Shown: in pieces, positions 1 through 64,000 of the stretch
Position numbering within the stretch: position 1 is the stretch's first letter
Layout of the letters: every line of letters starts with the position of its first letter
Source of the DNA: an uncultured Opitutia bacterium
GTDB lineage: Bacteria > Verrucomicrobiota > Verrucomicrobiia > Opitutales > UBA953
Assembly (NCBI GenBank): GCA_903840355.1
Contig: CAIMFJ010000004.1
Span: 1-64,000 of the forward strand
DNA length: 64,000 bases
Direction of reading: 5' to 3'
Translations under genes and position numbers: made by a program
Notes under the pieces: model-generated
What the model saw: only the letters and a program-made list of their open reading frames with translations
What the model was told of the DNA's origin: nothing
The model's database searches: none

Positions 1-53
1 TGCTCGCGGATGGCCTTAATCTGGGCCTCCTTTGTGTGCCGTTTTTTGCTCAT
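1..53 (-). CDS. N-terminal fragment of a basic protein, possibly a transposase (partial)
   Basis: An ATG at 53-51 on the minus strand opens a frame that runs off the left edge after 17 codons. The start reads MSKKRHTKEAQ..., lysine/arginine-rich, and resembles the opening of IS3-type OrfA proteins, but this is far too short to assign a family. The neighbouring gene appears truncated exactly where this segment approaches it, which fits a mobile element. It could equally be any small basic protein. Confidence 0.3.
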   Translation of the reverse strand, partial: MSKKRHTKEAQIKAIRE

Positions 54-130
54 TATTGTGGTGTTTATGGGGGTGGTTTGGTGGTTGGGCAACCCCCCGA
101 GTAACATTTCAACTGGCCCCATTTAGCGTG
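54..130. other. possible terminal region of a mobile element
   Basis: The DUF2075-like frame stops matching its family right after the residues TRG, at about base 132, and continues with an unrelated tail (DRVTLNGAS) to a stop at 109. The next bases contain a small GGGG...CCCC-type inverted repeat (about 70-99) and lead to the start codon at 53. This is what an insertion sequence end would look like, but no matching second end lies in the window, so it is an inference. Confidence 0.25.
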
Positions 131-1416
131 ACCCGATCACCACGCGTAAGCAAAACACGGTAAGTATTCTTAACAAGATCAACAAACTTCTCTTTTGAAC
201 GTTTAACAACTGAATCACATGATTCTTCTTTTACGCCTACCCAGCCCTGCCCATTGCGATATATCAGATCTTTACCTATTATTACTCCAATATAATCAAA
301 TTCAAATCCTTGGGCGGTATAAACACAGCCAATCTGGCCAATGCCATTAGGATCATAAGCCCATAATGCAGCAGGCGGTATTCCCTTAGCTAAGCGTGTT
401 GCGCCAGGTTTAGCGTCCCAAGGGCGCTTCCAATCTCCTATTACTACGTCATCAAGAAGATTCCCTGAAACATCTGGGTCAGACCATTTCCAGCAAAAAC
501 CGGCTGCCATTCTAGCCTTAGCCTTCTCACCAACTTTGGTATGAATTGCTTTTTCTAATTCTTCGGGAGTATCAAAGATTTTAAATTCATAAGGGTTTTT
601 TGCCTCCCAAAAATGGTGTGCTGTCTCTTCGATGCCAAGAGTATGATTAATCCAGTTTATAAAAGCATCAGACCCACTACAACGGAACTGAGATTTTAGC
701 GTATAATCAAAAAGTCGAATCCCGCGAAGGCCGCCAGCCTTTTCGTGGGTGTCCATGCCGGCATTATAAATGAGAAATTTTATGCCTTCTAAATGCTTGA
801 GGGCTAAAGCTACCTGCGGGAGGTAATCTTCCGAATCGTCCACGGTTTGATAAAAATGACGCTCAGGGTACTTGGGCTTCCAATCATCAAAGGGACTGAC
901 GGTGACATCGGCTAAGTAGACTTGGGGGTGATCTTGAAGGATATCAAACGTGCCCCCTCCTGCATGGGCATCTAAATCTAAGATGCCGACTTTAGCGACG
1001 TGCTGCAAAGCCTCGAGTGCCGCCAAGGCGAGTCCGTTGAAATGACAAAATCCGCTGCCGTAATCACGTCCGGCATGATGCAAGCCACTGGAAAGACTGC
1101 CAGAACGTCCATGCTTCATCGCTGCGCCGACGGCATCGCGCATCCCACCTGTCGAAGCTAGAATACTGGCTAGGAGTGCTTGGGACCAGGGTCCCGAAGC
1201 TAAACGCGCCTTCTTGTTTTCAAAGGTCTTGGTGATGTAGGCCTCACTGTGAATGAGTTGTAATTCTTCCCGCGTAACGGGACGAGGAGCCTGCAAGGTG
1301 ACATCTCCCGCTAGACCGGCCTTAATGAAATCAGCAACGTGACGAGACTTGGTAACGGTCTCCAAACTACCCCGCACGGCATACGCTGCACTGTAATAAA
1401 CAATGAGTGGCATCAT
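109..1416 (-). CDS. chimera: histone-deacetylase-like N-terminus joined to DUF2075 helicase-like C-terminus
   Basis: About 435 residues from the ATG at 1416; the frame could also be read from a TTG at 1452, but family members begin near MPLIVYYS. Residues 1 to about 233 look like the bacterial histone deacetylase/acetylpolyamine amidohydrolase family: a GLHHAG histidine pair (about 113-114), zinc ligands in LDLDAH (147-151) and NAGMD (222). From about residue 243 the protein instead matches the C-terminal part of DUF2075 (Schlafen group 3-like helicases): SQFRCSGSD, then VYTAQGFEFDYIGVIIG, then NTYRVLLTRG. The deacetylase lacks its last third with the catalytic tyrosine, and the helicase part lacks its Walker A region. 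The junction near base 720 coincides with a shift to more AT-rich DNA. Neither half is expected to be catalytically complete; it is either a deletion-born pseudogene or a real fusion. Confidence 0.7.
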   Translation of the reverse strand: MMPLIVYYSAAYAVRGSLETVTKSRHVADFIKAGLAGDVTLQAPRPVTREELQLIHSEAYITKTFENKKARLASGPWSQALLASILASTGGMRDAVGAAMKHGRSGSLSSGLHHAGRDYGSGFCHFNGLALAALEALQHVAKVGILDLDAHAGGGTFDILQDHPQVYLADVTVSPFDDWKPKYPERHFYQTVDDSEDYLPQVALALKHLEGIKFLIYNAGMDTHEKAGGLRGIRLFDYTLKSQFRCSGSDAFINWINHTLGIEETAHHFWEAKNPYEFKIFDTPEELEKAIHTKVGEKAKARMAAGFCWKWSDPDVSGNLLDDVVIGDWKRPWDAKPGATRLAKGIPPAALWAYDPNGIGQIGCVYTAQGFEFDYIGVIIGKDLIYRNGQGWVGVKEESCDSVVKRSKEKFVDLVKNTYRVLLTRGDRVTLNGAS

Positions 1417-1517
1417 GCCGTCTTTTATGCCAGAGGTGAACCCTAATGTCAAAAGAGCCGATTATATTAGGTTTTTAATACCATTTTGATTTATTTCGGA
1501 TGATTTGAGGTTATGCC

Positions 1518-2945
1518 ATGGCCATGCGCTTACCCCTGCTGGCTCTGGCTTTAAACCTAACTTTCTTGGCGGCTGAAACCGTACCAGCCGAAGTGCTGGT
1601 TCACTTAGATCAGCGAGGGGCAACGCTGCCTGCTGACTTCATCGGGTTGAGTACGGAAAAGAAGTTGATGAATCGGGATTGTTTCCAGGGACAGAACCAA
1701 CAGCTGATTGCACTGTATCGGACCTTGGGAACTGGGGTGCTGCGTATCGGAGCCAACAACGTGGATTCGACGGCGTTTAAGCGCGAAGGGTTTTCGCCCG
1801 CAGAAACGATGTTGGAAAATCATTACGTAACAGAGCCGCGGACGATTGGTCCAGCTTCCGTCGACGCGTTCTTCGAGTTCGCCCGTGCAACGGGTTGGAA
1901 AGTCATCTACGGCGTGAACTTGGGTTCGAAGGATCCGGCGATGTCAGCCGACGAAGCGGATTACGCCTGGAAGGTGGGGGCAAAAGAAATCCTCGCCGTC
2001 GAAATCGGCAATGAGCCCAACCTTTATCCGAAAAGTCCAACGCGCGAAGGGATTCGTCCGGGCAATTGGGGCTACGCCGATTACAAGGCCGAGTTCACGG
2101 CTGTAGCTGATGCGATTCGAGCCAAGAACCCACAAATCCCTCTCACGGGTCCCGCTGTCACCAAGGGCACGAAGTGGATGCCGCTCTTCATGGCGGATTT
2201 CAAAGACCGCATCGTGCTGGCGACTTCGCACGTCTACCCACTCTCCGCCAAGCAAGCAGACCCTCAACATCAACGTTTCACCTCGGTGGAAAAACTCTTG
2301 GGCGAGAAATACCCCGACGACTGGATTATCAAACTCCACGACGCCCAAGCCGTGGGCGTGCCTTACCGAATCGACGAGTGTAACACCGCGTCCGATGGCG
2401 GTAAACGTGGTGTGAGCGATGCGTTTGCGTCCACGTTGTGGTCGATTGACTTCATGTTCGACGTCGCCCTCGCCGGCGGCCAAGGGGTGAATTTTCACGG
2501 GAGCTTTACGCCCAACAATTATTCGGCGATTGTGTTTGAAAAGAAAACCCGTCGCTACGTTCCCGCTCCCCTTTATTACGGACTGCTCTTCTTCAATCGC
2601 GCCGCCCAAGGTCAACTGGTTGACGTAACCACCAAGTCAGACGCAAATTTCATCGCGCGCGGCACGGTGGATAAAGCCGGCAAGTTGCGTTTGGTTTTAT
2701 TAAACAAAGATTTAAATAAGACCGTGAACGTTCACTTACCGCTGGGCGAAAAGTTCTCTCAGGCCCACGCCTGGCGCTTAGTCGCTCCTAGCGTATCCGC
2801 CACGAGCGGAGTGACTTTTGCGGGGGCAGAAGTCGACGCCACGGGCAACTGGGCGCCTAAAACCATCGAGACGATTCCCGTCGCCGACCACCAAGTGAAT
2901 CTCAGCGTGCCCGCGACGAGTGCCGTCTTATTGATTTTAGAATAA
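1518..2945 (+). CDS. secreted GH79-like glycoside hydrolase
   Basis: 475 residues with a signal peptide (MAMRLPLLALALNLTFLAAE). The body is a TIM-barrel glycosidase resembling family GH79 (beta-glucuronidase/heparanase-like enzymes of clan GH-A). The likely acid/base glutamate is in EIGNEPN (about E166) and the likely nucleophile in YRIDECN (about E287). The C-terminal 100 residues look like the small beta-sandwich typical of the clan (LVLLNKDLNKTVNVHLP). It probably removes a uronic acid or related sugar from a polysaccharide outside the cytoplasm; the substrate cannot be told from sequence. It stands alone, divergent from the chimeric gene and 237 bases before the malonate operon. A weak GAGG lies 13 bases before the start. 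Confidence 0.72.
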   Translation: MAMRLPLLALALNLTFLAAETVPAEVLVHLDQRGATLPADFIGLSTEKKLMNRDCFQGQNQQLIALYRTLGTGVLRIGANNVDSTAFKREGFSPAETMLENHYVTEPRTIGPASVDAFFEFARATGWKVIYGVNLGSKDPAMSADEADYAWKVGAKEILAVEIGNEPNLYPKSPTREGIRPGNWGYADYKAEFTAVADAIRAKNPQIPLTGPAVTKGTKWMPLFMADFKDRIVLATSHVYPLSAKQADPQHQRFTSVEKLLGEKYPDDWIIKLHDAQAVGVPYRIDECNTASDGGKRGVSDAFASTLWSIDFMFDVALAGGQGVNFHGSFTPNNYSAIVFEKKTRRYVPAPLYYGLLFFNRAAQGQLVDVTTKSDANFIARGTVDKAGKLRLVLLNKDLNKTVNVHLPLGEKFSQAHAWRLVAPSVSATSGVTFAGAEVDATGNWAPKTIETIPVADHQVNLSVPATSAVLLILE

Positions 2946-3111
2946 ACCTCGCTCCCCCCGATTAGCTGCATGCCTCTAACTCGGACGGGGCGGTTCATCT
3001 AAGGCAGAGTCAGTTCCCCTAAGGCGCATCCAACACGTCAGGGGGAATCCCCTCCCACCCCTCTCCAGCGTCAGAGCTTAGTTGGTCGCGTCCGGATATT
3101 ATTTTTATCAA

Positions 3112-3148
3112 ACCCGCCCTGCTTCGAACGTTGCAGTTTGGGGCGGGT
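3112..3148 (+). promoter_or_regulatory. inverted repeat in the madL leader
   Basis: ACCCGCCC at 3112-3119 is the perfect complement of GGGCGGGT at 3141-3148, with a 21-base loop. It ends 34 bases before the madL start. No T-run follows, so it is not a standard terminator; it could be an attenuator, an mRNA stability element or an operator. Confidence 0.35.
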
Positions 3149-3182
3149 GGAATACGACTACGTGCCACACCCTACCCCTGCG

Positions 3183-3566
3183 ATGCCCCTTTACGGAACT
3201 GCCCTCCTCGCTGGTTGCCACTTGCTTGGAATTTTCCTCGGCGAACTCCTCGGCCGCTTGCTCGGCGTGCCCGCCAACGTTGGCGGCGTGGGCATCGCCA
3301 TGCTTCTCCTCATCGCGGTGCGATGGCACGGACATGCCCGCGGGTGGCTCGCTCCCAGATCAGAAGAAGGCGTAAAATATTGGGCCGCGCTTTACATCCC
3401 AGTCGTGATTGCGATGGCCGCCCAACAAAACGTGCTCAAAGCGTTGAGCGGTGGGCCGATGGTGGTGCTGGCGGCGGTATTAGCCGTGCTGGCCTGTACC
3501 AGTATCGCCGCTTGGATTAATCGCCATGAACCCGCGGCAGCGGCTCCCGTTGCCGAAATCTCATAA
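3183..3566 (+). CDS. madL: malonate transporter subunit MadL
   Basis: 127 residues from the ATG at 3183, chosen because MadL proteins begin just before the first membrane segment (here MPLYGTALLAGC); an upstream in-frame start at 3138 would add an unlikely hydrophilic leader. The protein is hydrophobic with about four membrane segments and carries the family stretch LLGVPANVGGVGIAMLLLI. MadL and MadM together form a malonate carrier that is typically cation-coupled. The stop codon directly abuts the madM start. A weak promoter-like pair (TTGGTC at 3082, TTATCA at 3105, 17 bases apart) lies upstream. Confidence 0.85.
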   Translation: MPLYGTALLAGCHLLGIFLGELLGRLLGVPANVGGVGIAMLLLIAVRWHGHARGWLAPRSEEGVKYWAALYIPVVIAMAAQQNVLKALSGGPMVVLAAVLAVLACTSIAAWINRHEPAAAAPVAEIS

Positions 3567-4343
3567 GTGGTGGAAACGCTTTTGCAAAAACTCGCCGTCG
3601 AAAACGGCCTCGTGCTCTCGTTTGCCATCATCGGACTGGTGGTCTTGTTTTCCGAAGTCGTTGCGCGTCAATTAACCAGAGGACGCGTGCAAGGTTCGGC
3701 GTTGGCGATTTTAATTGGTCTGACGTTGGCGTATGTAGGCGGACGACTCACGGGCGGGAATAAAGGGCTCGCCGATGTGAGTTACTTCAGCGGACTGGCT
3801 TTAATGGGCGGCAGTATGTTGCGCGACTTCGCCATCGTCGCCACGGCCTTCGAAGTACATCCCACCGAAGCCAAACGAGCCGGCTGGATGGGCGCAATCG
3901 CCCTAGGCTTGGGCACCATCGTCCCATTTATCATCGGGGTCGGAACGGCTTATGCATTTGGGTATCGAGATGCTATCAGCCTCACCACCATTGGTGCAGG
4001 GACCGTGACTTATATTGTCGGCCCAGTCACTGGCACGGCGATTGGAGCATCTTCCGAAGTCATCACGCTGGCGATTGCGTCCGGAGTTTTTAAAGCCATC
4101 TTAGTGATGGTGACCACGCCGATGCTGGCGAAATTCATGCGCTTGGGCACACCGCGGTCGGCGATGGTCTTTGCCGGACTCGCCGGGACGGTCAGTGGAG
4201 TCTCGGCGGGGCTAGCCGCCACGGATCGCAAACTCGTACCCTATGGCGCGTTAGTCGCGACTTTTCACACCGGGGTCGGCTGCTTAGTCTGCCCTTCGAT
4301 TTTCTTCTTCGTCGTACGTGCCCTCTTCCCTGCTCATTCCTAA
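3567..4343 (+). CDS. madM: malonate transporter subunit MadM
   Basis: 258 residues, starting at GTG immediately after the madL stop (a second GTG follows at 3570). It is a very hydrophobic protein with seven or more membrane segments and the MadM-like stretches GLALMGGSMLRDFAIVATAF and GPVTGTAIGASSEVITLAIA. It forms the larger half of the malonate carrier with MadL. The last 26 bases overlap the start of matB, which points to translational coupling. The arrangement madL-madM-matB lets imported malonate be turned directly into malonyl-CoA. Confidence 0.87.
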   Translation: MVETLLQKLAVENGLVLSFAIIGLVVLFSEVVARQLTRGRVQGSALAILIGLTLAYVGGRLTGGNKGLADVSYFSGLALMGGSMLRDFAIVATAFEVHPTEAKRAGWMGAIALGLGTIVPFIIGVGTAYAFGYRDAISLTTIGAGTVTYIVGPVTGTAIGASSEVITLAIASGVFKAILVMVTTPMLAKFMRLGTPRSAMVFAGLAGTVSGVSAGLAATDRKLVPYGALVATFHTGVGCLVCPSIFFFVVRALFPAHS

Positions 4344-5841
4344 CGCCGTGCCGGAACTTCCGCTAATCCAACGTGCCCAACAACACGCGGGCTCCATTGC
4401 TTTTCAAACTCCAGAGAAAAGCACCACCTACCAAGCACTGCTCGATCAATCTGCCCAATTCGCCAGCGCCCTCTTGCAAGGCGCAGCCGATTTACAGGAA
4501 GCACGCGTCGCCCTCCTCGCCGCCGCCGGGCCTACTTACGTCGCTGCCCAATGGGGCATTTGGCGCGCAGGAGCGATCAAAGTCCCCATCTGTCTGACGG
4601 CCACGGAACCCGAGTGGGAATATGCCCTCACCGATAGTGGCGCCTCGGTTGTCATGGCCGAGGGAACGAGTGTTAAGAAAATCGCCCCACTCTGTCAGCG
4701 ACTGGGCTTACGCCTCATCAACCTCGATGACGTGCGGGCGCCCCTTCAACCCTTGCCGGCACTCACTCCCGCCCGTCGGGCGATGATTTTATACACCAGC
4801 GGCACGACGAGTAAACCCAAGGGCGTGGTCACGACGCATGCTCACATCACGGCGCAGATTGAGAGCTTGATTCAAGCTTGGGCGTGGCAAAGCACCGACC
4901 GCATCCCGCTCTTTTTACCCATGCACCATATCCATGGGATTATCAACGTCACGAGCTGTGCCTTATGGGCGGGGGCGGTGATTGAACCCTTTACGAAGTT
5001 CGACCAACCCGCGATTCTCGAACGCGTTAAGGCCCGAGCTTACACGCTGTTCATGGCCGTGCCGACGATTTACGTTAAACTCATCCAAGCCTTGGAAAGT
5101 GCCGAGCCAGCGGAACGCCAAGCCATCGTCGCAGGCTTTGCCGCCATGCGCTTAATGGTGTCGGGCTCGGCCGCTTTACCTGCGAGTGTGCATGAACAAT
5201 GGACTGCTTTGACTGGGCAGAAATTACTCGAACGTTATGGAATGACAGAAATCGGCATGGCGATTTCGAATCCCTTGCACGGCGAACGTCGCCCGGGAGC
5301 CGTCGGACAACCCTTGCCCGGCGTCGAAATTCGTCTCAAAGCGGAGACCGGTGAAATCATCACCGCCGAGCACACTCCAGGAGAAATCCAAGTCCGCGGT
5401 CCCAATGTTTTTCGAGAATACTGGGGCAAGCCCGAGGCGACGGCGGAATCATTTGACCAAGATGGCTGGTATCGCACCGGCGACATGGCCGTGCGCGAAA
5501 CGGGCTATTACCGCATTATGGGACGACTCTCCGTCGATATTATTAAAAGCGGCGGCTACAAACTCTCTGCCCTCGAAATCGAAGCGGCCTTACTGGATCA
5601 CCCCGACATTGCCGAATGTGCCGTGATTGGCATGCCGGATGACACGTGGGGCGAAGCCGTGAGCGCGGCGGTCGTCACGCGCCCAGGAACTGACCTCACT
5701 TTAGCCGCGTTGCGCGAGTGGTCTAAAACCCGACTCTCGGTTTACAAAGTGCCGCAACGCCTCGCCGTAGTCAAAGAACTCCCCCGCAATGCGATGGGCA
5801 AAGTGACCAAACCCGCCGTGCGAAGTTTATTTAATTCCTAA
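4318..5841 (+). CDS. matB: malonyl-CoA synthetase (MatB-like acyl-CoA ligase)
   Basis: 507 residues, the usual length of MatB. It belongs to the ANL adenylating superfamily: phosphate-binding loop YTSGTTSKPKG (about 158-168), RYGMTEIGMA, the hinge region GRLSVDIIKSGGYKLSALEIE near the C-terminus, and the catalytic lysine region PRNAMGKVTK. The stretch PMHHIHGIINV is typical of malonyl-CoA synthetases. It makes malonyl-CoA from malonate, CoA and ATP. The assignment is supported by overlap with the malonate carrier gene. The start is GTG at 4318 inside madM; a later GTG at 4348 is possible. No malonate decarboxylase genes are present, so malonyl-CoA is probably used for fatty acid synthesis or decarboxylated elsewhere. 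Confidence 0.85.
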   Translation: MPSSLLIPNAVPELPLIQRAQQHAGSIAFQTPEKSTTYQALLDQSAQFASALLQGAADLQEARVALLAAAGPTYVAAQWGIWRAGAIKVPICLTATEPEWEYALTDSGASVVMAEGTSVKKIAPLCQRLGLRLINLDDVRAPLQPLPALTPARRAMILYTSGTTSKPKGVVTTHAHITAQIESLIQAWAWQSTDRIPLFLPMHHIHGIINVTSCALWAGAVIEPFTKFDQPAILERVKARAYTLFMAVPTIYVKLIQALESAEPAERQAIVAGFAAMRLMVSGSAALPASVHEQWTALTGQKLLERYGMTEIGMAISNPLHGERRPGAVGQPLPGVEIRLKAETGEIITAEHTPGEIQVRGPNVFREYWGKPEATAESFDQDGWYRTGDMAVRETGYYRIMGRLSVDIIKSGGYKLSALEIEAALLDHPDIAECAVIGMPDDTWGEAVSAAVVTRPGTDLTLAALREWSKTRLSVYKVPQRLAVVKELPRNAMGKVTKPAVRSLFNS

Positions 5842-5856
5842 GCCAGAGACGAAGCT

Positions 5857-5919
5857 GGGGGTTCGAGCACGAACCCTCCAAACACGTAGGGCAGGCCACC
5901 ACTTAGGTAGCCTGCCCTA
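5857..5919. terminator. two hairpins between convergent genes
   Basis: GGGTTCG at 5859-5865 pairs with CGAACCC at 5870-5876. TAGGGCAGGC at 5887-5896 pairs with GCCTGCCCTA at 5910-5919. The pair lies between the 3' ends of matB and the minus-strand barrel protein, so it can serve both strands. Neither hairpin is followed by a clear T-run. Confidence 0.5.
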
Positions 5920-5954
5920 GTACTTTACCGACCTACGACGTCGGCATCACCAGA

Positions 5955-6905
5955 CTAGAACTGCATCTTGGCCCCGAGGGTCAGGATGGACTTGGGAGCC
6001 AGCTGATACCCGGAGAGGTTTTGGTAGACTGGCAGTTGCCAAATCACGTAGCCACGCAGTTGGGAGGTGATGGGGAACGTCACGCCAGGGCTGACATACA
6101 AGGTGTTGCCACCCGTGTCATCGGGCGATGCGTTGTCACCTGAATCGCGGCCCGAGATCTTGCCGTTCAATTGCAAGAGTGGCACCACGCTTCCGAACCC
6201 TAAGTAGCGCAACCCAAGATTCGCACTGAGCACATCGCCTGGGCGATATTCTTGGTAGCTATGGAGCGGTAATTGCAGGCTGGCTTGGGCGAAGAAATCG
6301 AAGTCTTGGTTGATTTTCCCAAAACGGAAAACCCCTAACAACAAATCCGTCGTACCCGTGCCTAATTGCAAACCCCGGTCGAGTGGCGCACCCGCAGCCG
6401 TCCCGCCATTGAAGTTTTCGTTCGTGCTACCCGTTGGTAATTTAAAACCAAGTTGCACGCCCCAATGGTGTTCGGACTCAAAGCCCTGAAAACGTGCCAA
6501 CAAACGCACGTCGCCCAAGCCTGCAGCCGTCGAGGTACCATCATCGACGCCCACGCCGCCGAAACCGTTCGTAGCGTGCGTGCGATAGATGAAAGGAATT
6601 TGAAGATTAAAACCCCAATTCGCATTGGGACTATAATCCACCCCGGTGGTGATGTAGGTATTGCGCGTGTAGAGCTCGTCCTCATGACCCGCTACGGGCC
6701 AAGGGTTGGCCACGCCGGTACCAGAGCGCATTTGATCTTGGTTGAGGGAGTCGTAACGTACGTCGTAGCGAAGCCCAGTTCCCGAAGCGAGGCCTTGGGC
6801 CTCCCAATCGGTACTGAGAGAACACCCGCAAGTAGAGCAGGCGGAAGCCGTGGGGGCGAAAGAAAGCGCCGACGCGGAGAGTAAGAGAAGAGAAGAAATT
6901 TTCAT
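5955..6905 (-). CDS. outer-membrane beta-barrel protein with N-terminal CxxCxC
   Basis: 316 residues. A signal peptide (MKISSLLLLSASALSFAPTASA) is followed at once by CSTCGCSLSTDW. The rest alternates hydrophobic and polar residues, with many aromatic strand ends, and finishes in phenylalanine (LTLGAKMQF), as outer-membrane barrels do. It resembles the family of small barrels often labelled transporter or phenol-degradation MetA-like. The cysteine cluster at the mature N-terminus suggests metal or redox binding. It lies downstream of, and is probably co-transcribed with, the small exported CxxC protein at 7039-7434. Exact function unknown. Confidence 0.55.
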   Translation of the reverse strand: MKISSLLLLSASALSFAPTASACSTCGCSLSTDWEAQGLASGTGLRYDVRYDSLNQDQMRSGTGVANPWPVAGHEDELYTRNTYITTGVDYSPNANWGFNLQIPFIYRTHATNGFGGVGVDDGTSTAAGLGDVRLLARFQGFESEHHWGVQLGFKLPTGSTNENFNGGTAAGAPLDRGLQLGTGTTDLLLGVFRFGKINQDFDFFAQASLQLPLHSYQEYRPGDVLSANLGLRYLGFGSVVPLLQLNGKISGRDSGDNASPDDTGGNTLYVSPGVTFPITSQLRGYVIWQLPVYQNLSGYQLAPKSILTLGAKMQF

Positions 6906-7038
6906 CGTTAGGTTGTTTGATCATGAATGGAGGTGTCTCGTCCGCGCCCGGTGGCTAGGTGGGCTTGGATAAGACTAAGGGCATGCCCGTTGGGGCATAC
7001 GCGGAGTTAGAGGGAAGCCACGGTAAACTGGACTCGAC

Positions 7039-7434
7039 CTAAACCTTCGGAGGCGGCACCGGGACTTCGCGAATTAAACGGGGCCCCACGCGATCAGCGG
7101 GAAGCTCGCGAACCTCTTGCAGGTTCAAAGGGTTTTCCAAAGGCAACATCGCCACCCACAACACACTGGGCGTTTTAACTTTAATCAACTCGTCCTTCGT
7201 CAGCGGCGCTTGGCTCGAAGCCGCTTGGCGGGCCGCCGCGGCGGCACGACACAGCTCACAAGGCTCATCTTGCAGGGCTTGTTTAAATGCTGCGCTGGCC
7301 GACATCGTCTGGGCGCGCGTGGCCGTCATGTTCACATACGCAAACACTTGCAACAAGTCCGCCGAAACTCCCGATGACGCCACCCAGGCCAGCAAAGCGG
7401 CCCAAGCGAGGGTGCAACGGAAGTGTTTCAGCAC
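7039..7434 (-). CDS. small exported protein with CELC motif
   Basis: 131 residues from a GTG start. An N-terminal hydrophobic signal segment (CTLAWAALLAWVASSGVSA) is followed by a periplasmic region with EPCELCRAAAAARQ in the middle and a proline-rich end (REVPVPPPKV). The CxxC spacing resembles small periplasmic proteins found beside metal transport genes (DUF2946-like), but similarity is only by pattern. It shares strand with the cysteine-bearing barrel protein 133 bases downstream, so the two may act together on a metal at the cell envelope. Function not established. Confidence 0.5.
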   Translation of the reverse strand: MLKHFRCTLAWAALLAWVASSGVSADLLQVFAYVNMTATRAQTMSASAAFKQALQDEPCELCRAAAAARQAASSQAPLTKDELIKVKTPSVLWVAMLPLENPLNLQEVRELPADRVGPRLIREVPVPPPKV

Positions 7435-7513
7435 GCTCTGGTTAAACCCCCGAGCCCGCTACCGAGCAAACCCTAATCCACCGGTCCGAAAAGGATACGG
7501 GTGTCTTATAAAC

Positions 7514-8221
7514 TTAATAAAAACTGAGGCGGGCCTTAAGCCGCGAACGCTCGGACCATAAATAAAGGGCGAACCAAGCTGCGATGAGGAAGCTGATGAA
7601 GCCCGAGCACAAACTCCCGAGGATAATTTTCGGCACGCCGATTAATAGGTGACGAGCCACGCCGACCTCGTGGACTTGCGACAACCTCACCCAAAGGAAA
7701 ATCATCGACCCAAGGCGGATCAACGGAAGCAACGTGAACAACAGCCCCAAACTCAGGAACAAAGACAGCGGGAAGGTACAAACCACGAAGAGGACCAGCA
7801 AGGTCAGGCCATCACACACCACACGGTGCAGGGCGTAAGCCTGCCACGTGCGACGCCAGCCGCCAGGCGCCCCGCCTAACTTTAGAATCGGATGCCCGAG
7901 GCTCGCCCAAAAAAGTGAGCTCCCCAACGGGATGAACACCAAAAGTGCCGTGGCAAAGAACCAAGCGATGAGTTTGGATTTTAGATAAAGCGGACCGAGG
8001 ACGGGGCTGAGCAGCAGTTGCAGGAGCAAATTTGCGACCGGGTGGAACGTCGGATCAATCCCTTTGAAAAGCTCCGACCCCACAAACTGGACGCTTTTAC
8101 CCAAGGCCAAGGAAGCCGGGTTATGCTCTAGGCAGAAAATCCAAAGCACGGCGGAGAGCAAAGCGGCCAAGCCAGCCCAACGCACCCAGGGAACGTTCGT
8201 CGGAGGAGGGTTTAAAGACAT
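7514..8221 (-). CDS. multi-pass membrane protein, Yip1-like
   Basis: 235 residues with about five hydrophobic segments. The order (short cytoplasmic N-terminus with prolines, first segment near residues 15-28, then a cluster of four segments between about 90 and 225) and motifs such as LGGAPGGWRRTWQAYALHRV resemble the Yip1/YIP1-family domain of bacterial membrane proteins. The stop lies 80 bases upstream of the CELC protein on the same strand, so it may head that operon. No catalytic residues are apparent and no function is proposed. Confidence 0.5.
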   Translation of the reverse strand: MSLNPPPTNVPWVRWAGLAALLSAVLWIFCLEHNPASLALGKSVQFVGSELFKGIDPTFHPVANLLLQLLLSPVLGPLYLKSKLIAWFFATALLVFIPLGSSLFWASLGHPILKLGGAPGGWRRTWQAYALHRVVCDGLTLLVLFVVCTFPLSLFLSLGLLFTLLPLIRLGSMIFLWVRLSQVHEVGVARHLLIGVPKIILGSLCSGFISFLIAAWFALYLWSERSRLKARLSFY

Positions 8222-8706
8222 AACGGTATCTTTTCTAAAACCTCCCGACCGTCCAACTCTTTCCCGGTTACTAGGTTATAATTTATCCGCTAAATTTCCA
8301 TTTACGCGCGGTCGCAACGACGTCTCCGCGATGTATCCATTTTATGCCCACTTACTCTATAGTCATTTCGTCCTTTGTTTACAGGGTGATCAGGCGTTTT
8401 TCTTGTAGAATAAATTAAAGTTTTTTTCGGCGGCCGACAGATTTTGCTTGTTTTTTCGGAGAACCTGTGGTTAACTCCTCTCGTGCTGACGTAAACAAGC
8501 AGACTCCCCGAGCGACCAACATCCACCTCGGCGAGCTGACCAGAAAACCGGCACCCTTAAAGCACTACTAGCCCGCCTAGTGGTAGCCAAACCCTGCCTA
8601 ACTCCCTGAGCGACGCAGGAAACGGACCCTTTTGTGCCCATTTTTCCACCCCCTCCCCCGCCACCGCTCTCCCCACCTCCCACCCACACCTACCAACACC
8701 CACCTT
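8222..8706. other. 485-base intergenic region with possible structured RNA
   Basis: No convincing protein gene is seen. The left part (8222-8420) is AT-rich. The right part holds a hairpin GGAGAACC-tgt-GGTTaaCTCC at about 8459-8479, two copies of a motif ACTCCC(C/T)GAGCGAC at about 8503 and 8601, and a CCTGC/GCAGG stem at about 8593-8618. The motif is faintly like the CCCCUGAG segment of 6S RNA, but no closing stem was found. A pyrimidine-rich, purine-poor run (8636-8706) leads into the next gene. Confidence 0.35.
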
Positions 8707-9135
8707 ATGAGTAACCCTAACTTCAACCTCAACCCGTTCGAAGCTCCTCGCTCGACGGAAGATCAGGCCCTGACGCCAGCACAGGCCTTGGCCCAAGGCC
8801 AAGCCTTGCTCCGCAACCCGGAGCAAAGCAGCTCGGTACACCTCGGCCTGGCCATCTTGCGCGACCTGGCGCACCAAAAGCACGGCGCAGCGGCCGAGAC
8901 GCTCGCCAACTTCTTCTGGTACCACCCCGAGTATGTCTTGCATGGCGCCTACGAACGTCAGGCCTACGCCTGGATGGCCGAAGCGGCCGGCTTATGGCAA
9001 GATCGCCATTTTGAGAACTTCAGCCCCATGGAGTGGCCTGAGCTCCAGAAGACGATTGAGCTGCTCCAAGGTCCGATCCCCGAAGACGCGGACGACGAGG
9101 GCGACGACATCGAGTTCGAGGACTACGTGGACTAA
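8707..9135 (+). CDS. small acidic protein of unknown function
   Basis: 142 residues from the ATG at 8707; upstream in-frame codons encode a proline/histidine-rich stretch typical of non-coding DNA, so they are excluded. The N-terminus (MSNPNFNLNPFE) is polar. The middle is alanine-rich and helical, with a loose repeat-like pattern (ALAQGQALL, LAILRDLAHQ, AAAETLANFFW) reminiscent of helical-repeat (Sel1/TPR-like) proteins. The last 15 residues are almost all acidic (DADDEGDDIEFEDY). No signal peptide or membrane segment. A strong terminator follows, so it is probably a single-gene unit. Confidence 0.6.
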   Translation: MSNPNFNLNPFEAPRSTEDQALTPAQALAQGQALLRNPEQSSSVHLGLAILRDLAHQKHGAAAETLANFFWYHPEYVLHGAYERQAYAWMAEAAGLWQDRHFENFSPMEWPELQKTIELLQGPIPEDADDEGDDIEFEDYVD

Positions 9136-9163
9136 GGTCAGCCCAGTCGCCCCACGGTAACCA

Positions 9164-9204
9164 CACCCCTGAGTCCTCCACACGAGGGCTAGGGGTGATT
9201 TTTT
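9164..9204 (+). terminator. intrinsic terminator
   Basis: CACCCC at 9164-9169 pairs with GGGGTG at 9192-9197, and inner CCTC with GAGG, followed by ATTTTTT. This is a standard rho-independent terminator for the small acidic protein gene. Confidence 0.8.
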
Positions 9205-9325
9205 GCGATTATTTTATAACGCGCTACGTTTTTAAAAGAAATCAGAACCTGGGGAGAGGACGGCGGATTATGAAGTGGTCAGAGGGGCTAAAATAAAGGA
9301 TACCATCTCGGTCTTCGGACCGGCT

Positions 9326-10669
9326 ATGCTTACCCTCCGTTTTACCCTGATTGTTCTCATCGGTTTAGGCTTCACCAGCTGTGTCGATTACACCCCTGCA
9401 CCCGTGTCGATGGAGCAAATCGACCACGACTTCGCCGCTCGCAAACTCCCCGTACAAAAGCGGGCTTGGACCGTTCAAGATTTTATCCTGTTGAGCAAAA
9501 AGTATCAGGCGGGACGGGAGCAAGCCGCCGCGCAATACGCCACCGCTCAAGCGGCCTTGATCACCGCGGGCGGTTCCGTGAATCCCGCCGTCTCACTCGT
9601 CCCAGGCATCAACACCAGTGCAGCGAGCAATACCCCCAGTGGGATTCCGCTGGTGTCCTTTGATTTACTTTGGGAAACCGCTCACAAAAAAGACCTCCGT
9701 CTCTTAAAAGCCCAACAACAAGTTTTTAAGGCCGGCTTTGCGTTGCAAGACACCGAGTGGCAGCTCGACGCGGCCGTACGGCACACCGGCTGGAACCTTT
9801 ACTTCGCCCAAGAACGCCAAAAGCTCTTAGCTCAAGAAGTTGCCGCTCAAGAAAAAGTCCTCGATTTAGTGAAGCATCAACTCGAAGCCGGGCTGATTGC
9901 TCCGACTGAAGTGCAGAGCCAAGACCTCGTGGGACGCAAAGCGCGACTTGATTTAGCGGATGCCGATGCCGCGGTGCTCGAAGCTCGGGCGCAATTAGCC
10001 GAAGCTGTAGGCGTGCCGGCGCAAGCGCTCGAACGAGCCAAAATGAATTTAACCGTCAATCCCCCCTCGCCACGCACCGCCTCGCAAGCCGTCAACCGCG
10101 TGCGCCAAGTCGCCCTCACCCATCGCCCCGACGTCGCCATGGCCTTGGCCGATTATGCTTCGGAAGAAGCCAACCTCGCACTCGAGGTCGCCAAACAATA
10201 CCCCGACATTAAAGTCAGCCCCGGCTATCAATGGGATCAGGGTAATAATAAGTGGCAGCTTGGACTCGGGTTTGACTTACCGCTCTTCCATCAAAACCAA
10301 GGCCCGATTGCGGAAGCCACCGCCCGACGTCGCGAAGCGCAAAGTCGCTTAGAAATGTTGCAGGCGAAAATCTCGGCGGAAGTAGACCGCGTCGTCCCTG
10401 CGTTACAACAAGCGTGGAAAACCTATCAAGTCGCTCAGGACCTCGTCAAAACTCAGGAGCAGAAAAAAACCACCGCCGTCCGTCGGGCTCAAGCAGGCCA
10501 AGGCGAACCGATGGAAACCTTGTTAGCGGAAGTAGACTTAATTTCGGCCCAGCTCGTACTCGTCGACCGCGCCAATAAATTAGCGCAGCAGCTCGAAGCC
10601 CTCGAAGCGCTCACACGTCCCCCGCTCGTTACCGCAGCTCGAGCCACCGCCGAGAAAAATTCCAAATGA
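9326..10669 (+). CDS. TolC-family outer-membrane efflux lipoprotein
   Basis: 447 residues from the ATG at 9326, which places a lipoprotein signal (LIVLIGLGFTSC, cysteine at 19) at the N-terminus; the longer frame from 9275 would bury it. The body has the long alpha-helical coiled-coil repeats of outer-membrane efflux proteins (for example AVRHTGWNLYFAQERQKLLAQEVAAQ and the second copy near residues 350-400) with beta-strand turns such as DIKVSPGYQWDQGNNKWQLGLGFDLPLF. It forms the exit duct of the RND pump encoded downstream. It overlaps the adaptor start by ATGA, so the three genes form one operon. Confidence 0.85.
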   Translation: MLTLRFTLIVLIGLGFTSCVDYTPAPVSMEQIDHDFAARKLPVQKRAWTVQDFILLSKKYQAGREQAAAQYATAQAALITAGGSVNPAVSLVPGINTSAASNTPSGIPLVSFDLLWETAHKKDLRLLKAQQQVFKAGFALQDTEWQLDAAVRHTGWNLYFAQERQKLLAQEVAAQEKVLDLVKHQLEAGLIAPTEVQSQDLVGRKARLDLADADAAVLEARAQLAEAVGVPAQALERAKMNLTVNPPSPRTASQAVNRVRQVALTHRPDVAMALADYASEEANLALEVAKQYPDIKVSPGYQWDQGNNKWQLGLGFDLPLFHQNQGPIAEATARRREAQSRLEMLQAKISAEVDRVVPALQQAWKTYQVAQDLVKTQEQKKTTAVRRAQAGQGEPMETLLAEVDLISAQLVLVDRANKLAQQLEALEALTRPPLVTAARATAEKNSK

Positions 10670-11676
10670 AAACCTACCTCTCCCTCGCGCTCTTAGCGAT
10701 CGTGCTCCCCGCGGCTGAAACCCCGGCGACACCCGAAGCGAAAAGCCCCGACGTTAAAGCCACCGATCCTAAAGTAGCGCTCGCCCAACAACTCAAAGCC
10801 GCGGGCGTCAAAAGTGCCGTGGTGGAAAACGCCTCGTTGCAAAAGGAAGTCACCTTGACTGGACAAGTCGTAGACCCTTGGCCGCTGGTCAGCAGTTTTC
10901 AAGAATGGGTCAGTGCCCAGATCTCGGCCGAAACCGCCGAGCAAGAATTAAGCCGCCTGAAAAAACTCCAGGCCAACAACGAAGTCTCCGCGCACCTCTT
11001 TCAAAGCACCGAAGCTGAAGCCTTGAAAGCCCGCCTCGCCACTTCGCTCGCTTACCAAAAACTGCTGCTCAACCTCGGGCCGGATTTACTTCAGCAAGGC
11101 CGTTTAGAAAATCTTTTAAAACGGATCAGCCGGGGCGAAAGCGCGCTCGTGCGTCTCGACCTCCCCTTAGGCCTGACGTTGGACGAACACCCCGCGGCGA
11201 AAATCGCTTCCGTCTTTAACCCGACGCAAAGCCAAGTCGGTAATTGGGTGAGTGACGCCCCCGCGGCCAGCCCGCTGACGCAAGGCCCAGCCCTCTTCTA
11301 CGTTGTCGAAAAACCCCAAGCCGCGTTGCGCCCCGGAGCCACCGTGCAAGCGACCTTGTCCACTGGCAAAGCGGCTTCGCTTGCGTTTGCACCCGACACT
11401 GCGTTGCTACGGACTAATGGTAAAACCTTTGTCTACCGCGAAACCGGCGAAGTCAGTCCGCACCACGTTCGTTGTCCGCTCCAACTCTTACAACGCACCA
11501 CGCTGCATAACATCGATGGCTGGCTCGTGACGGGAGCGATTAGCGCGGGCGATAAGATTGTAGTACAAGGCGCGTTCACGTTACTCTCGTGGGAAACGTT
11601 GGAAAATGAAGACGGTGCGGAAGCGGTGGTCGAAACCCCCGAGAGTCAGAAGACCCCTGCCGCCCAAACTAAGTAA
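10666..11676 (+). CDS. RND efflux periplasmic adaptor, reduced form
   Basis: 336 residues with a signal peptide (MKTYLSLALLAIVLPAAE). Its position between a TolC-type protein and an RND pump identifies it as the membrane-fusion adaptor. A helical segment lies at about 85-150, and the C-terminal half has adaptor-like beta-barrel strands (LRPGATVQATLSTGK, ALLRTNGKTFVYRE, SAGDKIVVQGAFTLL). The usual lipoyl-type half motifs (V-x-x-G-D-x-V-x-x-G) on both sides of the helical hairpin are not evident, so this adaptor is atypical. Two bases separate its stop from the pump gene. Confidence 0.72.
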   Translation: MKTYLSLALLAIVLPAAETPATPEAKSPDVKATDPKVALAQQLKAAGVKSAVVENASLQKEVTLTGQVVDPWPLVSSFQEWVSAQISAETAEQELSRLKKLQANNEVSAHLFQSTEAEALKARLATSLAYQKLLLNLGPDLLQQGRLENLLKRISRGESALVRLDLPLGLTLDEHPAAKIASVFNPTQSQVGNWVSDAPAASPLTQGPALFYVVEKPQAALRPGATVQATLSTGKAASLAFAPDTALLRTNGKTFVYRETGEVSPHHVRCPLQLLQRTTLHNIDGWLVTGAISAGDKIVVQGAFTLLSWETLENEDGAEAVVETPESQKTPAAQTK

Positions 11677-11678
11677 CC

Positions 11679-14600
11679 ATGCTTTCTGCACTCGTTGGAC
11701 TCTCGTTGCGCTACCGCTGGGTCGTGTTGGCGTTGTCGCTTTTACTCTTAGGCTGGGGCGCGTACGGCACCAAGACGGCGAAGTATGATGTCTTTCCAGA
11801 TTTCGTTCCGCCGCAAGTCACCATCCAAGCCGAAGCCCCTGGTTTCACGCCTGAGCAAGTCGAGTTACTCGTCACGCGGCCGATCGAAGCCGTGGTCAAT
11901 GGTGTAGGCAACATGGCCTCGATGCGTTCGGAGTCGATTCAAGGACTCTCCGTGGTGACGGTCGTATTTGTCGAAGGCTCCAACATTCAAAGCTCCCGAC
12001 AAATGTTAGCCGAACGGCTGGGCGAAGTCGCCGGCCGACTCCCCAATGGCGTGCATGCGCCCACCGTGTCGCCCCTGACCTCGGCCACCATGGACTTATT
12101 AAAAGTCGGTCTCGTGTCGAAGGGCGAAGGCGCGTTGACGCCGCTCGAATTGCGCACCTTTGCCGATACGGTTGTGCGCCCGCGTCTCTTAGCCGTACCG
12201 GGCGTGGCACATTGCATCGTCTTTGGAGGCGACACCAAAGAACTGCAGGTCCTCATCCACCCTGAAAAAATGCAAGCGCTCGGCCTCTCGCTCGCAGAGG
12301 TGAGCCAAGCCGTCAAAGGAGCGAATAACCTCGTCGGTGCCGGTTTTGTCGAAACCCACACTCAACGTATCGCCGTGCAAACGGGAACCGGGCGCATCAC
12401 CCCCGCCGAATTAGCTCAAGTCACCGTCAACACCCCCACTGGTCAGCCTGTGAAATTGGGCGATCTCGCCGACGTCACTTACGGGGCCGCACCCAAGTTT
12501 GGCGACGCCTTGATCATGGGTGAACCCGGCGTACTCCTTTCCCTCTCCAGTCAATACGGAGCCAACACCCTTGAAGTTACCCACCAAGTCGAGGAAGCCC
12601 TGGAAGCCTTAGCACCCGCGCTGCAATCCAATCATATTAAAAGTTACAACGCCCTGCACCGCCCCGCGTCCTTCATCGAAACCTCGCTAGCGAACATCCA
12701 AAGCTCGCTGCTCTTAGGCGCCATTTTAGTCGCCGTCATTTTACTCCTCTTCATTGGCAACCTCCGCATTGCCCTCATCTCGCTCACCGCCATCCCACTC
12801 TCGCTCTTAACGGCCGTGGCGACGCTCAGTGCGTGGGGTGTGACCATCAATACGCTCACGTTAGGTGGACTCGCGATTGCGATTGGGGAAGTCGTGGACG
12901 ACGCCATCATTGATGCCGAAAATATTTTCCGACGCCTCCGGGAGAATCGCACCAGTGCATCACCACGTCCCCTGACGCAGGTCATTCTCGAAGCCTCGCT
13001 CGAAGTCCGCGGAGCGGTCGTGTATGCGACCTTCTTAGTCGCGCTCGTTTTCTTACCCATCCTGACCCTCTCCGGCCTCCAAGGAAAATTCTTTGGACCC
13101 CTCGCGCTCAGTTATATCTTTGCCACCATGGCGTCCTTGGGAGTCGCCGTCGTCTTAACGCCCGTCTTATGTTTAATTTTATTAGGCAAGAGCACCGCCA
13201 CGGAAGATGCCCCTAAGGAAAGTCGCCTCAAGCAAGTCTACCTACGACTCGTACAACGCTGCATCGATAAACCCAAAACCTCGCTCGCGGGCGTCGCCGT
13301 GTTATGCATCGGAGCCTATTGGCTCATGCCCGCATCGACGGGCGAGATCCTCCCCAGTTTTCGCGAAGGGCACTATGTGATTCAACTCAACACCGCCGCA
13401 GGCAGTTCGCTCGCCGAGATGAAGCGACTGGGACAAAAGCTCAGCCAAGAATTTTTAGCGATACCTGAAGTCGCCACCGTTGAGCAACAAATCGGACGTG
13501 CCACGCAAGGGGAAGACACCTTTGGACCGAACCGTTGCGAGTTTCATATCGAACTCAAACCTGGAGCCGATGCCGAGCAAGCCGCCATCGGCCTGCACGC
13601 CGCTTTGGCCCGTCACCCCGGCACCGAAGCCGAAGTCCTGACTTTTTTAGGCGATCGCATCAGCGAAACCCTCACGGGCGAAGACGCCCCCTTTGTGATT
13701 AACCTTTTTGGCGATTCCTTAGCCACACTCGATGCTAAGGCGTTAGAGGTGAAAAAAGTTTTAGAAAGCATGAAGGCCCCGGCCGCCTCGGAGATTAAGA
13801 TCAAAGCCGCACCCGCAGAACCTCGCTTGCTCGTCCAACCTCGCCTCGATCGCTTGGCCGCGTTGGGTCTAAAAGTTCAGGACCTCAATGACGTCATCCT
13901 CGCCGCGCTCCAAGGGGATGCCGTGGCGCAATCGCTTGAAGACGGCCAATCCATCGACCTCAGCGTCCACCTCGGGCAAGGCCTCATCGCTCCAGAAGAA
14001 TTAGGCAACCTCCCCTTGCGTACCGCGCGAGGGGCCATGGTGCCCTTGCGCGAAGTCGCCACGATTCAATTAGGCGAAGGACGCAACGCCGTCTTACACG
14101 AAGGCGCTCGGCGACGTCAGACCATCACCTGTGCCCCCAAAGACGATCATGCCTTGGCTGAGTTTTCCGCCATCGCTGAAAAAACTATTCGCGAAAAAGT
14201 GTCCTTACCTGCCGGCACCTATTTCGAATTCTCAGGGGACGCCAAGGCCAGCCACGATGCCCAACACGAATTAATCTTACACTCCGTCGTCGCCGGACTC
14301 GGGGTGATTCTCCTGCTCTTCATCGTCACCGGCCACTGGCGCAACACGGCGCTCATCTTAGCCAACTTACCCTTTGCCTTAGCGGGCGGGGCGTTATCGT
14401 TGGCACTCGGACAATACTACGGCAAAGCCAGCGGCCTCTCGTTAGGGGCCCTCGTCGGGTTCGTCACCCTCTTCGGCATCACCACGCGCAATTCAGTGAT
14501 GCTCTTATCGCATTATCAAAACCTCATTGAAAAAGAAGGACGTGACTGGAATGCGTTGACTGCGATGCAGGGTGCGGCGGATCGACTCATCCCCATTCTC

Positions 14601-14798
14601 ATGACCGCGTTGGTCACTGGCATCGGCTTACTCCCGTTAGCGTGGGGCTCGGGCGAAACCGGACGCGAGATTGAAGGCCCGATGGCGATTGTCATTTTGG
14701 GCGGACTCCTGACGTCGACCTTGCTCAACCTTCTGATCTTACCTGGGCTCGCTTTGAACTTTGGGCATTTCGCCACGACGAAAAACGCCGATAAGTAA
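11679..14798 (+). CDS. RND efflux pump, heavy-metal (CusA/CzcA) type
   Basis: 1039 residues, normal for the family. A membrane segment near residues 14-33 is followed by a large periplasmic domain beginning DVFPDFVPPQVTIQAEAPG, a block of membrane segments from about 335, a second periplasmic domain from about 555 and a last membrane block from about 860. The fourth-segment motif AIGEVVDDAIIDAEN matches the proton-relay region of CusA/CzcA pumps, with the aspartate and glutamate kept. The pump uses the proton gradient to expel substrate across both membranes with the two upstream proteins. Metal ions are the usual substrate of this subgroup, but the copper-site methionines were not verified, so the substrate is open. 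Confidence 0.83.
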   Translation: MLSALVGLSLRYRWVVLALSLLLLGWGAYGTKTAKYDVFPDFVPPQVTIQAEAPGFTPEQVELLVTRPIEAVVNGVGNMASMRSESIQGLSVVTVVFVEGSNIQSSRQMLAERLGEVAGRLPNGVHAPTVSPLTSATMDLLKVGLVSKGEGALTPLELRTFADTVVRPRLLAVPGVAHCIVFGGDTKELQVLIHPEKMQALGLSLAEVSQAVKGANNLVGAGFVETHTQRIAVQTGTGRITPAELAQVTVNTPTGQPVKLGDLADVTYGAAPKFGDALIMGEPGVLLSLSSQYGANTLEVTHQVEEALEALAPALQSNHIKSYNALHRPASFIETSLANIQSSLLLGAILVAVILLLFIGNLRIALISLTAIPLSLLTAVATLSAWGVTINTLTLGGLAIAIGEVVDDAIIDAENIFRRLRENRTSASPRPLTQVILEASLEVRGAVVYATFLVALVFLPILTLSGLQGKFFGPLALSYIFATMASLGVAVVLTPVLCLILLGKSTATEDAPKESRLKQVYLRLVQRCIDKPKTSLAGVAVLCIGAYWLMPASTGEILPSFREGHYVIQLNTAAGSSLAEMKRLGQKLSQEFLAIPEVATVEQQIGRATQGEDTFGPNRCEFHIELKPGADAEQAAIGLHAALARHPGTEAEVLTFLGDRISETLTGEDAPFVINLFGDSLATLDAKALEVKKVLESMKAPAASEIKIKAAPAEPRLLVQPRLDRLAALGLKVQDLNDVILAALQGDAVAQSLEDGQSIDLSVHLGQGLIAPEELGNLPLRTARGAMVPLREVATIQLGEGRNAVLHEGARRRQTITCAPKDDHALAEFSAIAEKTIREKVSLPAGTYFEFSGDAKASHDAQHELILHSVVAGLGVILLLFIVTGHWRNTALILANLPFALAGGALSLALGQYYGKASGLSLGALVGFVTLFGITTRNSVMLLSHYQNLIEKEGRDWNALTAMQGAADRLIPILMTALVTGIGLLPLAWGSGETGREIEGPMAIVILGGLLTSTLLNLLILPGLALNFGHFATTKNADK

Positions 14799-14902
14799 AG
14801 GCGTGAAAGTCCCGTGAAGTTGCGGGCGAGCAACGGTAAGCACCAGACCTCCCCGAAATCTCCGCCATTTACAGCCTCTGCCGTGGTTTAAAAAACGGCG
14901 GC

Positions 14903-16828
14903 ATGATTCATCCATCCCTCCTCAGAAAAATCTCCCTGCCGTTTATTTTATGCACCCTCGTCCAATCCGCGGATCTTTTTGGACAAGCCGCGGATGATTA
15001 CGAGGACTTTACCCCGCCACCGATTCCAGAAGAAGTCACGCCGCCCACGCCCCCAGCGCCCGAGCCAGAGTATGTCAGCAGCATCAGTTTAGAAATTAAA
15101 ACGGACACCACCCTCGAAGGCTTAAACGCCGCCTCGGGGACCATCAGTCTCAACCCCGAAGTTCTCGTCGCAGGACCCGTAGCACTCACCTTGAACGTGC
15201 CAACAGGCCTCTCGTATATCTATGGAGGCACCGTGTTGCCGCACGACGTTGCGGGTACCCTAGGATTGCATCTGATTAAAACCGGCGGGGGCTCGCAGGA
15301 ATTAGCTGGCGTCATCCGCGAAGCCACGCCCGAAGCCGCGACTAGGCCGAAGCTCACCGTGGATCAAGGCACGCTGATTCTCTCGGGAAATATTTTTGCC
15401 AATCCCGAAACCCCGTGGGCGCAGGACCGGACTGTGCAGGTATTACCACAGGCGATTCTGGAGATTAAGCGCGATTGGAGTGCGGCCCGAGGCAGTGCGT
15501 TCAACACCCTTTCTGGAGCAGCGAAGAACATCGTCGTCGAAGGCGGAACGTTAAAATTTACCGACGCCCCGCAATACGCCAGTCGCGGTTTCATCGTCGG
15601 CACTGGCGGCGTCACCCTTTGGACCGACGCTAATTTTACGAAGCCTCTCAGCGAGGGCCCGAACGCTGCGGAGGATTTGATTACTGGTGGCGTGGATGGT
15701 GGCGGCTCCGTGACTCTAACGGGCACAGCGGGATCGGTGGTTATTGGCGGGCAACCTACGGGCGGGTCCGAGTTACAAGAAGTCTTGGGCAGTCAGGGCA
15801 ACTGGCAAGCAACCGCCAAGCTGATTAAAAAAGGCAGCGGCTATTGGAAAGTCGCGGGCAGCAATCTCGGTGGCGGCGGGGAGGTGCACGACGGCATTTT
15901 GAGTATCACCGGTCCGAGTCAAACCGCTGGCCCCGTAAAACTCTTAGGCGGCCAGTTGAATTTGGAACACGCCGAAGCCGCAGGAAGCGGGACGGTGACC
16001 GTGACGCAGGGACGACTTAAAATCAATGCGGACGGCTATGCGAACGAAACCATCGTCGAAGGCGGCGTCGTGGAATTAGGCGGGCATCGCAGTGAAGCCA
16101 AGTTGACGCTCGATGGTGGGCGCGTGACTGGCGGGGAGAATTTTGCGGGCGAGGCTATCGTGAAACAATTCCTCGAAGCCACGAGCCAGCTCGGCAGTTT
16201 AGGCGGAGGCACTTTGCACATCGCTTCTCAAGGAGCTTTAATCGGGCAAGGCAAAGTGGGGAACGTTGTCGTCGAAACCGGCGGCGGGATTTTCCTCCAA
16301 GACGGCATGGGCCCTTTGCAAATGGCCTCGTTGCAACTCCAGGCCGATACGCTGATTAAAGTCGCCCTGTTCAACCTCGTGCCTGCGAACGGCGGCGATG
16401 GTAGGCTCTTGCAAGTCGATGGCACGCTGGACCTCCGAGGGTTGAGTGCGGCGCATCCCCTCAAAGTAAAACTCATCTCCCTGTTCCCGGAAGGCTTTGA
16501 AGGATTGGGGGCGCTCACCGAAGGCGACCTCGTGCGCTTCAGCCTCATCCAGTATGAAAACCTCTTAGTCCCCGGTGATGTCAGCCTCAGCGACTTAATC
16601 GTGTTCGACACTACTGATTTCAATACGCAGAGCTTACTCCAAGCCTTAGGCGGCGAACGACTCGCGTTTAGCATTAACCAGAATGCTGGGAGTCAACTCT
16701 TCGAATTAACCATCACGTCGGTGCCTGAACCCTCGCACTTTGCAGCGGCGGGTTTCATTTTCATCGGAGCAATCATCGGGGAAAAACTGCGGAAGCGGCG
16801 CGGCACGACTAGCATGCGCACCGCATAA
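14903..16828 (+). CDS. PEP-CTERM beta-helix protein (autotransporter-type repeats), paralogue 1
   Basis: 641 residues. A signal peptide is followed by a proline/acidic linker (TPPPIPEEVTPPTPPAPEP), then autotransporter-associated beta-strand repeats such as LIKTGGGSQELAGVI and ATAKLIKKGSGYWKVAGSN. The C-terminus has the PEP-CTERM sorting signal: VPEPS, a membrane segment and a basic end (EKLRKRRG). Such proteins are processed by an exosortase and end up on the surface or in extracellular matrix; no exosortase gene is in the window. It shares repeat order and many short blocks with the next gene, so the two are tandem duplicates. Confidence 0.8.
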   Translation: MIHPSLLRKISLPFILCTLVQSADLFGQAADDYEDFTPPPIPEEVTPPTPPAPEPEYVSSISLEIKTDTTLEGLNAASGTISLNPEVLVAGPVALTLNVPTGLSYIYGGTVLPHDVAGTLGLHLIKTGGGSQELAGVIREATPEAATRPKLTVDQGTLILSGNIFANPETPWAQDRTVQVLPQAILEIKRDWSAARGSAFNTLSGAAKNIVVEGGTLKFTDAPQYASRGFIVGTGGVTLWTDANFTKPLSEGPNAAEDLITGGVDGGGSVTLTGTAGSVVIGGQPTGGSELQEVLGSQGNWQATAKLIKKGSGYWKVAGSNLGGGGEVHDGILSITGPSQTAGPVKLLGGQLNLEHAEAAGSGTVTVTQGRLKINADGYANETIVEGGVVELGGHRSEAKLTLDGGRVTGGENFAGEAIVKQFLEATSQLGSLGGGTLHIASQGALIGQGKVGNVVVETGGGIFLQDGMGPLQMASLQLQADTLIKVALFNLVPANGGDGRLLQVDGTLDLRGLSAAHPLKVKLISLFPEGFEGLGALTEGDLVRFSLIQYENLLVPGDVSLSDLIVFDTTDFNTQSLLQALGGERLAFSINQNAGSQLFELTITSVPEPSHFAAAGFIFIGAIIGEKLRKRRGTTSMRTA

Positions 16829-16935
16829 TTAGGGTTTTAACCTCACGTTCGCTTAATGTCTAAAGCCCATTTTAACGGTTTTAGATTTCTTAAAAACGAC
16901 GGTGTTCACAATTCAGGGCTCATCCCTAAAATCCT

Positions 16936-18822
16936 ATGAAACCGCACCTCCTCTCTCTCGGCATCTTAATGGCTGCCGTTCAATTAACTCCCCTGGCATG
17001 GGCAGCCACTTATGATATTTCGAGTTTTAGTAGCCGCCAAATTGGAGCCAGCGGGACTAATCTTGGAATTACTAGCAATGCGGACGATATTATTTCTAAC
17101 GGCGGGAATAATACTCTTTTAGAGTTTGTGGGCAACACCACGCTAGGAGGCCTCAGTGGTACTGGTAGCGGTCAGCAGATCAGTTCCGCGTTTAGTTCTC
17201 CTAGTTACCCGCAAATCGTCACCCTAACCCTGGATGTAGGTGCCGGAAGATCCTATAACTATTCAGGTCAATGGCGTCCGAATAATTGGAATGACGTTTG
17301 TATCACTGCACTTGATATCGTTAAAACTGGCGCAGGCAGTCAGGAGTTTTCTGGCTCGAGCACGGGGTACACCACTTCCCCTTCCCTTGTTTCTAAACTT
17401 ACCGTCAATGATGGCCTATTTATCGTCTCTGGAACCATGTTTAATGACAGTGCCCTGATCTACGGCGCGGAAGGAGCAGACTCACTATCATCGCGCCCCA
17501 GCCCTACGATTACAGTAAACGGAGGCACCCTTGAAATGCGAAAAAGTTGGTATCAAACATCTGGAGCTGCTTTTAATACCAGTCTCTCCCTCGGATCAGG
17601 CAATATCTTGATTAATGGGGGGACTATTAAATTCAGTCGCGAAGATACGACTTCAGTTCGGGGTTGGACAGTAGGAAGCCGAGGGGCCACCATTTGGTCG
17701 GACACTAATTATAATAAAGCCAAATCAGTGGATAGTGTAGCCATTACGGGCAGTGCCGGCGGCAATTTAACCCTCACCGGAAGTGCGAGTAATTCTGTTA
17801 TCGGAGAAGTCATTGGAGCGGTGGGCACTTGGGGTGCCAATGCCACGTTGATTAAGTCTGGAAGCGGCACTTGGTCGGTCGGGGGCGTTAACTTGGCAGG
17901 GGGAGTGAACCAGACGGAAGGGACTTTAAATATCAAAGGGGATAGCACGACGTCGGGTAATATTAATATCTCTGGCGGAACTCTCATTTTAAGCACCGCC
18001 AATTCAGCGGGGACTGGCGTCGTGAATATTTCGGGAGGGGATGTCATTGCTAATGCTGGCTTTAATAACACCACCAACCTTTCGAGGGGGACTCTGAACT
18101 TAAATAATGCGGCCTCGACGGCAACGATTACCCTCAATGGAGGTAGCATCATTAACGGCGCGGGCTTCACGGGTACTCTCAACGTGGGCAATGGCGGGAT
18201 CTATGATGCGTCGAGTAATCTCCGCGGCACCCACACCTATAACAACGGCTCAAGGTTAGTTGGTAATGGTTCGATTGGAGCGGTACGATTAAACAGCGGA
18301 GCGGTCCTGGCCCCAGGAAACTCCATCGGCACCATCAACATGGCCTCACTCGCCGTGCAGGGTGGCAGCAGTTTCAACATCGAGATCCAAGACCCGACGA
18401 GACTAGCAGGCAACGGCTACGACACGACGAACATCACTGGGCTGCTAGATTTAACGGGGCTCTCGGCGAGCAATAAGGCGACGATTAAATTAATCTCGCT
18501 GAACAGCGCGGGCACGGCCGGCGGCTTAACCAGCCCCATCACCGTGAATCGCAATATCACGTTGATGACTTATGGCAGCCTGACTCAGCCGATGGGTACC
18601 AACCTCAGTGACCTCTTCAGGATTGATACCTCGAGCCTGACTTACAACGGGTCCTTGGCGGCCAATAGCACGATCTATAATGACAGCGCCAACGGTCAGA
18701 TTATGCTACAACTCAGTGCCATCCCTGAACCCTCGACTTACGGGTTCATCATCGGTGGTGTGAGTTTGCTGGCGGGTCTGGCCCGGCGTCGCCAAAAGCA
18801 AACCCACAGCACCGGCGCTTAA
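16936..18822 (+). CDS. PEP-CTERM beta-helix protein (autotransporter-type repeats), paralogue 2
   Basis: 628 residues, with signal peptide MKPHLLSLGILMAAVQL...AWAA and autotransporter-associated repeats (LDIVKTGAGSQEFSGSS, NATLIKSGSGTWSVGGVN, GTLNIKGDSTTSGNINISGG). The C-terminal sorting signal is IPEPSTYGFIIGG, a membrane stretch, then LARRRQK. It aligns along its length with the upstream paralogue but is richer in asparagine, serine and AT-ending codons. A strong terminator follows the stop. Likely a secreted surface or matrix protein handled by an exosortase encoded elsewhere. Confidence 0.82.
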   Translation: MKPHLLSLGILMAAVQLTPLAWAATYDISSFSSRQIGASGTNLGITSNADDIISNGGNNTLLEFVGNTTLGGLSGTGSGQQISSAFSSPSYPQIVTLTLDVGAGRSYNYSGQWRPNNWNDVCITALDIVKTGAGSQEFSGSSTGYTTSPSLVSKLTVNDGLFIVSGTMFNDSALIYGAEGADSLSSRPSPTITVNGGTLEMRKSWYQTSGAAFNTSLSLGSGNILINGGTIKFSREDTTSVRGWTVGSRGATIWSDTNYNKAKSVDSVAITGSAGGNLTLTGSASNSVIGEVIGAVGTWGANATLIKSGSGTWSVGGVNLAGGVNQTEGTLNIKGDSTTSGNINISGGTLILSTANSAGTGVVNISGGDVIANAGFNNTTNLSRGTLNLNNAASTATITLNGGSIINGAGFTGTLNVGNGGIYDASSNLRGTHTYNNGSRLVGNGSIGAVRLNSGAVLAPGNSIGTINMASLAVQGGSSFNIEIQDPTRLAGNGYDTTNITGLLDLTGLSASNKATIKLISLNSAGTAGGLTSPITVNRNITLMTYGSLTQPMGTNLSDLFRIDTSSLTYNGSLAANSTIYNDSANGQIMLQLSAIPEPSTYGFIIGGVSLLAGLARRRQKQTHSTGA

Positions 18823-18841
18823 GCAAATCTCAGATTAGATT

Positions 18842-18872
18842 AAAAAGCCCGAGGTTCCCCTCGGGCTTTTGC
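18842..18872 (+). terminator. intrinsic terminator
   Basis: AAAAGCCCGAGG pairs with CCTCGGGCTTTT around a 4-base loop (18843-18870), giving a T-run on the plus strand and, by symmetry, on the minus strand. It ends the PEP-CTERM genes and may also serve the convergent metallophosphoesterase. Confidence 0.85.
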
Positions 18873-18882
18873 TTTAGTCGTT

Positions 18883-20547
18883 TTAAGCCGTACGCGGTTT
18901 AACTTCGTAAGCATGAGCAATCTGCCCCTGCTTTAAATCTTTCGTCTCATCCTTAGGTAAGAACGAACGCACGTATTCGACTTTCGTTTGCTGAGGGTGC
19001 ACGGAGATGCGCAGGTAGCCCGAGCTCGGCAACTTCTTGCCCGATTGATAGCGGTCATCGTTGTAAGCCACGTAACCGTGATCGGAAGGCATCGGCACTT
19101 CTTGGTAAATCACGCCATCTTTTTCCTGCTGACAATACAAGTGGTCATGCCCTTGGAAGAAAATGTTTACCTTGTGCTTCACCATCAGTTGGTGAATCGG
19201 CATTTCCCAGGTCGGGCGCTTTTCAGCAAACGACCCCTCGGCCTTGCGCCCTTCGCCACCCCATTCATACATCCCGGCCACATCCACGCCACCGCGGCCC
19301 GTGCCCATCACGTGGTGAGCAAAGACAAATTTATACTTCGCCTTGCTCGTCTCGAGTGTCTGCTTCAGCCAGCGGTATTGGGCATCGCCCAGCGTAATTG
19401 CCCACCAATCGCGATTATGTTTATCGGCCCCACCGCCCCCACCGCCCCCACCGCCTTTACCACCGTTACCTCCATAGCCATTCTTTTCGCCGTAACCCGA
19501 ATCCACCAAGGCGGGCGAGTGCCAGTAATTATCTAAAATAATAAACAGGGCGTCGCCCCAGGTCCACGCACAGTAATCTTTGAGCAGCCCGATTTCTTTC
19601 AAGGGCTCGACGTTACCCGTGTAAAAGCCATTGGGGGCAATTGTCGGATAAAGCCGGTTGCGCGCTAATTGCACGCCCACGGCGACATCATGACGCTCAT
19701 CTTTTTGCAGGTAGTTAAACAGCGAACCCTGCTCATGATTGCCATTCATCAAGAAGACCGGGGCCGACTGACCGATTAAACCCAGGAAGGGGCGCTGCAG
19801 GTAATAAGGCTCGGCCAGAGAAGCAGGGTTAACCGTGCGCACCTTATCGACGCTGAAGTCATCCCCGATACAAATATGGAAATCGGGTCGATCGGCGGCG
19901 GCGGTCTGCAACGTGCGGGCGTAGAGGTCGGGGTGACTGCTCTGCGGACGTTCGGGGTGCGAGTCGCCTTGCAGGGTGAAAACAAACGAACTCCCGGGAG
20001 CCCGTTGGGTAGCAAAGCGACATTCAGGGCGGGCGGTAAAAGCCGACGTGCCGACTTTGCGGGATTGCAGGCGATAAAAATATTCCGTGTTGGCCGTTAA
20101 CTGATTGATGATCACTTCGGTCGGCTCGCCTTTGGCTAAAGTCACTGGACCCACTTTGCGGGAGTATTTTCCAGAAGCCGTACCTAGGTCTAGAAATACC
20201 TCCATCGCGTCTTTGGCTAAGAAGCTCACGGTCACCTCTTGATTCGTGGCACGACCGAGCACGACGGAAAGCTGGGCATACTCTGCCAAGTTTTCGGGCA
20301 AAACATAATCGCCATGAAAAACGGGGCCGCGAGCTCGAGAGTTGTCGCCGCCACCCCCTTGGCCTCCGCCCTTGCCGCCCTTCCCTTTGCCACGGGGCAT
20401 GTCAGGAGGAGGGGTGTCCTCGGCACGCGCCACCACCCAACCAAACGTCAGGGCCATCAAACCCAGAAACTTGCGACGGACTAAAGGCGGGAGGGCCTGC
20501 GAGGCCCGATAAAAAGGGTTAGGCTTAAAAGGCGGGGTAGCACTCAT
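18883..20547 (-). CDS. exported metallophosphoesterase, purple-acid-phosphatase-like, with Gly-rich inserts
   Basis: 554 residues from the ATG at 20547 (an upstream start at 20565 is possible). The N-terminus has an arginine pair and hydrophobic stretch (LVRRKFLGLMALTFGWVVARAE), an export signal with a weak Tat look. A fibronectin-like N-domain (about 80-195) precedes a calcineurin-like phosphoesterase domain with metal motifs QGDSHPE, GDDF, NGNHE, AHHVMG and GHDHLY. This is the PAP-type layout. Two low-complexity inserts are unusual: a Gly/Lys/Gln-rich segment just after the signal, and a run of nine glycines (about 19425-19455) within the catalytic domain. It probably hydrolyses phosphate esters outside the cytoplasm. 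It diverges from the secreted esterase gene. Confidence 0.8.
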   Translation of the reverse strand: MSATPPFKPNPFYRASQALPPLVRRKFLGLMALTFGWVVARAEDTPPPDMPRGKGKGGKGGGQGGGGDNSRARGPVFHGDYVLPENLAEYAQLSVVLGRATNQEVTVSFLAKDAMEVFLDLGTASGKYSRKVGPVTLAKGEPTEVIINQLTANTEYFYRLQSRKVGTSAFTARPECRFATQRAPGSSFVFTLQGDSHPERPQSSHPDLYARTLQTAAADRPDFHICIGDDFSVDKVRTVNPASLAEPYYLQRPFLGLIGQSAPVFLMNGNHEQGSLFNYLQKDERHDVAVGVQLARNRLYPTIAPNGFYTGNVEPLKEIGLLKDYCAWTWGDALFIILDNYWHSPALVDSGYGEKNGYGGNGGKGGGGGGGGGADKHNRDWWAITLGDAQYRWLKQTLETSKAKYKFVFAHHVMGTGRGGVDVAGMYEWGGEGRKAEGSFAEKRPTWEMPIHQLMVKHKVNIFFQGHDHLYCQQEKDGVIYQEVPMPSDHGYVAYNDDRYQSGKKLPSSGYLRISVHPQQTKVEYVRSFLPKDETKDLKQGQIAHAYEVKPRTA

Positions 20548-20611
20548 TTTTTTAAATAAAACCACTCAAACTTTATTAAGTTACAAGAAAAGGAACCTTC
20601 ACCCATCTGTA

Positions 20612-21556
20612 ATGGTCACTACTTTTATGCCCCGCTCTCTCGCTTGCTTGCTTTTAGGCTCTCTGGCCCTCACCGCCCTGGCGGCGTCAGGACCACACGA
20701 TTCCGTCATTGGACCCGACTACCAAGCCGCGCCCGAAATGACCGCCAAGCCAGGAGCGGCTAAAGGAGTCATCCATGATTTCACCATCGATGCCACCGAG
20801 AGTAAGATCTACCCCGGCCTCAATGGACCTTATAAAAGAAAAGTGCAGGTATACGTCCCCGTCCAGTATGTAGCCGGCACCCCCGTCCCCTTCATCATCG
20901 TCACCGACGGCCCTTGGTACACCAAGCGCGTTGCCACGGCGCTCGATAACCTCATCGCCGAAAAACGGGTGCCCGTGCAAGTCGCCGTGTTCGTGCAATC
21001 CGGGGGTGGCGACGGCAAAGGCAGCCAACGCGGGCTCGAGTACGACACCCTCTCGGGTAAATACACCGACTTTATCGAGACCGAGATCCTGCCGCGCATC
21101 GCCAAGGATTATAAAATTAATTTCAGCAAGAACCCCAGCGACCGGGCCGCCATGGGTGGCAGTTCTGGAGCCGCGTGTGCGTTTACCATGGCCTGGTATC
21201 ACCCCGAACTCTATCGCCGCGTCCTCAGTTACTCCGGTACGTTCGTAGACCAACAATCGCCCTTCGACCCCAAGACCCCGCACGGCGCCTGGGAATACCA
21301 CGAAAACCTCATCATGAAAACCGAGCGCAAGCCCTTGCGCATCTGGATGCAAGTCGGCGAGAAAGATAATGGTTGGAATAAAGACGAAGCCTCGTTGCAC
21401 AACTGGGTCATGGCCAACGAGCGGATGGCCGACGTCTTAGCGAAAAAAGGTTACGCCTATAAATACGTCTTCTGTAAAGGCGCGGGGCACGTCGACGGCA
21501 AAGCCGTAGGCCAAACGCTCCCCGCCGCGTTAGAGTGGCTGTGGAGCAATCAATAG
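20612..21556 (+). CDS. secreted alpha/beta-hydrolase esterase
   Basis: 314 residues with an N-terminal signal (SLACLLLGSLALTALAAS). It has the fold pattern of the enterochelin-esterase/esterase D-like group: VQVYVPVQYVAGTPVPFIIVTDG, nucleophile elbow MGGSSGAACA (serine near 191), and a late histidine in CKGAGHVDGKAV. Similar proteins in Planctomycetes and Verrucomicrobia are annotated as esterases acting on sugar or polyphenol esters. The substrate is unknown. The start ATG at 20612 is preceded by a 64-base divergent promoter region shared with the metallophosphoesterase; ATG at 20627 is an alternative. Confidence 0.75.
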   Translation: MVTTFMPRSLACLLLGSLALTALAASGPHDSVIGPDYQAAPEMTAKPGAAKGVIHDFTIDATESKIYPGLNGPYKRKVQVYVPVQYVAGTPVPFIIVTDGPWYTKRVATALDNLIAEKRVPVQVAVFVQSGGGDGKGSQRGLEYDTLSGKYTDFIETEILPRIAKDYKINFSKNPSDRAAMGGSSGAACAFTMAWYHPELYRRVLSYSGTFVDQQSPFDPKTPHGAWEYHENLIMKTERKPLRIWMQVGEKDNGWNKDEASLHNWVMANERMADVLAKKGYAYKYVFCKGAGHVDGKAVGQTLPAALEWLWSNQ

Positions 21557-21571
21557 CCTGACGCGCGGGCC

Positions 21572-22921
21572 TTAGACGAGCTTCTTCAATTCGCCGGTGC
21601 TATCGCCGAACTGCACATCATGGATGTCCATGCGGTTCAGCATGCTCACCCACAAGTTATTGATCGGCGTTTCCTTGGCGTATTGAATACTGCGACCTTG
21701 GCGGAGCGTACCGCAACCGCGGCCGGCGAGCAAGATGGGCAAGTCGTCGTGGTTGTGACGATCGCCGTCACCATTACCCGAACCATACACAATCATCGAG
21801 TGATCGAGTAAGTTGCCGTCGCCTTCCTTCACGGACTTCAGGCGCGTGAGCAAGTAAGCCAACTGCGAGGAGTGGAATTTATTAATGTCCTGAATCTTCG
21901 CCAACTTCACCGGGTCATGACCATGGTGGGAGATGCTATGGTGCCCATCGCGAACGTTGATGAAAGGATAGGAACGATTGCTACCCTCATTCGCTAAGAC
22001 GAAAGTGCAAACGCGGGTGCTGTCGGTTTGGAAAGCCAGCACCATCAAGTCCGCCAAAAGACGCAGGTGTTCTTCGTAGCTTTGAGGAATCCCCGTGGGA
22101 GCCTTCACCGTAGCGGGCAATTTAGGTTGCGCCATCGTGCCGGCTTTTTGAATGCGAACTTCTAATTCGCGTACCGCGGTGAAATACTCGTCGAGTTTGC
22201 GTTGATCGTTCGTCCCCAAGCGGACGTTCAATTCGCGAAAATCATCGCGCACGGAATCGAGGATACTCTTCCGCGCCGCGTCACGACGGGCACGTTCGAC
22301 ATCGGAGCCCGAGCCAAAGAGACGTTCAAAAATTAATTTTGGGCTGATTTCCTTAGGCATCGGCTGCGTGGCCGAGCGCCAGGAAAGGTTGGATTCGTAA
22401 ATACAGCTGTAACCCGAATCGCAGCCACCCGCCAACTTACTCGCGTCGGCCCCGATTTCTAAAGACGCCAAACGTGTCCGCTCGCCAATCCGGGCGGCAG
22501 CAATTTGGTCAGCCGAAACACCGGCTTTAATATTAGCCCCGTCGGTCTTGCGAGGCTGAGCACCCGTCAAGAAAGCGCTCATTGCGCGGGCGTGGTCACC
22601 ACCTCCATCGCCGTGAGCGCGGGCTTTATCGGCCGTCAAACCGCTCAACACCGAAAAATAATCTTTCACTTCCGCCAACGGTTCCAGAATCGCAGGCAAC
22701 TTGGAAGGCAAGGCCCCTTCGGTAGGGACGCGCCAGCCATCCATGTTCACTCCATTGGGAACGTACAAGAAAGCCATGCGGTTGGGGGCGGCTTGCGAAA
22801 CCGGCGTGTTGCCGGCGGCCCAACTCGTCTGCATCCCCATCTGCTCCAGCCAAGGTAAGGCCAGAGTCACGCCGAGTCCTTTGAGGACGGTACGGCGGCT
22901 GAGCTGGTATTCTTTTTTCAT
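21572..22921 (-). CDS. DUF1552 family exported protein
   Basis: 449 residues. A Tat-like signal (SRRTVLKGLGVTLALPWLEQ) is followed by a DUF1552 domain with conserved stretches such as PNRMAFLYVPNGVNMDGW, DHARAMSAFLTG, SADQIAAARIGE and HHSISHHGHDPVKLAKI. This family is abundant in Planctomycetes and Verrucomicrobia and is nearly always encoded next to a DUF1592-type cytochrome protein, as here (14 bases downstream of it). It resembles the sulfatase-like DUF1501 group in general organisation. Its biochemical activity is not established in the literature I can recall; export by Tat suggests a folded, possibly metal-bearing protein. Confidence 0.85.
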   Translation of the reverse strand: MKKEYQLSRRTVLKGLGVTLALPWLEQMGMQTSWAAGNTPVSQAAPNRMAFLYVPNGVNMDGWRVPTEGALPSKLPAILEPLAEVKDYFSVLSGLTADKARAHGDGGGDHARAMSAFLTGAQPRKTDGANIKAGVSADQIAAARIGERTRLASLEIGADASKLAGGCDSGYSCIYESNLSWRSATQPMPKEISPKLIFERLFGSGSDVERARRDAARKSILDSVRDDFRELNVRLGTNDQRKLDEYFTAVRELEVRIQKAGTMAQPKLPATVKAPTGIPQSYEEHLRLLADLMVLAFQTDSTRVCTFVLANEGSNRSYPFINVRDGHHSISHHGHDPVKLAKIQDINKFHSSQLAYLLTRLKSVKEGDGNLLDHSMIVYGSGNGDGDRHNHDDLPILLAGRGCGTLRQGRSIQYAKETPINNLWVSMLNRMDIHDVQFGDSTGELKKLV

Positions 22922-22935
22922 AGTAAAAGGGAAGA

Positions 22936-25263
22936 TTACTTCTTCTTCGGGGTATTAGACCCTAATTCTAACTGAGAAGTTCCCCGACGCAAGCGGAAGG
23001 GGTCACTCATGATGACGGCGTAGATCATCGCCGAAATCCGGTTATCGCCCTTGATAGTCGCTTCCGTGATTTTATCCACCGCGGGCTCGTCGTAGTATTC
23101 CAGACCCCGTCCGAGGCCATAAATCAGCATTTTCCCCGACAAATTACGGATGAACTTCTCTTTATCACCTTTAATAACCTCTTTGAACTGAGCGGCTCCC
23201 GCGAAACTACGGCCATCGGGTAATTTACCAGCCGGGTCGATGGTCGAACCCTCATCGGTATCGCGCAGCTTGCCGATGGCATTGAATTTTTCGAAGGCAA
23301 AGCCGATGGCATCCATGCGCGTGTGGCAGGAGGCGCAGGTTGGATTAGCACGGTGTTGTTCCATCCGTTGGCGCAGAGAACCGGTTAACTTATGTTGGGC
23401 TTCCAAAGCCGGCACTTCGGGAGGCGCGGGAGGTGGCGGCGTACCGAGGATTTGCTCCAAGATCCATTTGCCACGTTTAACGGGCGAAGTCCGCGTCGGA
23501 TTCGAAGTCGCCGTCAAGATACTCGCTTGCGTAAGCACGCCACCGCGATCGCCAGGAGGCAATTGTACGCGCACGAAATCACCCGCACGTCTAGAATTCA
23601 CCCCGTTGATACCGTAGAGGTTAGCCAAGGGTAAATCGAGGTACGTATAATTCGCATCCAAGATATCCATCACGCTGTGATCTTCGCGGAAAATTTCGCT
23701 TAAAAACAACTCCGTCTCTTTTGCCATCGAAACCCTCAATTGGTCATCGAACTCAGGGAACTGTTTCGTGTCTGGTGAGACGAGCGAGAGGCGACGAATT
23801 TGGAGCCATTGCAGGCCGAAGCTGGTGACTAAGAATTCGGAACGCTTATCTTTGAGCATGCGTTTGGCCTGCGCCAAAAGATTGGGAGCCAGTTCCTTTT
23901 TAAAAGCTAAGTTAAATAATTCCTCATCCGGCATCGAACCCCACAGGAAATAGCTCAAGCGCGAAGCCAGGGCGAAATCGCTAACCGGGTGAGCATCAGG
24001 CGCGATGGGTTGTTCGTCTTGCTCGGCGCGGAAAATAAATTTGGGCGAGGCGAGCACCGTGGCGATCATCGCTTGGGCGCCCGCTTCCCAATTGCCACCG
24101 GCAGTTTCGCCCGCCAGAAAAACTTTGGTGTAACGCTGTACTTCGGCGGCGGTAGCGGGACGGCGGAAAGCACGGCTAACGAACCAGTTCACCATCGCAC
24201 GAGCTCGGGGTTCGCCCGTTTTACCTTCGGCAAATTCCGTTAAGCGACGTTGCAATTCCGTGCGCGTATCCGAAGGCCCGAGCAGCTGATAGCGATACGT
24301 CCCTAAGCGCCGCGAGCCTTTGTTCATATCGGCGGGCGGGTTTTGCCAGGTCACCGTAAAGGTATGTTTACCGGCCGTTAAATGAATCTTCGCATCGGCA
24401 CGCTCGGGCTTCTTTGAATCCGTCGTACGGGTTTTCAAGCCCTGCGTCGCCACGATTTTACCATCGACCGACAAAGCCACTTTAGACTCCGGATCGCTCG
24501 TGCTACCCATCGAAACCAAGCTCGCACGGAAGACATAATCTCCGTTGCGGGGTGCTTCGAATTCCGCACTCAGGGCTGGATTCGGGTTAAAAATTCGCAA
24601 CTGCCCTTCCGAACGTCCGCGGGGCGTTAAACCGTAGCCATCGGCATTGAGGCTATCGACATTTTGGCCATCGGCCACCATCGCCTTTTCAGCGATGAGC
24701 TCCGCTGCGCCCATGAAGCGCTCCAAGTGTACAGGCGAGAACGTCAGCACATCCCCAATGTCATCAAACCCGTATCCCGTGTCATCGGCCGGAAAATCCG
24801 CCGAGTAGTTACCATCTAAATAGCAGAGGTCGCGGATCGTATTATTATACTCAATCCGATTAAGGCGACGGATGGTGACGGTGCCGGGGTCGACCTTGGC
24901 CTTGGCAATCGCCCGAGACAGGAGACCTTTCGTAGCTGCTTCCATCGCTTGGATTTCAGCCGAGGTAGGACGTGTCTTACGATTCGTGGGTGGCATCTCG
25001 CCAGTAACCACTTGGCTTACCGCTTCGCGCCAGAGTCGCTGCTGCGTGTAAAAATTCGCGTCATCCTTGATGACTTCAAAATTAACATCCCCTTTCGTCT
25101 TATCGTTCCCGTGACAATCCACGCAGTATTTCTCCAAAAAAGGCTGCAGGTCTTTCTTATAATCTTGAGCGGTGGCGACGACTGGCAGGGCGCAAAGTAA
25201 CCCAGCCCACATCCAGGGGAGAAGGGGGGCTAAGCGGGGGGGCTGCTGACGGGGTGACCGCAT
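22936..25263 (-). CDS. DUF1592/DUF1587/DUF1588/DUF1585 cytochrome-like protein
   Basis: 775 residues from the ATG at 25263 (a TTG at 25281 would only add six residues before the signal peptide). After the signal (WAGLLCALPVVATAQ) comes a cytochrome c-like domain with haem motif CVDCH (about 47-51), then DUF1587 (IRRLNRIEYNNTIRDL), a carbohydrate-binding-like beta domain in the middle, then DUF1595, DUF1592 (FALASRLSYFLWGSMPDEEL), DUF1588 with a second CxxCH (CASCHTRMDAIGFAFEKFN) and DUF1585 at the end. It is a periplasmic haem protein of the type paired with DUF1552 proteins in Planctomycetes and Verrucomicrobia, proposed to act in oxidation of complex polysaccharides. First gene of the two-gene operon. 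Confidence 0.87.
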   Translation of the reverse strand: MRSPRQQPPRLAPLLPWMWAGLLCALPVVATAQDYKKDLQPFLEKYCVDCHGNDKTKGDVNFEVIKDDANFYTQQRLWREAVSQVVTGEMPPTNRKTRPTSAEIQAMEAATKGLLSRAIAKAKVDPGTVTIRRLNRIEYNNTIRDLCYLDGNYSADFPADDTGYGFDDIGDVLTFSPVHLERFMGAAELIAEKAMVADGQNVDSLNADGYGLTPRGRSEGQLRIFNPNPALSAEFEAPRNGDYVFRASLVSMGSTSDPESKVALSVDGKIVATQGLKTRTTDSKKPERADAKIHLTAGKHTFTVTWQNPPADMNKGSRRLGTYRYQLLGPSDTRTELQRRLTEFAEGKTGEPRARAMVNWFVSRAFRRPATAAEVQRYTKVFLAGETAGGNWEAGAQAMIATVLASPKFIFRAEQDEQPIAPDAHPVSDFALASRLSYFLWGSMPDEELFNLAFKKELAPNLLAQAKRMLKDKRSEFLVTSFGLQWLQIRRLSLVSPDTKQFPEFDDQLRVSMAKETELFLSEIFREDHSVMDILDANYTYLDLPLANLYGINGVNSRRAGDFVRVQLPPGDRGGVLTQASILTATSNPTRTSPVKRGKWILEQILGTPPPPAPPEVPALEAQHKLTGSLRQRMEQHRANPTCASCHTRMDAIGFAFEKFNAIGKLRDTDEGSTIDPAGKLPDGRSFAGAAQFKEVIKGDKEKFIRNLSGKMLIYGLGRGLEYYDEPAVDKITEATIKGDNRISAMIYAVIMSDPFRLRRGTSQLELGSNTPKKK

Positions 25264-25285
25264 GGTTTCATTTAAAGACAAAACC

Positions 25286-25312
25286 CTAAGCGTTAAGTTG
25301 CAAACTAAGCGT
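25286..25312 (-). promoter_or_regulatory. paired direct repeats upstream of the DUF1592 operon
   Basis: CTAAGCGT occurs at 25286-25293 and 25305-25312, 19 bases start to start, beginning 23 bases before the start codon. The repeats could be a tandem operator or activator site. The rest of the 254-base divergent gap (to 25517) is AT-rich and presumably holds both promoters, but no clear -35/-10 pair could be fixed. Confidence 0.3.
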
Positions 25313-25517
25313 AAATTTTAAAAAAGGTGTAAAAATCTTAATTTATTCATAAGTTATTTATAATTAACAGTTTAAGTTATTATTTAACCCCCAAGTGCCC
25401 AGCTCACCACCAAAACCCTTCATTTTATACCTGCCCTTAAGGAGTTAAAGCCTAGCGTGGACAGGAAGTTAGGAAACCTAAGACTCTAAATGGTGTTATA
25501 AGCATACCCCACCTCTG

Positions 25518-26180
25518 ATGAAACCCTTTTCCCGTACCCATGCCCTGACCCTCGCTGGAGCCACCCTCCTGGCGGGCGTCATGCCTTTGGCGGCCATGGA
25601 CCTCGACGGCTTGGTCAAAAACTCGCCTTTCGGACAAAGCAACACTGGCGGCCTCGGGGGTCGCGACATGAAACCAGGCGTGCTCGAATTCCGCGGGTTA
25701 TACGTGGATGCCGGCGTCACCTATTTTAGCATCTACAATAACCAGACCAAACAATCCAGTTGGGTTGCCCAGGGCCAAGCCCCGAGCGGCCCCGTGGCGG
25801 TGAGTGTCAAAGATTACGATCCTATCAATGAAGTCCTCGTCATTGAGAACGCGGGTCAGGCCGTGAAGCTCCCCTTACGCCAAGTCACGGTGGGGAAAAT
25901 CGATGCCCCTCAGCCCATCGTAGCGGGCAACTTTAACCAAGTAGCTCCGCAAGCTGCCCCAGCAGCTTCCAATATCTCGGATGAAAAACTCCAAGCCTTC
26001 CGCGATGAAATGCGCAAGCGCTTTGCCGAACGGCAACAAAACGGCGGTGGCAACACCGGTGATACCAACGGCGGTAATTTTGGCGGTCGCGGCAATCGCA
26101 ATCGCGGCGGTGATAACGCTGGCGGCGGCACGAACACGCGCGGTAATGGCGCAGGCAATAACAACGGAGCACCCAACTAA
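25518..26180 (+). CDS. GspC-like protein, first gene of the type II secretion operon
   Basis: 220 residues with an N-terminal hydrophobic signal (LTLAGATLLAGVMPLAAM). Residues about 53-120 resemble the beta-strand homology region of GspC (LEFRGLYVDAGVTYFSIYN, then EVLVIENAGQAVKLPLRQV). The last 50 residues are almost only Gly, Asn and Arg (NGGGNTGDTNGGNFGGRG...). Normal GspC is an inner-membrane protein about 270-300 long; this one lacks a clear separate transmembrane anchor if the signal is cleaved. It lies 10 bases upstream of gspG, which supports a role in linking the secretin to the inner-membrane platform. Identification is tentative. Confidence 0.5.
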   Translation: MKPFSRTHALTLAGATLLAGVMPLAAMDLDGLVKNSPFGQSNTGGLGGRDMKPGVLEFRGLYVDAGVTYFSIYNNQTKQSSWVAQGQAPSGPVAVSVKDYDPINEVLVIENAGQAVKLPLRQVTVGKIDAPQPIVAGNFNQVAPQAAPAASNISDEKLQAFRDEMRKRFAERQQNGGGNTGDTNGGNFGGRGNRNRGGDNAGGGTNTRGNGAGNNNGAPN

Positions 26181-26190
26181 TTTTGATCTC

Positions 26191-26634
26191 ATGCAAAACG
26201 TTTCCTCTCCAGTCCGCAAAGCTCGTCGTGGCTTTACGTTACTCGAAATTCTCATCGCCGTCGCCATCGTCGGGATGCTCGTGGGCCTAGCGGTCACGAA
26301 CACCGATAAAATCTTGGGCCAAAGCCAAGAAGGCGTCGCCAAACTCTTCGTCAACGAATCGCTCAAGACCTCGTTAGTGCGTTATCGTATCGACATGGGC
26401 GACTTCCCCTCGACCGAAGAAGGCATCAAGGCCCTCATCGTCGCCCCTGAAGGTAAAACCGACAAATGGCGCGGTCCTTACATGGAAGCCAAAGGCGGCA
26501 ACCTCCCCGTCGACCCTTGGAATGAGCCTTATCAGTATCGTTACCCCGGAACGCATAACACGGAAAGTTATGACCTCTTCTCCAAGGGCCGCGATAAGAC
26601 GGCGGATACTCCTGACGACATCGGCAATTGGTGA
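26191..26634 (+). CDS. gspG: type II secretion major pseudopilin GspG
   Basis: 147 residues from the ATG at 26191; the frame is open further upstream, but the prepilin start fits here. The prepilin peptidase site is RRGFTLLEILIAVAIVG, with the glutamate at +5. The C-terminal half has the GspG-specific pattern DFPSTEEGIKALI, KWRGPYMEA, PVDPWNEPYQYRYPG and YDLFSKGRD, which forms the calcium-binding loop region. It is the main subunit of the periplasmic pseudopilus. The stop overlaps the GTG start of gspH (GTGA). No prepilin peptidase gene is in the window. Confidence 0.93.
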   Translation: MQNVSSPVRKARRGFTLLEILIAVAIVGMLVGLAVTNTDKILGQSQEGVAKLFVNESLKTSLVRYRIDMGDFPSTEEGIKALIVAPEGKTDKWRGPYMEAKGGNLPVDPWNEPYQYRYPGTHNTESYDLFSKGRDKTADTPDDIGNW

Positions 26635-27158
26635 ACCCTAAGTCGCTCCAGCAAACGGCTGCACCCTCGGCCCATCGCGGCTTCACTTTACTGGAGACGC
26701 TCCTCGTTCTCGGATTATTTGCGATGCTATCCGTCGTGCTCGTCGGCGGATCCGCTTCGTTATTAAAAGGCACAGCGCGCAGCGACCCAGAAGATGCGAT
26801 CTTATCCCTCATGCAGACCGTGCGTCGCCAAGCCGTCGAGCAAGGACGCATCTTGGAATTAGTCCCTGACGAGAGCGATAAATCGAACGACGAAATCACA
26901 CGTTACACTTGGGGCGATGACCAAGAGCAAATCTTGCCTCACCTCGATGGCGTGAAAGTCAAACTCCTGCCGCCGGAAGTGGTCGGGGCGATTTTAATCG
27001 GAGGCGTGGCGCAAGAAAACCCTTTGGATAAAGTTCACTTCTATCCCGATGGTACGTGCGATCGCGTGCGCCTCGATGTGACCCGGGGCGAGAACCGGCA
27101 TGTCATCGATATCGATCCTCTCACCTGTGCTCCCTTACCCGCGAAGGAAATCAAATGA
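26631..27158 (+). CDS. gspH: type II secretion minor pseudopilin GspH-like
   Basis: 175 residues from GTG at 26631, which overlaps the gspG stop. It has a prepilin signal after a short basic/polar leader (HRGFTLLETLLVLGLFAML), then a small beta-domain (LDKVHFYPDGTCDRVRLDV) as in GspH/FimT-type minor pseudopilins. It belongs to the tip complex of the pseudopilus. The order G-H-I-J-K and the ATGA overlap with the next gene support the call; sequence similarity beyond the N-terminus is weak, so H is assigned mostly by position. Confidence 0.78.
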   Translation: MNPKSLQQTAAPSAHRGFTLLETLLVLGLFAMLSVVLVGGSASLLKGTARSDPEDAILSLMQTVRRQAVEQGRILELVPDESDKSNDEITRYTWGDDQEQILPHLDGVKVKLLPPEVVGAILIGGVAQENPLDKVHFYPDGTCDRVRLDVTRGENRHVIDIDPLTCAPLPAKEIK

Positions 27159-27916
27159 AGCACCGCGGATTCACCCTCATTGAAGTCTTGGTTAGTTTGG
27201 CGATCTTCGCCCTCGCGGCGGTCGGGCTCGGTGCCGCCTATTCCAGCGTCTTGCAAGCCCGCATGGCTTTGAAACAAGACGAGCAATACCTCGATGACTT
27301 AGCACGGACGCGGGCCGCGATGCTCGAAACTGTGAGCTTTGATAGTTTAGATGTAGGTGGAGACGTGAATCTACCCGGCGATCGCAAAGCACATTGGAAG
27401 GCCAAAGCTGAACCCACCACCGTGAGCGATTTGTTTAACGTCACGTTGACGATGGCGATTCAGCGGGAAACCAATGGCGAATTCACCCCTGACATCACGG
27501 AGACCAGCATGCTGCTGCGCCCCACGTGGTCGGTGGTTTCAGATCGTCAAAAAATCATCGATGCCGCGCGTGAACGACTTTACCAGCAACGCGGCTACAA
27601 AGAAACCGATCCCGGACCTGGCGGACTCGTCAGTGCGCCCACTCCTTATAAAAACCCCCTCGCGGGCAAAGGCAAAGGCGGCCAAGGCGGGAATGGTAAA
27701 GGTGGCAACGGACAAGGGAATGGACAGGGCAACGGCACGCCGAACCGCGGCGGGAATGGTCAAGGTGGTAACGGCCAGGGCAACGGACAAGGTCGGGGCG
27801 GCAATGGTGGCAACGGTACTCCAGGCCAAAACGGCAATGGTCAAGGCGGCGGGAATCGGGGCGGCGGAGCTGCTCCTGCACCTGGACAAGGAGGCGCCCC
27901 GGCACGGGCGTTCTAA
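27155..27916 (+). CDS. gspI: type II secretion minor pseudopilin GspI with Gly/Asn/Gln-rich tail
   Basis: 253 residues; the start ATG overlaps the gspH stop. Prepilin site KHRGFTLIEVLVSLAIFAL at the N-terminus, with a normal GspI-sized region to about residue 130. Residues 171-253 form a low-complexity tail of Gly, Asn, Gln and Lys (GKGKGGQGGNGKGGNGQGNG and so on) ending in a proline/alanine stretch. Usual GspI proteins are about 120-130 residues and have no such tail. The tail is encoded by imperfect repeats but the frame is intact. Its composition resembles the insert in the metallophosphoesterase and the tail of the GspC-like protein. Confidence 0.82.
   Translation: MKHRGFTLIEVLVSLAIFALAAVGLGAAYSSVLQARMALKQDEQYLDDLARTRAAMLETVSFDSLDVGGDVNLPGDRKAHWKAKAEPTTVSDLFNVTLTMAIQRETNGEFTPDITETSMLLRPTWSVVSDRQKIIDAARERLYQQRGYKETDPGPGGLVSAPTPYKNPLAGKGKGGQGGNGKGGNGQGNGQGNGTPNRGGNGQGGNGQGNGQGRGGNGGNGTPGQNGNGQGGGNRGGGAAPAPGQGGAPARAF
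27665..27913 (+). repeat. imperfect GGN/GGCAAC-type repeats coding the GspI tail
   Basis: The DNA repeats short units built on GGCAACGGACAAGG-like words, coding Gly-Asn-Gly-Gln. The units vary in synonymous positions, which argues for protein-level selection rather than recent slippage. This is coding repeat, not a CRISPR array. Confidence 0.7.
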
Positions 27917-27919
27917 CGC

Positions 27920-28570
27920 ATGACTTTAGCTCTACCGAAGCAACGCCGCGGGTTCACCCTGATTGAGTCCCTCGTCTCGTTGGCCCTGTTGGCGATTTTA
28001 ATGGTCACCCTCAACTCGTTCCTCTTTTCGATGAGTGAACTCTGGGGCGATCGACGCGACCAACGTTTATTCGACCAACACGTTCGGGCGGCCACGCAAC
28101 AATTACGGCAGACTTTAGAAGCCGCCACGCTCGGGCCAGGGGCATCCGGCGTCATCATGCAAGACACTGTCACCAAGGACGGCACCACGGAAGGTCGCTT
28201 AAATTTCTTACTCGCCGATGCGGGACGCTTGGCGAATTGGCCGGTGTCACCTCTGCCCGATATCGATTTCTCGCTCTACGTCGACACCGAGAAGGGCCTC
28301 GTGCTCCAGTGGCAATCACGACTCGAACTCGAACGTGACTTAAAAGATTTCCACGAGACCGTCCTCACCCCCTTCGTCACGAGCATCAATTACGAATATT
28401 ATGACGCCACGTTGAAACGTTGGCATGTGGAAGAAGCACCCTTGCATGACACCGACGGCACGACTTGGCTGCAGCCGAACCGCATCTACTTAAACTTTGC
28501 CCACGGCAACCTCAAGGCCACCACGTTCATCAACATGCCCATCAAACGGGTAGGAGCCACTCGCCCATGA
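27920..28570 (+). CDS. gspJ: type II secretion minor pseudopilin GspJ
   Basis: 216 residues, the usual GspJ length. The prepilin site is RRGFTLIESLVSLALLAIL. The remainder has the GspJ-like pattern of a long helix (DQRLFDQHVRAATQQLRQTL) followed by beta-strands including LVLQWQSRLELERDLKDF and FVTSINYEYYDATLKRWH. It sits three bases after gspI and its stop overlaps the gspK start by ATGA. It is part of the I-J-K tip complex that starts pseudopilus assembly. Confidence 0.86.
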   Translation: MTLALPKQRRGFTLIESLVSLALLAILMVTLNSFLFSMSELWGDRRDQRLFDQHVRAATQQLRQTLEAATLGPGASGVIMQDTVTKDGTTEGRLNFLLADAGRLANWPVSPLPDIDFSLYVDTEKGLVLQWQSRLELERDLKDFHETVLTPFVTSINYEYYDATLKRWHVEEAPLHDTDGTTWLQPNRIYLNFAHGNLKATTFINMPIKRVGATRP

Positions 28571-29880
28571 AGTACCAACGCCGTCGCGGATCGGTGATTA
28601 TCGTTGTCTTGGTGCTCATCACCTTGGCCTCGCTACTCTTGGCCCGCTTCATGGAAGATAATTCTTTGGAATTATCCATGGCCACGATGGAGGCCGATCG
28701 CCGGCGCTTGCGGGCCGATGCCCAATCCGAATTAGAACTCGCCTTGGCGGTCATCGCCGAAATTCGGACGATTGATATTAATAAGATTCACGCCCCCTCG
28801 CAGGGCTTTGAAGATCCGCATGCCTACGCGGGCTTTCCACCGCACGACGGACTCGAAGTCACCTTTGAATACGAAGACGAAAGCGCCAAGCTCCCGCTTG
28901 CGATTTTAGATAAGAATACGCTGATTAAATTTTTCTACGCGCTGAACTTAGAAGAAAACGACGCAGAAAAAGTGGCCGACGCTCTGGTCGGTTGGATGAG
29001 CAAAACCTACGAATCGATTGAAGAGGATGCCACCGACGCTGCGTACCAACGGGCAACGCTTTCTTATCGTCCCGCCCGACGCTCTTTACGCTCGTTCGAG
29101 GAACTCCGCTCGGTCGGCGTGTGCAAAGATTTCTTCTTCGATGAAAAGGGTGACCCCACCCCCTTGCTCGAAGCTTTCAAGTCGTGTGTTAGCCTCTACA
29201 CCTTCGGCGACACCAACATCAACACCGCTTCGGACACCTTGCTCCTCTGCATCGGACTAGACGACAAGCAACTGGGCCTGATCCGCGATCGCCAATCGAC
29301 CATGCAAAAACGCATTGTCGGCACCCCCCCGTATTTCCGGGTGACCCAAGAAGTGCGCCAGCTCATCGGGGGCGGAGCCCCCTTGCAGAACTTTGATGAC
29401 GAAGTGCACCTCATGTGGGTGCGCGTCACGGTGAAAGAAGGCCTCGCTAAATGCCGCGTCAGCGCCTTGGTCGCCATCCGCACCGATGTCAGTTTCACGG
29501 CGGCCGCGGCCAACCCCGACACCAACCCTACGATTAACCTCGGTGGTAAAACTTCATCGGCTCGAACCACTAATTTCTCACTCGCCACGGGAACAACCGC
29601 CACAAGCACGGGGTCAACCCAAGGGTCGGCCACGGCGAGTAAGACGACGTCTAACTCGGCTTCGACCACGAGTACCACGAACCCCACTATCCCCACCACC
29701 ACTCCTGGCGTTGACCCCCCGATTGCTTCCAGTATGCCCATCGGAGGCACCGGTGGTCGTCAGGCCAGCACCAGCCTTAATTACCCCTTCCAAATTCTCG
29801 CTTGGGCAGAAGACAACGGTCCACCCAAGGAATCGGCCAACAAACCCACTCCCATTGTCGTACGCTCCCCTATTAAATGA
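28567..29880 (+). CDS. gspK: type II secretion minor pseudopilin GspK with Ser/Thr-rich tail
   Basis: 437 residues from the ATG overlapping gspJ. The N-terminus RRRGSVIIVVLVLITLASLLLA is a prepilin-like helix without the glutamate at +5, as is normal for GspK. A large alpha-domain follows (TLLLCIGLDDKQLGLIRDRQ, a helix-hairpin-helix-like segment in GspK). Residues about 345-415 are a Ser/Thr/Ala-rich linker (TTATSTGSTQGSATASKTTS) ending with PNP-like strands. The tail is unusual; typical GspK proteins are about 330 residues. It overlaps the GspL-like gene by ATGA. Confidence 0.85.
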   Translation: MKYQRRRGSVIIVVLVLITLASLLLARFMEDNSLELSMATMEADRRRLRADAQSELELALAVIAEIRTIDINKIHAPSQGFEDPHAYAGFPPHDGLEVTFEYEDESAKLPLAILDKNTLIKFFYALNLEENDAEKVADALVGWMSKTYESIEEDATDAAYQRATLSYRPARRSLRSFEELRSVGVCKDFFFDEKGDPTPLLEAFKSCVSLYTFGDTNINTASDTLLLCIGLDDKQLGLIRDRQSTMQKRIVGTPPYFRVTQEVRQLIGGGAPLQNFDDEVHLMWVRVTVKEGLAKCRVSALVAIRTDVSFTAAAANPDTNPTINLGGKTSSARTTNFSLATGTTATSTGSTQGSATASKTTSNSASTTSTTNPTIPTTTPGVDPPIASSMPIGGTGGRQASTSLNYPFQILAWAEDNGPPKESANKPTPIVVRSPIK

Positions 29881-31007
29881 GTTCTGCCCTAAACCTTTTT
29901 AATGCCACCCGCCCCAAAGAGGGCGCGGCCCTCCTGCCTGGCAACCGCTTCTTTGTGCGACGGATCGCCATTGAAGGTGAGAACGCTGAGGCCGAAGTGA
30001 ATTTGGCCCTCGAGACTTTGTCGCCCTTCCCCCTCGAACAAATGCTCGTGGGGTTCGTACTCTCTGAAGACGGCAAACAAGCGCTCGCCTACGCCGCCCA
30101 CCGTCGGCGCTTCACCCCCGAAGAAAGTTTTGCTTGGCCCGATGATTGCCAAGTAATGCCTGAATTCGTCGCCCTCTGCGGGATTAAGCCGGAGAAAAGT
30201 GGCGTCGTGGTACACCGCGGCGACGAACGTCTCACCGCCTTAGCTTGGAAAGAAGGCGATGCTCTGCCCTCTGCCATCATCGTCGCCGAACTCGCCGATG
30301 CGACCGAGGAAAGCATTACCCAAGAAGCGGCGGATCGTGCCGAATTACCCAAGGGGTTCTCGCATCAAATCGTCACGGGCTTTCTTCGCGGCGAATTACG
30401 CGATGCCAATTTAGCCCTTAAGGTCGAAAATGATGCCAATGAATTCGTCATCCAGAAGCGTCACTTAGATGCCGTGGACATCCGTGACACCGACTTCTTA
30501 GCACTCCGTCGCAAAAAAGAACGCACGAACCTCCTGCTCTGGAATGTCGTCCGCCTCGGGGCGGCCGTCATCATCCTCTCTTTTGTCCTCGAAGTCGTTG
30601 GTTTAGGCATCAGCTGGCGCACGCGTGACTTAGCTGCGGGCAACACCCAACGCCGCCCGCTGGTTACGGAAATTGAAGCCGCTCAAGGCATTGTGGGTAA
30701 AATCGTCGAACTCGGCGTGAAGCGTCCCTTGCCTCTGGAAATGCTCTCAATTGCGAACGATCACCGTCCCCCGACCATCGATTTCCAACGGATGAATTGT
30801 AAGAGCAATACCGTGATTGAGATTGAAGGCCGCACCAGCAACGCCGGCGACATCACCATCTTCGAGCATTCGATGTCCGCCTTACCTGAAGTTGCCAGCG
30901 TGGTAAATCGCGACATCCGCGCCCGCGAGACTTCGACGACTTTCACCACCACCATTACCTTTAAGGCCGACGCCCTGCGCAAAGCGATTCAACAACCCAA
31001 ACAATGA
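29877..31007 (+). CDS. gspL: GspL-like type II secretion inner-membrane protein
   Basis: 376 residues. The N-terminal cytoplasmic part (1-215) has an actin-like or PilM-like feel (NRFFVRRIAIEG, VNLALETLSPFPLEQMLVGF). One membrane segment lies near residues 222-242 (LLLWNVVRLGAAVIILSFV). The periplasmic part is ferredoxin-like, as in GspL or PilN (IEIEGRTSNAGDITIFEHSM). GspL recruits the ATPase GspE to the platform and binds GspM. Identity rests on domain layout and position between gspK and the GspM-like gene; both junctions are ATGA overlaps. Confidence 0.72.
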   Translation: MSSALNLFNATRPKEGAALLPGNRFFVRRIAIEGENAEAEVNLALETLSPFPLEQMLVGFVLSEDGKQALAYAAHRRRFTPEESFAWPDDCQVMPEFVALCGIKPEKSGVVVHRGDERLTALAWKEGDALPSAIIVAELADATEESITQEAADRAELPKGFSHQIVTGFLRGELRDANLALKVENDANEFVIQKRHLDAVDIRDTDFLALRRKKERTNLLLWNVVRLGAAVIILSFVLEVVGLGISWRTRDLAAGNTQRRPLVTEIEAAQGIVGKIVELGVKRPLPLEMLSIANDHRPPTIDFQRMNCKSNTVIEIEGRTSNAGDITIFEHSMSALPEVASVVNRDIRARETSTTFTTTITFKADALRKAIQQPKQ

Positions 31008-31606
31008 AACACCTTTTCTTTAGTTTTAAACCGCGCGAGCGTTTGATGGCCTTGGCGGCGATTGTCATCGCGGCCTTCCTCTGGTCGACCAGTGCCTGGA
31101 GTCGCGTGCGTAGCGAATGGGATAATTGGCAAGCACTCGAAAGTGAAGCCAGCATCCAAAAGGGCTGGCTGAGCAAAGAAGCGAGTATCCGCGCCGAAGC
31201 GGCCACGGCCGTACAAGGTCTCGACTCAGGTCACGGTTACGATGAGGCCCGCCTCGTCGCGGAAGCCGTGGCCGCCGCCAAAGAGTCTGGTCTCAACGCC
31301 AGCACCGAAGCCCCTAAGACGCAAAAAGCCGGCAAGTTCGCCGTCCACTCCTTGCAGATGAATTGCCGTCGGGCCGACATGGCGAGCGTGGTGAAATTCT
31401 ACGAGAATATCAGTGCTCGGGCTCCTTACTTGGCGATTGCCCAAATGAGTCTGCAATCCGATCGAGGGAATTCAGGCACCGTAACCATGGCCGTGCAAGT
31501 CACCGCTTTAGAATTAATGGAAGCTGCCCCCAAAGCGCCCGCAGCACCGGAAGTTAAGAATACGGAAGCCCCGGCCGCTCCCGCTAAAGAAGCCGCCAGC
31601 AAATAA
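31004..31606 (+). CDS. gspM: GspM-like type II secretion inner-membrane protein
   Basis: 200 residues. A short cytoplasmic N-terminus (MKHLFFSFKPRERLMAL) is followed by one membrane segment (about 16-30), a helical region, a small alpha/beta domain (VHSLQMNCRRADMASVVKFYENI) and a low-complexity Ala/Pro/Lys tail (PKAPAAPEVKNTEAPAAPAKEA). The FKPRERLMAL start is typical of GspM/PilO-like proteins. It is the last gene of the plus-strand secretion arm and converges on gspF with a GC-rich hairpin between them. Confidence 0.72.
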   Translation: MKHLFFSFKPRERLMALAAIVIAAFLWSTSAWSRVRSEWDNWQALESEASIQKGWLSKEASIRAEAATAVQGLDSGHGYDEARLVAEAVAAAKESGLNASTEAPKTQKAGKFAVHSLQMNCRRADMASVVKFYENISARAPYLAIAQMSLQSDRGNSGTVTMAVQVTALELMEAAPKAPAAPEVKNTEAPAAPAKEAASK

Positions 31607-31607
31607 G

Positions 31608-31642
31608 CCCAGCCGAGGACCGCGATGGGCGGCCTCGCTGGA
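31608..31642. terminator. hairpin between convergent gspM-like and gspF genes
   Basis: CCAGCCGAGG (31609-31618) pairs with CCTCGCTGG (31633-31641), with one bulge. There is no T-run on the plus side, so termination may need a factor. Confidence 0.45.
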
Positions 31643-31652
31643 CTTGGTTGGT

Positions 31653-32879
31653 TTAGAAGCGGAAGCTCGAACTAACCTCGAAGACCGCGGCAACAATCGC
31701 AAAGGCGATAAACGCCACGAACGAGAAGGCGGCGACGAGCACCGAAGCCGAGATGGTTTGGGAGATTGCTCCCAACCAACGATCTAACTCGGCGCGATAG
31801 GAGCGGGCAATGTCACGCAAACCTGGAGCCAAGTTGCCAGTTTGTTCAGCCACGGCAACGCGGTCTAAGAGCAAACGGGGGAAGTAGCCCGTGCGAGCCA
31901 AGGCACGCGATAAACTTTCCCCTTCCAAGACCCGGTCGGTGGCTTCGCGTAACTGCTGGCGCAAGGCACGGTTAGGAGCGGTCTTTTCAGCCAAGCGCAG
32001 TGCATCCGCGGTAGTGATGCCGTTTTCTAACAACACTGCCAAGGTGTGGCAGAAATTTAAAACCGATACCCGCATCACGAAAGCCCCCGCTAAAGGCGTC
32101 TTCAGCAACAGGGCATCCGAAGCCAATTTACCTTCATCGGTTTGGCGCCAGCGGTAGATCCCAATCGTCGCAATCACTCCCACCACGAGGGCAATCGGAG
32201 CCGCAACTACAAACACATCCGCAAAGGTAATTAGCAACTTAGTTGAAAGCGGCAGTTTGCCGCCCAACGACGTCAGCAACGTTTGCAAACGCGGTAACAG
32301 GAAGAGCACGAAGAACAGCACGACGCCAATCGCGATGACACAAATAAACAGCGGGTAAGCCATGGCCCCGATGAGCTTACGTTGAAACTCTTTCTGCTCC
32401 GTGAAGTGCGTGATTAAGCGCTCCAACACATCGCGGATATTCCCCGTCGCTTCACCCGCGGAAATCAAATTGATCGTTTGGCCGTCAAAGACTTTGGGAA
32501 AGGCACCCATCGCCACCGACAAACTTTGACCTTCACCTAACTTAGCCCAAATCCCCGCGCACAAATTGCGCAGGCGAGATTTTTGTAAACGCAGCGACAA
32601 CAAACGGAGGGCTTCACCCGCCGACATCCCACTGCGAATCAAATCCGCGAGGGCCTCTAAAAACGGCAGTAATTCCGCGACCGTGGGTTCCATGTCCGGA
32701 GAGTTGGCTCCGTCTTGCTTACTATCCTTCGTTTTAGTGGTTCCGACCTCTTCAACATTGAGGGGGCGCAGGCCGCGGCTTTGCAAACGACGCAAGGCTT
32801 CGCGACGATTGGCGGCTTCGACGGTGCCATTCGAAGTGGCACCTTGAGCATCGCGGGCACTGTAATTAAACGAAGGCAT
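31653..32879 (-). CDS. gspF: type II secretion inner-membrane platform protein GspF
   Basis: 408 residues, the usual length. The N-terminus has the family start MPSFNYSARDAQGATSNGTVEAANRREAL in parts. The two repeated T2SF domains are seen at about 65-190 (LADLIRSGMSAGEALRLLS, LISAGEATGNIRDVLERL) and 265-395 (FCHTLAVLLENGITTADAL, VAVAEQTGNLAPGLRDIA), each with membrane segments. GspF is the polytopic protein around which the pseudopilus is assembled. It starts five bases after gspE ends, in the D-E-F arm. Confidence 0.92.
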   Translation of the reverse strand: MPSFNYSARDAQGATSNGTVEAANRREALRRLQSRGLRPLNVEEVGTTKTKDSKQDGANSPDMEPTVAELLPFLEALADLIRSGMSAGEALRLLSLRLQKSRLRNLCAGIWAKLGEGQSLSVAMGAFPKVFDGQTINLISAGEATGNIRDVLERLITHFTEQKEFQRKLIGAMAYPLFICVIAIGVVLFFVLFLLPRLQTLLTSLGGKLPLSTKLLITFADVFVVAAPIALVVGVIATIGIYRWRQTDEGKLASDALLLKTPLAGAFVMRVSVLNFCHTLAVLLENGITTADALRLAEKTAPNRALRQQLREATDRVLEGESLSRALARTGYFPRLLLDRVAVAEQTGNLAPGLRDIARSYRAELDRWLGAISQTISASVLVAAFSFVAFIAFAIVAAVFEVSSSFRF

Positions 32880-32884
32880 ACGGC

Positions 32885-34570
32885 TTACTCTGTCGCGCTC
32901 AAGTTGCGGATCAGTTCATCCATGGTCGTTAAACCAGCGGCGACCTTCAACCAGCCGGCTTTAGCCAAGGGACGCATCCCGTTAGCCATAGCACGTTCGG
33001 TGAGTTCGCGGTTACTAACACGCGCGACGATTAAATCGTGGCACGGCTTAGGATGGAAAATTTCGAAAACACCGACGCGGCCACGGTAGCCCGTGTTGCG
33101 ACAACGACGGCAACCAACTGGCTCACGTAATTCTTTCACCGAATTTAGTTCGGCTTCGCCCATGCCCAACGCTTCGAGAGCGGGCAAGAGACGCTTGCGA
33201 TCGACGGGAACGGTGCGGGCACAATCGGGGCACAGACGACGCACGAGACGTTGAGCGATGACCAATTCTACCGCCGAACCCACTAAGAAAGGCTCCACGC
33301 CCATGTCGACTAAACGCGTGATCGCGCCAGGGGCGTCATTCGTGTGCAAGGTCGAGAACACCAAGTGACCCGTCAACGAAGCGCGAATGGAAATTTCGGC
33401 AGTTTCTAAATCACGAATTTCACCGACCATGATGACATCAGGGTCTTGGCGCAGCGTACTGCGGAGTGCACTGGCAAACGTTAGACCAATCTCGGCCTTC
33501 GTCTGCACCTGATTGGCACCAGGCACTTCATACTCGATCGGGTCTTCGATCGTCACGATACGTTGGTCAGGCGAATTAATTTCGCGCAAGAAAGCATTCA
33601 AAGTCGTCGACTTACCAGAACCCGTTGGACCCGTGACCAAGATAATGCCGTGGGGGTAATCGAGAATTTTGCGAATTTGTGCCTGCTCTTCCGCATTCAT
33701 CCCAATGCGGTTCATATCGTAGGCCTCTTTGCGTTGATTTAATAAACGCAGCGATACTGATTCGGCATAAATCGTCGGAATCGTCGAAACACGAATATCG
33801 AGGACATTCTTCCCATCGCGGAAATTAATCCGCCCGTCTTGCGGCAAACGACGCTCGGAAATATTCAAGCGTGCCATGATTTTGAGGCGGGAGATAATTG
33901 CGTCTTGGAAGCGGGCTAAATTATCGGGCAGCGGAACGGCGACGAGCAAACCATCGACGCGGTAGCGAATGCGCAGGGCGCCCTCTTGGGGTTCGAAGTG
34001 AACGTCCGTAGCCCCATCGGCGACAGCTTGAGCTAACACATCCGTCACGAAGCGCACCACCGCGGCATCTTGGTCGGCTTCATTATCCGCGGCGGCCGCT
34101 TGGAGGTCGGGCAAATCTTCGCCCTCGTCATCTAAACTCCCGGAACCCACACCGTAATTATCCGTGATCAATTGCGCGACGCGCTCGGCGGGGGCAAGGT
34201 ACCAATTAGGACGGCGCGAAGTAAAAGTAGTCACCCAATCCACCGTTTCAGCATCAGGGGGCAAGGCAGCGACTAAGTTTAGTTTACCCGCTTCGGCTCC
34301 CGGCAAGAGCACGGGCACCACTTGGGCTTCGGAGGCAATCCGGGCAGGCAACACTTTGACCCCTTCAGGGTCGACAGCGGGCTCTTCGATGACCGCTATG
34401 CCCGACTCCGTCGACAGAACTTTTAAGAGGGCTGCTTCATCGAGCCCGAGCGCTTGGGTGAGAAATTTAAAACGACCCTCCCGTGGCAGTTCCAAAAGGG
34501 AGGCCGTCATTTCGGGCGTTAATTTTTCGGCTAATACCTGAGGCAAGCCGTACCGAAGCGCGGTGGCCAT
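32885..34570 (-). CDS. gspE: type II secretion ATPase GspE
   Basis: 561 residues. N-terminal N1E-like domain (1-145), then the ATPase: Walker A GPTGSGKST, Asp box EDPIEYEVPG, Walker B VIMVGEIRDLETAEI, His box GHLVFSTLHTNDA, and a tetracysteine zinc motif (CPDC and CRRC) near residues 440-490. This cytoplasmic hexamer drives pseudopilus growth. It lies between gspD (two bases upstream) and gspF. Confidence 0.94.
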   Translation of the reverse strand: MATALRYGLPQVLAEKLTPEMTASLLELPREGRFKFLTQALGLDEAALLKVLSTESGIAVIEEPAVDPEGVKVLPARIASEAQVVPVLLPGAEAGKLNLVAALPPDAETVDWVTTFTSRRPNWYLAPAERVAQLITDNYGVGSGSLDDEGEDLPDLQAAAADNEADQDAAVVRFVTDVLAQAVADGATDVHFEPQEGALRIRYRVDGLLVAVPLPDNLARFQDAIISRLKIMARLNISERRLPQDGRINFRDGKNVLDIRVSTIPTIYAESVSLRLLNQRKEAYDMNRIGMNAEEQAQIRKILDYPHGIILVTGPTGSGKSTTLNAFLREINSPDQRIVTIEDPIEYEVPGANQVQTKAEIGLTFASALRSTLRQDPDVIMVGEIRDLETAEISIRASLTGHLVFSTLHTNDAPGAITRLVDMGVEPFLVGSAVELVIAQRLVRRLCPDCARTVPVDRKRLLPALEALGMGEAELNSVKELREPVGCRRCRNTGYRGRVGVFEIFHPKPCHDLIVARVSNRELTERAMANGMRPLAKAGWLKVAAGLTTMDELIRNLSATE

Positions 34571-34572
34571 GG

Positions 34573-36816
34573 TTACTTTTGTTCAGCAGGTTTGGCAGCT
34601 TTCGTGGCGTCGGACGTCGTAGAATCCACAATCGCATTAAACGGATTGCTCGTAGCGGCATCCGTCGGCGACTTCTTACCTTCAGGATTATAAGGAGGTA
34701 ACTTACGTTGGATAATCTTAACCGTTTCTTCGCCGATGTCGGTGGCACGGATACGGTTCAATGAATCCAAGTTATCAACCGCGTCATTGTTCAACACGTA
34801 AGGACGCAAGAAGACGACGATTTCGGTGCGCACGTCATCGGAATTGCCGCCACCCAACCAGTCGCCGATGAAAGCGAACGGCCCTAGGCGACTCTTGTTC
34901 ACTTGCTTGTTGCGACGCTGCAGACCACCGAGCACCACGATTTCACCGCTCATCGCCGTCACGAAGGAATCCGTTTCGCGGCGGCCGATGACAGGCTGAT
35001 TATTGCCGTCGATCTGTACTTGTGAAAGCACGTCTTCCACCATCGAGGAGACTTGGAGTTGCACGGCACCGTCTTTACCGATGAGCGGTAAGATTTTGAG
35101 CGTGATACCAATATCGCGTTGCGAAACCGTGGAAGTCGTCGTCCCAGGCGTCACCGTCGAAGCGGTTGTACCCGTGATGACAGGGCGAGATTCACCGACG
35201 AAGATGGTCGCTTCTTTATTGTGCGTAGTCGTGATGGAAGGCACCGAGAGAATCCGGGTGTCGCTCTTCGTAGGATTGGTAGAGAGCGAGATAATCCCGG
35301 CGAGGTTGCCGCTGGAATTAATCGTCGCTTGAGTACCCGCACCACCTGTACCCGTCAAAGTACCGCCCGCAAAGGTGCCAGAAGTGGCGACCAGTTTGCC
35401 GTTATTAAGCGTCAGGCCGAGGGCGTTAATTCCGCTCGTCTCTTGGTCTTCTAAAGTAATTTCTGCGACCATGACTTCGATGCGCACTTGGGGCAACACG
35501 ACGTCGATTTTGTCGATGAGTTCATGGAGCAAGCGCAAGTCGGACTTCGTGCCCGACACGACGACTGAATTGCTACGGGCATCAGGGATGACCGTGACCG
35601 TGGCACTGAATTCGTCGGCCCCATTTTGATTGGTGCCATTAGCGGCCGCACCAGCGTTAGCCGCACCAGGGGCGGCAGGAGCCGCATTGGCGGCACCTAA
35701 AGCACGGTTCGTGCCGTTGGTACGATTGGTCGTATTACCAGTGCGCGTGGCGGCGGTCGTTTGACCCGTGATTAATTGGGTGATCAACGTGGCTACATCG
35801 GTAGCCGTTGCATGGCGCAGGAAGACCACGTCGGTCTTCGTGTTAGGATCCGAGTCGGCGTCTAACTGACTGATTAACTTATCAAAGAAATCATGCTGTT
35901 CGGGAGAACCCATGATGATGACACGATTCGTACGCTCGTCGGCCGTGAAGCTCGTCCCCGTGCTTAAGCGGAAGGGGGCAGCCCCTTGCGTCGCAGGTGT
36001 GCGCAACAAGGCCGTCAGTTTGGTAACTGTGTCGGCCGCCGTCGCATTCTTCAGCGCGTAAATCTTCGTCGTGATGAAGTCTAATTGCGGGCGATCCAAT
36101 TGTTGGAGAAGCATTTCAATCTTTTGCAGATTGGTAATCGAATCCGTGACGAGCACGGCGTTATTACGGCTGAAATAAACGGGAGGGTTGGCTAACGTGG
36201 AGTTGAGCATGCCCGTGACGGGCTGAACAATCTCTTGGCCGTTGGCGTGCTTGAGCACGAAAATCTTCGAAGCCACGCGACCGCTTGGAGGCATGGTCAG
36301 GGTGCTTTCCATGATCAACATCGGCGACTCAGCCTTGGCGACTTGGTTAGGAACGACTTTTAAGAATTTATCGCCCTGCTGAATGACCGAAACGCCGTTG
36401 AGGCTTAACAAAGTTTCTAAGGCGAGGAGCGCATCATCGCGCGTGATATTCGCAGGCAACGACAGGGTGTAGAGGTTAGCGGGCAAAGCTTGCGGGCGTA
36501 ACACACTCTTACCGGTCCAGCGTTGGAGCAATTCGAGGACTTGCGAGATCGTCTCGTCGCGCAACACCAAGGGGCCAACCTTGTCGCTACCCGACAACGA
36601 AGGAAGGGGCACGGCGGCAACCGTTCCAGCAACGACCACAGGCGCGGCCGGAGCGGCGGGGGCCGCTGGGGTGGCGGGCTTAGTAGTTGCACCAGCATCT
36701 GGCGTAACTTGGCCTAAAAAAGTAATGGGCAAGGCGAGGCCTGCCAGGTAAAGCCCAGCGACAGGAAGGGCATGACGCAAAGGGGTACGATGCGAGGTAA
36801 GTCGAGACGCAGACAT
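34573..36816 (-). CDS. gspD: type II secretion secretin GspD
   Basis: About 747 residues from the ATG at 36816; ATG at 36840 is also possible. An N-terminal signal (HALPVAGLYLAGLALPITFLG) and an Ala/Pro linker precede the N0 domain, then N1-N3 repeats (KIFVLKHANGQEIVQPV, TKIYALKNATAADTVTKL, DVVFLRHATATDVATLI). The C-terminal secretin domain (VRIEVMVAEITLEDQE, ARNSV-like VPDARSNSVVVSG, VVLGGLQRRNKQVNKS) forms the outer-membrane channel. An Asn/Ala/Gly insert of about 40 residues sits in the N3 repeat, longer than usual. First gene of the D-E-F arm. Confidence 0.93.
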   Translation of the reverse strand: MSASRLTSHRTPLRHALPVAGLYLAGLALPITFLGQVTPDAGATTKPATPAAPAAPAAPVVVAGTVAAVPLPSLSGSDKVGPLVLRDETISQVLELLQRWTGKSVLRPQALPANLYTLSLPANITRDDALLALETLLSLNGVSVIQQGDKFLKVVPNQVAKAESPMLIMESTLTMPPSGRVASKIFVLKHANGQEIVQPVTGMLNSTLANPPVYFSRNNAVLVTDSITNLQKIEMLLQQLDRPQLDFITTKIYALKNATAADTVTKLTALLRTPATQGAAPFRLSTGTSFTADERTNRVIIMGSPEQHDFFDKLISQLDADSDPNTKTDVVFLRHATATDVATLITQLITGQTTAATRTGNTTNRTNGTNRALGAANAAPAAPGAANAGAAANGTNQNGADEFSATVTVIPDARSNSVVVSGTKSDLRLLHELIDKIDVVLPQVRIEVMVAEITLEDQETSGINALGLTLNNGKLVATSGTFAGGTLTGTGGAGTQATINSSGNLAGIISLSTNPTKSDTRILSVPSITTTHNKEATIFVGESRPVITGTTASTVTPGTTTSTVSQRDIGITLKILPLIGKDGAVQLQVSSMVEDVLSQVQIDGNNQPVIGRRETDSFVTAMSGEIVVLGGLQRRNKQVNKSRLGPFAFIGDWLGGGNSDDVRTEIVVFLRPYVLNNDAVDNLDSLNRIRATDIGEETVKIIQRKLPPYNPEGKKSPTDAATSNPFNAIVDSTTSDATKAAKPAEQK

Positions 36817-36862
36817 AAGGGTAAACTCTGATAACAGCATGAACTCAAAATAGTTCGATTAC

Positions 36863-36953
36863 TTTTCACCCTTTTCTGAGGAATTTCATGCCAAAGGCCC
36901 CTTTCACCCTAAACCGGTCGTAAAAGGCATAATTTAGTGAACATAATTTCACC
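36863..36953. promoter_or_regulatory. three TTTCACC repeats in the gspD divergent promoter region
   Basis: TTTCACC occurs at 36864-36870, 36902-36908 and 36947-36953, all in the same direction, with 38 and 45 bases between copies. The region separates gspD from the hypothetical gene at 37006 and is AT-rich. The repeats may be regulator sites; chance cannot be excluded. Confidence 0.3.
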
Positions 36954-37005
36954 TTTTTCTTGCCATATCCCCTAAAATGCCATCTTTAAGGTCCCTTTTA
37001 CCTCC

Positions 37006-37539
37006 ATGCGTGACGATATTCCAGAATGGCTTGGAAAGCCACCCCGGCGCGGCTCGGAAGCCTGGGCTAACTGGCTCGAAAAATGGCGCCAGTACGCTCG
37101 CCAAGAACTTCGCGATACCACCTGTGACGACCCTGAATTTGATTTTGGCCTCCTCTCTGAAGAAGAACGGTGGCGCGTCGGCCTAGGTGTCGAAATTCGC
37201 AAGGCGATCGCCCTCGGCCAAAGCGCGACCGCCCCCACCCTCCCCCCCAGTCGCAAAGTCAGCGATCACTTGCATGCCTCGGCCGTGGCTTGGCTCGTGG
37301 GTCGCTCCGTGCGCTCGCCGATTCCCGACGAGACCTTTCAAAAAGTTGGCCAATGGGTTGGTGAACGTGAAAACCCCCGGCGTCGGCGCATCGCCCATGG
37401 CATCCGCTACGGCTTCATCGCTGGTATTGGTGGCGAAGCGGCAACGCCCTCTTGGTCGACCCCCGAGTACGTCATTGCGTATGAGGCGGCTTGGGAGATG
37501 GGGAACGCCATCGCCATCGAACAAGACCCACGTGGATAA
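37006..37539 (+). CDS. hypothetical cytoplasmic protein
   Basis: 177 residues, no signal peptide or membrane segment. Rich in tryptophan, arginine and glutamate (MRDDIPEWLGKPP, AWANWLEKWRQYAR, ERWRVGLGVEIRKAIALG). No family recognised. The ATG at 37006 is the first in frame and lies after a divergent AT-rich region shared with gspD. rmuC follows 51 bases later on the same strand and may be co-transcribed. Confidence 0.62.
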   Translation: MRDDIPEWLGKPPRRGSEAWANWLEKWRQYARQELRDTTCDDPEFDFGLLSEEERWRVGLGVEIRKAIALGQSATAPTLPPSRKVSDHLHASAVAWLVGRSVRSPIPDETFQKVGQWVGERENPRRRRIAHGIRYGFIAGIGGEAATPSWSTPEYVIAYEAAWEMGNAIAIEQDPRG

Positions 37540-37590
37540 AACCTTTGGGGGGTTGCGGCCCCGCAAACTTCGGGCAGGCTAACCCGTCCT

Positions 37591-38949
37591 ATGGACCCCT
37601 TGTATATTGTGCTCATCACCTTCCTCCTCGTGGTTGGTGCCTTCGGCGTTAGCTTGCTCTACTTTAAATCCAAAAGCCTCACCAACGAGCCGACGGGGGC
37701 AAATGTTTTGGCAGAAAGTCTGCAGCAACAATTAATCGAAGTTAAAAATAAAAATAATGCTTTAGAAGCTCAACTCAGCCAAGCCGTGCAAAAAGCGGCG
37801 GGGCTCGAGGCTTCCTTAGCAGCCGCCGAAACGGCTAAAAATAAAGCCGAAGAAGATCGCGTCCAGGATTTAGCCCAAGCCCGGGCCGCGGCGGTAGCCG
37901 ACCTCGAAAAAGCGGAACAGCGTTTTCAAAAAGCGCTCGATGCGATGAAAGAAACCTTTGAGAAAACAAGTCAGGATGTGTTGAAAGGCATGACGCCGGA
38001 CGTGACGAAAGAAGTCGCCAGCAAAGTCGATCCGCTAATCAGTCAAATTCAAACGACCCTCAACGAGTATCGCAAAACGATTAACGATAAATTCACCACG
38101 CAAGACCAGTCGCTCAATCGCGTGAATGAGCAAATGGATCTCCTGAAGAAGTCGTCGGAGACTTTAGCCAAGAACACGGAAAGTTTTACCGCCGTCCTCA
38201 AGTCGTCGTCACACCGCGGCAAGTGGGGCGAAGTGACGTTGCGTCGCGTAGTAGAAGCTGCGGGCCTCAGCCCTCACTGCGATTTTGCCGAGCAAGTGAA
38301 GCAGGACGATTCGCGCCCTGACCTTATTATCAAACTCCCAGGCAACCGTTGCATCATCGTCGATTCCAAGGTGCCTGAATTCGATCGACCTGAAACCGAA
38401 ACGACGGAACAAAATCGCCAAGAATTCGTGCAAGCCCATGCCAAAAAACTCAAGGACACCATCCGTGATTTGGCGAAACGCGACTACCCCGCAGTAATGG
38501 CTAAAAACGGGCAACTCGTTCCTTTTAACCAAGTCATCCTTTTCTTGCCGGCAGAATCTTTGCTGAGTGCCGCCTTAGAAGGAAACCCTGATTTAATCCT
38601 CGAAGCACAAAGGGAGCAGATTCTGTTAGCCACGCCCGCGACCCTGATTGGCTTCCTCGGGGCCATCCACTTGGCCTGGCAACAAAACCAGCAAGCCGAG
38701 AATGCGGCCGCCATTGCAGAAGAAACCAACGAGTTGTTCAAACGCGTCGCCAAGTTTGTTGAGTACATCGTCAAGATCCGGAAAGAATTAGACGGCGCGA
38801 CCAAGGCGATGAACGATGCCATCGGTAGTTACGAAGGCCGGGTATTACCGCAGGGTGAAAAATTAAAGAAGCTGGGCGTAGCTCCGCAAGTCGACCCCTT
38901 ACCCAGCATCGCCCCCCTCGAAAACACCCTCCGCGAACTCAAGCAATAG
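37591..38949 (+). CDS. rmuC: DNA recombination protein RmuC
   Basis: 452 residues. One N-terminal membrane segment (LYIVLITFLLVVGAFGVSLLYF), a long coiled coil (about 40-190, Ala/Lys/Glu/Gln-rich), then the RmuC nuclease-like domain with HRGKWGEVTLRRVVEAAGL, IIVDSKVPEFDR and PFNQVILFLPAESLLSAAL. RmuC limits DNA inversions at repeats and restricts structure-prone DNA. It precedes tRNA-Ala on the opposite strand. Confidence 0.9.
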   Translation: MDPLYIVLITFLLVVGAFGVSLLYFKSKSLTNEPTGANVLAESLQQQLIEVKNKNNALEAQLSQAVQKAAGLEASLAAAETAKNKAEEDRVQDLAQARAAAVADLEKAEQRFQKALDAMKETFEKTSQDVLKGMTPDVTKEVASKVDPLISQIQTTLNEYRKTINDKFTTQDQSLNRVNEQMDLLKKSSETLAKNTESFTAVLKSSSHRGKWGEVTLRRVVEAAGLSPHCDFAEQVKQDDSRPDLIIKLPGNRCIIVDSKVPEFDRPETETTEQNRQEFVQAHAKKLKDTIRDLAKRDYPAVMAKNGQLVPFNQVILFLPAESLLSAALEGNPDLILEAQREQILLATPATLIGFLGAIHLAWQQNQQAENAAAIAEETNELFKRVAKFVEYIVKIRKELDGATKAMNDAIGSYEGRVLPQGEKLKKLGVAPQVDPLPSIAPLENTLRELKQ

Positions 38950-38965
38950 GCTGACGCATCCCTGC

Positions 38966-39041
38966 TGGTGGAGCCGATGAGGTTCGAACTCACGGCCTCG
39001 TCATTGCGAACGACGCGCTCTACCAGCTGAGCTACGGCCCC
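38966..39041 (-). tRNA. tRNA-Ala (anticodon CGC)
   Basis: A 76-base cloverleaf including the encoded CCA. Acceptor stem GGGGCCG/CGGCTCC contains the G3-U70 pair that identifies alanine tRNAs. D stem GCTC/GAGC, anticodon loop TTCGCAA, T loop TTCGAAC. It is opposite to rmuC and slyD. Confidence 0.95.
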
Positions 39042-39155
39042 AAACAGCAGGAAGATTTATGGATGCCAAACCCTGCGATGGGGGTCAAGTTTAGATGCCT
39101 TGTCGCTTGCTTACCTGCCGGAGTCTCCTAACTTGAAAGTCTCATCTTTCTTTTT

Positions 39156-39779
39156 ATGCGCGTAGCCAAAGACACGGTCGTAGGCCTAGAATACACCCTC
39201 AAAGACGACAAGGGTAACGTCCTCGATGCCTCCGGTGATCGCGGTCCCATGGAGTACCTCCATGGAGCCCAAAACATCATCCCTGGATTAGAACAAGGCG
39301 TCGAAGGCTTGGCAGCGGGCGACACCAAGAGCGTCGTCGTACCCCCACAACTCGCTTACGGTGAATACAACGAAAAGCTTTTGCAAAACGTCCCCTTAGA
39401 ACGCTTCGGCACGCACCCCGTGGCCGTGGGAATGCGTTTTCATGCCGAGACCAACCTCGGGATGCGCGAACTTTTGATTAAGCAAATCAACGGCCAAGAA
39501 GTGATCCTCGACGGCAATCACCCGCTGGCTGGTCAGACGTTGCACTTCGATATTAAGGTCACCTCCGTCCGCGCGGCAGAACTCACCGAACTCGCCCACG
39601 GCCATCCCCACCAAGAAGGCGGATGCTGCGGGGGTAGCGGCGGCGGTTGTGGTTGTGGCAGTTCGGAAGGCAGCTGCTGCAGTTCCGAAGGCGGCGAAGG
39701 TTGCGGCTGTCACTCCGAAGCGGCGAGCCAAGAGAAGCAAGGTGGTTGTGGCTCCGAAGGTTGCGGTTGCGGACACTGA
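39156..39779 (+). CDS. slyD: SlyD-like FKBP peptidyl-prolyl isomerase with cysteine-rich tail
   Basis: 207 residues. The N-terminal 150 match SlyD: an FKBP fold split by an insert-in-flap domain (YTLKDDKGNVLDAS, GPMEYLHGAQNIIPGLEQ, VVVPPQLAYGEY, HPLAGQTLHFDIKV). Residues 151-207 are not the usual histidine tail but a Gly/Ser/Cys-rich tail with 11 cysteines (157, 158, 165, 167, 174, 175, 183, 185, 198, 203, 205) plus two histidines. SlyD folds proteins and delivers nickel; this tail looks suited to binding soft metals. A symmetric terminator follows. Confidence 0.88.
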   Translation: MRVAKDTVVGLEYTLKDDKGNVLDASGDRGPMEYLHGAQNIIPGLEQGVEGLAAGDTKSVVVPPQLAYGEYNEKLLQNVPLERFGTHPVAVGMRFHAETNLGMRELLIKQINGQEVILDGNHPLAGQTLHFDIKVTSVRAAELTELAHGHPHQEGGCCGGSGGGCGCGSSEGSCCSSEGGEGCGCHSEAASQEKQGGCGSEGCGCGH

Positions 39780-39797
39780 GCCACTCCGCCCTCGTTT

Positions 39798-39830
39798 AAA
39801 AAAACCGCCTGAACCCAGGCGGTTTTTTTA
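39798..39830. terminator. bidirectional terminator between slyD and the OsmC gene
   Basis: AAAAAACCGCCTG pairs with CAGGCGGTTTTTT around GAACC-like loop bases (39798-39829). The A-run and T-run serve both strands. Confidence 0.85.
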
Positions 39831-40238
39831 TGCCCAGTGCCAATTAAGATTAATAACAATATCGGGGTGGAGCGATTGCTTCACCGGACAAGCTTCGGCG
39901 GCGCGGATCAACCGGGCCTGCAATTCGGGGGCAATCCCCGCGGGCATCTGAATGGCTAAATCCAATTGGGCGATGCGGCGCGGCGGCAACGTCGTCATGT
40001 GCTTCTCCACCGTGATGGTTAAGCCTTTAAAATCCTGTCCCAAGTTGCGGGCCTGGATGCCCAAAATCGTCATGATACAAGTCGCCAGCGAAGTGGCCGT
40101 CAAATCCGTCGGCGAAAAAGACGCGCCCTTCCCTTGATTATCCACGGGCGCATCGGTGTGTAAAACCACTCCCGAGGGGCCATGCACGGCCTGGTTACGC
40201 AAGTCGCCTTCGTAGGTACAAACAATTTTTACGCCCAT
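39828..40238 (-). CDS. OsmC family peroxiredoxin-like protein
   Basis: 136 residues. Family pattern: GASFSPTDLTATSLATCIMTILG with the first redox cysteine and AEACPVKQSLHPDI with the second. OsmC-type proteins reduce organic hydroperoxides using these two cysteines. It is the downstream partner of the ferredoxin gene (48 bases upstream), which may share a transcript. The start ATG at 40238 has no Shine-Dalgarno sequence. Confidence 0.87.
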   Translation of the reverse strand: MGVKIVCTYEGDLRNQAVHGPSGVVLHTDAPVDNQGKGASFSPTDLTATSLATCIMTILGIQARNLGQDFKGLTITVEKHMTTLPPRRIAQLDLAIQMPAGIAPELQARLIRAAEACPVKQSLHPDIVINLNWHWA

Positions 40239-40285
40239 GGACAGAGCGTAAAGTCACTTAGTAAAACTGACCAGCCAAACCTCGC

Positions 40286-40522
40286 TTAGGCGTCGCCGTC
40301 TTTGCCGATAGCGTCCACGGGGCAACCTTCCAGGGCTTCCATGCACTTATCGATATCTTCTTGAGCCGTGGGCTGGGCAAAAACGTAAGTGTAGCCACCG
40401 TCATCTTGGCGAGCGAAGAATTTAGGGGCGGTCTCGCGGCAGAGATCGCAATCGATGCACTGCGAATCTACGTAAAATTTTCCGGCAACATTTTCCGGAC
40501 GCTTGTCGTTTTTATCAGCCAT
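40286..40522 (-). CDS. small 4Fe-4S ferredoxin
   Basis: 78 residues. One cluster is expected from CIDCDLC near residues 23-29 and CPVDAI near 67-72; the second set of cysteines found in two-cluster ferredoxins is missing, so it is a single-cluster protein of the Fer4-like kind seen in Bacteroidetes and Verrucomicrobia. It serves as a one-electron carrier; the partner enzyme is unknown. Confidence 0.85.
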   Translation of the reverse strand: MADKNDKRPENVAGKFYVDSQCIDCDLCRETAPKFFARQDDGGYTYVFAQPTAQEDIDKCMEALEGCPVDAIGKDGDA

Positions 40523-40556
40523 GGATGAGTAAAAATTGCGAGGGAGGAGAAAAGTG

Positions 40557-41018
40557 TCAAGAGCCCGAGTCGGGTGGGCGGATCATCACCATCAAGCGAT
40601 AAGGTCCCCAAAAGTTTTGCCGACCGGCCAAAAACGCCGCCGAAAGGTGGTCGGGGGTCCCATAGGTCACCAACATCTTAACTTGCGGCTTTAAATTTGG
40701 GCGCAGTCCGAGACCCACGTAGCTATCGGTGGACTGCAGGGGCTTCACCACCACAGATTCCACGGGGAGTTCAAATTCTTGAAGAATCGCTAAGCGGACG
40801 CGGCTGTGGGTGGCCTCATCGACCCCCTCCCAACAGAACAAGGACTCCATGGCTTTGGCATCATGCTGTTCGTAAGCATGATAAAGCGCTTCGGCTAAAT
40901 GGAGTTGGGCCCGGTGGTTATACCAACTCCAAATAAAAAAGGCACTCAGCCCGAGGACGACTCCGAGCAGGGCCGCGGAAAAGCGACGCCAAAAAGTCTG
41001 GGAGAAGAGGGAGGACAC
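40557..41018 (-). CDS. hypothetical membrane-anchored protein
   Basis: 153 residues from a GTG start. One membrane segment near the N-terminus (FSAALLGVVLGLSAFFIWSW), then a domain of about 120 residues outside the membrane (RAQLHLAEALYHAYEQHDAKAM), which could fold like a small NTF2 or SnoaL-type cone, judging by pattern only. It is separated from the ferredoxin gene by 34 bases. No function is proposed. Confidence 0.55.
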   Translation of the reverse strand: MSSLFSQTFWRRFSAALLGVVLGLSAFFIWSWYNHRAQLHLAEALYHAYEQHDAKAMESLFCWEGVDEATHSRVRLAILQEFELPVESVVVKPLQSTDSYVGLGLRPNLKPQVKMLVTYGTPDHLSAAFLAGRQNFWGPYRLMVMIRPPDSGS

Positions 41019-41050
41019 TTTGGGAGATGGGCGTTGACCGTCTTAATTAG

Positions 41051-42283
41051 ATGGCCGATAAGCAAAGAAAAACCATGTCGTCCGCAAACAACCCCTCCCC
41101 TGATTCCAGTCGGTATGCGGCCCGGGGTGTTTCCGCGTCCAAAAGCGAAGTCCACGCCGCAGTGGATCGCCTCGACCGGGGCCTTTATCCAGGGGCTTTC
41201 TGTAAGCTCACCCCTGATTACTTGACCCATAGCCCTGAGCACTGCGTGGTCACGCATTCCGATGGCTCGGGCACAAAAGCGCTTTTAGCTTACCTGTGGT
41301 GGAAAGAAACTGGCGACGCCTCAGTTTTCCGGGGTATCGCCCAAGACAGCATTGTGATGAATATCGACGACCTTTTATGCGTCGGCGTGACTAAGGGGGT
41401 CATCCTTTCCTCCACCATTAACCGCAATGCCAAGGCCATCCCGGGAGCGATTTTAGCGGAACTGATTGAGGGCACGGAAGAAGTCCTCGCCAACCTCCGT
41501 GAACAAGGGCTGGACATCCATTCGGGCGGGGGCGAAACCGCCGACGTCGGCGACCTGACCCCGACCCTGACCGTGGATTCAACCGCCACGGCCATCATGG
41601 CACGAAACACCGTCGTAGATGCCGCCCGCATTACCCCAGGACTAGCCATTGTCGGCATCGCCTCCGGCGGCACGTGCTCCTATGAAAAGGGCGAAAATAG
41701 CGGGATTGGCTCTAATGGCCTTACCAGCGCCCGGCACGAATTGCTCTCGAAATATTACGCCGAGAAATATCCCGAAACCTTTGATAAGCAAACACCTGCA
41801 AACTTAGCCTACTGCGGGCCGCACCGGCTTACCGACCCCCTTCCGGGATCCCAACTCTCGGTAGGGCAGGCGTTGCTCTCGCCCACGCGTACCTACACCC
41901 CTTTTGTTATTAAACTCCTCCAACTCTTAGGCCCTAAAGAGGTTAAAGGCATGGTTCATTGCTCTGGAGGCGGCCAAACCAAGTGCAAGCGCTTTGGAAC
42001 CAAGGTTCACTTCATTAAAGACAACCTTTTCCCCACTCCCCCAATTTTTGCTGAAATTGCTAAAATCAGCGGCACCGACGCCCAGGAAATGCACCAAGTC
42101 TATAATATGGGCCACCGCCTCGAAGTTTACTTAGAGCCCCAGCATGTCCCCGCCGTCCTCGCTTTGGCAGCCAGCTTGAAACTTGAAGCGTGCGTCGTTG
42201 GCCGCACCGAAGCTTCCACGCAACCCAATGGACAAAATCACATTACCCTTGATACCAAAGGCGGAAAGCTCGTTTACGCCTAA
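41051..42283 (+). CDS. purM: phosphoribosylformylglycinamidine cyclo-ligase (AIR synthase)
   Basis: 410 residues. PurM motifs: HSDGSGTKALLAYLWW, IVMNIDDLLCVGV, HSGGGETADVGDL, IVGIASGGTCSYEKG, GSNGLTSARHELL and VHCSGGGQTKCKRFG. The enzyme makes aminoimidazole ribotide in purine synthesis, using ATP. It is longer than E. coli PurM (345) because of a substitution of longer loops, a form common in Bacteroidetes and related phyla. The start may be the ATG at 41051 or the ATG at 41075. Confidence 0.88.
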   Translation: MADKQRKTMSSANNPSPDSSRYAARGVSASKSEVHAAVDRLDRGLYPGAFCKLTPDYLTHSPEHCVVTHSDGSGTKALLAYLWWKETGDASVFRGIAQDSIVMNIDDLLCVGVTKGVILSSTINRNAKAIPGAILAELIEGTEEVLANLREQGLDIHSGGGETADVGDLTPTLTVDSTATAIMARNTVVDAARITPGLAIVGIASGGTCSYEKGENSGIGSNGLTSARHELLSKYYAEKYPETFDKQTPANLAYCGPHRLTDPLPGSQLSVGQALLSPTRTYTPFVIKLLQLLGPKEVKGMVHCSGGGQTKCKRFGTKVHFIKDNLFPTPPIFAEIAKISGTDAQEMHQVYNMGHRLEVYLEPQHVPAVLALAASLKLEACVVGRTEASTQPNGQNHITLDTKGGKLVYA

Positions 42284-42312
42284 TTGTGAATCAGACGTAA
42301 AAAAGCGATCGG

Positions 42313-42388
42313 TGGTCGGGCAGACAGGACTCGAACCTGCAACACCTTGGTCCCAAACCAAGGACTCTACCAATTGAGATACTGCCCG
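42313..42388 (-). tRNA. tRNA-Pro (anticodon UGG)
   Basis: A 76-base cloverleaf with encoded CCA. Acceptor CGGGCAG/CTGCCCG with the C1-G72 pair typical of proline, anticodon stem CTTGG/CCAAG with loop TTTGGGA, T stem GCAGG/CCTGT with loop TTCGAGT. It lies 29 bases beyond the purM stop. Confidence 0.95.
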
Positions 42389-42475
42389 AAAACCGATGAC
42401 ACACGCTGATTTTGTATTGCCGTCCCTGTCAATCCGCTAATCTCCAACTGTTCCAACCCGCCTAAAATTCATTAT

Positions 42476-42997
42476 ATGGAAAACGATAGCATCTCAACCT
42501 CCTCCTCCTCTGAATCCAAACTGCCCCTCATCGTGGGTATCGTTGGTTTCGCTCTCGGTGCCGCTGGCCTCGTCCTCGGCATCAAAGCCAAAAGCGCTGC
42601 ACAAGCTGCTTCTGACGCTGCCGCTGAAGCTGGCAAGCAAGTCGCCGAGCTCAGCTCGACGATCGCTTCCAAAGCGAACGCCACGGACGTCCAAGCCATC
42701 GCGGCTGATTTAAGCGCGGTGAAGCAAGGCGTGGAGGCAAACAACACCGCTCTCAAAACTTCGATCGAAGAATTACAAAAGGCGGTCAAGAAGCCTGTCG
42801 CGACTACGGGTGACAAGAAGACCGACGGCGGCAAGTCCTCGCAAGCGGCGGGTCCAGGCGAAGTAATCGTAGGCAAGGGCGACACGCTCTCCTCGATTGC
42901 TAAGAAAGCCGGCATCTCGCTCAAAGCCCTCCAAGATTTAAATCCTTCGGTTAATCCGAATAAGTTGCAAATCGGTCAGCACTTAAAGACCAAGTAA
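42476..42997 (+). CDS. LysM-domain protein with coiled coil
   Basis: 173 residues. A serine-rich polar start, one membrane segment (about 16-39, LPLIVGIVGFALGAAGLVLG), a coiled coil (about 40-110, alanine-rich, VAELSSTIASKANATDVQ) and a C-terminal LysM domain (about 128-172, GDTLSSIAKKAGISLKALQDLN). The layout places LysM in the periplasm, where it would bind peptidoglycan. The protein probably anchors the inner membrane to the wall or spaces the envelope. It is 10 bases before the Nudix gene on the same strand. Confidence 0.8.
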   Translation: MENDSISTSSSSESKLPLIVGIVGFALGAAGLVLGIKAKSAAQAASDAAAEAGKQVAELSSTIASKANATDVQAIAADLSAVKQGVEANNTALKTSIEELQKAVKKPVATTGDKKTDGGKSSQAAGPGEVIVGKGDTLSSIAKKAGISLKALQDLNPSVNPNKLQIGQHLKTK

Positions 42998-43007
42998 AAC
43001 TTTTCGC

Positions 43008-43565
43008 ATGTCGGCGCCCTCCCGCTGGAACATCCAGCACGAAGCGCTCTACGCCGACTGTAAAGTTTTCCGGGTTTTCAAGGAACACTGTACGCACCCT
43101 CTCGATCACCGAGAGGGTGATTTTTTTGTCATCAAGTCCAACGACTGGGTGCTGGCGCTGCCAATCACGACCGAGGGTAAATTAGTCATGGTGCGCCAAT
43201 ACCGTTTCGGTCGACGGAGTCTTTCGCTCGAACCGCCAGGTGGCATCATCGATCCCAAAGAAGATCCCTGTAACGCCGCCGCCCGCGAAACCGCCGAAGA
43301 AACAGGCTACGCGCACGGACAAGCCACGCTGCTCGGGAGTTGTGCGACCAACCCCGCCATTCAAGCGAATCAATGCCATTTCGTGCTCTTGGAAGGCGTT
43401 ACGGCTACAGGCCAAATCTCGCCCGATGCCCACGAAGAAATTGAAATTATTTTACAAAGCCCACGCGAAGCCCTCGCCGCCGCGGAAACTAATCCCGAAA
43501 CTCACGCGCTCGCGTTGCTCGCCCTTTTTCGTCTGCGCCAAGCACGTCCCCAACTTTTTCTCTAA
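43008..43565 (+). CDS. Nudix hydrolase (ADP-ribose pyrophosphatase type)
   Basis: 185 residues. The Nudix box is complete: GIIDPKEDPCNAAARETAEETGY. The N-terminal part (YADCKVFRVFKEHCTHP, DFFVIKSNDWVLALPIT, VMVRQYRFGRRSLSLEPPGG) is as in ADP-sugar pyrophosphatases. It hydrolyses nucleoside diphosphate-linked substrates. Its stop and the start of the kinase gene overlap by TAATG, so the two are translationally coupled. Confidence 0.82.
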   Translation: MSAPSRWNIQHEALYADCKVFRVFKEHCTHPLDHREGDFFVIKSNDWVLALPITTEGKLVMVRQYRFGRRSLSLEPPGGIIDPKEDPCNAAARETAEETGYAHGQATLLGSCATNPAIQANQCHFVLLEGVTATGQISPDAHEEIEIILQSPREALAAAETNPETHALALLALFRLRQARPQLFL

Positions 43566-44503
43566 TGCCCACTCGAATTAAAGCTCCCGGTCGCACCGCC
43601 GACCCCGTACTCGTCATCGGCTCCATCGCCTACGATAATATCATCACACCCCACGCGACGGGTGAAAATATTTTAGGCGGGAGTGCCGCCTATGCGAGTT
43701 TGGCCGCGAGTTACTTTGCACCCCCGCAACTCGTAGGGGTCGTGGGTCACGATTTTAAAAAGCGCGATCGCCAAAAACTTTTGCGACGCGGCATCGACCT
43801 CTCAGGTCTGACCACGGATGAATCCGGCAAAACGTTTACGTGGAAGGGACGCTACCACGAAAATTATAACCGCCGAGATACGGAAAATTTGCAGCTGAAT
43901 GTTTTTGAAAAGTTTCACCCGCACTTAAACGCGCAACACCAAGTCGTACCTTATGTGTTACTCGGAAATATTCGTCCGAGTTTACAACTTGCCGTCCTCG
44001 CACAACTCAGTGCGCCGCGTTTCATCGTCACGGATACGATTGATATCTGGATCGAAACCCAAAGCGAAGCGTTGAAAGAAGTGATTCGTAAAACCGACTT
44101 ACTCATCATCAACGACACCGAAGCCGGAAAACTCACGGGTGAAACCAATGTGCCTATCGCTGGAAAGCGTTTGTTGGAATTAGGTTGTCGGGCGGCGATT
44201 ATTAAAAAAGGCGAACACGGCGCGCTGCTCTTCCACCCGGAAGGCCTGTTTGCCTTGCCTGCTTATCCCGTGACCGAACTCCGTGACCCCACTGGAGCAG
44301 GAGATAGTTTTGCCGGGGCCCTCCTCGGATACCTCGCTGCCACGGGCAAAACGGACTTCCCCACCCTCCGTCAGGCCATGATTTACGGCACCGTAGTCGC
44401 CAGCCTCACCGTAGAAGCCTTTTCGACCGACCGACTGACCGACACCGGGTGCCGCGAAATCCGTCGACGCCGCAAAGAACTCCTCCGGATGATTAAGGTC
44501 TAG
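43565..44503 (+). CDS. PfkB family sugar or nucleoside kinase
   Basis: 312 residues. PfkB signatures: VIGSIAYDNI and GGSAAYASLAAS at the N-terminus, and DPTGAGDSFAGALLGYLA with the catalytic aspartate near residue 247. The group resembles adenosine kinase/ribokinase-like proteins of unclear substrate. Linked to the Nudix gene, which could supply or process a nucleotide sugar. The 3' end overlaps the minus-strand small membrane protein gene by four bases. Confidence 0.82.
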   Translation: MPTRIKAPGRTADPVLVIGSIAYDNIITPHATGENILGGSAAYASLAASYFAPPQLVGVVGHDFKKRDRQKLLRRGIDLSGLTTDESGKTFTWKGRYHENYNRRDTENLQLNVFEKFHPHLNAQHQVVPYVLLGNIRPSLQLAVLAQLSAPRFIVTDTIDIWIETQSEALKEVIRKTDLLIINDTEAGKLTGETNVPIAGKRLLELGCRAAIIKKGEHGALLFHPEGLFALPAYPVTELRDPTGAGDSFAGALLGYLAATGKTDFPTLRQAMIYGTVVASLTVEAFSTDRLTDTGCREIRRRRKELLRMIKV

Positions 44504-44703
44504 CCCCTTGGACGGCGACCCAACCAGCGCCAAAGCAGCACGACTACCACGAGGGTAAAGACGATGTCGCCCACTAAAATGGGCCAGATCGCGGGTAGTT
44601 CATGCGTCATGACAACGTAGAGAAAACAGCCGACTTGCAGGACAATGGCGGCAAAGAGCCAAGGTACCAAACGGCGTAATTTTTGTAGCGGGTCAGAGCT
44701 CAC
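44500..44703 (-). CDS. small two-segment membrane protein
   Basis: 67 residues from GTG, with membrane segments near 13-33 and 39-60 (WLFAAIVLQVGCFLYVVM, IWPILVGDIVFTLVVVVLLW) and a basic end (RRPRG). It overlaps the coaX stop by GTGA and so is the last gene of the birA/coaX minus-strand run. No family recognised. Confidence 0.6.
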   Translation of the reverse strand: MSSDPLQKLRRLVPWLFAAIVLQVGCFLYVVMTHELPAIWPILVGDIVFTLVVVVLLWRWLGRRPRG

Positions 44704-45461
44704 GGGGAAGTGCGGCGGTAAGATTCAGCTAAACCAAGTAAAGTGATATGGGGCTCCCAGCGGATTTTCCCAGCCCAGGAAGCGGGCAAGAACGCGGCAG
44801 TACCACCGGTAGCGATGACGACGGGCGTCTGACCGTCTCGCTGCATTTGTTCTATGACCGAAGTTAAGAGAGCACCAATCATGCCAGCGAAACCAACGGC
44901 ACAACCCGTTTTCATGGCTTCAATCGTCGAACGCCCAATCGCTGCTCCGCCTAATAAATCAGCTGGATCCAAAGCAGGTAAAAGGGCGGTTTGCTCGTGT
45001 AGGTAACGCGTCATGAGTTGAACGCCAGGTGCAATCAAGCCACCCGCATAGCCGCGCGTGGTTAAAATATCAAACGTGGTCGCCGTCCCCATATCAATCA
45101 CCACCGCAGGGGCCCCCACCAACAATTGGGCACCGACACAATTCGCCAGACGATCTTGGCCAACCTCTGCAGGGTTCGGGTAATCAAAACCTAAACCCAC
45201 AACCGTGTCGTGCCGCAAGTGATGCGTTGGCAAACCGCGGCCGCGAAAATCAGCCATGATTAATCCATTCAAAGCGGGAACCACCGAGCAAAAGGCGACC
45301 GCCGTCACGTTGCTCAAAGGGACTAATATCTTCTGAAAAACTTCCGGTGCTTTGGTCCGCAATTCCTGCGTCGCCACCTTACCTTCAGCTAACACCGTGC
45401 GGCCGTCCACCAAGCCCCAATGGGCGTGGGTATTGCCGATGTCTAAGCAGAAAATGGCCAC
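44700..45461 (-). CDS. coaX: type III pantothenate kinase
   Basis: 253 residues from GTG. CoaX pattern: ATP-binding DIGNTHAHWGL at the N-terminus, GLGFDYPNPAEVGQDRLANCVGA in the middle and VIDMGTATTFDI near residue 124. It phosphorylates pantothenate, the first step of coenzyme A synthesis, and the type III enzyme is not feedback inhibited by CoA. birA lies 45 bases upstream; this neighbourhood is common in bacteria. Confidence 0.9.
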   Translation of the reverse strand: MAIFCLDIGNTHAHWGLVDGRTVLAEGKVATQELRTKAPEVFQKILVPLSNVTAVAFCSVVPALNGLIMADFRGRGLPTHHLRHDTVVGLGFDYPNPAEVGQDRLANCVGAQLLVGAPAVVIDMGTATTFDILTTRGYAGGLIAPGVQLMTRYLHEQTALLPALDPADLLGGAAIGRSTIEAMKTGCAVGFAGMIGALLTSVIEQMQRDGQTPVVIATGGTAAFLPASWAGKIRWEPHITLLGLAESYRRTSP

Positions 45462-45506
45462 GCGTAAAACGTAGGCTAAATTAACCTCGGGGCAAGGACA
45501 CAGCGA

Positions 45507-46496
45507 TTACTTCTTCCGCAAAGTCACTTCACCGGACGACACCACCTTACGTCGTCCCCCACCAGTCCGTAAAATCAGCGAGCCCTCCGCATCAATCCCC
45601 TCGACGATGCCAGCGATGGGATCACCGCGCAGGCCCACGCGCACCGAGTGTCCCATCAAAACATCGTAGCGTTGCCAACGAGACTTAAAGGTACGTTCCC
45701 AACCCCCTTCGTAAAATTCATCCCAAGCTTGAAAAAGGGCCGCTAGGATATGCGCAATCGTGGCAGGAACCTCTAACGACGTGCCCAATGCATGCTGCAA
45801 CGAACTCGCGGTTTGACGAATCTCGGTGGGGAAATCTTTCGGCTGACCAATTAAATTCAGTCCCAAGCCAAAAACTAATTCCCGCACTGAATCAGAATCA
45901 ACGCGCGCTTCCGTCAACATCCCCGCCACTTTGCGACCATCGGGTGCTTGCAAGTCATTGGGCCATTTTAAACCCAAGCGCAATTTGCAGTGATTCTCAA
46001 TGGCGACGCAAAGTGCCAACCCCATCCATAGGGTGAAGGGTTTCAACTTATCTGGCGGGATAAACGGACGAAACGCTAACGAGGCGTATAAATTACCCAA
46101 CTTCGTGTTATGCCACCGCCGTCCCAAACGGCCGCGGCCAGCGGTTTGAGCTTGGGCCAAAATCGCAAACGGAGCTTCTTGGCCCGCCGCTAAACGCCGC
46201 TCAGCTTCGGAATTAGTACTATCGATCGTTTCTAATAATTCTACCGACTCACGGACTTTTAAAAGTCGGAGGTGGGCATCTAAAAGGGATTCATGCAACC
46301 GATCCGGCACTTGTACGAGTTGATAGCCCTTACGCGTCGAGGCCTGAAAGACAAAGCCCTCTTGGCGCAAACGTTCGAGACGACTCCAAATGGCGACGCG
46401 CGAAACGCCTAAATCTTTGGCGAGCCGATCGCCGCTAACAGGCTCTTTGCCCGCCTGCAGAAATGCTAACAAAATGCTGCTGTCTAAGGCGGGCAT
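45507..46496 (-). CDS. birA: biotin ligase and biotin operon repressor BirA
   Basis: 329 residues. Residues 1-60 form a winged-helix DNA-binding domain (SGDRLAKDLGVSRVAIWSRLERL), then the ligase domain with GRGRLGRRWHN (biotin/ATP loop) and LKWPNDLQ, and the small C-terminal domain (SVRVGLRGDPIAGIVEGID). It attaches biotin to acetyl-CoA carboxylase and, with the DNA-binding part, may repress biotin genes. It begins four bases after the nadC stop. Confidence 0.9.
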   Translation of the reverse strand: MPALDSSILLAFLQAGKEPVSGDRLAKDLGVSRVAIWSRLERLRQEGFVFQASTRKGYQLVQVPDRLHESLLDAHLRLLKVRESVELLETIDSTNSEAERRLAAGQEAPFAILAQAQTAGRGRLGRRWHNTKLGNLYASLAFRPFIPPDKLKPFTLWMGLALCVAIENHCKLRLGLKWPNDLQAPDGRKVAGMLTEARVDSDSVRELVFGLGLNLIGQPKDFPTEIRQTASSLQHALGTSLEVPATIAHILAALFQAWDEFYEGGWERTFKSRWQRYDVLMGHSVRVGLRGDPIAGIVEGIDAEGSLILRTGGGRRKVVSSGEVTLRKK

Positions 46497-46500
46497 GGCG

Positions 46501-47430
46501 TTAGTCCCAATCGAGTCCCAGGTCGACCCATGGAGCGCTGTGCGTTAACGCCCCGCAGGAAATAAAATCTGGGCCGATTTGCCCTAACTCCGGAAGCGAC
46601 GCCAAGGTGACCCCACCACTGATTTCACACCAGGCACGGCCGCGAATAAACGCCACCGCTTGGCGCAGGTGCGGTAACGAAAAGTTATCTAACAAAATAA
46701 TGTCGGCGCCCGCAGCGAGCACGGGGCCAATTTGCTCTAAGTTGTCGACTTCGACCTCGAGCAGTAAATCGGGACGCTCGGCGCGGGCACGTTTAACTAA
46801 TTGTGTTAAACGATCGGCTGCCGACGTGGCCCCATCGGCGGCGAGGTGATTATCTTTCACCATGAGGCGGTCATACAAACCCAAGCGATGATTATAGCCG
46901 CCGCCTTGACCCACGGCGTATTTTTCAAGCACCCGAAACCCTGGAGTCGTCTTACGTGTGTCTAATAATTTAGTCGTGGTATTGCCCAACGCGTTAACGT
47001 GCTCGGCGGTAAACGTCGCCACGCCTGATAAGCGCTGCAAAAAATTTAAAAGGATTCTTTCTAAAGATAAGAGATTCGTCGTCGGCCCAGCCACTTCAGC
47101 AACCACCGTACCCGCGGGTACGTGCGCCCCTTCAGGCACTAAAGCGCGACCCCGACACTGGTGGCCGTAAGCCGCTAAAATCGGCGTCATCATGCCCAAA
47201 CCTGCCACCACCAGCGGACGACGGGCGACGAGTCGGGCGCGACCGTGGAGGTTGTTTCTTAATAATTCTGCCGAAGGATCGCCAGGGCGGGCGGGGCGAT
47301 GCACCAAACCTGCGCCCGCTAAATCTTCATCGCGGGCTAAAGCCGCCAAAGACTCCAGCCATGCTCCATCGATTTCGTCCCAAGACAGACGACGAATCAG
47401 ACGAGCGGTTTGGCCGGGGTCACGCGGCAT
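46501..47430 (-). CDS. nadC: nicotinate-nucleotide pyrophosphorylase NadC
   Basis: 309 residues. NadC motifs: LDTRKTTPGFRVLEKYAVGQGGGYNHRLGL in parts, VKDNHL, EVEVDNLEQ and LLDNFSLP, EISGGVTLASL. It converts quinolinate and PRPP to nicotinate mononucleotide in NAD synthesis. First gene of the nadC-birA-coaX run of cofactor genes. dnaJ ends 40 bases upstream on the same strand. Confidence 0.93.
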   Translation of the reverse strand: MPRDPGQTARLIRRLSWDEIDGAWLESLAALARDEDLAGAGLVHRPARPGDPSAELLRNNLHGRARLVARRPLVVAGLGMMTPILAAYGHQCRGRALVPEGAHVPAGTVVAEVAGPTTNLLSLERILLNFLQRLSGVATFTAEHVNALGNTTTKLLDTRKTTPGFRVLEKYAVGQGGGYNHRLGLYDRLMVKDNHLAADGATSAADRLTQLVKRARAERPDLLLEVEVDNLEQIGPVLAAGADIILLDNFSLPHLRQAVAFIRGRAWCEISGGVTLASLPELGQIGPDFISCGALTHSAPWVDLGLDWD

Positions 47431-47470
47431 GACTTATGGCATAGCAGTCCGATGCCTTGGAGCAAGGGAC

Positions 47471-48601
47471 TTAACCAAAGAAGCGCTTAAACTTTTGCCG
47501 CCAAGAGTCTGAGACGGGGGCATCTTCGTCGCCACAGGCTTTGGCATAAGCCTTTAAAGCGTCTTTCTGCGCATCCGTCATCTTCTTGGGTACATCGATA
47601 TCGACCCGAACGACCATGTCGCCCGCGCCGCTACCACGCAACTTAGGCATCCCTTCGCCCCGCAAGCGGAACAACGTACCACCCTGCGTTCCTGCGGGAA
47701 CTTTGAGGAGCGTTTTGCCTTTAAGCTTGGGCACATTGATTTGGCCACCGAGAGCTGCGACCGAGAATTTGACGGGCACCGAGCAAATTAAATCATCCCC
47801 ATCGCGCTCAAATAACTCGTGGTCCAGCACCGTAACCACCACGTAGAGGTCACCTGCAGGCGCCCCACGGCGACCTGCCGAACCATTGTGCGACGAACGT
47901 AACTTCGTGCCATTATCAACACCTGGGGGAATGCGCAACGTCGCCGTCGACTCACCCACCACGCGACCCTCGCTAGAACAAGCACGACAAGGACGGTCAA
48001 TGATTTCACCTTCGCCATGACAATCGGGACACGTCTGGCGCATTTGGAAAAAGCCTTGGGAGCGAATCACTTGGCCGTGGCCACCACACGTGTTGCAACG
48101 ACGCTTCTTCGCACCGGCTTCAGCCCCAGTTCCAGAACACTTAGTACACGCAATATGCTTCCGGTAAGGAATCTTTCGCTCCACACCTTCGGCTGCTTCT
48201 TCGAGCGTGATTTTAACATCCACGCGTAAATCTTCACCGGCAGCTTCTTGCGCACCACCACCGCCACCAAACATATCACCAAAGCCACCGCCGCCGCCGC
48301 CGAACATCTGATTAAAGATATCCATCGGATCGGCGCCACGGAAACCACCGCGAGCACCGGGAGACGGACCCGCCCCTTGGTCAAAGGCGGCCTCCCCATG
48401 TTGATCGTAGAGCTTGCGCTTATCGGCGTCGCTCAACACTTCGTAAGCCCGCGAGGCTTTCTTAAAATTCTCTTCGGCGACTTTATTTCCGGGATTACGG
48501 TCGGGGTGGAACTCCATCGCTTTTTTGCGATAGGCTTTCTTGATTTCGTCGGCGGTCGCCGACTTTGTCACCCCCAAGGTTTGGTAATAGTCTTCAGCCA
48601 T
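47471..48601 (-). CDS. dnaJ: chaperone DnaJ
   Basis: 376 residues. J domain at 1-70 with HPD motif ([11 protein letters not shown]), Gly/Phe-rich linker ([15 protein letters not shown]), zinc domain with four CxxC units (CTKC, CNTC, CPDC, CRAC) and C-terminal substrate domain ending in a DnaJ-like tail. The fourth zinc unit is CRACSSEG, in place of the usual CxxCxGxG. DnaJ delivers unfolded proteins to DnaK and stimulates its ATPase. It begins 12 bases after grpE. Confidence 0.95.
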
Positions 48602-48613
48602 GAGTGCTTTGAA

Positions 48614-49120
48614 TTACTGCGCAGCGGGACCCGTGGAAAGAATCACCGAGGCAGCACGCAAAACGCGATCATTTAAAGCCCAGCCAGAGCGAGCGACTAC
48701 TAAAACGGAACCCTCGGGAACGTTGTCGCTAGGTTGTTGGCCAACGGTTTCATGCTGCACGGGATTAAAAGGTAAACCGAGCGGATTGATTTCACTCAAA
48801 CCATTCGCGGTAAACACGGAGCGCAACTGTTGCACTGCCATGCGAAAACCTTCGGCCACCGCTTTACCTTCCGCTTGGTTTTTCGCAGACTCCATCCCCA
48901 GCGCCAAAGCATCTAGGGCGGGCAAGAGGTCTTCGATTAAAGACGACGTGGCATATTTACGTAGATCCTCGCGCTCACGGGCATGACGGCGTTGCTGATT
49001 TTGTTGGTCAGCGTGCGAACGCAATAAAGCATCGCGCAAACGTGCCACCTCGGCTTCGAGCTCGGTCACGCGGGCCGATAAGTCTGCAGGTGGAGGGTTA
49101 GTGGAATCAGGTTCAGTCAT
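48614..49120 (-). CDS. grpE: nucleotide exchange factor GrpE
   Basis: 168 residues. An N-terminal coiled coil (LSARVTELEAEVARLRDALL), then the GrpE core (RREREDL-like HAREREDLRKYATSSLIEDLLPALDALALGM, and VLVVARSGWALNDRVLRAASV near the end). It removes ADP from DnaK. No dnaK is in the window, and no CIRCE-like repeat was seen upstream. Its ATG overlaps the stop of the upstream AsmA-like gene by ATGA. Confidence 0.93.
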   Translation of the reverse strand: MTEPDSTNPPPADLSARVTELEAEVARLRDALLRSHADQQNQQRRHAREREDLRKYATSSLIEDLLPALDALALGMESAKNQAEGKAVAEGFRMAVQQLRSVFTANGLSEINPLGLPFNPVQHETVGQQPSDNVPEGSVLVVARSGWALNDRVLRAASVILSTGPAAQ

Positions 49121-49896
49121 CGGGAAGTTTTTTGTTCGGTTTGTAATTTTTCGGTAATGGAACGACGCAAGCGCTCGCGCGTGATATCCATGATAAGCTG
49201 CGGGGCGACATCGCCTGCCTTTTGAAGGGCCGCCTGGCCCAGCGGGCTAGAAACCACGGTTCCAAAATTATTTTCCGTCACCCCGTGTGCCTCGAAAACT
49301 AAATTAAGTTCTCGATCAATGACCACACGTCGGTCTGACGTACCATCGCCCGCGATGATGATGACGCGGCCCACGCGGAGGTGTAATTTCTGGATTTTAA
49401 AAGGTTGGGAGGGAGCCTTTGACGACGCTTCCCGGGGAGCAGGTGCCGACGTCTCCGCCGCCTTTAAGCCCCGAGAAATATCCTGAATATTATTATCCTT
49501 CAACCAATCGGCTTTCCCCACCACCACGAGGCTATCGATATCGATGTCGGCTTCGCGAATGACGCGCGTGCCCTCGCCCCACAAACTCCAAGGTTCAAAG
49601 TCGAAAGCCAGCCGCTTGATTTTGGCCCCCTCATGTTCGGTCCAGCGGCTCGGGTTAGTAATGGTAACCCCAGAGAAAACTAATTTGCCTGTGAAGAGGT
49701 TGGACTCATTAGCCTCTACGGAGAGGTGGGCCCCGGCCTTTGAAGCCAAAGTGGAGTCAATCAAGCTGGGGGCAAAGCGACCGAGGGCCCAAACACAAAT
49801 CAAGGCCGCCAAAACCAAAAACCCCAGAATACCACCAATGACCATGAGGATTTTGCGCAAGGCTCCTGGTAGGTAGGTGGCAGCGGTGGAGGGCAT
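49117..49896 (-). CDS. AsmA-like inner-membrane protein
   Basis: 259 residues. One N-terminal membrane segment (LRKILMVIGGILGFLVLAALICVW) and a periplasmic domain that starts like AsmA/TamB N-termini (LIDSTLASKAGAHLSVEANESNLFTGKLVFSGVTI in parts). These proteins are linked to envelope lipid transport and outer-membrane assembly. The overlap with grpE suggests co-expression with chaperones. Function unclear. Confidence 0.62.
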   Translation of the reverse strand: MPSTAATYLPGALRKILMVIGGILGFLVLAALICVWALGRFAPSLIDSTLASKAGAHLSVEANESNLFTGKLVFSGVTITNPSRWTEHEGAKIKRLAFDFEPWSLWGEGTRVIREADIDIDSLVVVGKADWLKDNNIQDISRGLKAAETSAPAPREASSKAPSQPFKIQKLHLRVGRVIIIAGDGTSDRRVVIDRELNLVFEAHGVTENNFGTVVSSPLGQAALQKAGDVAPQLIMDITRERLRRSITEKLQTEQKTSR

Positions 49897-49995
49897 AGTT
49901 ACAGGTCAGATTTCGAGCAATAGACGTGCCACTTTAAGTGGTCAACGGCGGAGGCAAAACTAGTGATTTTATGAGGTTTTTGACGCTTTTAAAAT

Positions 49996-50030
49996 AAAAA
50001 GAACCCGGGGCTGTTGAGCCAACGGGTCCT
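49996..50030 (-). terminator. intrinsic terminator on the minus strand
   Basis: GGACCCG (50029-50023) pairs with CGGGTTC (50007-50001) with an inner GGCT/AGCC helix, then TTTTT toward 49996. It ends the lipoprotein gene at 50056-50547. Confidence 0.75.
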
Positions 50031-50055
50031 TCTGTCACAATTTAGCCTGACTCAA

Positions 50056-50547
50056 TTACTGAGCCGCAGGGGTCGAAGCCATCACGCCGCAAGTGACTTC
50101 ATCACCCGCTTGGAGCTTAGGCACATTGAGCTGATTAGGAATGATGCCGACGATGATCATCTTGTCATCCGAGCGTACTACTTCCACTTGGACACCCTTA
50201 TTCTCCTTCGTCAGGAGTAAGCGTGTCTTGGGCTCGGGCTTGTCAGCACGAACTAAAGCAATCAGGCCAAACTCCTCACGAATCGAAACGATGCGCGCCT
50301 TGTTGGCGTCCTTAGGAACTTCACTCGCTTTAGCAGCTTCGGCCTTAGCGACTGGAGTTGCGGGAGCGTCTTTTTCCCAAGAAAAACGAGTCGTAGGAGC
50401 AGCGGGAGCACCATCAGCCTTATCTGCAGCGGGAGTGGCAGCAGCCACCGTACCAGTATCAGAGGAACCAGAAGCCCAAGGGCTTCGCATACCTTCACAG
50501 GCAGTGAGGAGGAAAGAAACCGAAAGAATGAGCAGAGAGCGCTGCAT
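50056..50547 (-). CDS. putative lipoprotein
   Basis: 163 residues. The lipobox is LLTACEG (cysteine near 17), followed by an Ala/Ser/Pro/Lys-rich linker and a C-terminal domain (about 85-160) with small beta-strands (RIVSIREEFGLIALVRAD, VQVEVVRSDDKMIIVGII). The C-terminal half resembles a small SH3- or OB-like barrel in pattern only. It is the last gene before a terminator and diverges from hisG, with 150 bases between. Confidence 0.7.
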   Translation of the reverse strand: MQRSLLILSVSFLLTACEGMRSPWASGSSDTGTVAAATPAADKADGAPAAPTTRFSWEKDAPATPVAKAEAAKASEVPKDANKARIVSIREEFGLIALVRADKPEPKTRLLLTKENKGVQVEVVRSDDKMIIVGIIPNQLNVPKLQAGDEVTCGVMASTPAAQ

Positions 50548-50698
50548 GACGATAGGGGAGTTAGGGGAAGCACCAGCGTCAATTCCCGAAAAAAAGAGTC
50601 AATAACTAACCGTAATCTGTCCGCTAAAAGCCACAATTTTGCCATAAATCATGTTTCTCTTGCCCAATTGGCCAAGGGAGGGCTTTCTCCTTTGTCCC

Positions 50699-51583
50699 AT
50701 GAGTCCAGAAGTCCAAAAACTGATGCTCGGCCTACCTAAAGGCAGTCTCGAGGAAGCCACCCTGCAACTCTTCGCCAAAGCGGGGTTCCCCGTCAGCAAG
50801 AGCAGCCGCTCCTACCGCCCCTCTTTTGACGACCCTAGCTTAGACGGTCGTTTCATCCGCGCCCAAGAGGTCGCCCGCTACGTCGAGCATGGTTTCTTTG
50901 ATTGTGGTCTCACAGGCCAAGACTGGGTCCAAGAAAACGCGGCCGATGTCATCCAGGTCTGCGAACTGATTTACAGCCGGGCCTCGGCCCAGAAATCCCG
51001 CTGGGTCCTCTGCGTTCCCGAGGAGTCTCCCATTAAAACCGCGCAAGACTTGGCCGGCAAACGTATCGCCACCGAACTCGTCGAAACCACCCGCCGCTGG
51101 TTTAAGCAACAGGGCGTGGCCTGCGAAGTTGAATTCTCGTGGGGTGCGACCGAAGTAAAAGTTCCTGAGCTCGCCGACGCGATTGTCGATATCACCGAAA
51201 CGGGCTCTTCGATCCGTGCGAACAAACTCCGCATCGTCGCCACCTTGCTCGAAACCACCACGGTGCTGGTCGCGAACAAGACTGCATGGGCCAATCCCAC
51301 GAAGCGGGCCAAGATTGAGCAACTCGTGCTGATGCTTCAAGGTGCCCTCGCCGCCCAACACATGGTCGGCCTGAAATTCAACCTACCCTTAGCGAAACTC
51401 GAAAAAGTTTCCGCCGCCTTGCCCGCCTTGCGCAACCCCACGATTTCGCCCTTAAGCAACAAAGAATGGGTCGCCGTGGAGACGATTATTGATGCCCGCC
51501 AAGCCCGGGAGTTCATCCCAACCCTCAAAGCTTCGGGTGCCGAAGGGATTGTCGAATACCCTATTAATAAACTCGTTTACTAA
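50699..51583 (+). CDS. hisG: ATP phosphoribosyltransferase, long form
   Basis: 294 residues from the ATG at 50699 (an upstream ATG at 50651 would add a leader without match). HisG motifs: [46 protein letters not shown] and the PRPP-binding loop [16 protein letters not shown]. The C-terminal 75 residues ([19 protein letters not shown]) are the regulatory domain of the long form, which works without HisZ and is feedback inhibited by histidine. First step of histidine synthesis. Confidence 0.92.
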
Positions 51584-51591
51584 CGTTCGCC

Positions 51592-52461
51592 ATGGCTAAC
51601 CACGTCCGCGTTGGTCTCATCCAACTCACCGCCGAGGAAACGCCTGCAGCCAACGTCCGGAAGACGATTCCGCGCATCGAAGAAGCGGCCGCCAAGGGGG
51701 CTAAAATCATCGGGCTGCAGGAGATGTTCACGACGAAATATTTCTGCGTCGAACAGGACCCGAAATATTTTAATTTAGCCGAACCCATTCCCGCTGGACC
51801 GAGCGTCACCGCCCTCACCGAGGTCGCCCGCAAACTCGGCGTGGTCATTGTCGCCCCCTTATTTGAAGCGCGCGGCAGTGAAGTGTTTCATAACACCGCG
51901 GCGATTATCGATGCCGACGGAACCTACCTCGGGAAGTATCGCAAGATGCACATCCCGCAAGATCCGGGGTTTGAAGAGAAGTTTTATTTCACCCCGGGCG
52001 ATTTAGGTTTCCGCACGTGGAACACGGCCTTTGGCCAAATTGGCGTGCTGATTTGCTGGGATCAATGGTACCCCGAAGCCGCTCGCCTGACCGCGCTCGC
52101 TGGCGCTCAAATTCTTTTCTACCCCACGGCGATCGGTTGGTTGCCAGAAGAAAAAGCTACGCTCGGCAAAGCCCAACACACCGCTTGGGAAACCGTGCAA
52201 CGCGGCCACGGCGTGGCGAATGGTTGCTACGTCGCGGCCACCAATCGCGTTGGTCAAGAAGGCCACACCCAATTCTGGGGTCAGAGTTTTGTGTCAGACC
52301 CCTACGGCGAAATCATCGCCAAAGCCTCGCCCGACCGCGAAGAAGTTTTAATCGCGGATTGCGATTTAGACCGCCAACGCGAATTCCGTCGCATCTGGCC
52401 CTTCTTCCGAGATCGCCGCATTGATGCCTACGGTGAAATCACGCAACGGTTGCGCGACTAA
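51592..52461 (+). CDS. aguB: N-carbamoylputrescine amidohydrolase
   Basis: 289 residues. Carbon-nitrogen hydrolase fold with the Glu-Lys-Cys triad in GLQEMFTTKYFC, KYRKMHIPQD and VLICWDQWYPE. The combination with PGFEEKFYFTPGD and the agmatine deiminase gene six bases downstream identifies it as AguB, which removes the carbamoyl group from N-carbamoylputrescine to give putrescine. It starts eight bases after hisG. Confidence 0.92.
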   Translation: MANHVRVGLIQLTAEETPAANVRKTIPRIEEAAAKGAKIIGLQEMFTTKYFCVEQDPKYFNLAEPIPAGPSVTALTEVARKLGVVIVAPLFEARGSEVFHNTAAIIDADGTYLGKYRKMHIPQDPGFEEKFYFTPGDLGFRTWNTAFGQIGVLICWDQWYPEAARLTALAGAQILFYPTAIGWLPEEKATLGKAQHTAWETVQRGHGVANGCYVAATNRVGQEGHTQFWGQSFVSDPYGEIIAKASPDREEVLIADCDLDRQREFRRIWPFFRDRRIDAYGEITQRLRD

Positions 52462-52467
52462 ACTTTT

Positions 52468-53499
52468 ATGACCGCTTCGCCTCGTGCCTTAGGGTTCCAC
52501 ATGCCTGCGGAGTGGGCTCCGCAATCCGCCACGTGGTTATCCTGGCCTTCCAACGCTAAACTTTGGCCCGGCCACTATGACTTAATCCCGGCAAAGTTCG
52601 CCGAGTTCGCGGCCGCCATCAGCCGTTTTCAGCCAGTAAAAATTAATGCCGCCGGCCCACTGCGGGCTCAAGCCCTCCAAGCCCTGCAAGCCGCCAAGGC
52701 TGACTTGTCCGTCATCGAGCTAGTTGAAATCGCCACCAACGATGTTTGGTGCCGCGACCATGGTCCGATTTTTATTAAAAATATACAGTCGGGCGAACTT
52801 GCCCTGACCGACTGGGAGTTCCACGGCTGGGGCGGAAAATTCGAAGCTAACCTCGACAACGAGGTGCCCGTAAAAATCGCCCAACACTTGGGCCTGAAAA
52901 AGTTCTCCTATCCTTTTGAATTAGAAGGAGGCGGGATTGAAGTTTCGGGCGACGGGCTGTTGCTCACCACCGAAGCGGTGCAAAATAATCCAAACCGCGC
53001 CACCGGGCGCGACGATCAGGCTTTCCATCAAGCTATTCGCGAAGGTCTCGGTATTCAGGAATTACTTTGGATTGGGGAAGGTTTGGCCAATGACGATACC
53101 GATGGCCACATCGATAACCTAGCCCGCTTTGTCGCCCCGCGCACGTTGCTGGCCGTGACCGAAAAAAATCCGGCCTCGCCCAATCACCTGCCCTTACAGA
53201 AGAACTTACAACGCCTGCGCGAAATGCGCGTGGCCGGACAGCAAAAGCTCGAAGTCATCGAACTCCCCTTGCCGACGCCGATTCAATTAGCAGGCCGGGA
53301 TCTCCCTCCGAGTTACGCCAACTTCCTGATCGTCAACGATGCCGTGTTGGTCCCGATTTACCAGCAAGCCTCCGACGACCAAGCCTTAGGCATCATTCGC
53401 GAGTGCTTCCCCCAACGTCGCGTCATCGGTTTAGACTGTCGGGTGTTACTCATTGAAGGCGGTGCCCTGCACTGCCTCAGTCAGCAACAACCCGCCTAA
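52468..53499 (+). CDS. aguA: agmatine deiminase
   Basis: 343 residues of the peptidylarginine/agmatine deiminase family. Motifs: WLSWPSN near the start, NDVWCRDHGPIF, EGGGIEVSGDGLLLTTEAV, DTDGHIDNLARF and, at the end, EGGALHCLSQQ with the catalytic cysteine. It turns agmatine into N-carbamoylputrescine, so aguB and aguA together make putrescine. The 3' end meets the FeoB-associated gene on the other strand. Confidence 0.93.
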   Translation: MTASPRALGFHMPAEWAPQSATWLSWPSNAKLWPGHYDLIPAKFAEFAAAISRFQPVKINAAGPLRAQALQALQAAKADLSVIELVEIATNDVWCRDHGPIFIKNIQSGELALTDWEFHGWGGKFEANLDNEVPVKIAQHLGLKKFSYPFELEGGGIEVSGDGLLLTTEAVQNNPNRATGRDDQAFHQAIREGLGIQELLWIGEGLANDDTDGHIDNLARFVAPRTLLAVTEKNPASPNHLPLQKNLQRLREMRVAGQQKLEVIELPLPTPIQLAGRDLPPSYANFLIVNDAVLVPIYQQASDDQALGIIRECFPQRRVIGLDCRVLLIEGGALHCLSQQQPA

Positions 53500-53500
53500 A

Positions 53501-53653
53501 TTATTTCTTACCAAGTTTAGAGCTACAGCCGCAGTCTCCCGCACAACCATGCGTTTTGCGGCGACGTGCTTTGGCAATCCAGTAGCGCACTAACCATCCG
53601 AAGGCGACGCCGACAATGGCGGCGACGATGATGATGTCTAAGTTTAGGTCCAT
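53501..53653 (-). CDS. FeoB-associated Cys-rich membrane protein
   Basis: 50 residues from the ATG at 53653, inside the end of feoB; a longer frame from 53779 is a shadow of feoB. One membrane segment (IIIVAAIVGVAFGWLVRYWI) and a basic, cysteine-bearing end (HGCAGDCGCSSK). Small proteins of this layout follow feoB in many bacteria and are thought to replace FeoC. It overlaps the feoB stop by 10 bases. Confidence 0.78.
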   Translation of the reverse strand: MDLNLDIIIVAAIVGVAFGWLVRYWIAKARRRKTHGCAGDCGCSSKLGKK

Positions 53654-55794
53654 CGGCTGACGACTTGATAGAGGATGGTAGCGACGACCCAGGCGAGGAT
53701 CGTCATGTAAGTAAAAGAAATCGCCGCCCACTTCCAACCGCCGCTCTCTTGCGCGAGCGTCACCACCGTTGGACCGCACTGCGAACAGAGGGCAAAGAAG
53801 ACCATCAACGCCAAGACCGTCGCTAACGAGAAGATTGGTTTACCTAGGCGCGGGCCTTCGGTCCACTTGGCCTCTTGCATCGCTTTGCGTAAATGCTCAC
53901 TATCAGCTTTGGCCCCTTCGCCCAAGGAATACGTCACCCCCAACGTCGACACAATCACTTCGCGGGCGGGGAAACTCGCCAAGACGCCCACCGTAATTTT
54001 CCAGTCAAAGCCACAGGCGTTAAACACCGGTTGAATCGTCTTACCGAAACGACCCATGTAAGATTGCTCCGTGTAGGCCCCTTGGATTTTGGGTGCGAGT
54101 TCCTCTTCGGATAATGTGGGGTAAGCGGCACGGACTTGTTGAGCGACTTCAGGCTGGCGCGGGAAATACGTCAGAGCCCAAACGATAATCGTAATCGCAA
54201 AAATGACCGTGCCCGCCTTGGAAACAAACTCCGCCGCATTTTGCCACATCCGCCACAGCACATCGCGGGGTTTGGGCATTTGATAACGAGGTAATTCCAA
54301 CACGAAAGGTTGCGGGCGAATTTTTAAAACAAAGCGGGTTAAAATAAAGGCTGTAGGTACCGCAAACAAGAGCCCCACCACATGCATTCCCACCATCACG
54401 GCCGACTCCCAACCAGGCCCATACAGTGGACCAATGAAGGCCGCACACATTAAGGCGTAAACGGGGAAACGAGCCGAACAGCTCATGAAGGGGACCACAA
54501 ACGCCGTCGCGAGGCGGGCCTTCGGGTCTTCGATGGTGCGGGTAGACATCAACCCAGGAATCGCACAGGCGAAGCCGGATAACATCGGCACAAAACTTTT
54601 CCCGTTCAGCCCACACCAACTGAAGAGCCGATCCATAATAAACGCTGCCCGCGCCATGTAGCCACTGTCTTCTAAAATACTAACGAACAAGAAGAGGATG
54701 AGAATTTGCGGCAGGAAGGCCAAGAACGCCCCGACCCCACCGATAATCCCATCGGTCACTAAACTTTGCAGCATCGGGGTCGTCTCAAACCACGGAGCCA
54801 CGGTGAGCTTTAACCAATCCACCCCGAGTTGAATCGCATTCATCGGGAATTTCGCCAACCAGAATACCGAAGCAAACAGCCCGAGCATAATGCCGATGAA
54901 GAAAATTGGCCCCACTATCCGGTGTAGCAGTACCTGATCGACTAAGGCCGTCCGACCCGACTTACCCCTGCCCTCTTTTAGAACCCCTTCGAGCACTTTC
55001 TTTAAACGATCATAGTGCACCAATGGTTCCGCGGCGTGCGGGTTGTAGCCGCTCTGACGAACTTGGTCGCGGGCCCGACGCAACAAAGCTTCGCGGTCAG
55101 GACCCGCCCAGCCTAAGCGTTCAGCCAAAACTAAATTATTATCAAAGAGGAGCCGCTGCGCTTCGGCATCAGTGATGACTTTCTTCGTTTGCTGCTCCAC
55201 CGAATGCTTAATTGCTTCAAAACCTTGGCGAATTTTTTCGGGCCAAACGACGCGTGGCAAATAAACAGGTTGCTTTAGAACTTTGGCGATGGCGCGACGC
55301 ACTTCGAGCACCCCTTCGCCCTTCCATGCGGAAGTCAGTACCACCGGAATCTGACCAAGCCGTTGCGAGATTAGATTGGTATCAATTTTCAGTCCCTGCT
55401 CTTTCGCCACGTCGGCTTGATTTAAAACCAACACTAGCGGCAAACCAATTTCGGCTAACTGCGACGCCAAAAATAAATTACGTAGCAGGTTAGTCGCATC
55501 AGCGACGACCACGACCACATCGGGTCGAGGTTCTCCGGCAGCTTGACCTGATAAAACATCCGTCACCACTTGTTCATCGGGCGAGACCGCGGACAAAGAA
55601 TACAGCCCGGGTAAATCAACCAACTCGACACGCGTGCCATCTCCTAGGTCACACACCCCAGACTTCCGTGCGACCGTTACCCCAGGATAATTCCCTACGC
55701 GTTGGCGCAACCCAGTGAGAGCATTAAAAAGTGTCGACTTCCCCGTGTTGGGATTGCCCACCAAAGCCACGACGCGTTGTGCAGGGGAAGTCAT
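53644..55794 (-). CDS. feoB: ferrous iron transporter FeoB
   Basis: 716 residues. N-terminal G domain with GNPNTGKST, DLPGLYSL and LNQAD; a helical spacer domain (about 165-270); then a membrane part with two Gate-type repeats (FLAFLPQILILFLFVSILEDSGYMARAAF and SGFACAIPGLMSTRTIEDPKARLAT in parts) and the late PAREVIVSTLGVTYSLG. It moves Fe2+ into the cell across the inner membrane. It follows feoA by five bases. Confidence 0.95.
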   Translation of the reverse strand: MTSPAQRVVALVGNPNTGKSTLFNALTGLRQRVGNYPGVTVARKSGVCDLGDGTRVELVDLPGLYSLSAVSPDEQVVTDVLSGQAAGEPRPDVVVVVADATNLLRNLFLASQLAEIGLPLVLVLNQADVAKEQGLKIDTNLISQRLGQIPVVLTSAWKGEGVLEVRRAIAKVLKQPVYLPRVVWPEKIRQGFEAIKHSVEQQTKKVITDAEAQRLLFDNNLVLAERLGWAGPDREALLRRARDQVRQSGYNPHAAEPLVHYDRLKKVLEGVLKEGRGKSGRTALVDQVLLHRIVGPIFFIGIMLGLFASVFWLAKFPMNAIQLGVDWLKLTVAPWFETTPMLQSLVTDGIIGGVGAFLAFLPQILILFLFVSILEDSGYMARAAFIMDRLFSWCGLNGKSFVPMLSGFACAIPGLMSTRTIEDPKARLATAFVVPFMSCSARFPVYALMCAAFIGPLYGPGWESAVMVGMHVVGLLFAVPTAFILTRFVLKIRPQPFVLELPRYQMPKPRDVLWRMWQNAAEFVSKAGTVIFAITIIVWALTYFPRQPEVAQQVRAAYPTLSEEELAPKIQGAYTEQSYMGRFGKTIQPVFNACGFDWKITVGVLASFPAREVIVSTLGVTYSLGEGAKADSEHLRKAMQEAKWTEGPRLGKPIFSLATVLALMVFFALCSQCGPTVVTLAQESGGWKWAAISFTYMTILAWVVATILYQVVSRWT

Positions 55795-55799
55795 CGGTA

Positions 55800-56045
55800 T
55801 TAGCGACTGGGACTAGTTCCTAAAAGTTCTACCATTAACCCATCGGCCTCCGCTAAACGCAGGCTCACCACTTGACCCGCAAACTCAATGGCCAACGGAT
55901 CACCCAACGGAGCGCGGCGGACCAATTTAAGAATCATCCCAGGCAAAAGCCCCAAAGCCATGAGACGCTGATCTACGGCCCGCTCTGGGTTGAGCGAAGC
56001 CAATTTCCCGATTTGCCCGGGCGATAGTTGGGAGAGAGGCACCAC
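55800..56045 (-). CDS. feoA: ferrous iron transport accessory protein FeoA
   Basis: 81 residues from GTG. The SH3-like FeoA domain is clear: LSQLSPGQIGKLASL, QRLMALGLLPGMILKLVRRAPLGDPLAIE in parts. FeoA regulates FeoB, probably by binding its membrane domain. A Fur-like palindrome sits directly upstream, so iron repression is likely. Confidence 0.9.
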   Translation of the reverse strand: MVPLSQLSPGQIGKLASLNPERAVDQRLMALGLLPGMILKLVRRAPLGDPLAIEFAGQVVSLRLAEADGLMVELLGTSPSR

Positions 56046-56050
56046 GCTTA

Positions 56051-56067
56051 TTGAGATTGAGTCTCAA
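56051..56067 (-). promoter_or_regulatory. Fur-like palindrome upstream of feoA
   Basis: TTGAGA-TTGAG-TCTCAA (56051-56067) is a perfect six-base inverted repeat with a five-base centre. Aligned with the 7-1-7 Fur box TGAGAATnATTCTCA it matches 12 of 14 positions. It lies five bases before the feoA GTG, between feoA and the divergent POT transporter gene. Confidence 0.65.
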
Positions 56068-56141
56068 AAACTTACCCCTGCCAGCCAATCTTGTCAATGC
56101 CGTCCTAACTTACCGCCAAATTCATTGCAGATTGGGGCTCT

Positions 56142-57716
56142 ATGGAAAACCTAACGGGCAAGCGACCCATGAGCACCTTGCCCCGCCCCACGCCCGACCC
56201 GACGCCCCATATCCCCGAGGTCATGCACACGGGGGGCATTGGCGGTCACCCTAAAGGGCTAAGCAACCTGTTTTTCGCCGAGATGTGGGAGCGATTTTCC
56301 TATTATGGGATGCGTGCCCTGCTGATGCTCTTCATGGTAGCACCAGTGGCCATGGGTGGTTTGGGCTTCGAACAAAAGCACGCCGCCCAAGTTTACGGCA
56401 ACTACACGATGGCGAGCTACATGATGTGCATCTTGGGGGGCTTCATCGCCGATAATTTCATTGGTGCCCGCAGGGCTGTCTTGGTCGGCGGCTTTATCAT
56501 CACCGCCGGGCACTACACCTTGGCGCTCAACTCGGTTTGGTCCTTTTACACCGGCCTAATTCTTGTCGCCCTTGGCACGGGTCTACTCAAGCCGAGTATC
56601 AGTACCTTAGTCGGCGGATTATACTCCACGAAAGATCAACGCCGCGACGCGGGGTTTTCGTTATTCTACATGGGCATCAACATCGGTGCCTTTGCGGCTC
56701 CGCTGGTGACGGGCTGGTTGGCACAGAGCGAAGAATTTCGCGCCCAATTGATTCAATGGGGACTAGACCCATTGCACGCGTGGCACTGGGGCTTTGGTTC
56801 CGCGGGCGTGGGGATGACGTTTGGGATGTGGGTTTACGTGCGAAGGATTAATTGGATTAAACACATCGGTGATGCTCCCAGCGCCGCCCACCGTCGGCCT
56901 TGGCTCAAACTCTGCTTCGTTTTTCTGGGCACGGCGTTGCTGCTCACGTTGATGATCTTGTCCGACACCTACACGTGGATTGCTTACCTTATCTACGCAC
57001 TACCACCGCTCGCGGTGATTTACTTTGGCTTATTCCGCCAAGATGAAGAGAGCCGGCGGATTGCGGCCATCTTCGTCTTCTTTATTGCCGCCGTGCTCTT
57101 CTGGGCGGTGTTCGAGCAAGCAGGTTCATCGCTGACCCTCTTTGCAGATGAATTAACGCGCAATGAAATTTGGGGCAAAGCATTCCCCTCGGCGTGGTTC
57201 CAATCGGTGAACTCCCTTTTCGTCATGGCCCTGGCCCCGGTCTTTGCCTGGCTCTGGATTAAGTTCGGCACTCGCCAACCCTCGGTGCCCTTCAAGTTCG
57301 CACTGGGCTTAGTCTTCCTGGGACTCTCCTTCCTGCTCATGGTGCCAGCCTCACAATTCACGGCCGCGGGCAAAGTCAGTCCATGGTGGTTAATCGCCGT
57401 CTACTTCCTGCAAACGTTAGGCGAAATGTGCCTCAGCCCTGTGGGCTTGAGCACGATGACTAAACTCGCTCCAGAACGTTTAACGGGGCTCATCATGGGT
57501 ATCTGGTTCTTGGCCACGTCGCTCGGCAATAAACTCGCGGGCGACTTAGCGGGAGACTTCTCGTCGAAAGACCCTGCAGCGCTCAGCCACTTCTTCTCCA
57601 TTCAAGCGATGATTGTAGGCGGGATGACGCTCTTGCTATTCGCCCTCGTGCCTTGGGTGAAAAAATTAATGGGGCCCCATCACCACGGCCACGAAGCCGC
57701 CCACCACCATGGGTGA
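56142..57716 (+). CDS. POT/PTR2 proton-dependent oligopeptide transporter
   Basis: 524 residues with about 12-14 membrane segments. The family signature AEMWERFSYYGMRALLMLF (about 45-63) and GTGLLKPSISTLVGGLY, FYMGINIGAFAAPLVTG are present. The C-terminus is histidine-rich (HHHGHEAAHHHG). It takes up di- and tripeptides with protons. The start is the ATG at 56142 or the ATG at 56169; the nearby Fur-like palindrome may affect this gene too. Confidence 0.9.
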   Translation: MENLTGKRPMSTLPRPTPDPTPHIPEVMHTGGIGGHPKGLSNLFFAEMWERFSYYGMRALLMLFMVAPVAMGGLGFEQKHAAQVYGNYTMASYMMCILGGFIADNFIGARRAVLVGGFIITAGHYTLALNSVWSFYTGLILVALGTGLLKPSISTLVGGLYSTKDQRRDAGFSLFYMGINIGAFAAPLVTGWLAQSEEFRAQLIQWGLDPLHAWHWGFGSAGVGMTFGMWVYVRRINWIKHIGDAPSAAHRRPWLKLCFVFLGTALLLTLMILSDTYTWIAYLIYALPPLAVIYFGLFRQDEESRRIAAIFVFFIAAVLFWAVFEQAGSSLTLFADELTRNEIWGKAFPSAWFQSVNSLFVMALAPVFAWLWIKFGTRQPSVPFKFALGLVFLGLSFLLMVPASQFTAAGKVSPWWLIAVYFLQTLGEMCLSPVGLSTMTKLAPERLTGLIMGIWFLATSLGNKLAGDLAGDFSSKDPAALSHFFSIQAMIVGGMTLLLFALVPWVKKLMGPHHHGHEAAHHHG

Positions 57717-57718
57717 GA

Positions 57719-57741
57719 GGCTTAAAGTTTTACTTTAAGCT
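57719..57741. terminator. hairpin between convergent POT and xth genes
   Basis: GCTTAAAGT (57720-57728) pairs perfectly with ACTTTAAGC (57732-57740). It overlaps the 3' end of xth. It is AT-rich and may be a weak bidirectional terminator. Confidence 0.4.
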
Positions 57742-58489
57742 CTACCGAAACGGGGCAGTGATCCGAGCCCAAGACTTGGTCGTGGATTTCGGGCTTAGCC
57801 CAATGGAGACCCTCGGAAGTTAAACAATAATCCAAACGCCACCCGATGTTGCGTGCCCGAATGCCTGGGCGATAGCTCCACCAAGTGTAGCGTTGTTTAA
57901 CTTCCGGATGCTGCGCTCTGAAGGTATCCGTAAACCCGTGGTGGGTTAAAAGTTTACCGAAGGACTCACGCTCTTCATCAGTAAAGCCCGCATTGCGACG
58001 ATTGGTCGCAGGATTGGCTAAATCAATTTCTTGATGAGCGACGTTCAAATCACCGCACACGACCAAGGGTTTCTTCTTCGCTAATTTAACCAAGTAACGC
58101 TGAAAGTCGGTATCCCACTGCAACCGATAATCCAACCGCTCTAACTCGCGCTGCGAATTAGGAACGTAAGCACTGATCACGTAGCACTCTTGGAATTCAG
58201 CCGTGACCACGCGACCTTCATTAGGGTGATCGCCAGGAATCCCGGTCGTGACCGATAAGGGCGCCGTCTTCGCTAAAATCGCTGTGCCGGAGTAACCTTT
58301 CTTATCGGCCTCATGCCAAACTTGGTGTGCGAACGGCAAACCCAGCGCACGTGCAATCTCGGTTTCGCACTTGGTTTCTTGCAGACACAAAACATCCGGC
58401 TGCGTCGCCGCGATGAAATCCGTTAAGCCTTTATTCAAGGCAGAACGGACGCCATTCACATTCCAGGAAAAGATTTTGGCCGCACTCAC
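57722..58489 (-). CDS. xth: exodeoxyribonuclease III
   Basis: 255 residues from GTG. Motifs of the ExoIII/AP-endonuclease family: SWNVNGVRSAL, LCLQETKCE, VISAYVPNSQRELERL, VCGDLNVAHQEIDL, YTWWSYRPGIRARNIGWRLDY in parts and the final SDHCPVSVEL. It repairs abasic sites and trims 3' ends. The start overlaps the stop of the upstream membrane protein by GTGA. Confidence 0.93.
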   Translation of the reverse strand: MSAAKIFSWNVNGVRSALNKGLTDFIAATQPDVLCLQETKCETEIARALGLPFAHQVWHEADKKGYSGTAILAKTAPLSVTTGIPGDHPNEGRVVTAEFQECYVISAYVPNSQRELERLDYRLQWDTDFQRYLVKLAKKKPLVVCGDLNVAHQEIDLANPATNRRNAGFTDEERESFGKLLTHHGFTDTFRAQHPEVKQRYTWWSYRPGIRARNIGWRLDYCLTSEGLHWAKPEIHDQVLGSDHCPVSVELKVKL

Positions 58490-59412
58490 TTGTCGCCGTT
58501 ATTATCCGTCGTAGCAGGAACGCGACGACCAAAGAGGGAATTCATCTTGTCGTCTAATTTATCTTTAGACTTAGGCTTGGCCGGCGTGTCAGTAGAAGTC
58601 GTGGTAGCCGCAGGCGTCGAAGTTGCTGGTGCAGTCGGCGTGCTAGGCTTGGGCGAAGTAACCGTCGCTGGCAGGGTAATACGGCTGGGCGGAGGGGCAA
58701 TCGGAGCGACGTAGTTAGGGGACGTCGGTTGCACAAAAGGAGGCGGAATGGTGCTCCCCTTTTCAGCGAGTTCGTCAATGCGCTTCCGGACCACGGTATC
58801 AAAGTCGGTTAAGCGACTATCGATTTCGAATTTCAAACCTTGGGCACGAACTTCCAACGCACCATCACCCAAAACTTTCGAGATCTGTAAGACGGCTCCT
58901 ACGTTCAAAGGAATATCGGCGACTTTCTGACCCTTCTCTAAAAGTGGCGTACTGGTGGCGGTCGTAACTTGCACGGAAGCTGGCCAGAAAATTGGGCGCG
59001 AGTTTAAAGCCGCAAAATCAAGTTTTTGGAGCACGGCAAGCTTCGCAGGTTCCTTGGCAGGAGCAGGCTCTTCCTTCGCAACTACCTCGGGTTTTGCTGG
59101 TGCCTCAGCAGGCTTAGTCTCAGCCATCGGCGTCTTAGCGGGCTCTTCGACTTTCGCTACAGGCTCTTCCGTTTTGGCGGCAGGCTTTTCGTCGGCCACT
59201 TTAACAGGTTCAGGTTTTTCCACGACTTCGACTTTCACCGAAGCAGGCTTATCTTGGGGCACCGCTACGGGAGTAGCCGCCACCGCGACCGGGACGCCGC
59301 GGGGGACGGAAGTCACCGTAATCGAAAACGAGGGGACGGCTAACAAGACGACCAAGGCGCCGGCCAAGAAGCCAAAGATAAAAACCAAGAGGGAACGGAC
59401 AAAGGCGGACAT
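58486..59412 (-). CDS. membrane-anchored Lys/Glu/Pro/Ala-rich protein
   Basis: 308 residues. One membrane segment (LLVFIFGFLAGALVVLLAVPSF), then a TonB-like Val/Glu/Lys/Pro repeat zone (about 50-125), a folded core (about 126-215, LDFAALNSRPIFWPASVQV, VGAVLQISKVLGDGALEVRA) and a Thr/Pro/Ser-rich tail. The repeat zone could span the periplasm. It lies between guaB and xth on the same strand. No named family recognised. Confidence 0.6.
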   Translation of the reverse strand: MSAFVRSLLVFIFGFLAGALVVLLAVPSFSITVTSVPRGVPVAVAATPVAVPQDKPASVKVEVVEKPEPVKVADEKPAAKTEEPVAKVEEPAKTPMAETKPAEAPAKPEVVAKEEPAPAKEPAKLAVLQKLDFAALNSRPIFWPASVQVTTATSTPLLEKGQKVADIPLNVGAVLQISKVLGDGALEVRAQGLKFEIDSRLTDFDTVVRKRIDELAEKGSTIPPPFVQPTSPNYVAPIAPPPSRITLPATVTSPKPSTPTAPATSTPAATTTSTDTPAKPKSKDKLDDKMNSLFGRRVPATTDNNGDK

Positions 59413-59430
59413 AAGAATTTTTGGAATGTA

Positions 59431-61005
59431 TCAAGAACCGGCCTTAATTTCAATCACGTCATGCGGGGCAGCTTCACGTTGACCAGCAGCCGTGACGCGA
59501 ATGTAACGGGCATTTTTACGGTGTTCGGCCAAATTCTTTGCCCCCAAGTAGCCCAAGCCACTTTGAACCCCTCCCGCTAAGGTCGCCAAAGCCTGATCGA
59601 CAGTGCCGCTGACTTCTTTCAAGGCCTCAATGCCTTCAGCCGCGACTTTATTTAATTTGCCGCCGGTGCTGTGACCATAGCGAGCCGCCGAGCCTTTGCG
59701 CATCGCTTCGTGCGAGCCCATGCCACGGTATTCTTTGTAAGTCTTACCGTTGATTTCCATCAACTTACCCGGCGCTTCACGACTGCCCGCCAACAACCCC
59801 CCTAAAATAACCGCGTCGGCTAAGGTCAGGGCCTTCACAATATCACCACTCTTCGTGATGCCACCATCGGCCAAAATTCGCACGCCCCGAGCGGCCGCCG
59901 CTTGCGAAGCTACATAGAGTGCCGTGAGTTGCGGAATACCGACACCAGCGACAATACGCGTGGTGCAGATTGAACCAGGACCTTGACCAATCTTAATCGT
60001 GTCCGCACCCGCTTTCGCTAAAAATTCAACGCCGTCGCCACTCGTCACATTCCCAGCAATCAGCGTTAAGCCCTTGTGGTGTTGGCGCAGGAGTTTAACC
60101 GCATCGCCAACCCCTTTCGTGTGTCCGTGCGCCGTCGAAACCGCCAGTGCGTCTGCTCCTTCAGCGACCAGCGCAGCAGCATGCGCCAAGAAGCGCTCGC
60201 GATTAATTTCGCCATCTGGATTGCGTGGTACCGAAACTGCCACGCCTACACGTAAACGGAAATGGGCATCGCGCGTCGGACGCACGTGCGCGCGGGACTC
60301 TTCAGAAATACGTTCAATATCGCTCAACGTAAACAGACCACGGAGGCGATTCTTAGCATCAACCACCAACAACTTATTCTGACCCACATTTTCCGAGAAC
60401 ATCCGATCAGCCGTCGCAATGGAGTCTTTCCCCAAGTCTTTTTCAACCACGCTGAACACGCGATCGCGGGGAATCATCACCGCATCCACGCGGCGTTGGC
60501 TGTGGCGTTCTTTAACGGCACTGCCAGGCAACAAACCCAACAAAGTGTTATCGGGAGCCGTCACCGGGAAGGTGCTAAAGGCTAAACCATCGCGCTCGAT
60601 TCGGGCGAGCACTTGGCCGATCGTATCATTAGGCGAAACCACCGCGGGGTCGCTAATCATCCCGTGAATGTGATTCTTCACGCGACGCACCTCGATCACC
60701 TGATCCGCCTCTGACATGTTATAGTGCAAGAGACCCAAGCCACCATTCAACGCCATCGCAATCGCCATGCGGTGTTCGGTGACGGTATCCATGTCCGACG
60801 ACACAATCGGCAAAGAAAGCGGCATCGCTTCCGATAAGCTGGTATCGAGGCGGGTCATGCGAGGCAGGACTTCGGAGTAACGCGTCGCCAACGACACGTC
60901 GTCATAAGTTAAACCCATACCTGCAAAGGCGGGGAAGAACTTGTCCGCAGAGAGGTAAAAGCGTTCGTCGAGGGAAACGCGGCCCTTAGTTTTCGATTTG
61001 GCCAT
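59431..61005 (-). CDS. guaB: IMP dehydrogenase
   Basis: 524 residues from the ATG at 61005; an upstream start at 61056 would add a leader without match. Barrel halves flank a CBS domain pair (about 105-225, [37 protein letters not shown]). Active site loop [11 protein letters not shown] with the catalytic cysteine; [12 protein letters not shown] in the flap. It oxidises IMP to XMP, the first step to GMP. The C-terminal flap is longer than in the shortest forms. Confidence 0.93.
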
Positions 61006-61098
61006 ATTAGGTCGGTTTCCCCAAAGGGTGTTAAGCATCGAGCAGAAGGCTGGCAAATTGTTTTTGCGAATAAGCCCAAATTGCTAAAATCTAACCGC

Positions 61099-62037
61099 AT
61101 GAAGGAAGGGTTTTTTGATTTCAAACTCGTGCGACGACGCTTTAAGCGCCCGTTTTTGACGGGAAATGGCTTAATTGACGTCATTGATCGCATTTTGCTG
61201 CGCACGCAATCCGACCAAGGCACGGGTTACGGTGAAATTGCCCCTTGGCCTGGCTTTCCCACCGAGTCGCTGCCTGAGGTTTTGGAAATTCTCCGGGCCG
61301 CCCAAGGCAATCTGTCACATTTATTACACACCGTTGAAGCCATGCGAGGGCTGCCCTGCCTTCGGGCGGCGTTGTCGTCTTGCCGACACTGGGACGCGAT
61401 TAATCAACTTCCAGTGACTTTGCTCTGTGCTGGCCTCTGCGATGCCACGGCGACCAACCTCGATGCGAAAATTTTCGCAGGTTATAAAACGATTAAGTTA
61501 AAGATTCGCCCCGAGACGACTTTTGCAGAAATCGACGCCCTGCTCTACCGCTTCCGTGGACAATTACGCCTCGATGCGAATGGTTCACTCGACCTCACGG
61601 CCGCACGAGCTTGGGCTGAATTCGTGCGTCAACAACCGCGCATCGATTATTTAGAGCAACCCCTGCCCGTCGGCCACGCAGGCTATGCTTCGCTCGGTCC
61701 AGATAAAATTGCCATCGATGAATCATTCCTCACGCCTGGCGGCGTCACGTGGGCTGGCCCGATTGTGGTCAAGCCAGCCTTAGTTGGCGATTGGGATGAG
61801 TTCATAACGTGGCGCCAAGCGCGTCAGGGACCACTGATTTATTCTTCGACCTTTGAAACCGCCATCGGCCGCCAAGGAGCACTGTGGTTAGCTAACCATG
61901 ATTCCTCCAACCTGCCCGTGGGGTTTGATACTTTAGATTTATTTGAAAACGACGCCCGCGATCGACACACCCCAGGACCAGTCGCAGAAAACTTAGCAAA
62001 CTTTGATTGGGAGAAATTCTGGCTCGATTTAACATGA
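61099..62037 (+). CDS. menC: o-succinylbenzoate synthase
   Basis: 312 residues from the ATG at 61099. Enolase superfamily: catalytic lysine in TIKLKIRPE, metal ligands in LRLDANGSLD, LEQPLP and IAIDESF, second lysine in IVVKPAL. The pairing with menE defines it as MenC of menaquinone synthesis; the rest of the men genes are not in the window. The stop overlaps the menE start by ATGA. Confidence 0.85.
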   Translation: MKEGFFDFKLVRRRFKRPFLTGNGLIDVIDRILLRTQSDQGTGYGEIAPWPGFPTESLPEVLEILRAAQGNLSHLLHTVEAMRGLPCLRAALSSCRHWDAINQLPVTLLCAGLCDATATNLDAKIFAGYKTIKLKIRPETTFAEIDALLYRFRGQLRLDANGSLDLTAARAWAEFVRQQPRIDYLEQPLPVGHAGYASLGPDKIAIDESFLTPGGVTWAGPIVVKPALVGDWDEFITWRQARQGPLIYSSTFETAIGRQGALWLANHDSSNLPVGFDTLDLFENDARDRHTPGPVAENLANFDWEKFWLDLT

Positions 62038-63239
62038 AGGCCCGCGCGATTTTTTGGGCGGACTACCAAAGTCACCTCACCGCTACACTGCAAAGTCTAG
62101 ACGCAGAGACGCCGACTTTTTTAGGTAACCCTCAATGGTCTCCAGCAGCACTAAACGCGGCGGCAGCCTTGATTCCCGCCGATACCGAAGTTTGCGGTAG
62201 TACTTGGCAACCCAGCGGCAAGGCCCCAGCGAATTGGCCCGAAAGTGCTCGCGGACATCTTTTCATCCCCACGGGGGGAACGGGCGGGTCGGTTAAATTT
62301 GTCGCCCACCACGAAGCGTCCCTGCGGGCCGCGGTGCGGACGTTTCAAAACTATTTTAGTGCCCGCGGTTTCCACGGCCCGCTGCACAACGTCAGTTTAA
62401 CACCGCCTTGGCACGTAAGTGGTCTCATGCCCGCCTTGCGAGCACGCTACACTGATGGACAACATCAAATCATCCAAACCCGGTTCACTGCGGAGAGTGT
62501 CTTGCCTGAAATTAAATTACCCACCTCTGGCACTCGCTTGGTTTCGCTCGTCCCCGCCCAACTGCAATCGTTGCTCACCAACCCGCACGGCCTGACTTGG
62601 CTACAAAACTTTTCGGTGATGCTTCTCGGAGGCTCAGCAGTGTCCGAAGCCCTATTAACTTTAATCAGAAAACATCAGCTGCCGATTTATTTAACTTACG
62701 GCATGACCGAAACCGCCGCCGCATGTGCCGTTTGTCCGCCCGAAAAAATCTGGCAAGGTGGTGCACTCACTGGCGAACCATTTCCTGAAGTATCATGGTC
62801 GCTCGAAGGCGAGCGCATCTGTCTTACCACTCCCGCGCTCGGAGCGTATTTCTGGCCAAACACACCGTTGAACTCCCCTTACCTCACAGGTGATCGCGGC
62901 AAAATTCATCCCGATGGGGGTTTGGAAATTTTAGGTCGCGCCGACCGCATCATTATTAGCGGAGGAGAAAAAGTTAATCCAGCGCTGGTGGAGGAAGCCC
63001 TCCGGGCGACAGGTTTAGTCCAAGAAGCTCATGTCTGGGGCGTTGCCCACCCACGCTGGGGAGCTCAAGTCACGGCCTTTATTGTGGGAGCTGCGAGTCA
63101 CGAACCCGCCTTACGACAAGCCTTGGAAAAACTTTCTCCCGCCCAACGCCCCAAGGAATATTGGTTCGGAACGGAACTCCCGCTCGATGCCCGCGGGAAA
63201 TTCGACGAAGTTAAAGCCCGCGCCTCTCAGTCGCTTTAA
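62034..63239 (+). CDS. menE: o-succinylbenzoate-CoA ligase
   Basis: 401 residues from the ATG overlapping menC. Short ANL ligase: [20 protein letters not shown] (phosphate loop), [38 protein letters not shown] in parts and [13 protein letters not shown], with [10 protein letters not shown] near the end carrying the catalytic lysine. It attaches CoA to o-succinylbenzoate in menaquinone synthesis. It is shorter than most MenE proteins (about 450-490). It converges on kdsA with overlapping stops. Confidence 0.87.
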
Positions 63240-64000
63240 GCGCGAACGGCACGCCAAACCTTTAAGCAGGCTTCCACTAACGCAGGGAAATCAGCTAAGG
63301 GTACTTGGCTTGGACCATCGGAAATCGCTTTCGAGGGATCGGGGTGGGTTTCCATGAACAAACCATCAGCCCCCGCCGCTAAAGCCGCCTTAGCTAAAAC
63401 CGGAACATACTCGCGTTGCCCACCCGAAGAACCACCCGCAGCACCGGGTAATTGAACCGCGTGTGTGGCATCCATAATCGTGGGATGTCCAAAGCCAGCC
63501 ATGATGGGGAACGAGCGCATATCCACTACGAGGTTTTGATAACCAAACGTCGTCCCACGATCGGTCTGCCAAATTTCTGAAGCCTGTGCACCCGATAATT
63601 TATCAACCACGAAACGCATTTCGAACGGCGACAAGAATTGCCCCTTCTTCACATTCACAACCTTACCCGTCTTCGCGGCGGCGACGAGTAGATCAGTCTG
63701 ACGGCACATGAACGCGGGGATTTGTAAAACATCAACCACCTTGCCGACGGTTTCACATTGGTCGGGGCCGTGCACATCGGTGAGGACCGGAAAACCATAG
63801 TCTTGCTTCACCATCGCTAATAATTCTAAGCCCGCCTGCATCCCAGGACCGCGATCGCCACTGAGCGAGGTACGATTGGCCTTATCATAAGAACCTTTGA
63901 AAATAATATTCAATTCTGGGTGGCGTGCGGCCAACGCCTTTAAAGCCTGAGCCACCGTACGGCAATTAGACTCGGACTCGAGCGAACAAGGCCCGGCAAT
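63236..64000 (-). CDS. kdsA: 3-deoxy-8-phosphooctulonate synthase (partial, runs off right edge)
   Basis: 254 codons to the window end, with the N-terminal residues missing. Reading continues in frame to base 64000 as [16 protein letters not shown], the usual KdsA start motif (IAGPC-ES). Other motifs: [39 protein letters not shown] and [19 protein letters not shown] in part. It condenses arabinose 5-phosphate and phosphoenolpyruvate to the KDO precursor, so the organism makes lipopolysaccharide. Confidence 0.93.

Follow-up and report, generated by a model that had tools for sequence, protein, structure and literature searches.

The window (the whole stretch of 64,000 nucleotides analysed here) starts at base 1 of a contig of 569,117 bases (C4), in a genome assembly of 2.27 Mb in 8 contigs that is 99.27% complete, and the contig itself begins inside an insertion sequence (IS). 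A single open frame of 435 codons plus stop runs into the tip of this IS (Table 1), and an alternative TTG start would lengthen it to position 1452. It consists of residues 1-233 of a histone deacetylase (HDAC) family protein, followed by 195-196 residues or so from the inside of a helicase and about nine codons of IS sequence. The start region is intact, neither a stop codon nor a frameshift interrupts the frame, and the reading is kept across the join. The sequence-only reading had described a deacetylase front with zinc ligands and a DUF2075 tail in one frame, and Pfam recovers both: Hist_deacetyl (PF00850) with 91.3 bits (cut-off 27.9 bits) over residues 26-196 and profile positions 10-193 of 298, and SLFN-g3_helicase (PF09848, formerly DUF2075) with 172.4 bits (cut-off 24 bits) over residues 235-427 and profile positions 153-345 of 354. 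Both matches are far above chance, and each half is thus a genuine but incomplete member of its family. The drop in GC noticed at the join is likewise present, with values of 0.39-0.48 for the helicase part as against 0.47-0.59 over most of the deacetylase sequence. No family was assigned to either half in an NCBIfam search, and a literature search found DUF2075 named only in passing and no paper that contained every term of a combined query. Upstream, the divergent gene at window 1518-2945 has a GH79 C-terminal beta domain and likely encodes a secreted glycoside hydrolase; in those congener loci that were compared, the deacetylase does not have this gene in its vicinity. Further on, at window 3138-5841, MadL, MadM and an acyl-CoA synthetase-like AMP-binding enzyme follow in a row as an operon for malonate uptake and activation.

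Table 1. Positions of the chimeric frame, its parts and related features in the window (contig C4) and on other contigs of the same genome (contig name given before the position)
Feature	Position	Strand	Basis or remark
Chimeric open reading frame	109..1416	-	ATG at 1416, stop at 109-111; Pfam match to both halves
Deacetylase-derived part, residues 1-233 of a ~290-aa HDAC-family protein	718..1416	-	Congener alignment, Pfam PF00850
Join, codons GGG ATT (Gly-Ile)	718..723	-	Codon alignment with intact deacetylases and helicases
Internal piece of DUF2075 / SLFN-g3 helicase, cut at both ends	140..723	-	85-86% identity to L002 and L031
Left end of IS3-family element, tip TGATCGGG at 139, running off the contig start	1..139	-	Same tip at 5 other contig ends
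Start of first IS transposase frame (MSKKRHTKEAQIKAIRE...), truncated at base 1 of the contig	1..53	-	Matches 111-aa frame of intact copy
GYF-domain gene	C7:69950-71224		
purA	C7:74956-76497		
Hairpin repeat, example sites	C3:11987-38257, C8:277494-287421, C2:52200-53365		Loci L119, L123, L126

The deacetylase half aligns with its congeners up to the join at identities of up to 70%, and these share the same layout up to that point. Its zinc ligands (Asp-X-His and a later Asp) are present in DLDAH and YNAGMD, which correspond in the alignment to DSDVH and YDAGVD of the solved deacetylase 9gkv, and 82 of the 83 positions that are invariant among 35 congeners are retained. The congener proteins are single-domain bacterial deacetylases of an unextended length of about 290-300 aa that run some 45-60 residues beyond the join point (e.g. 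GITKDIIRKRERLVADWARRRKIPHLFALAGGYKWGGLSLAQIAELHLETVQAFAQP), and an intact one covers profile positions 11-285 of PF00850 as compared to 10-193 in the chimera. About 56 C-terminal residues are thus gone, among them the tyrosine of the motif LAGGY(K/Q/R/T)W, which lies past the join point in every congener whose C-terminus is available. Since none of the congener C-terminal tail is present in the chimera, the catalytic tyrosine loop is absent. In the arginase/deacetylase fold the last strand forms the middle of the sheet, and judging from this general architecture the remaining part probably fails to fold normally.

The chimera also differs from other deacetylases of the genus in not adjoining purA. 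In nearly all congeners with enough flanking sequence the gene is next to purA and/or a GYF-domain gene, usually with purA and a small gene of about 110 aa on one side and the GYF-domain gene on the other. In the genome studied here the purA site is without a deacetylase, and the GYF-domain gene and the small gene overlap by 4 bases. A PF00850 profile search of the whole genome gave no match besides the chimera. Given the empty purA site and the lack of any other match, no deacetylase remains besides the truncated one at the beginning of C4, and loss of the deacetylase from this organism is most likely. The tree of the deacetylase part and that of purA agree poorly on where the organism is placed, a difference that is not significant, and a topology constrained to keep the window sequence with its purA neighbours survives the AU test (p-AU 0.096). 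The deacetylase half may therefore be the relocated native copy or an acquisition from a relative within the genus; the tree favours neither.

The helicase half has its closest relatives in two full proteins of 621 aa from the same genus (G017 = L002; G201 = L031/L153), with 85-86% identity over about 195 residues. The piece corresponds to residues ~404-598 of the 621-aa relative, and it retains all 39 positions of the C-terminal helicase domain at which 95% or more of 82 relatives agree. What distinguishes it from the intact DUF2075 / SLFN-g3 helicases is the loss of the 401 N-terminal residues, which carry Walker A and B, and of the last 23 residues. Neither GGPGTGKS (Walker A) nor VMVCDEAH (Walker B region) of the intact relative occurs in the chimera, where the match begins only at profile position 153. 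The absence of both the deacetylase tyrosine and the helicase Walker A, which had been proposed from the window alone, is thereby confirmed in comparison with intact proteins. The missing N-terminal 401 residues were not found anywhere in the whole genome, whose two other PF09848 matches are both below the cut-off, and the last 23 residues (MKGCYVYFMDEETRKFFESRITK) were absent from all 16 contig ends. Genes for HNH and GIY-YIG nuclease-like proteins and a Y1 transposase neighbour the helicase in G201, and the intact helicase protein scores against candidate defence models; it looks like a gene of an accessory island.

The two parents meet at window 723-718, in agreement with the join that had been placed near base 720. 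The codons at this site are mostly GGC ATC or GGC ATT in intact deacetylases and GGC ATT CGC in intact helicases, i.e. both families encode Gly-Ile in the same frame, and only about 6 bp are common to the two. Short shared stretches of this kind are used by illegitimate recombination. Because both parents encode Gly-Ile there in the same frame, selection need not be invoked to explain why the join preserved the reading.

At its other end, the chimeric frame leaves the helicase piece at LLTRG and terminates with about nine IS codons (DRVTLNGAS). The left end of one IS3-family element is where six contig ends (on C1, C3, C4, C6 and C8) break off, and in the five besides the window the left-end sequence is found from TGATCGGGTCACGC onward with unrelated flanks. 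The IS is therefore present in several copies, at which the assembly was interrupted again and again. In G021, another genome of the genus, a full-length relative of the element encodes HTH_Tnp_1 in a frame of 111 aa and rve integrase-core (DDE) domains in one of 273 aa; it ends in CCCGATCA and possesses inverted terminal repeats of the type TG...CA. The first 139 bp of our contig are 96% identical to this copy, and the element fits the IS3 family by the orfA and orfB of the G021 copy; the contig contains the left end only. The bin contains three right ends versus six left ends of the IS, and some IS-flanked sequence or small contigs must hence be missing from it. None of the three right ends available matches the left end at window 139 in a search for target-site repeats.

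A second type of repeat was observed elsewhere in the genome. About 75 pattern matches, a few of them overlapping, were found to a 27-base hairpin repeat starting with GGTAGGGA (e.g. GGTAGGGACGACATTACCATGTCGTCC), many of them in clusters, and a reversed-pattern control gave 0 matches. The repeat is present on contigs C1, C2, C3, C5, C6 and C8, with essentially none in the window. One Y1_Tnp gene (IS200/RAYT-like) at C2:52701-52883 has repeat copies on either side, and together they look like a REP/RAYT system.

Taken together, the chimera is very probably a recent and real rearrangement scar, a gene wreck that persists as non-functional debris in one genome. Both parents are truncated, the native locus has been emptied, and a mobile element lies at the border. 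We infer the following course. The single HDAC-family deacetylase gene would have moved away from its conserved site next to purA, with loss of the ~56 codons at its end, and illegitimate recombination at the common Gly-Ile coding stretch may have joined it to an internal stretch of an accessory DUF2075 helicase gene. The IS3-family element would have inserted into the helicase at a point 23 codons short of its end, either before or after the join, and left a frame that now ends in the IS. The product, if made at all, would have neither the tyrosine loop of the deacetylase nor the ATP-binding half of the helicase, and most likely does nothing. The unbroken frame through the join, free of stops and frameshifts, counts against this reading. 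No decay is seen in either half, and a single genome does not allow changes that preceded the join to be told from later ones; the conserved residues retained (82/83 and 39/39) are what is expected of a young scar, although selection on the chimera would retain the same residues. The far side of the IS lies outside the assembly, which therefore covers the rearrangement in part. Chimeric pseudogenes that arise from deletion or rearrangement beside ISs offer a close parallel, with two truncated genes, a short common sequence at the join, an IS at the border and occurrence in a single genome, except that the join here happens to remain in frame. Among the origins initially considered, the neutral deletion product is the one that the evidence favours, with the refinement that the event was more than a simple deletion between neighbouring genes: an IS inserted and the deacetylase changed its place as well.

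The main alternative is an artefact of assembly or library preparation, in which chimeric reads joined pieces from different places, or from different organisms of the metagenome, near a contig end. Such an origin could be suspected from the location of the join, at a distance of only 0.7 kb from the beginning of the contig and the repeat found there, as well as from the unlike GC of the halves, the position of the deacetylase away from its usual place and the excess of left over right IS ends with small contigs missing from the bin. However, those contig ends that terminate within the IS have 137-141 bases in common, a length that points to de Bruijn assembly at a k of about 141. The ~6 bp common to both sides of the join are far too little for a misjoin at such a k, and chimeric reads would need to dominate to produce it. 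Leftover halves would be another trace of an artefact, yet the complementary parts were not found, neither the helicase N-terminus in the whole genome nor the deacetylase C-terminus at the 16 contig ends. An assembly join, one of the origins initially considered, is therefore unlikely.

Considerably less probable is a functional two-domain chimera, translated and kept in this lineage, where the catalytically dead deacetylase part would bind or position the C-terminal helicase domain and the protein might act as a binding module, regulator or decoy, e.g. in defence against phages. The in-frame join, the intact start region, the lack of decay in both halves and the scores of intact helicase relatives against candidate defence models would be compatible with this. 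Against it stand the single occurrence, the loss of the C-terminal deacetylase part with the tyrosine loop (and, from general knowledge of the fold, of its mid-sheet last strand), the loss of the entire first RecA-like domain of the helicase, and a tail made of IS sequence. The active fusion that had been put forward is not supported, as the chimera is known from one genome, catalytic parts are lacking in both halves and the frame terminates in the IS.

A conserved yet rare domain architecture shared with relatives is the least probable reading, and no supporting case was found in the order genomes or helicase loci searched: the fusion is absent from the 371 other genomes of the order (372 including its own) and from 57 relatives, matches to the deacetylase across the order that are close enough to align that far stop at the join while close helicase matches begin there, and all 80 helicase loci from a wider genome collection are without a deacetylase in the available flank. 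The exact junction pattern was also not found in viral contigs. The idea of a conserved, undescribed architecture is consequently contradicted in the genomes searched, and the check for the same fusion in related genomes, proposed as a way to refute it, returned no second case in any other genome searched. Stop codons in relatives, considered as a further check, are irrelevant because relatives in the order carry the two parents as separate, full-length and intact genes.

We thus regard the chimera as an ordinary rearrangement scar and not as a new protein architecture. If it did function, it would illustrate how a rearrangement associated with an IS can give birth to a gene. As a scar, it cautions that an in-frame fusion scoring well against two Pfam families can be debris. 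Automatic annotation would list a 'deacetylase-helicase' protein here, and with it a deacetylase-positive genome, in an organism where the deacetylase has probably been lost.
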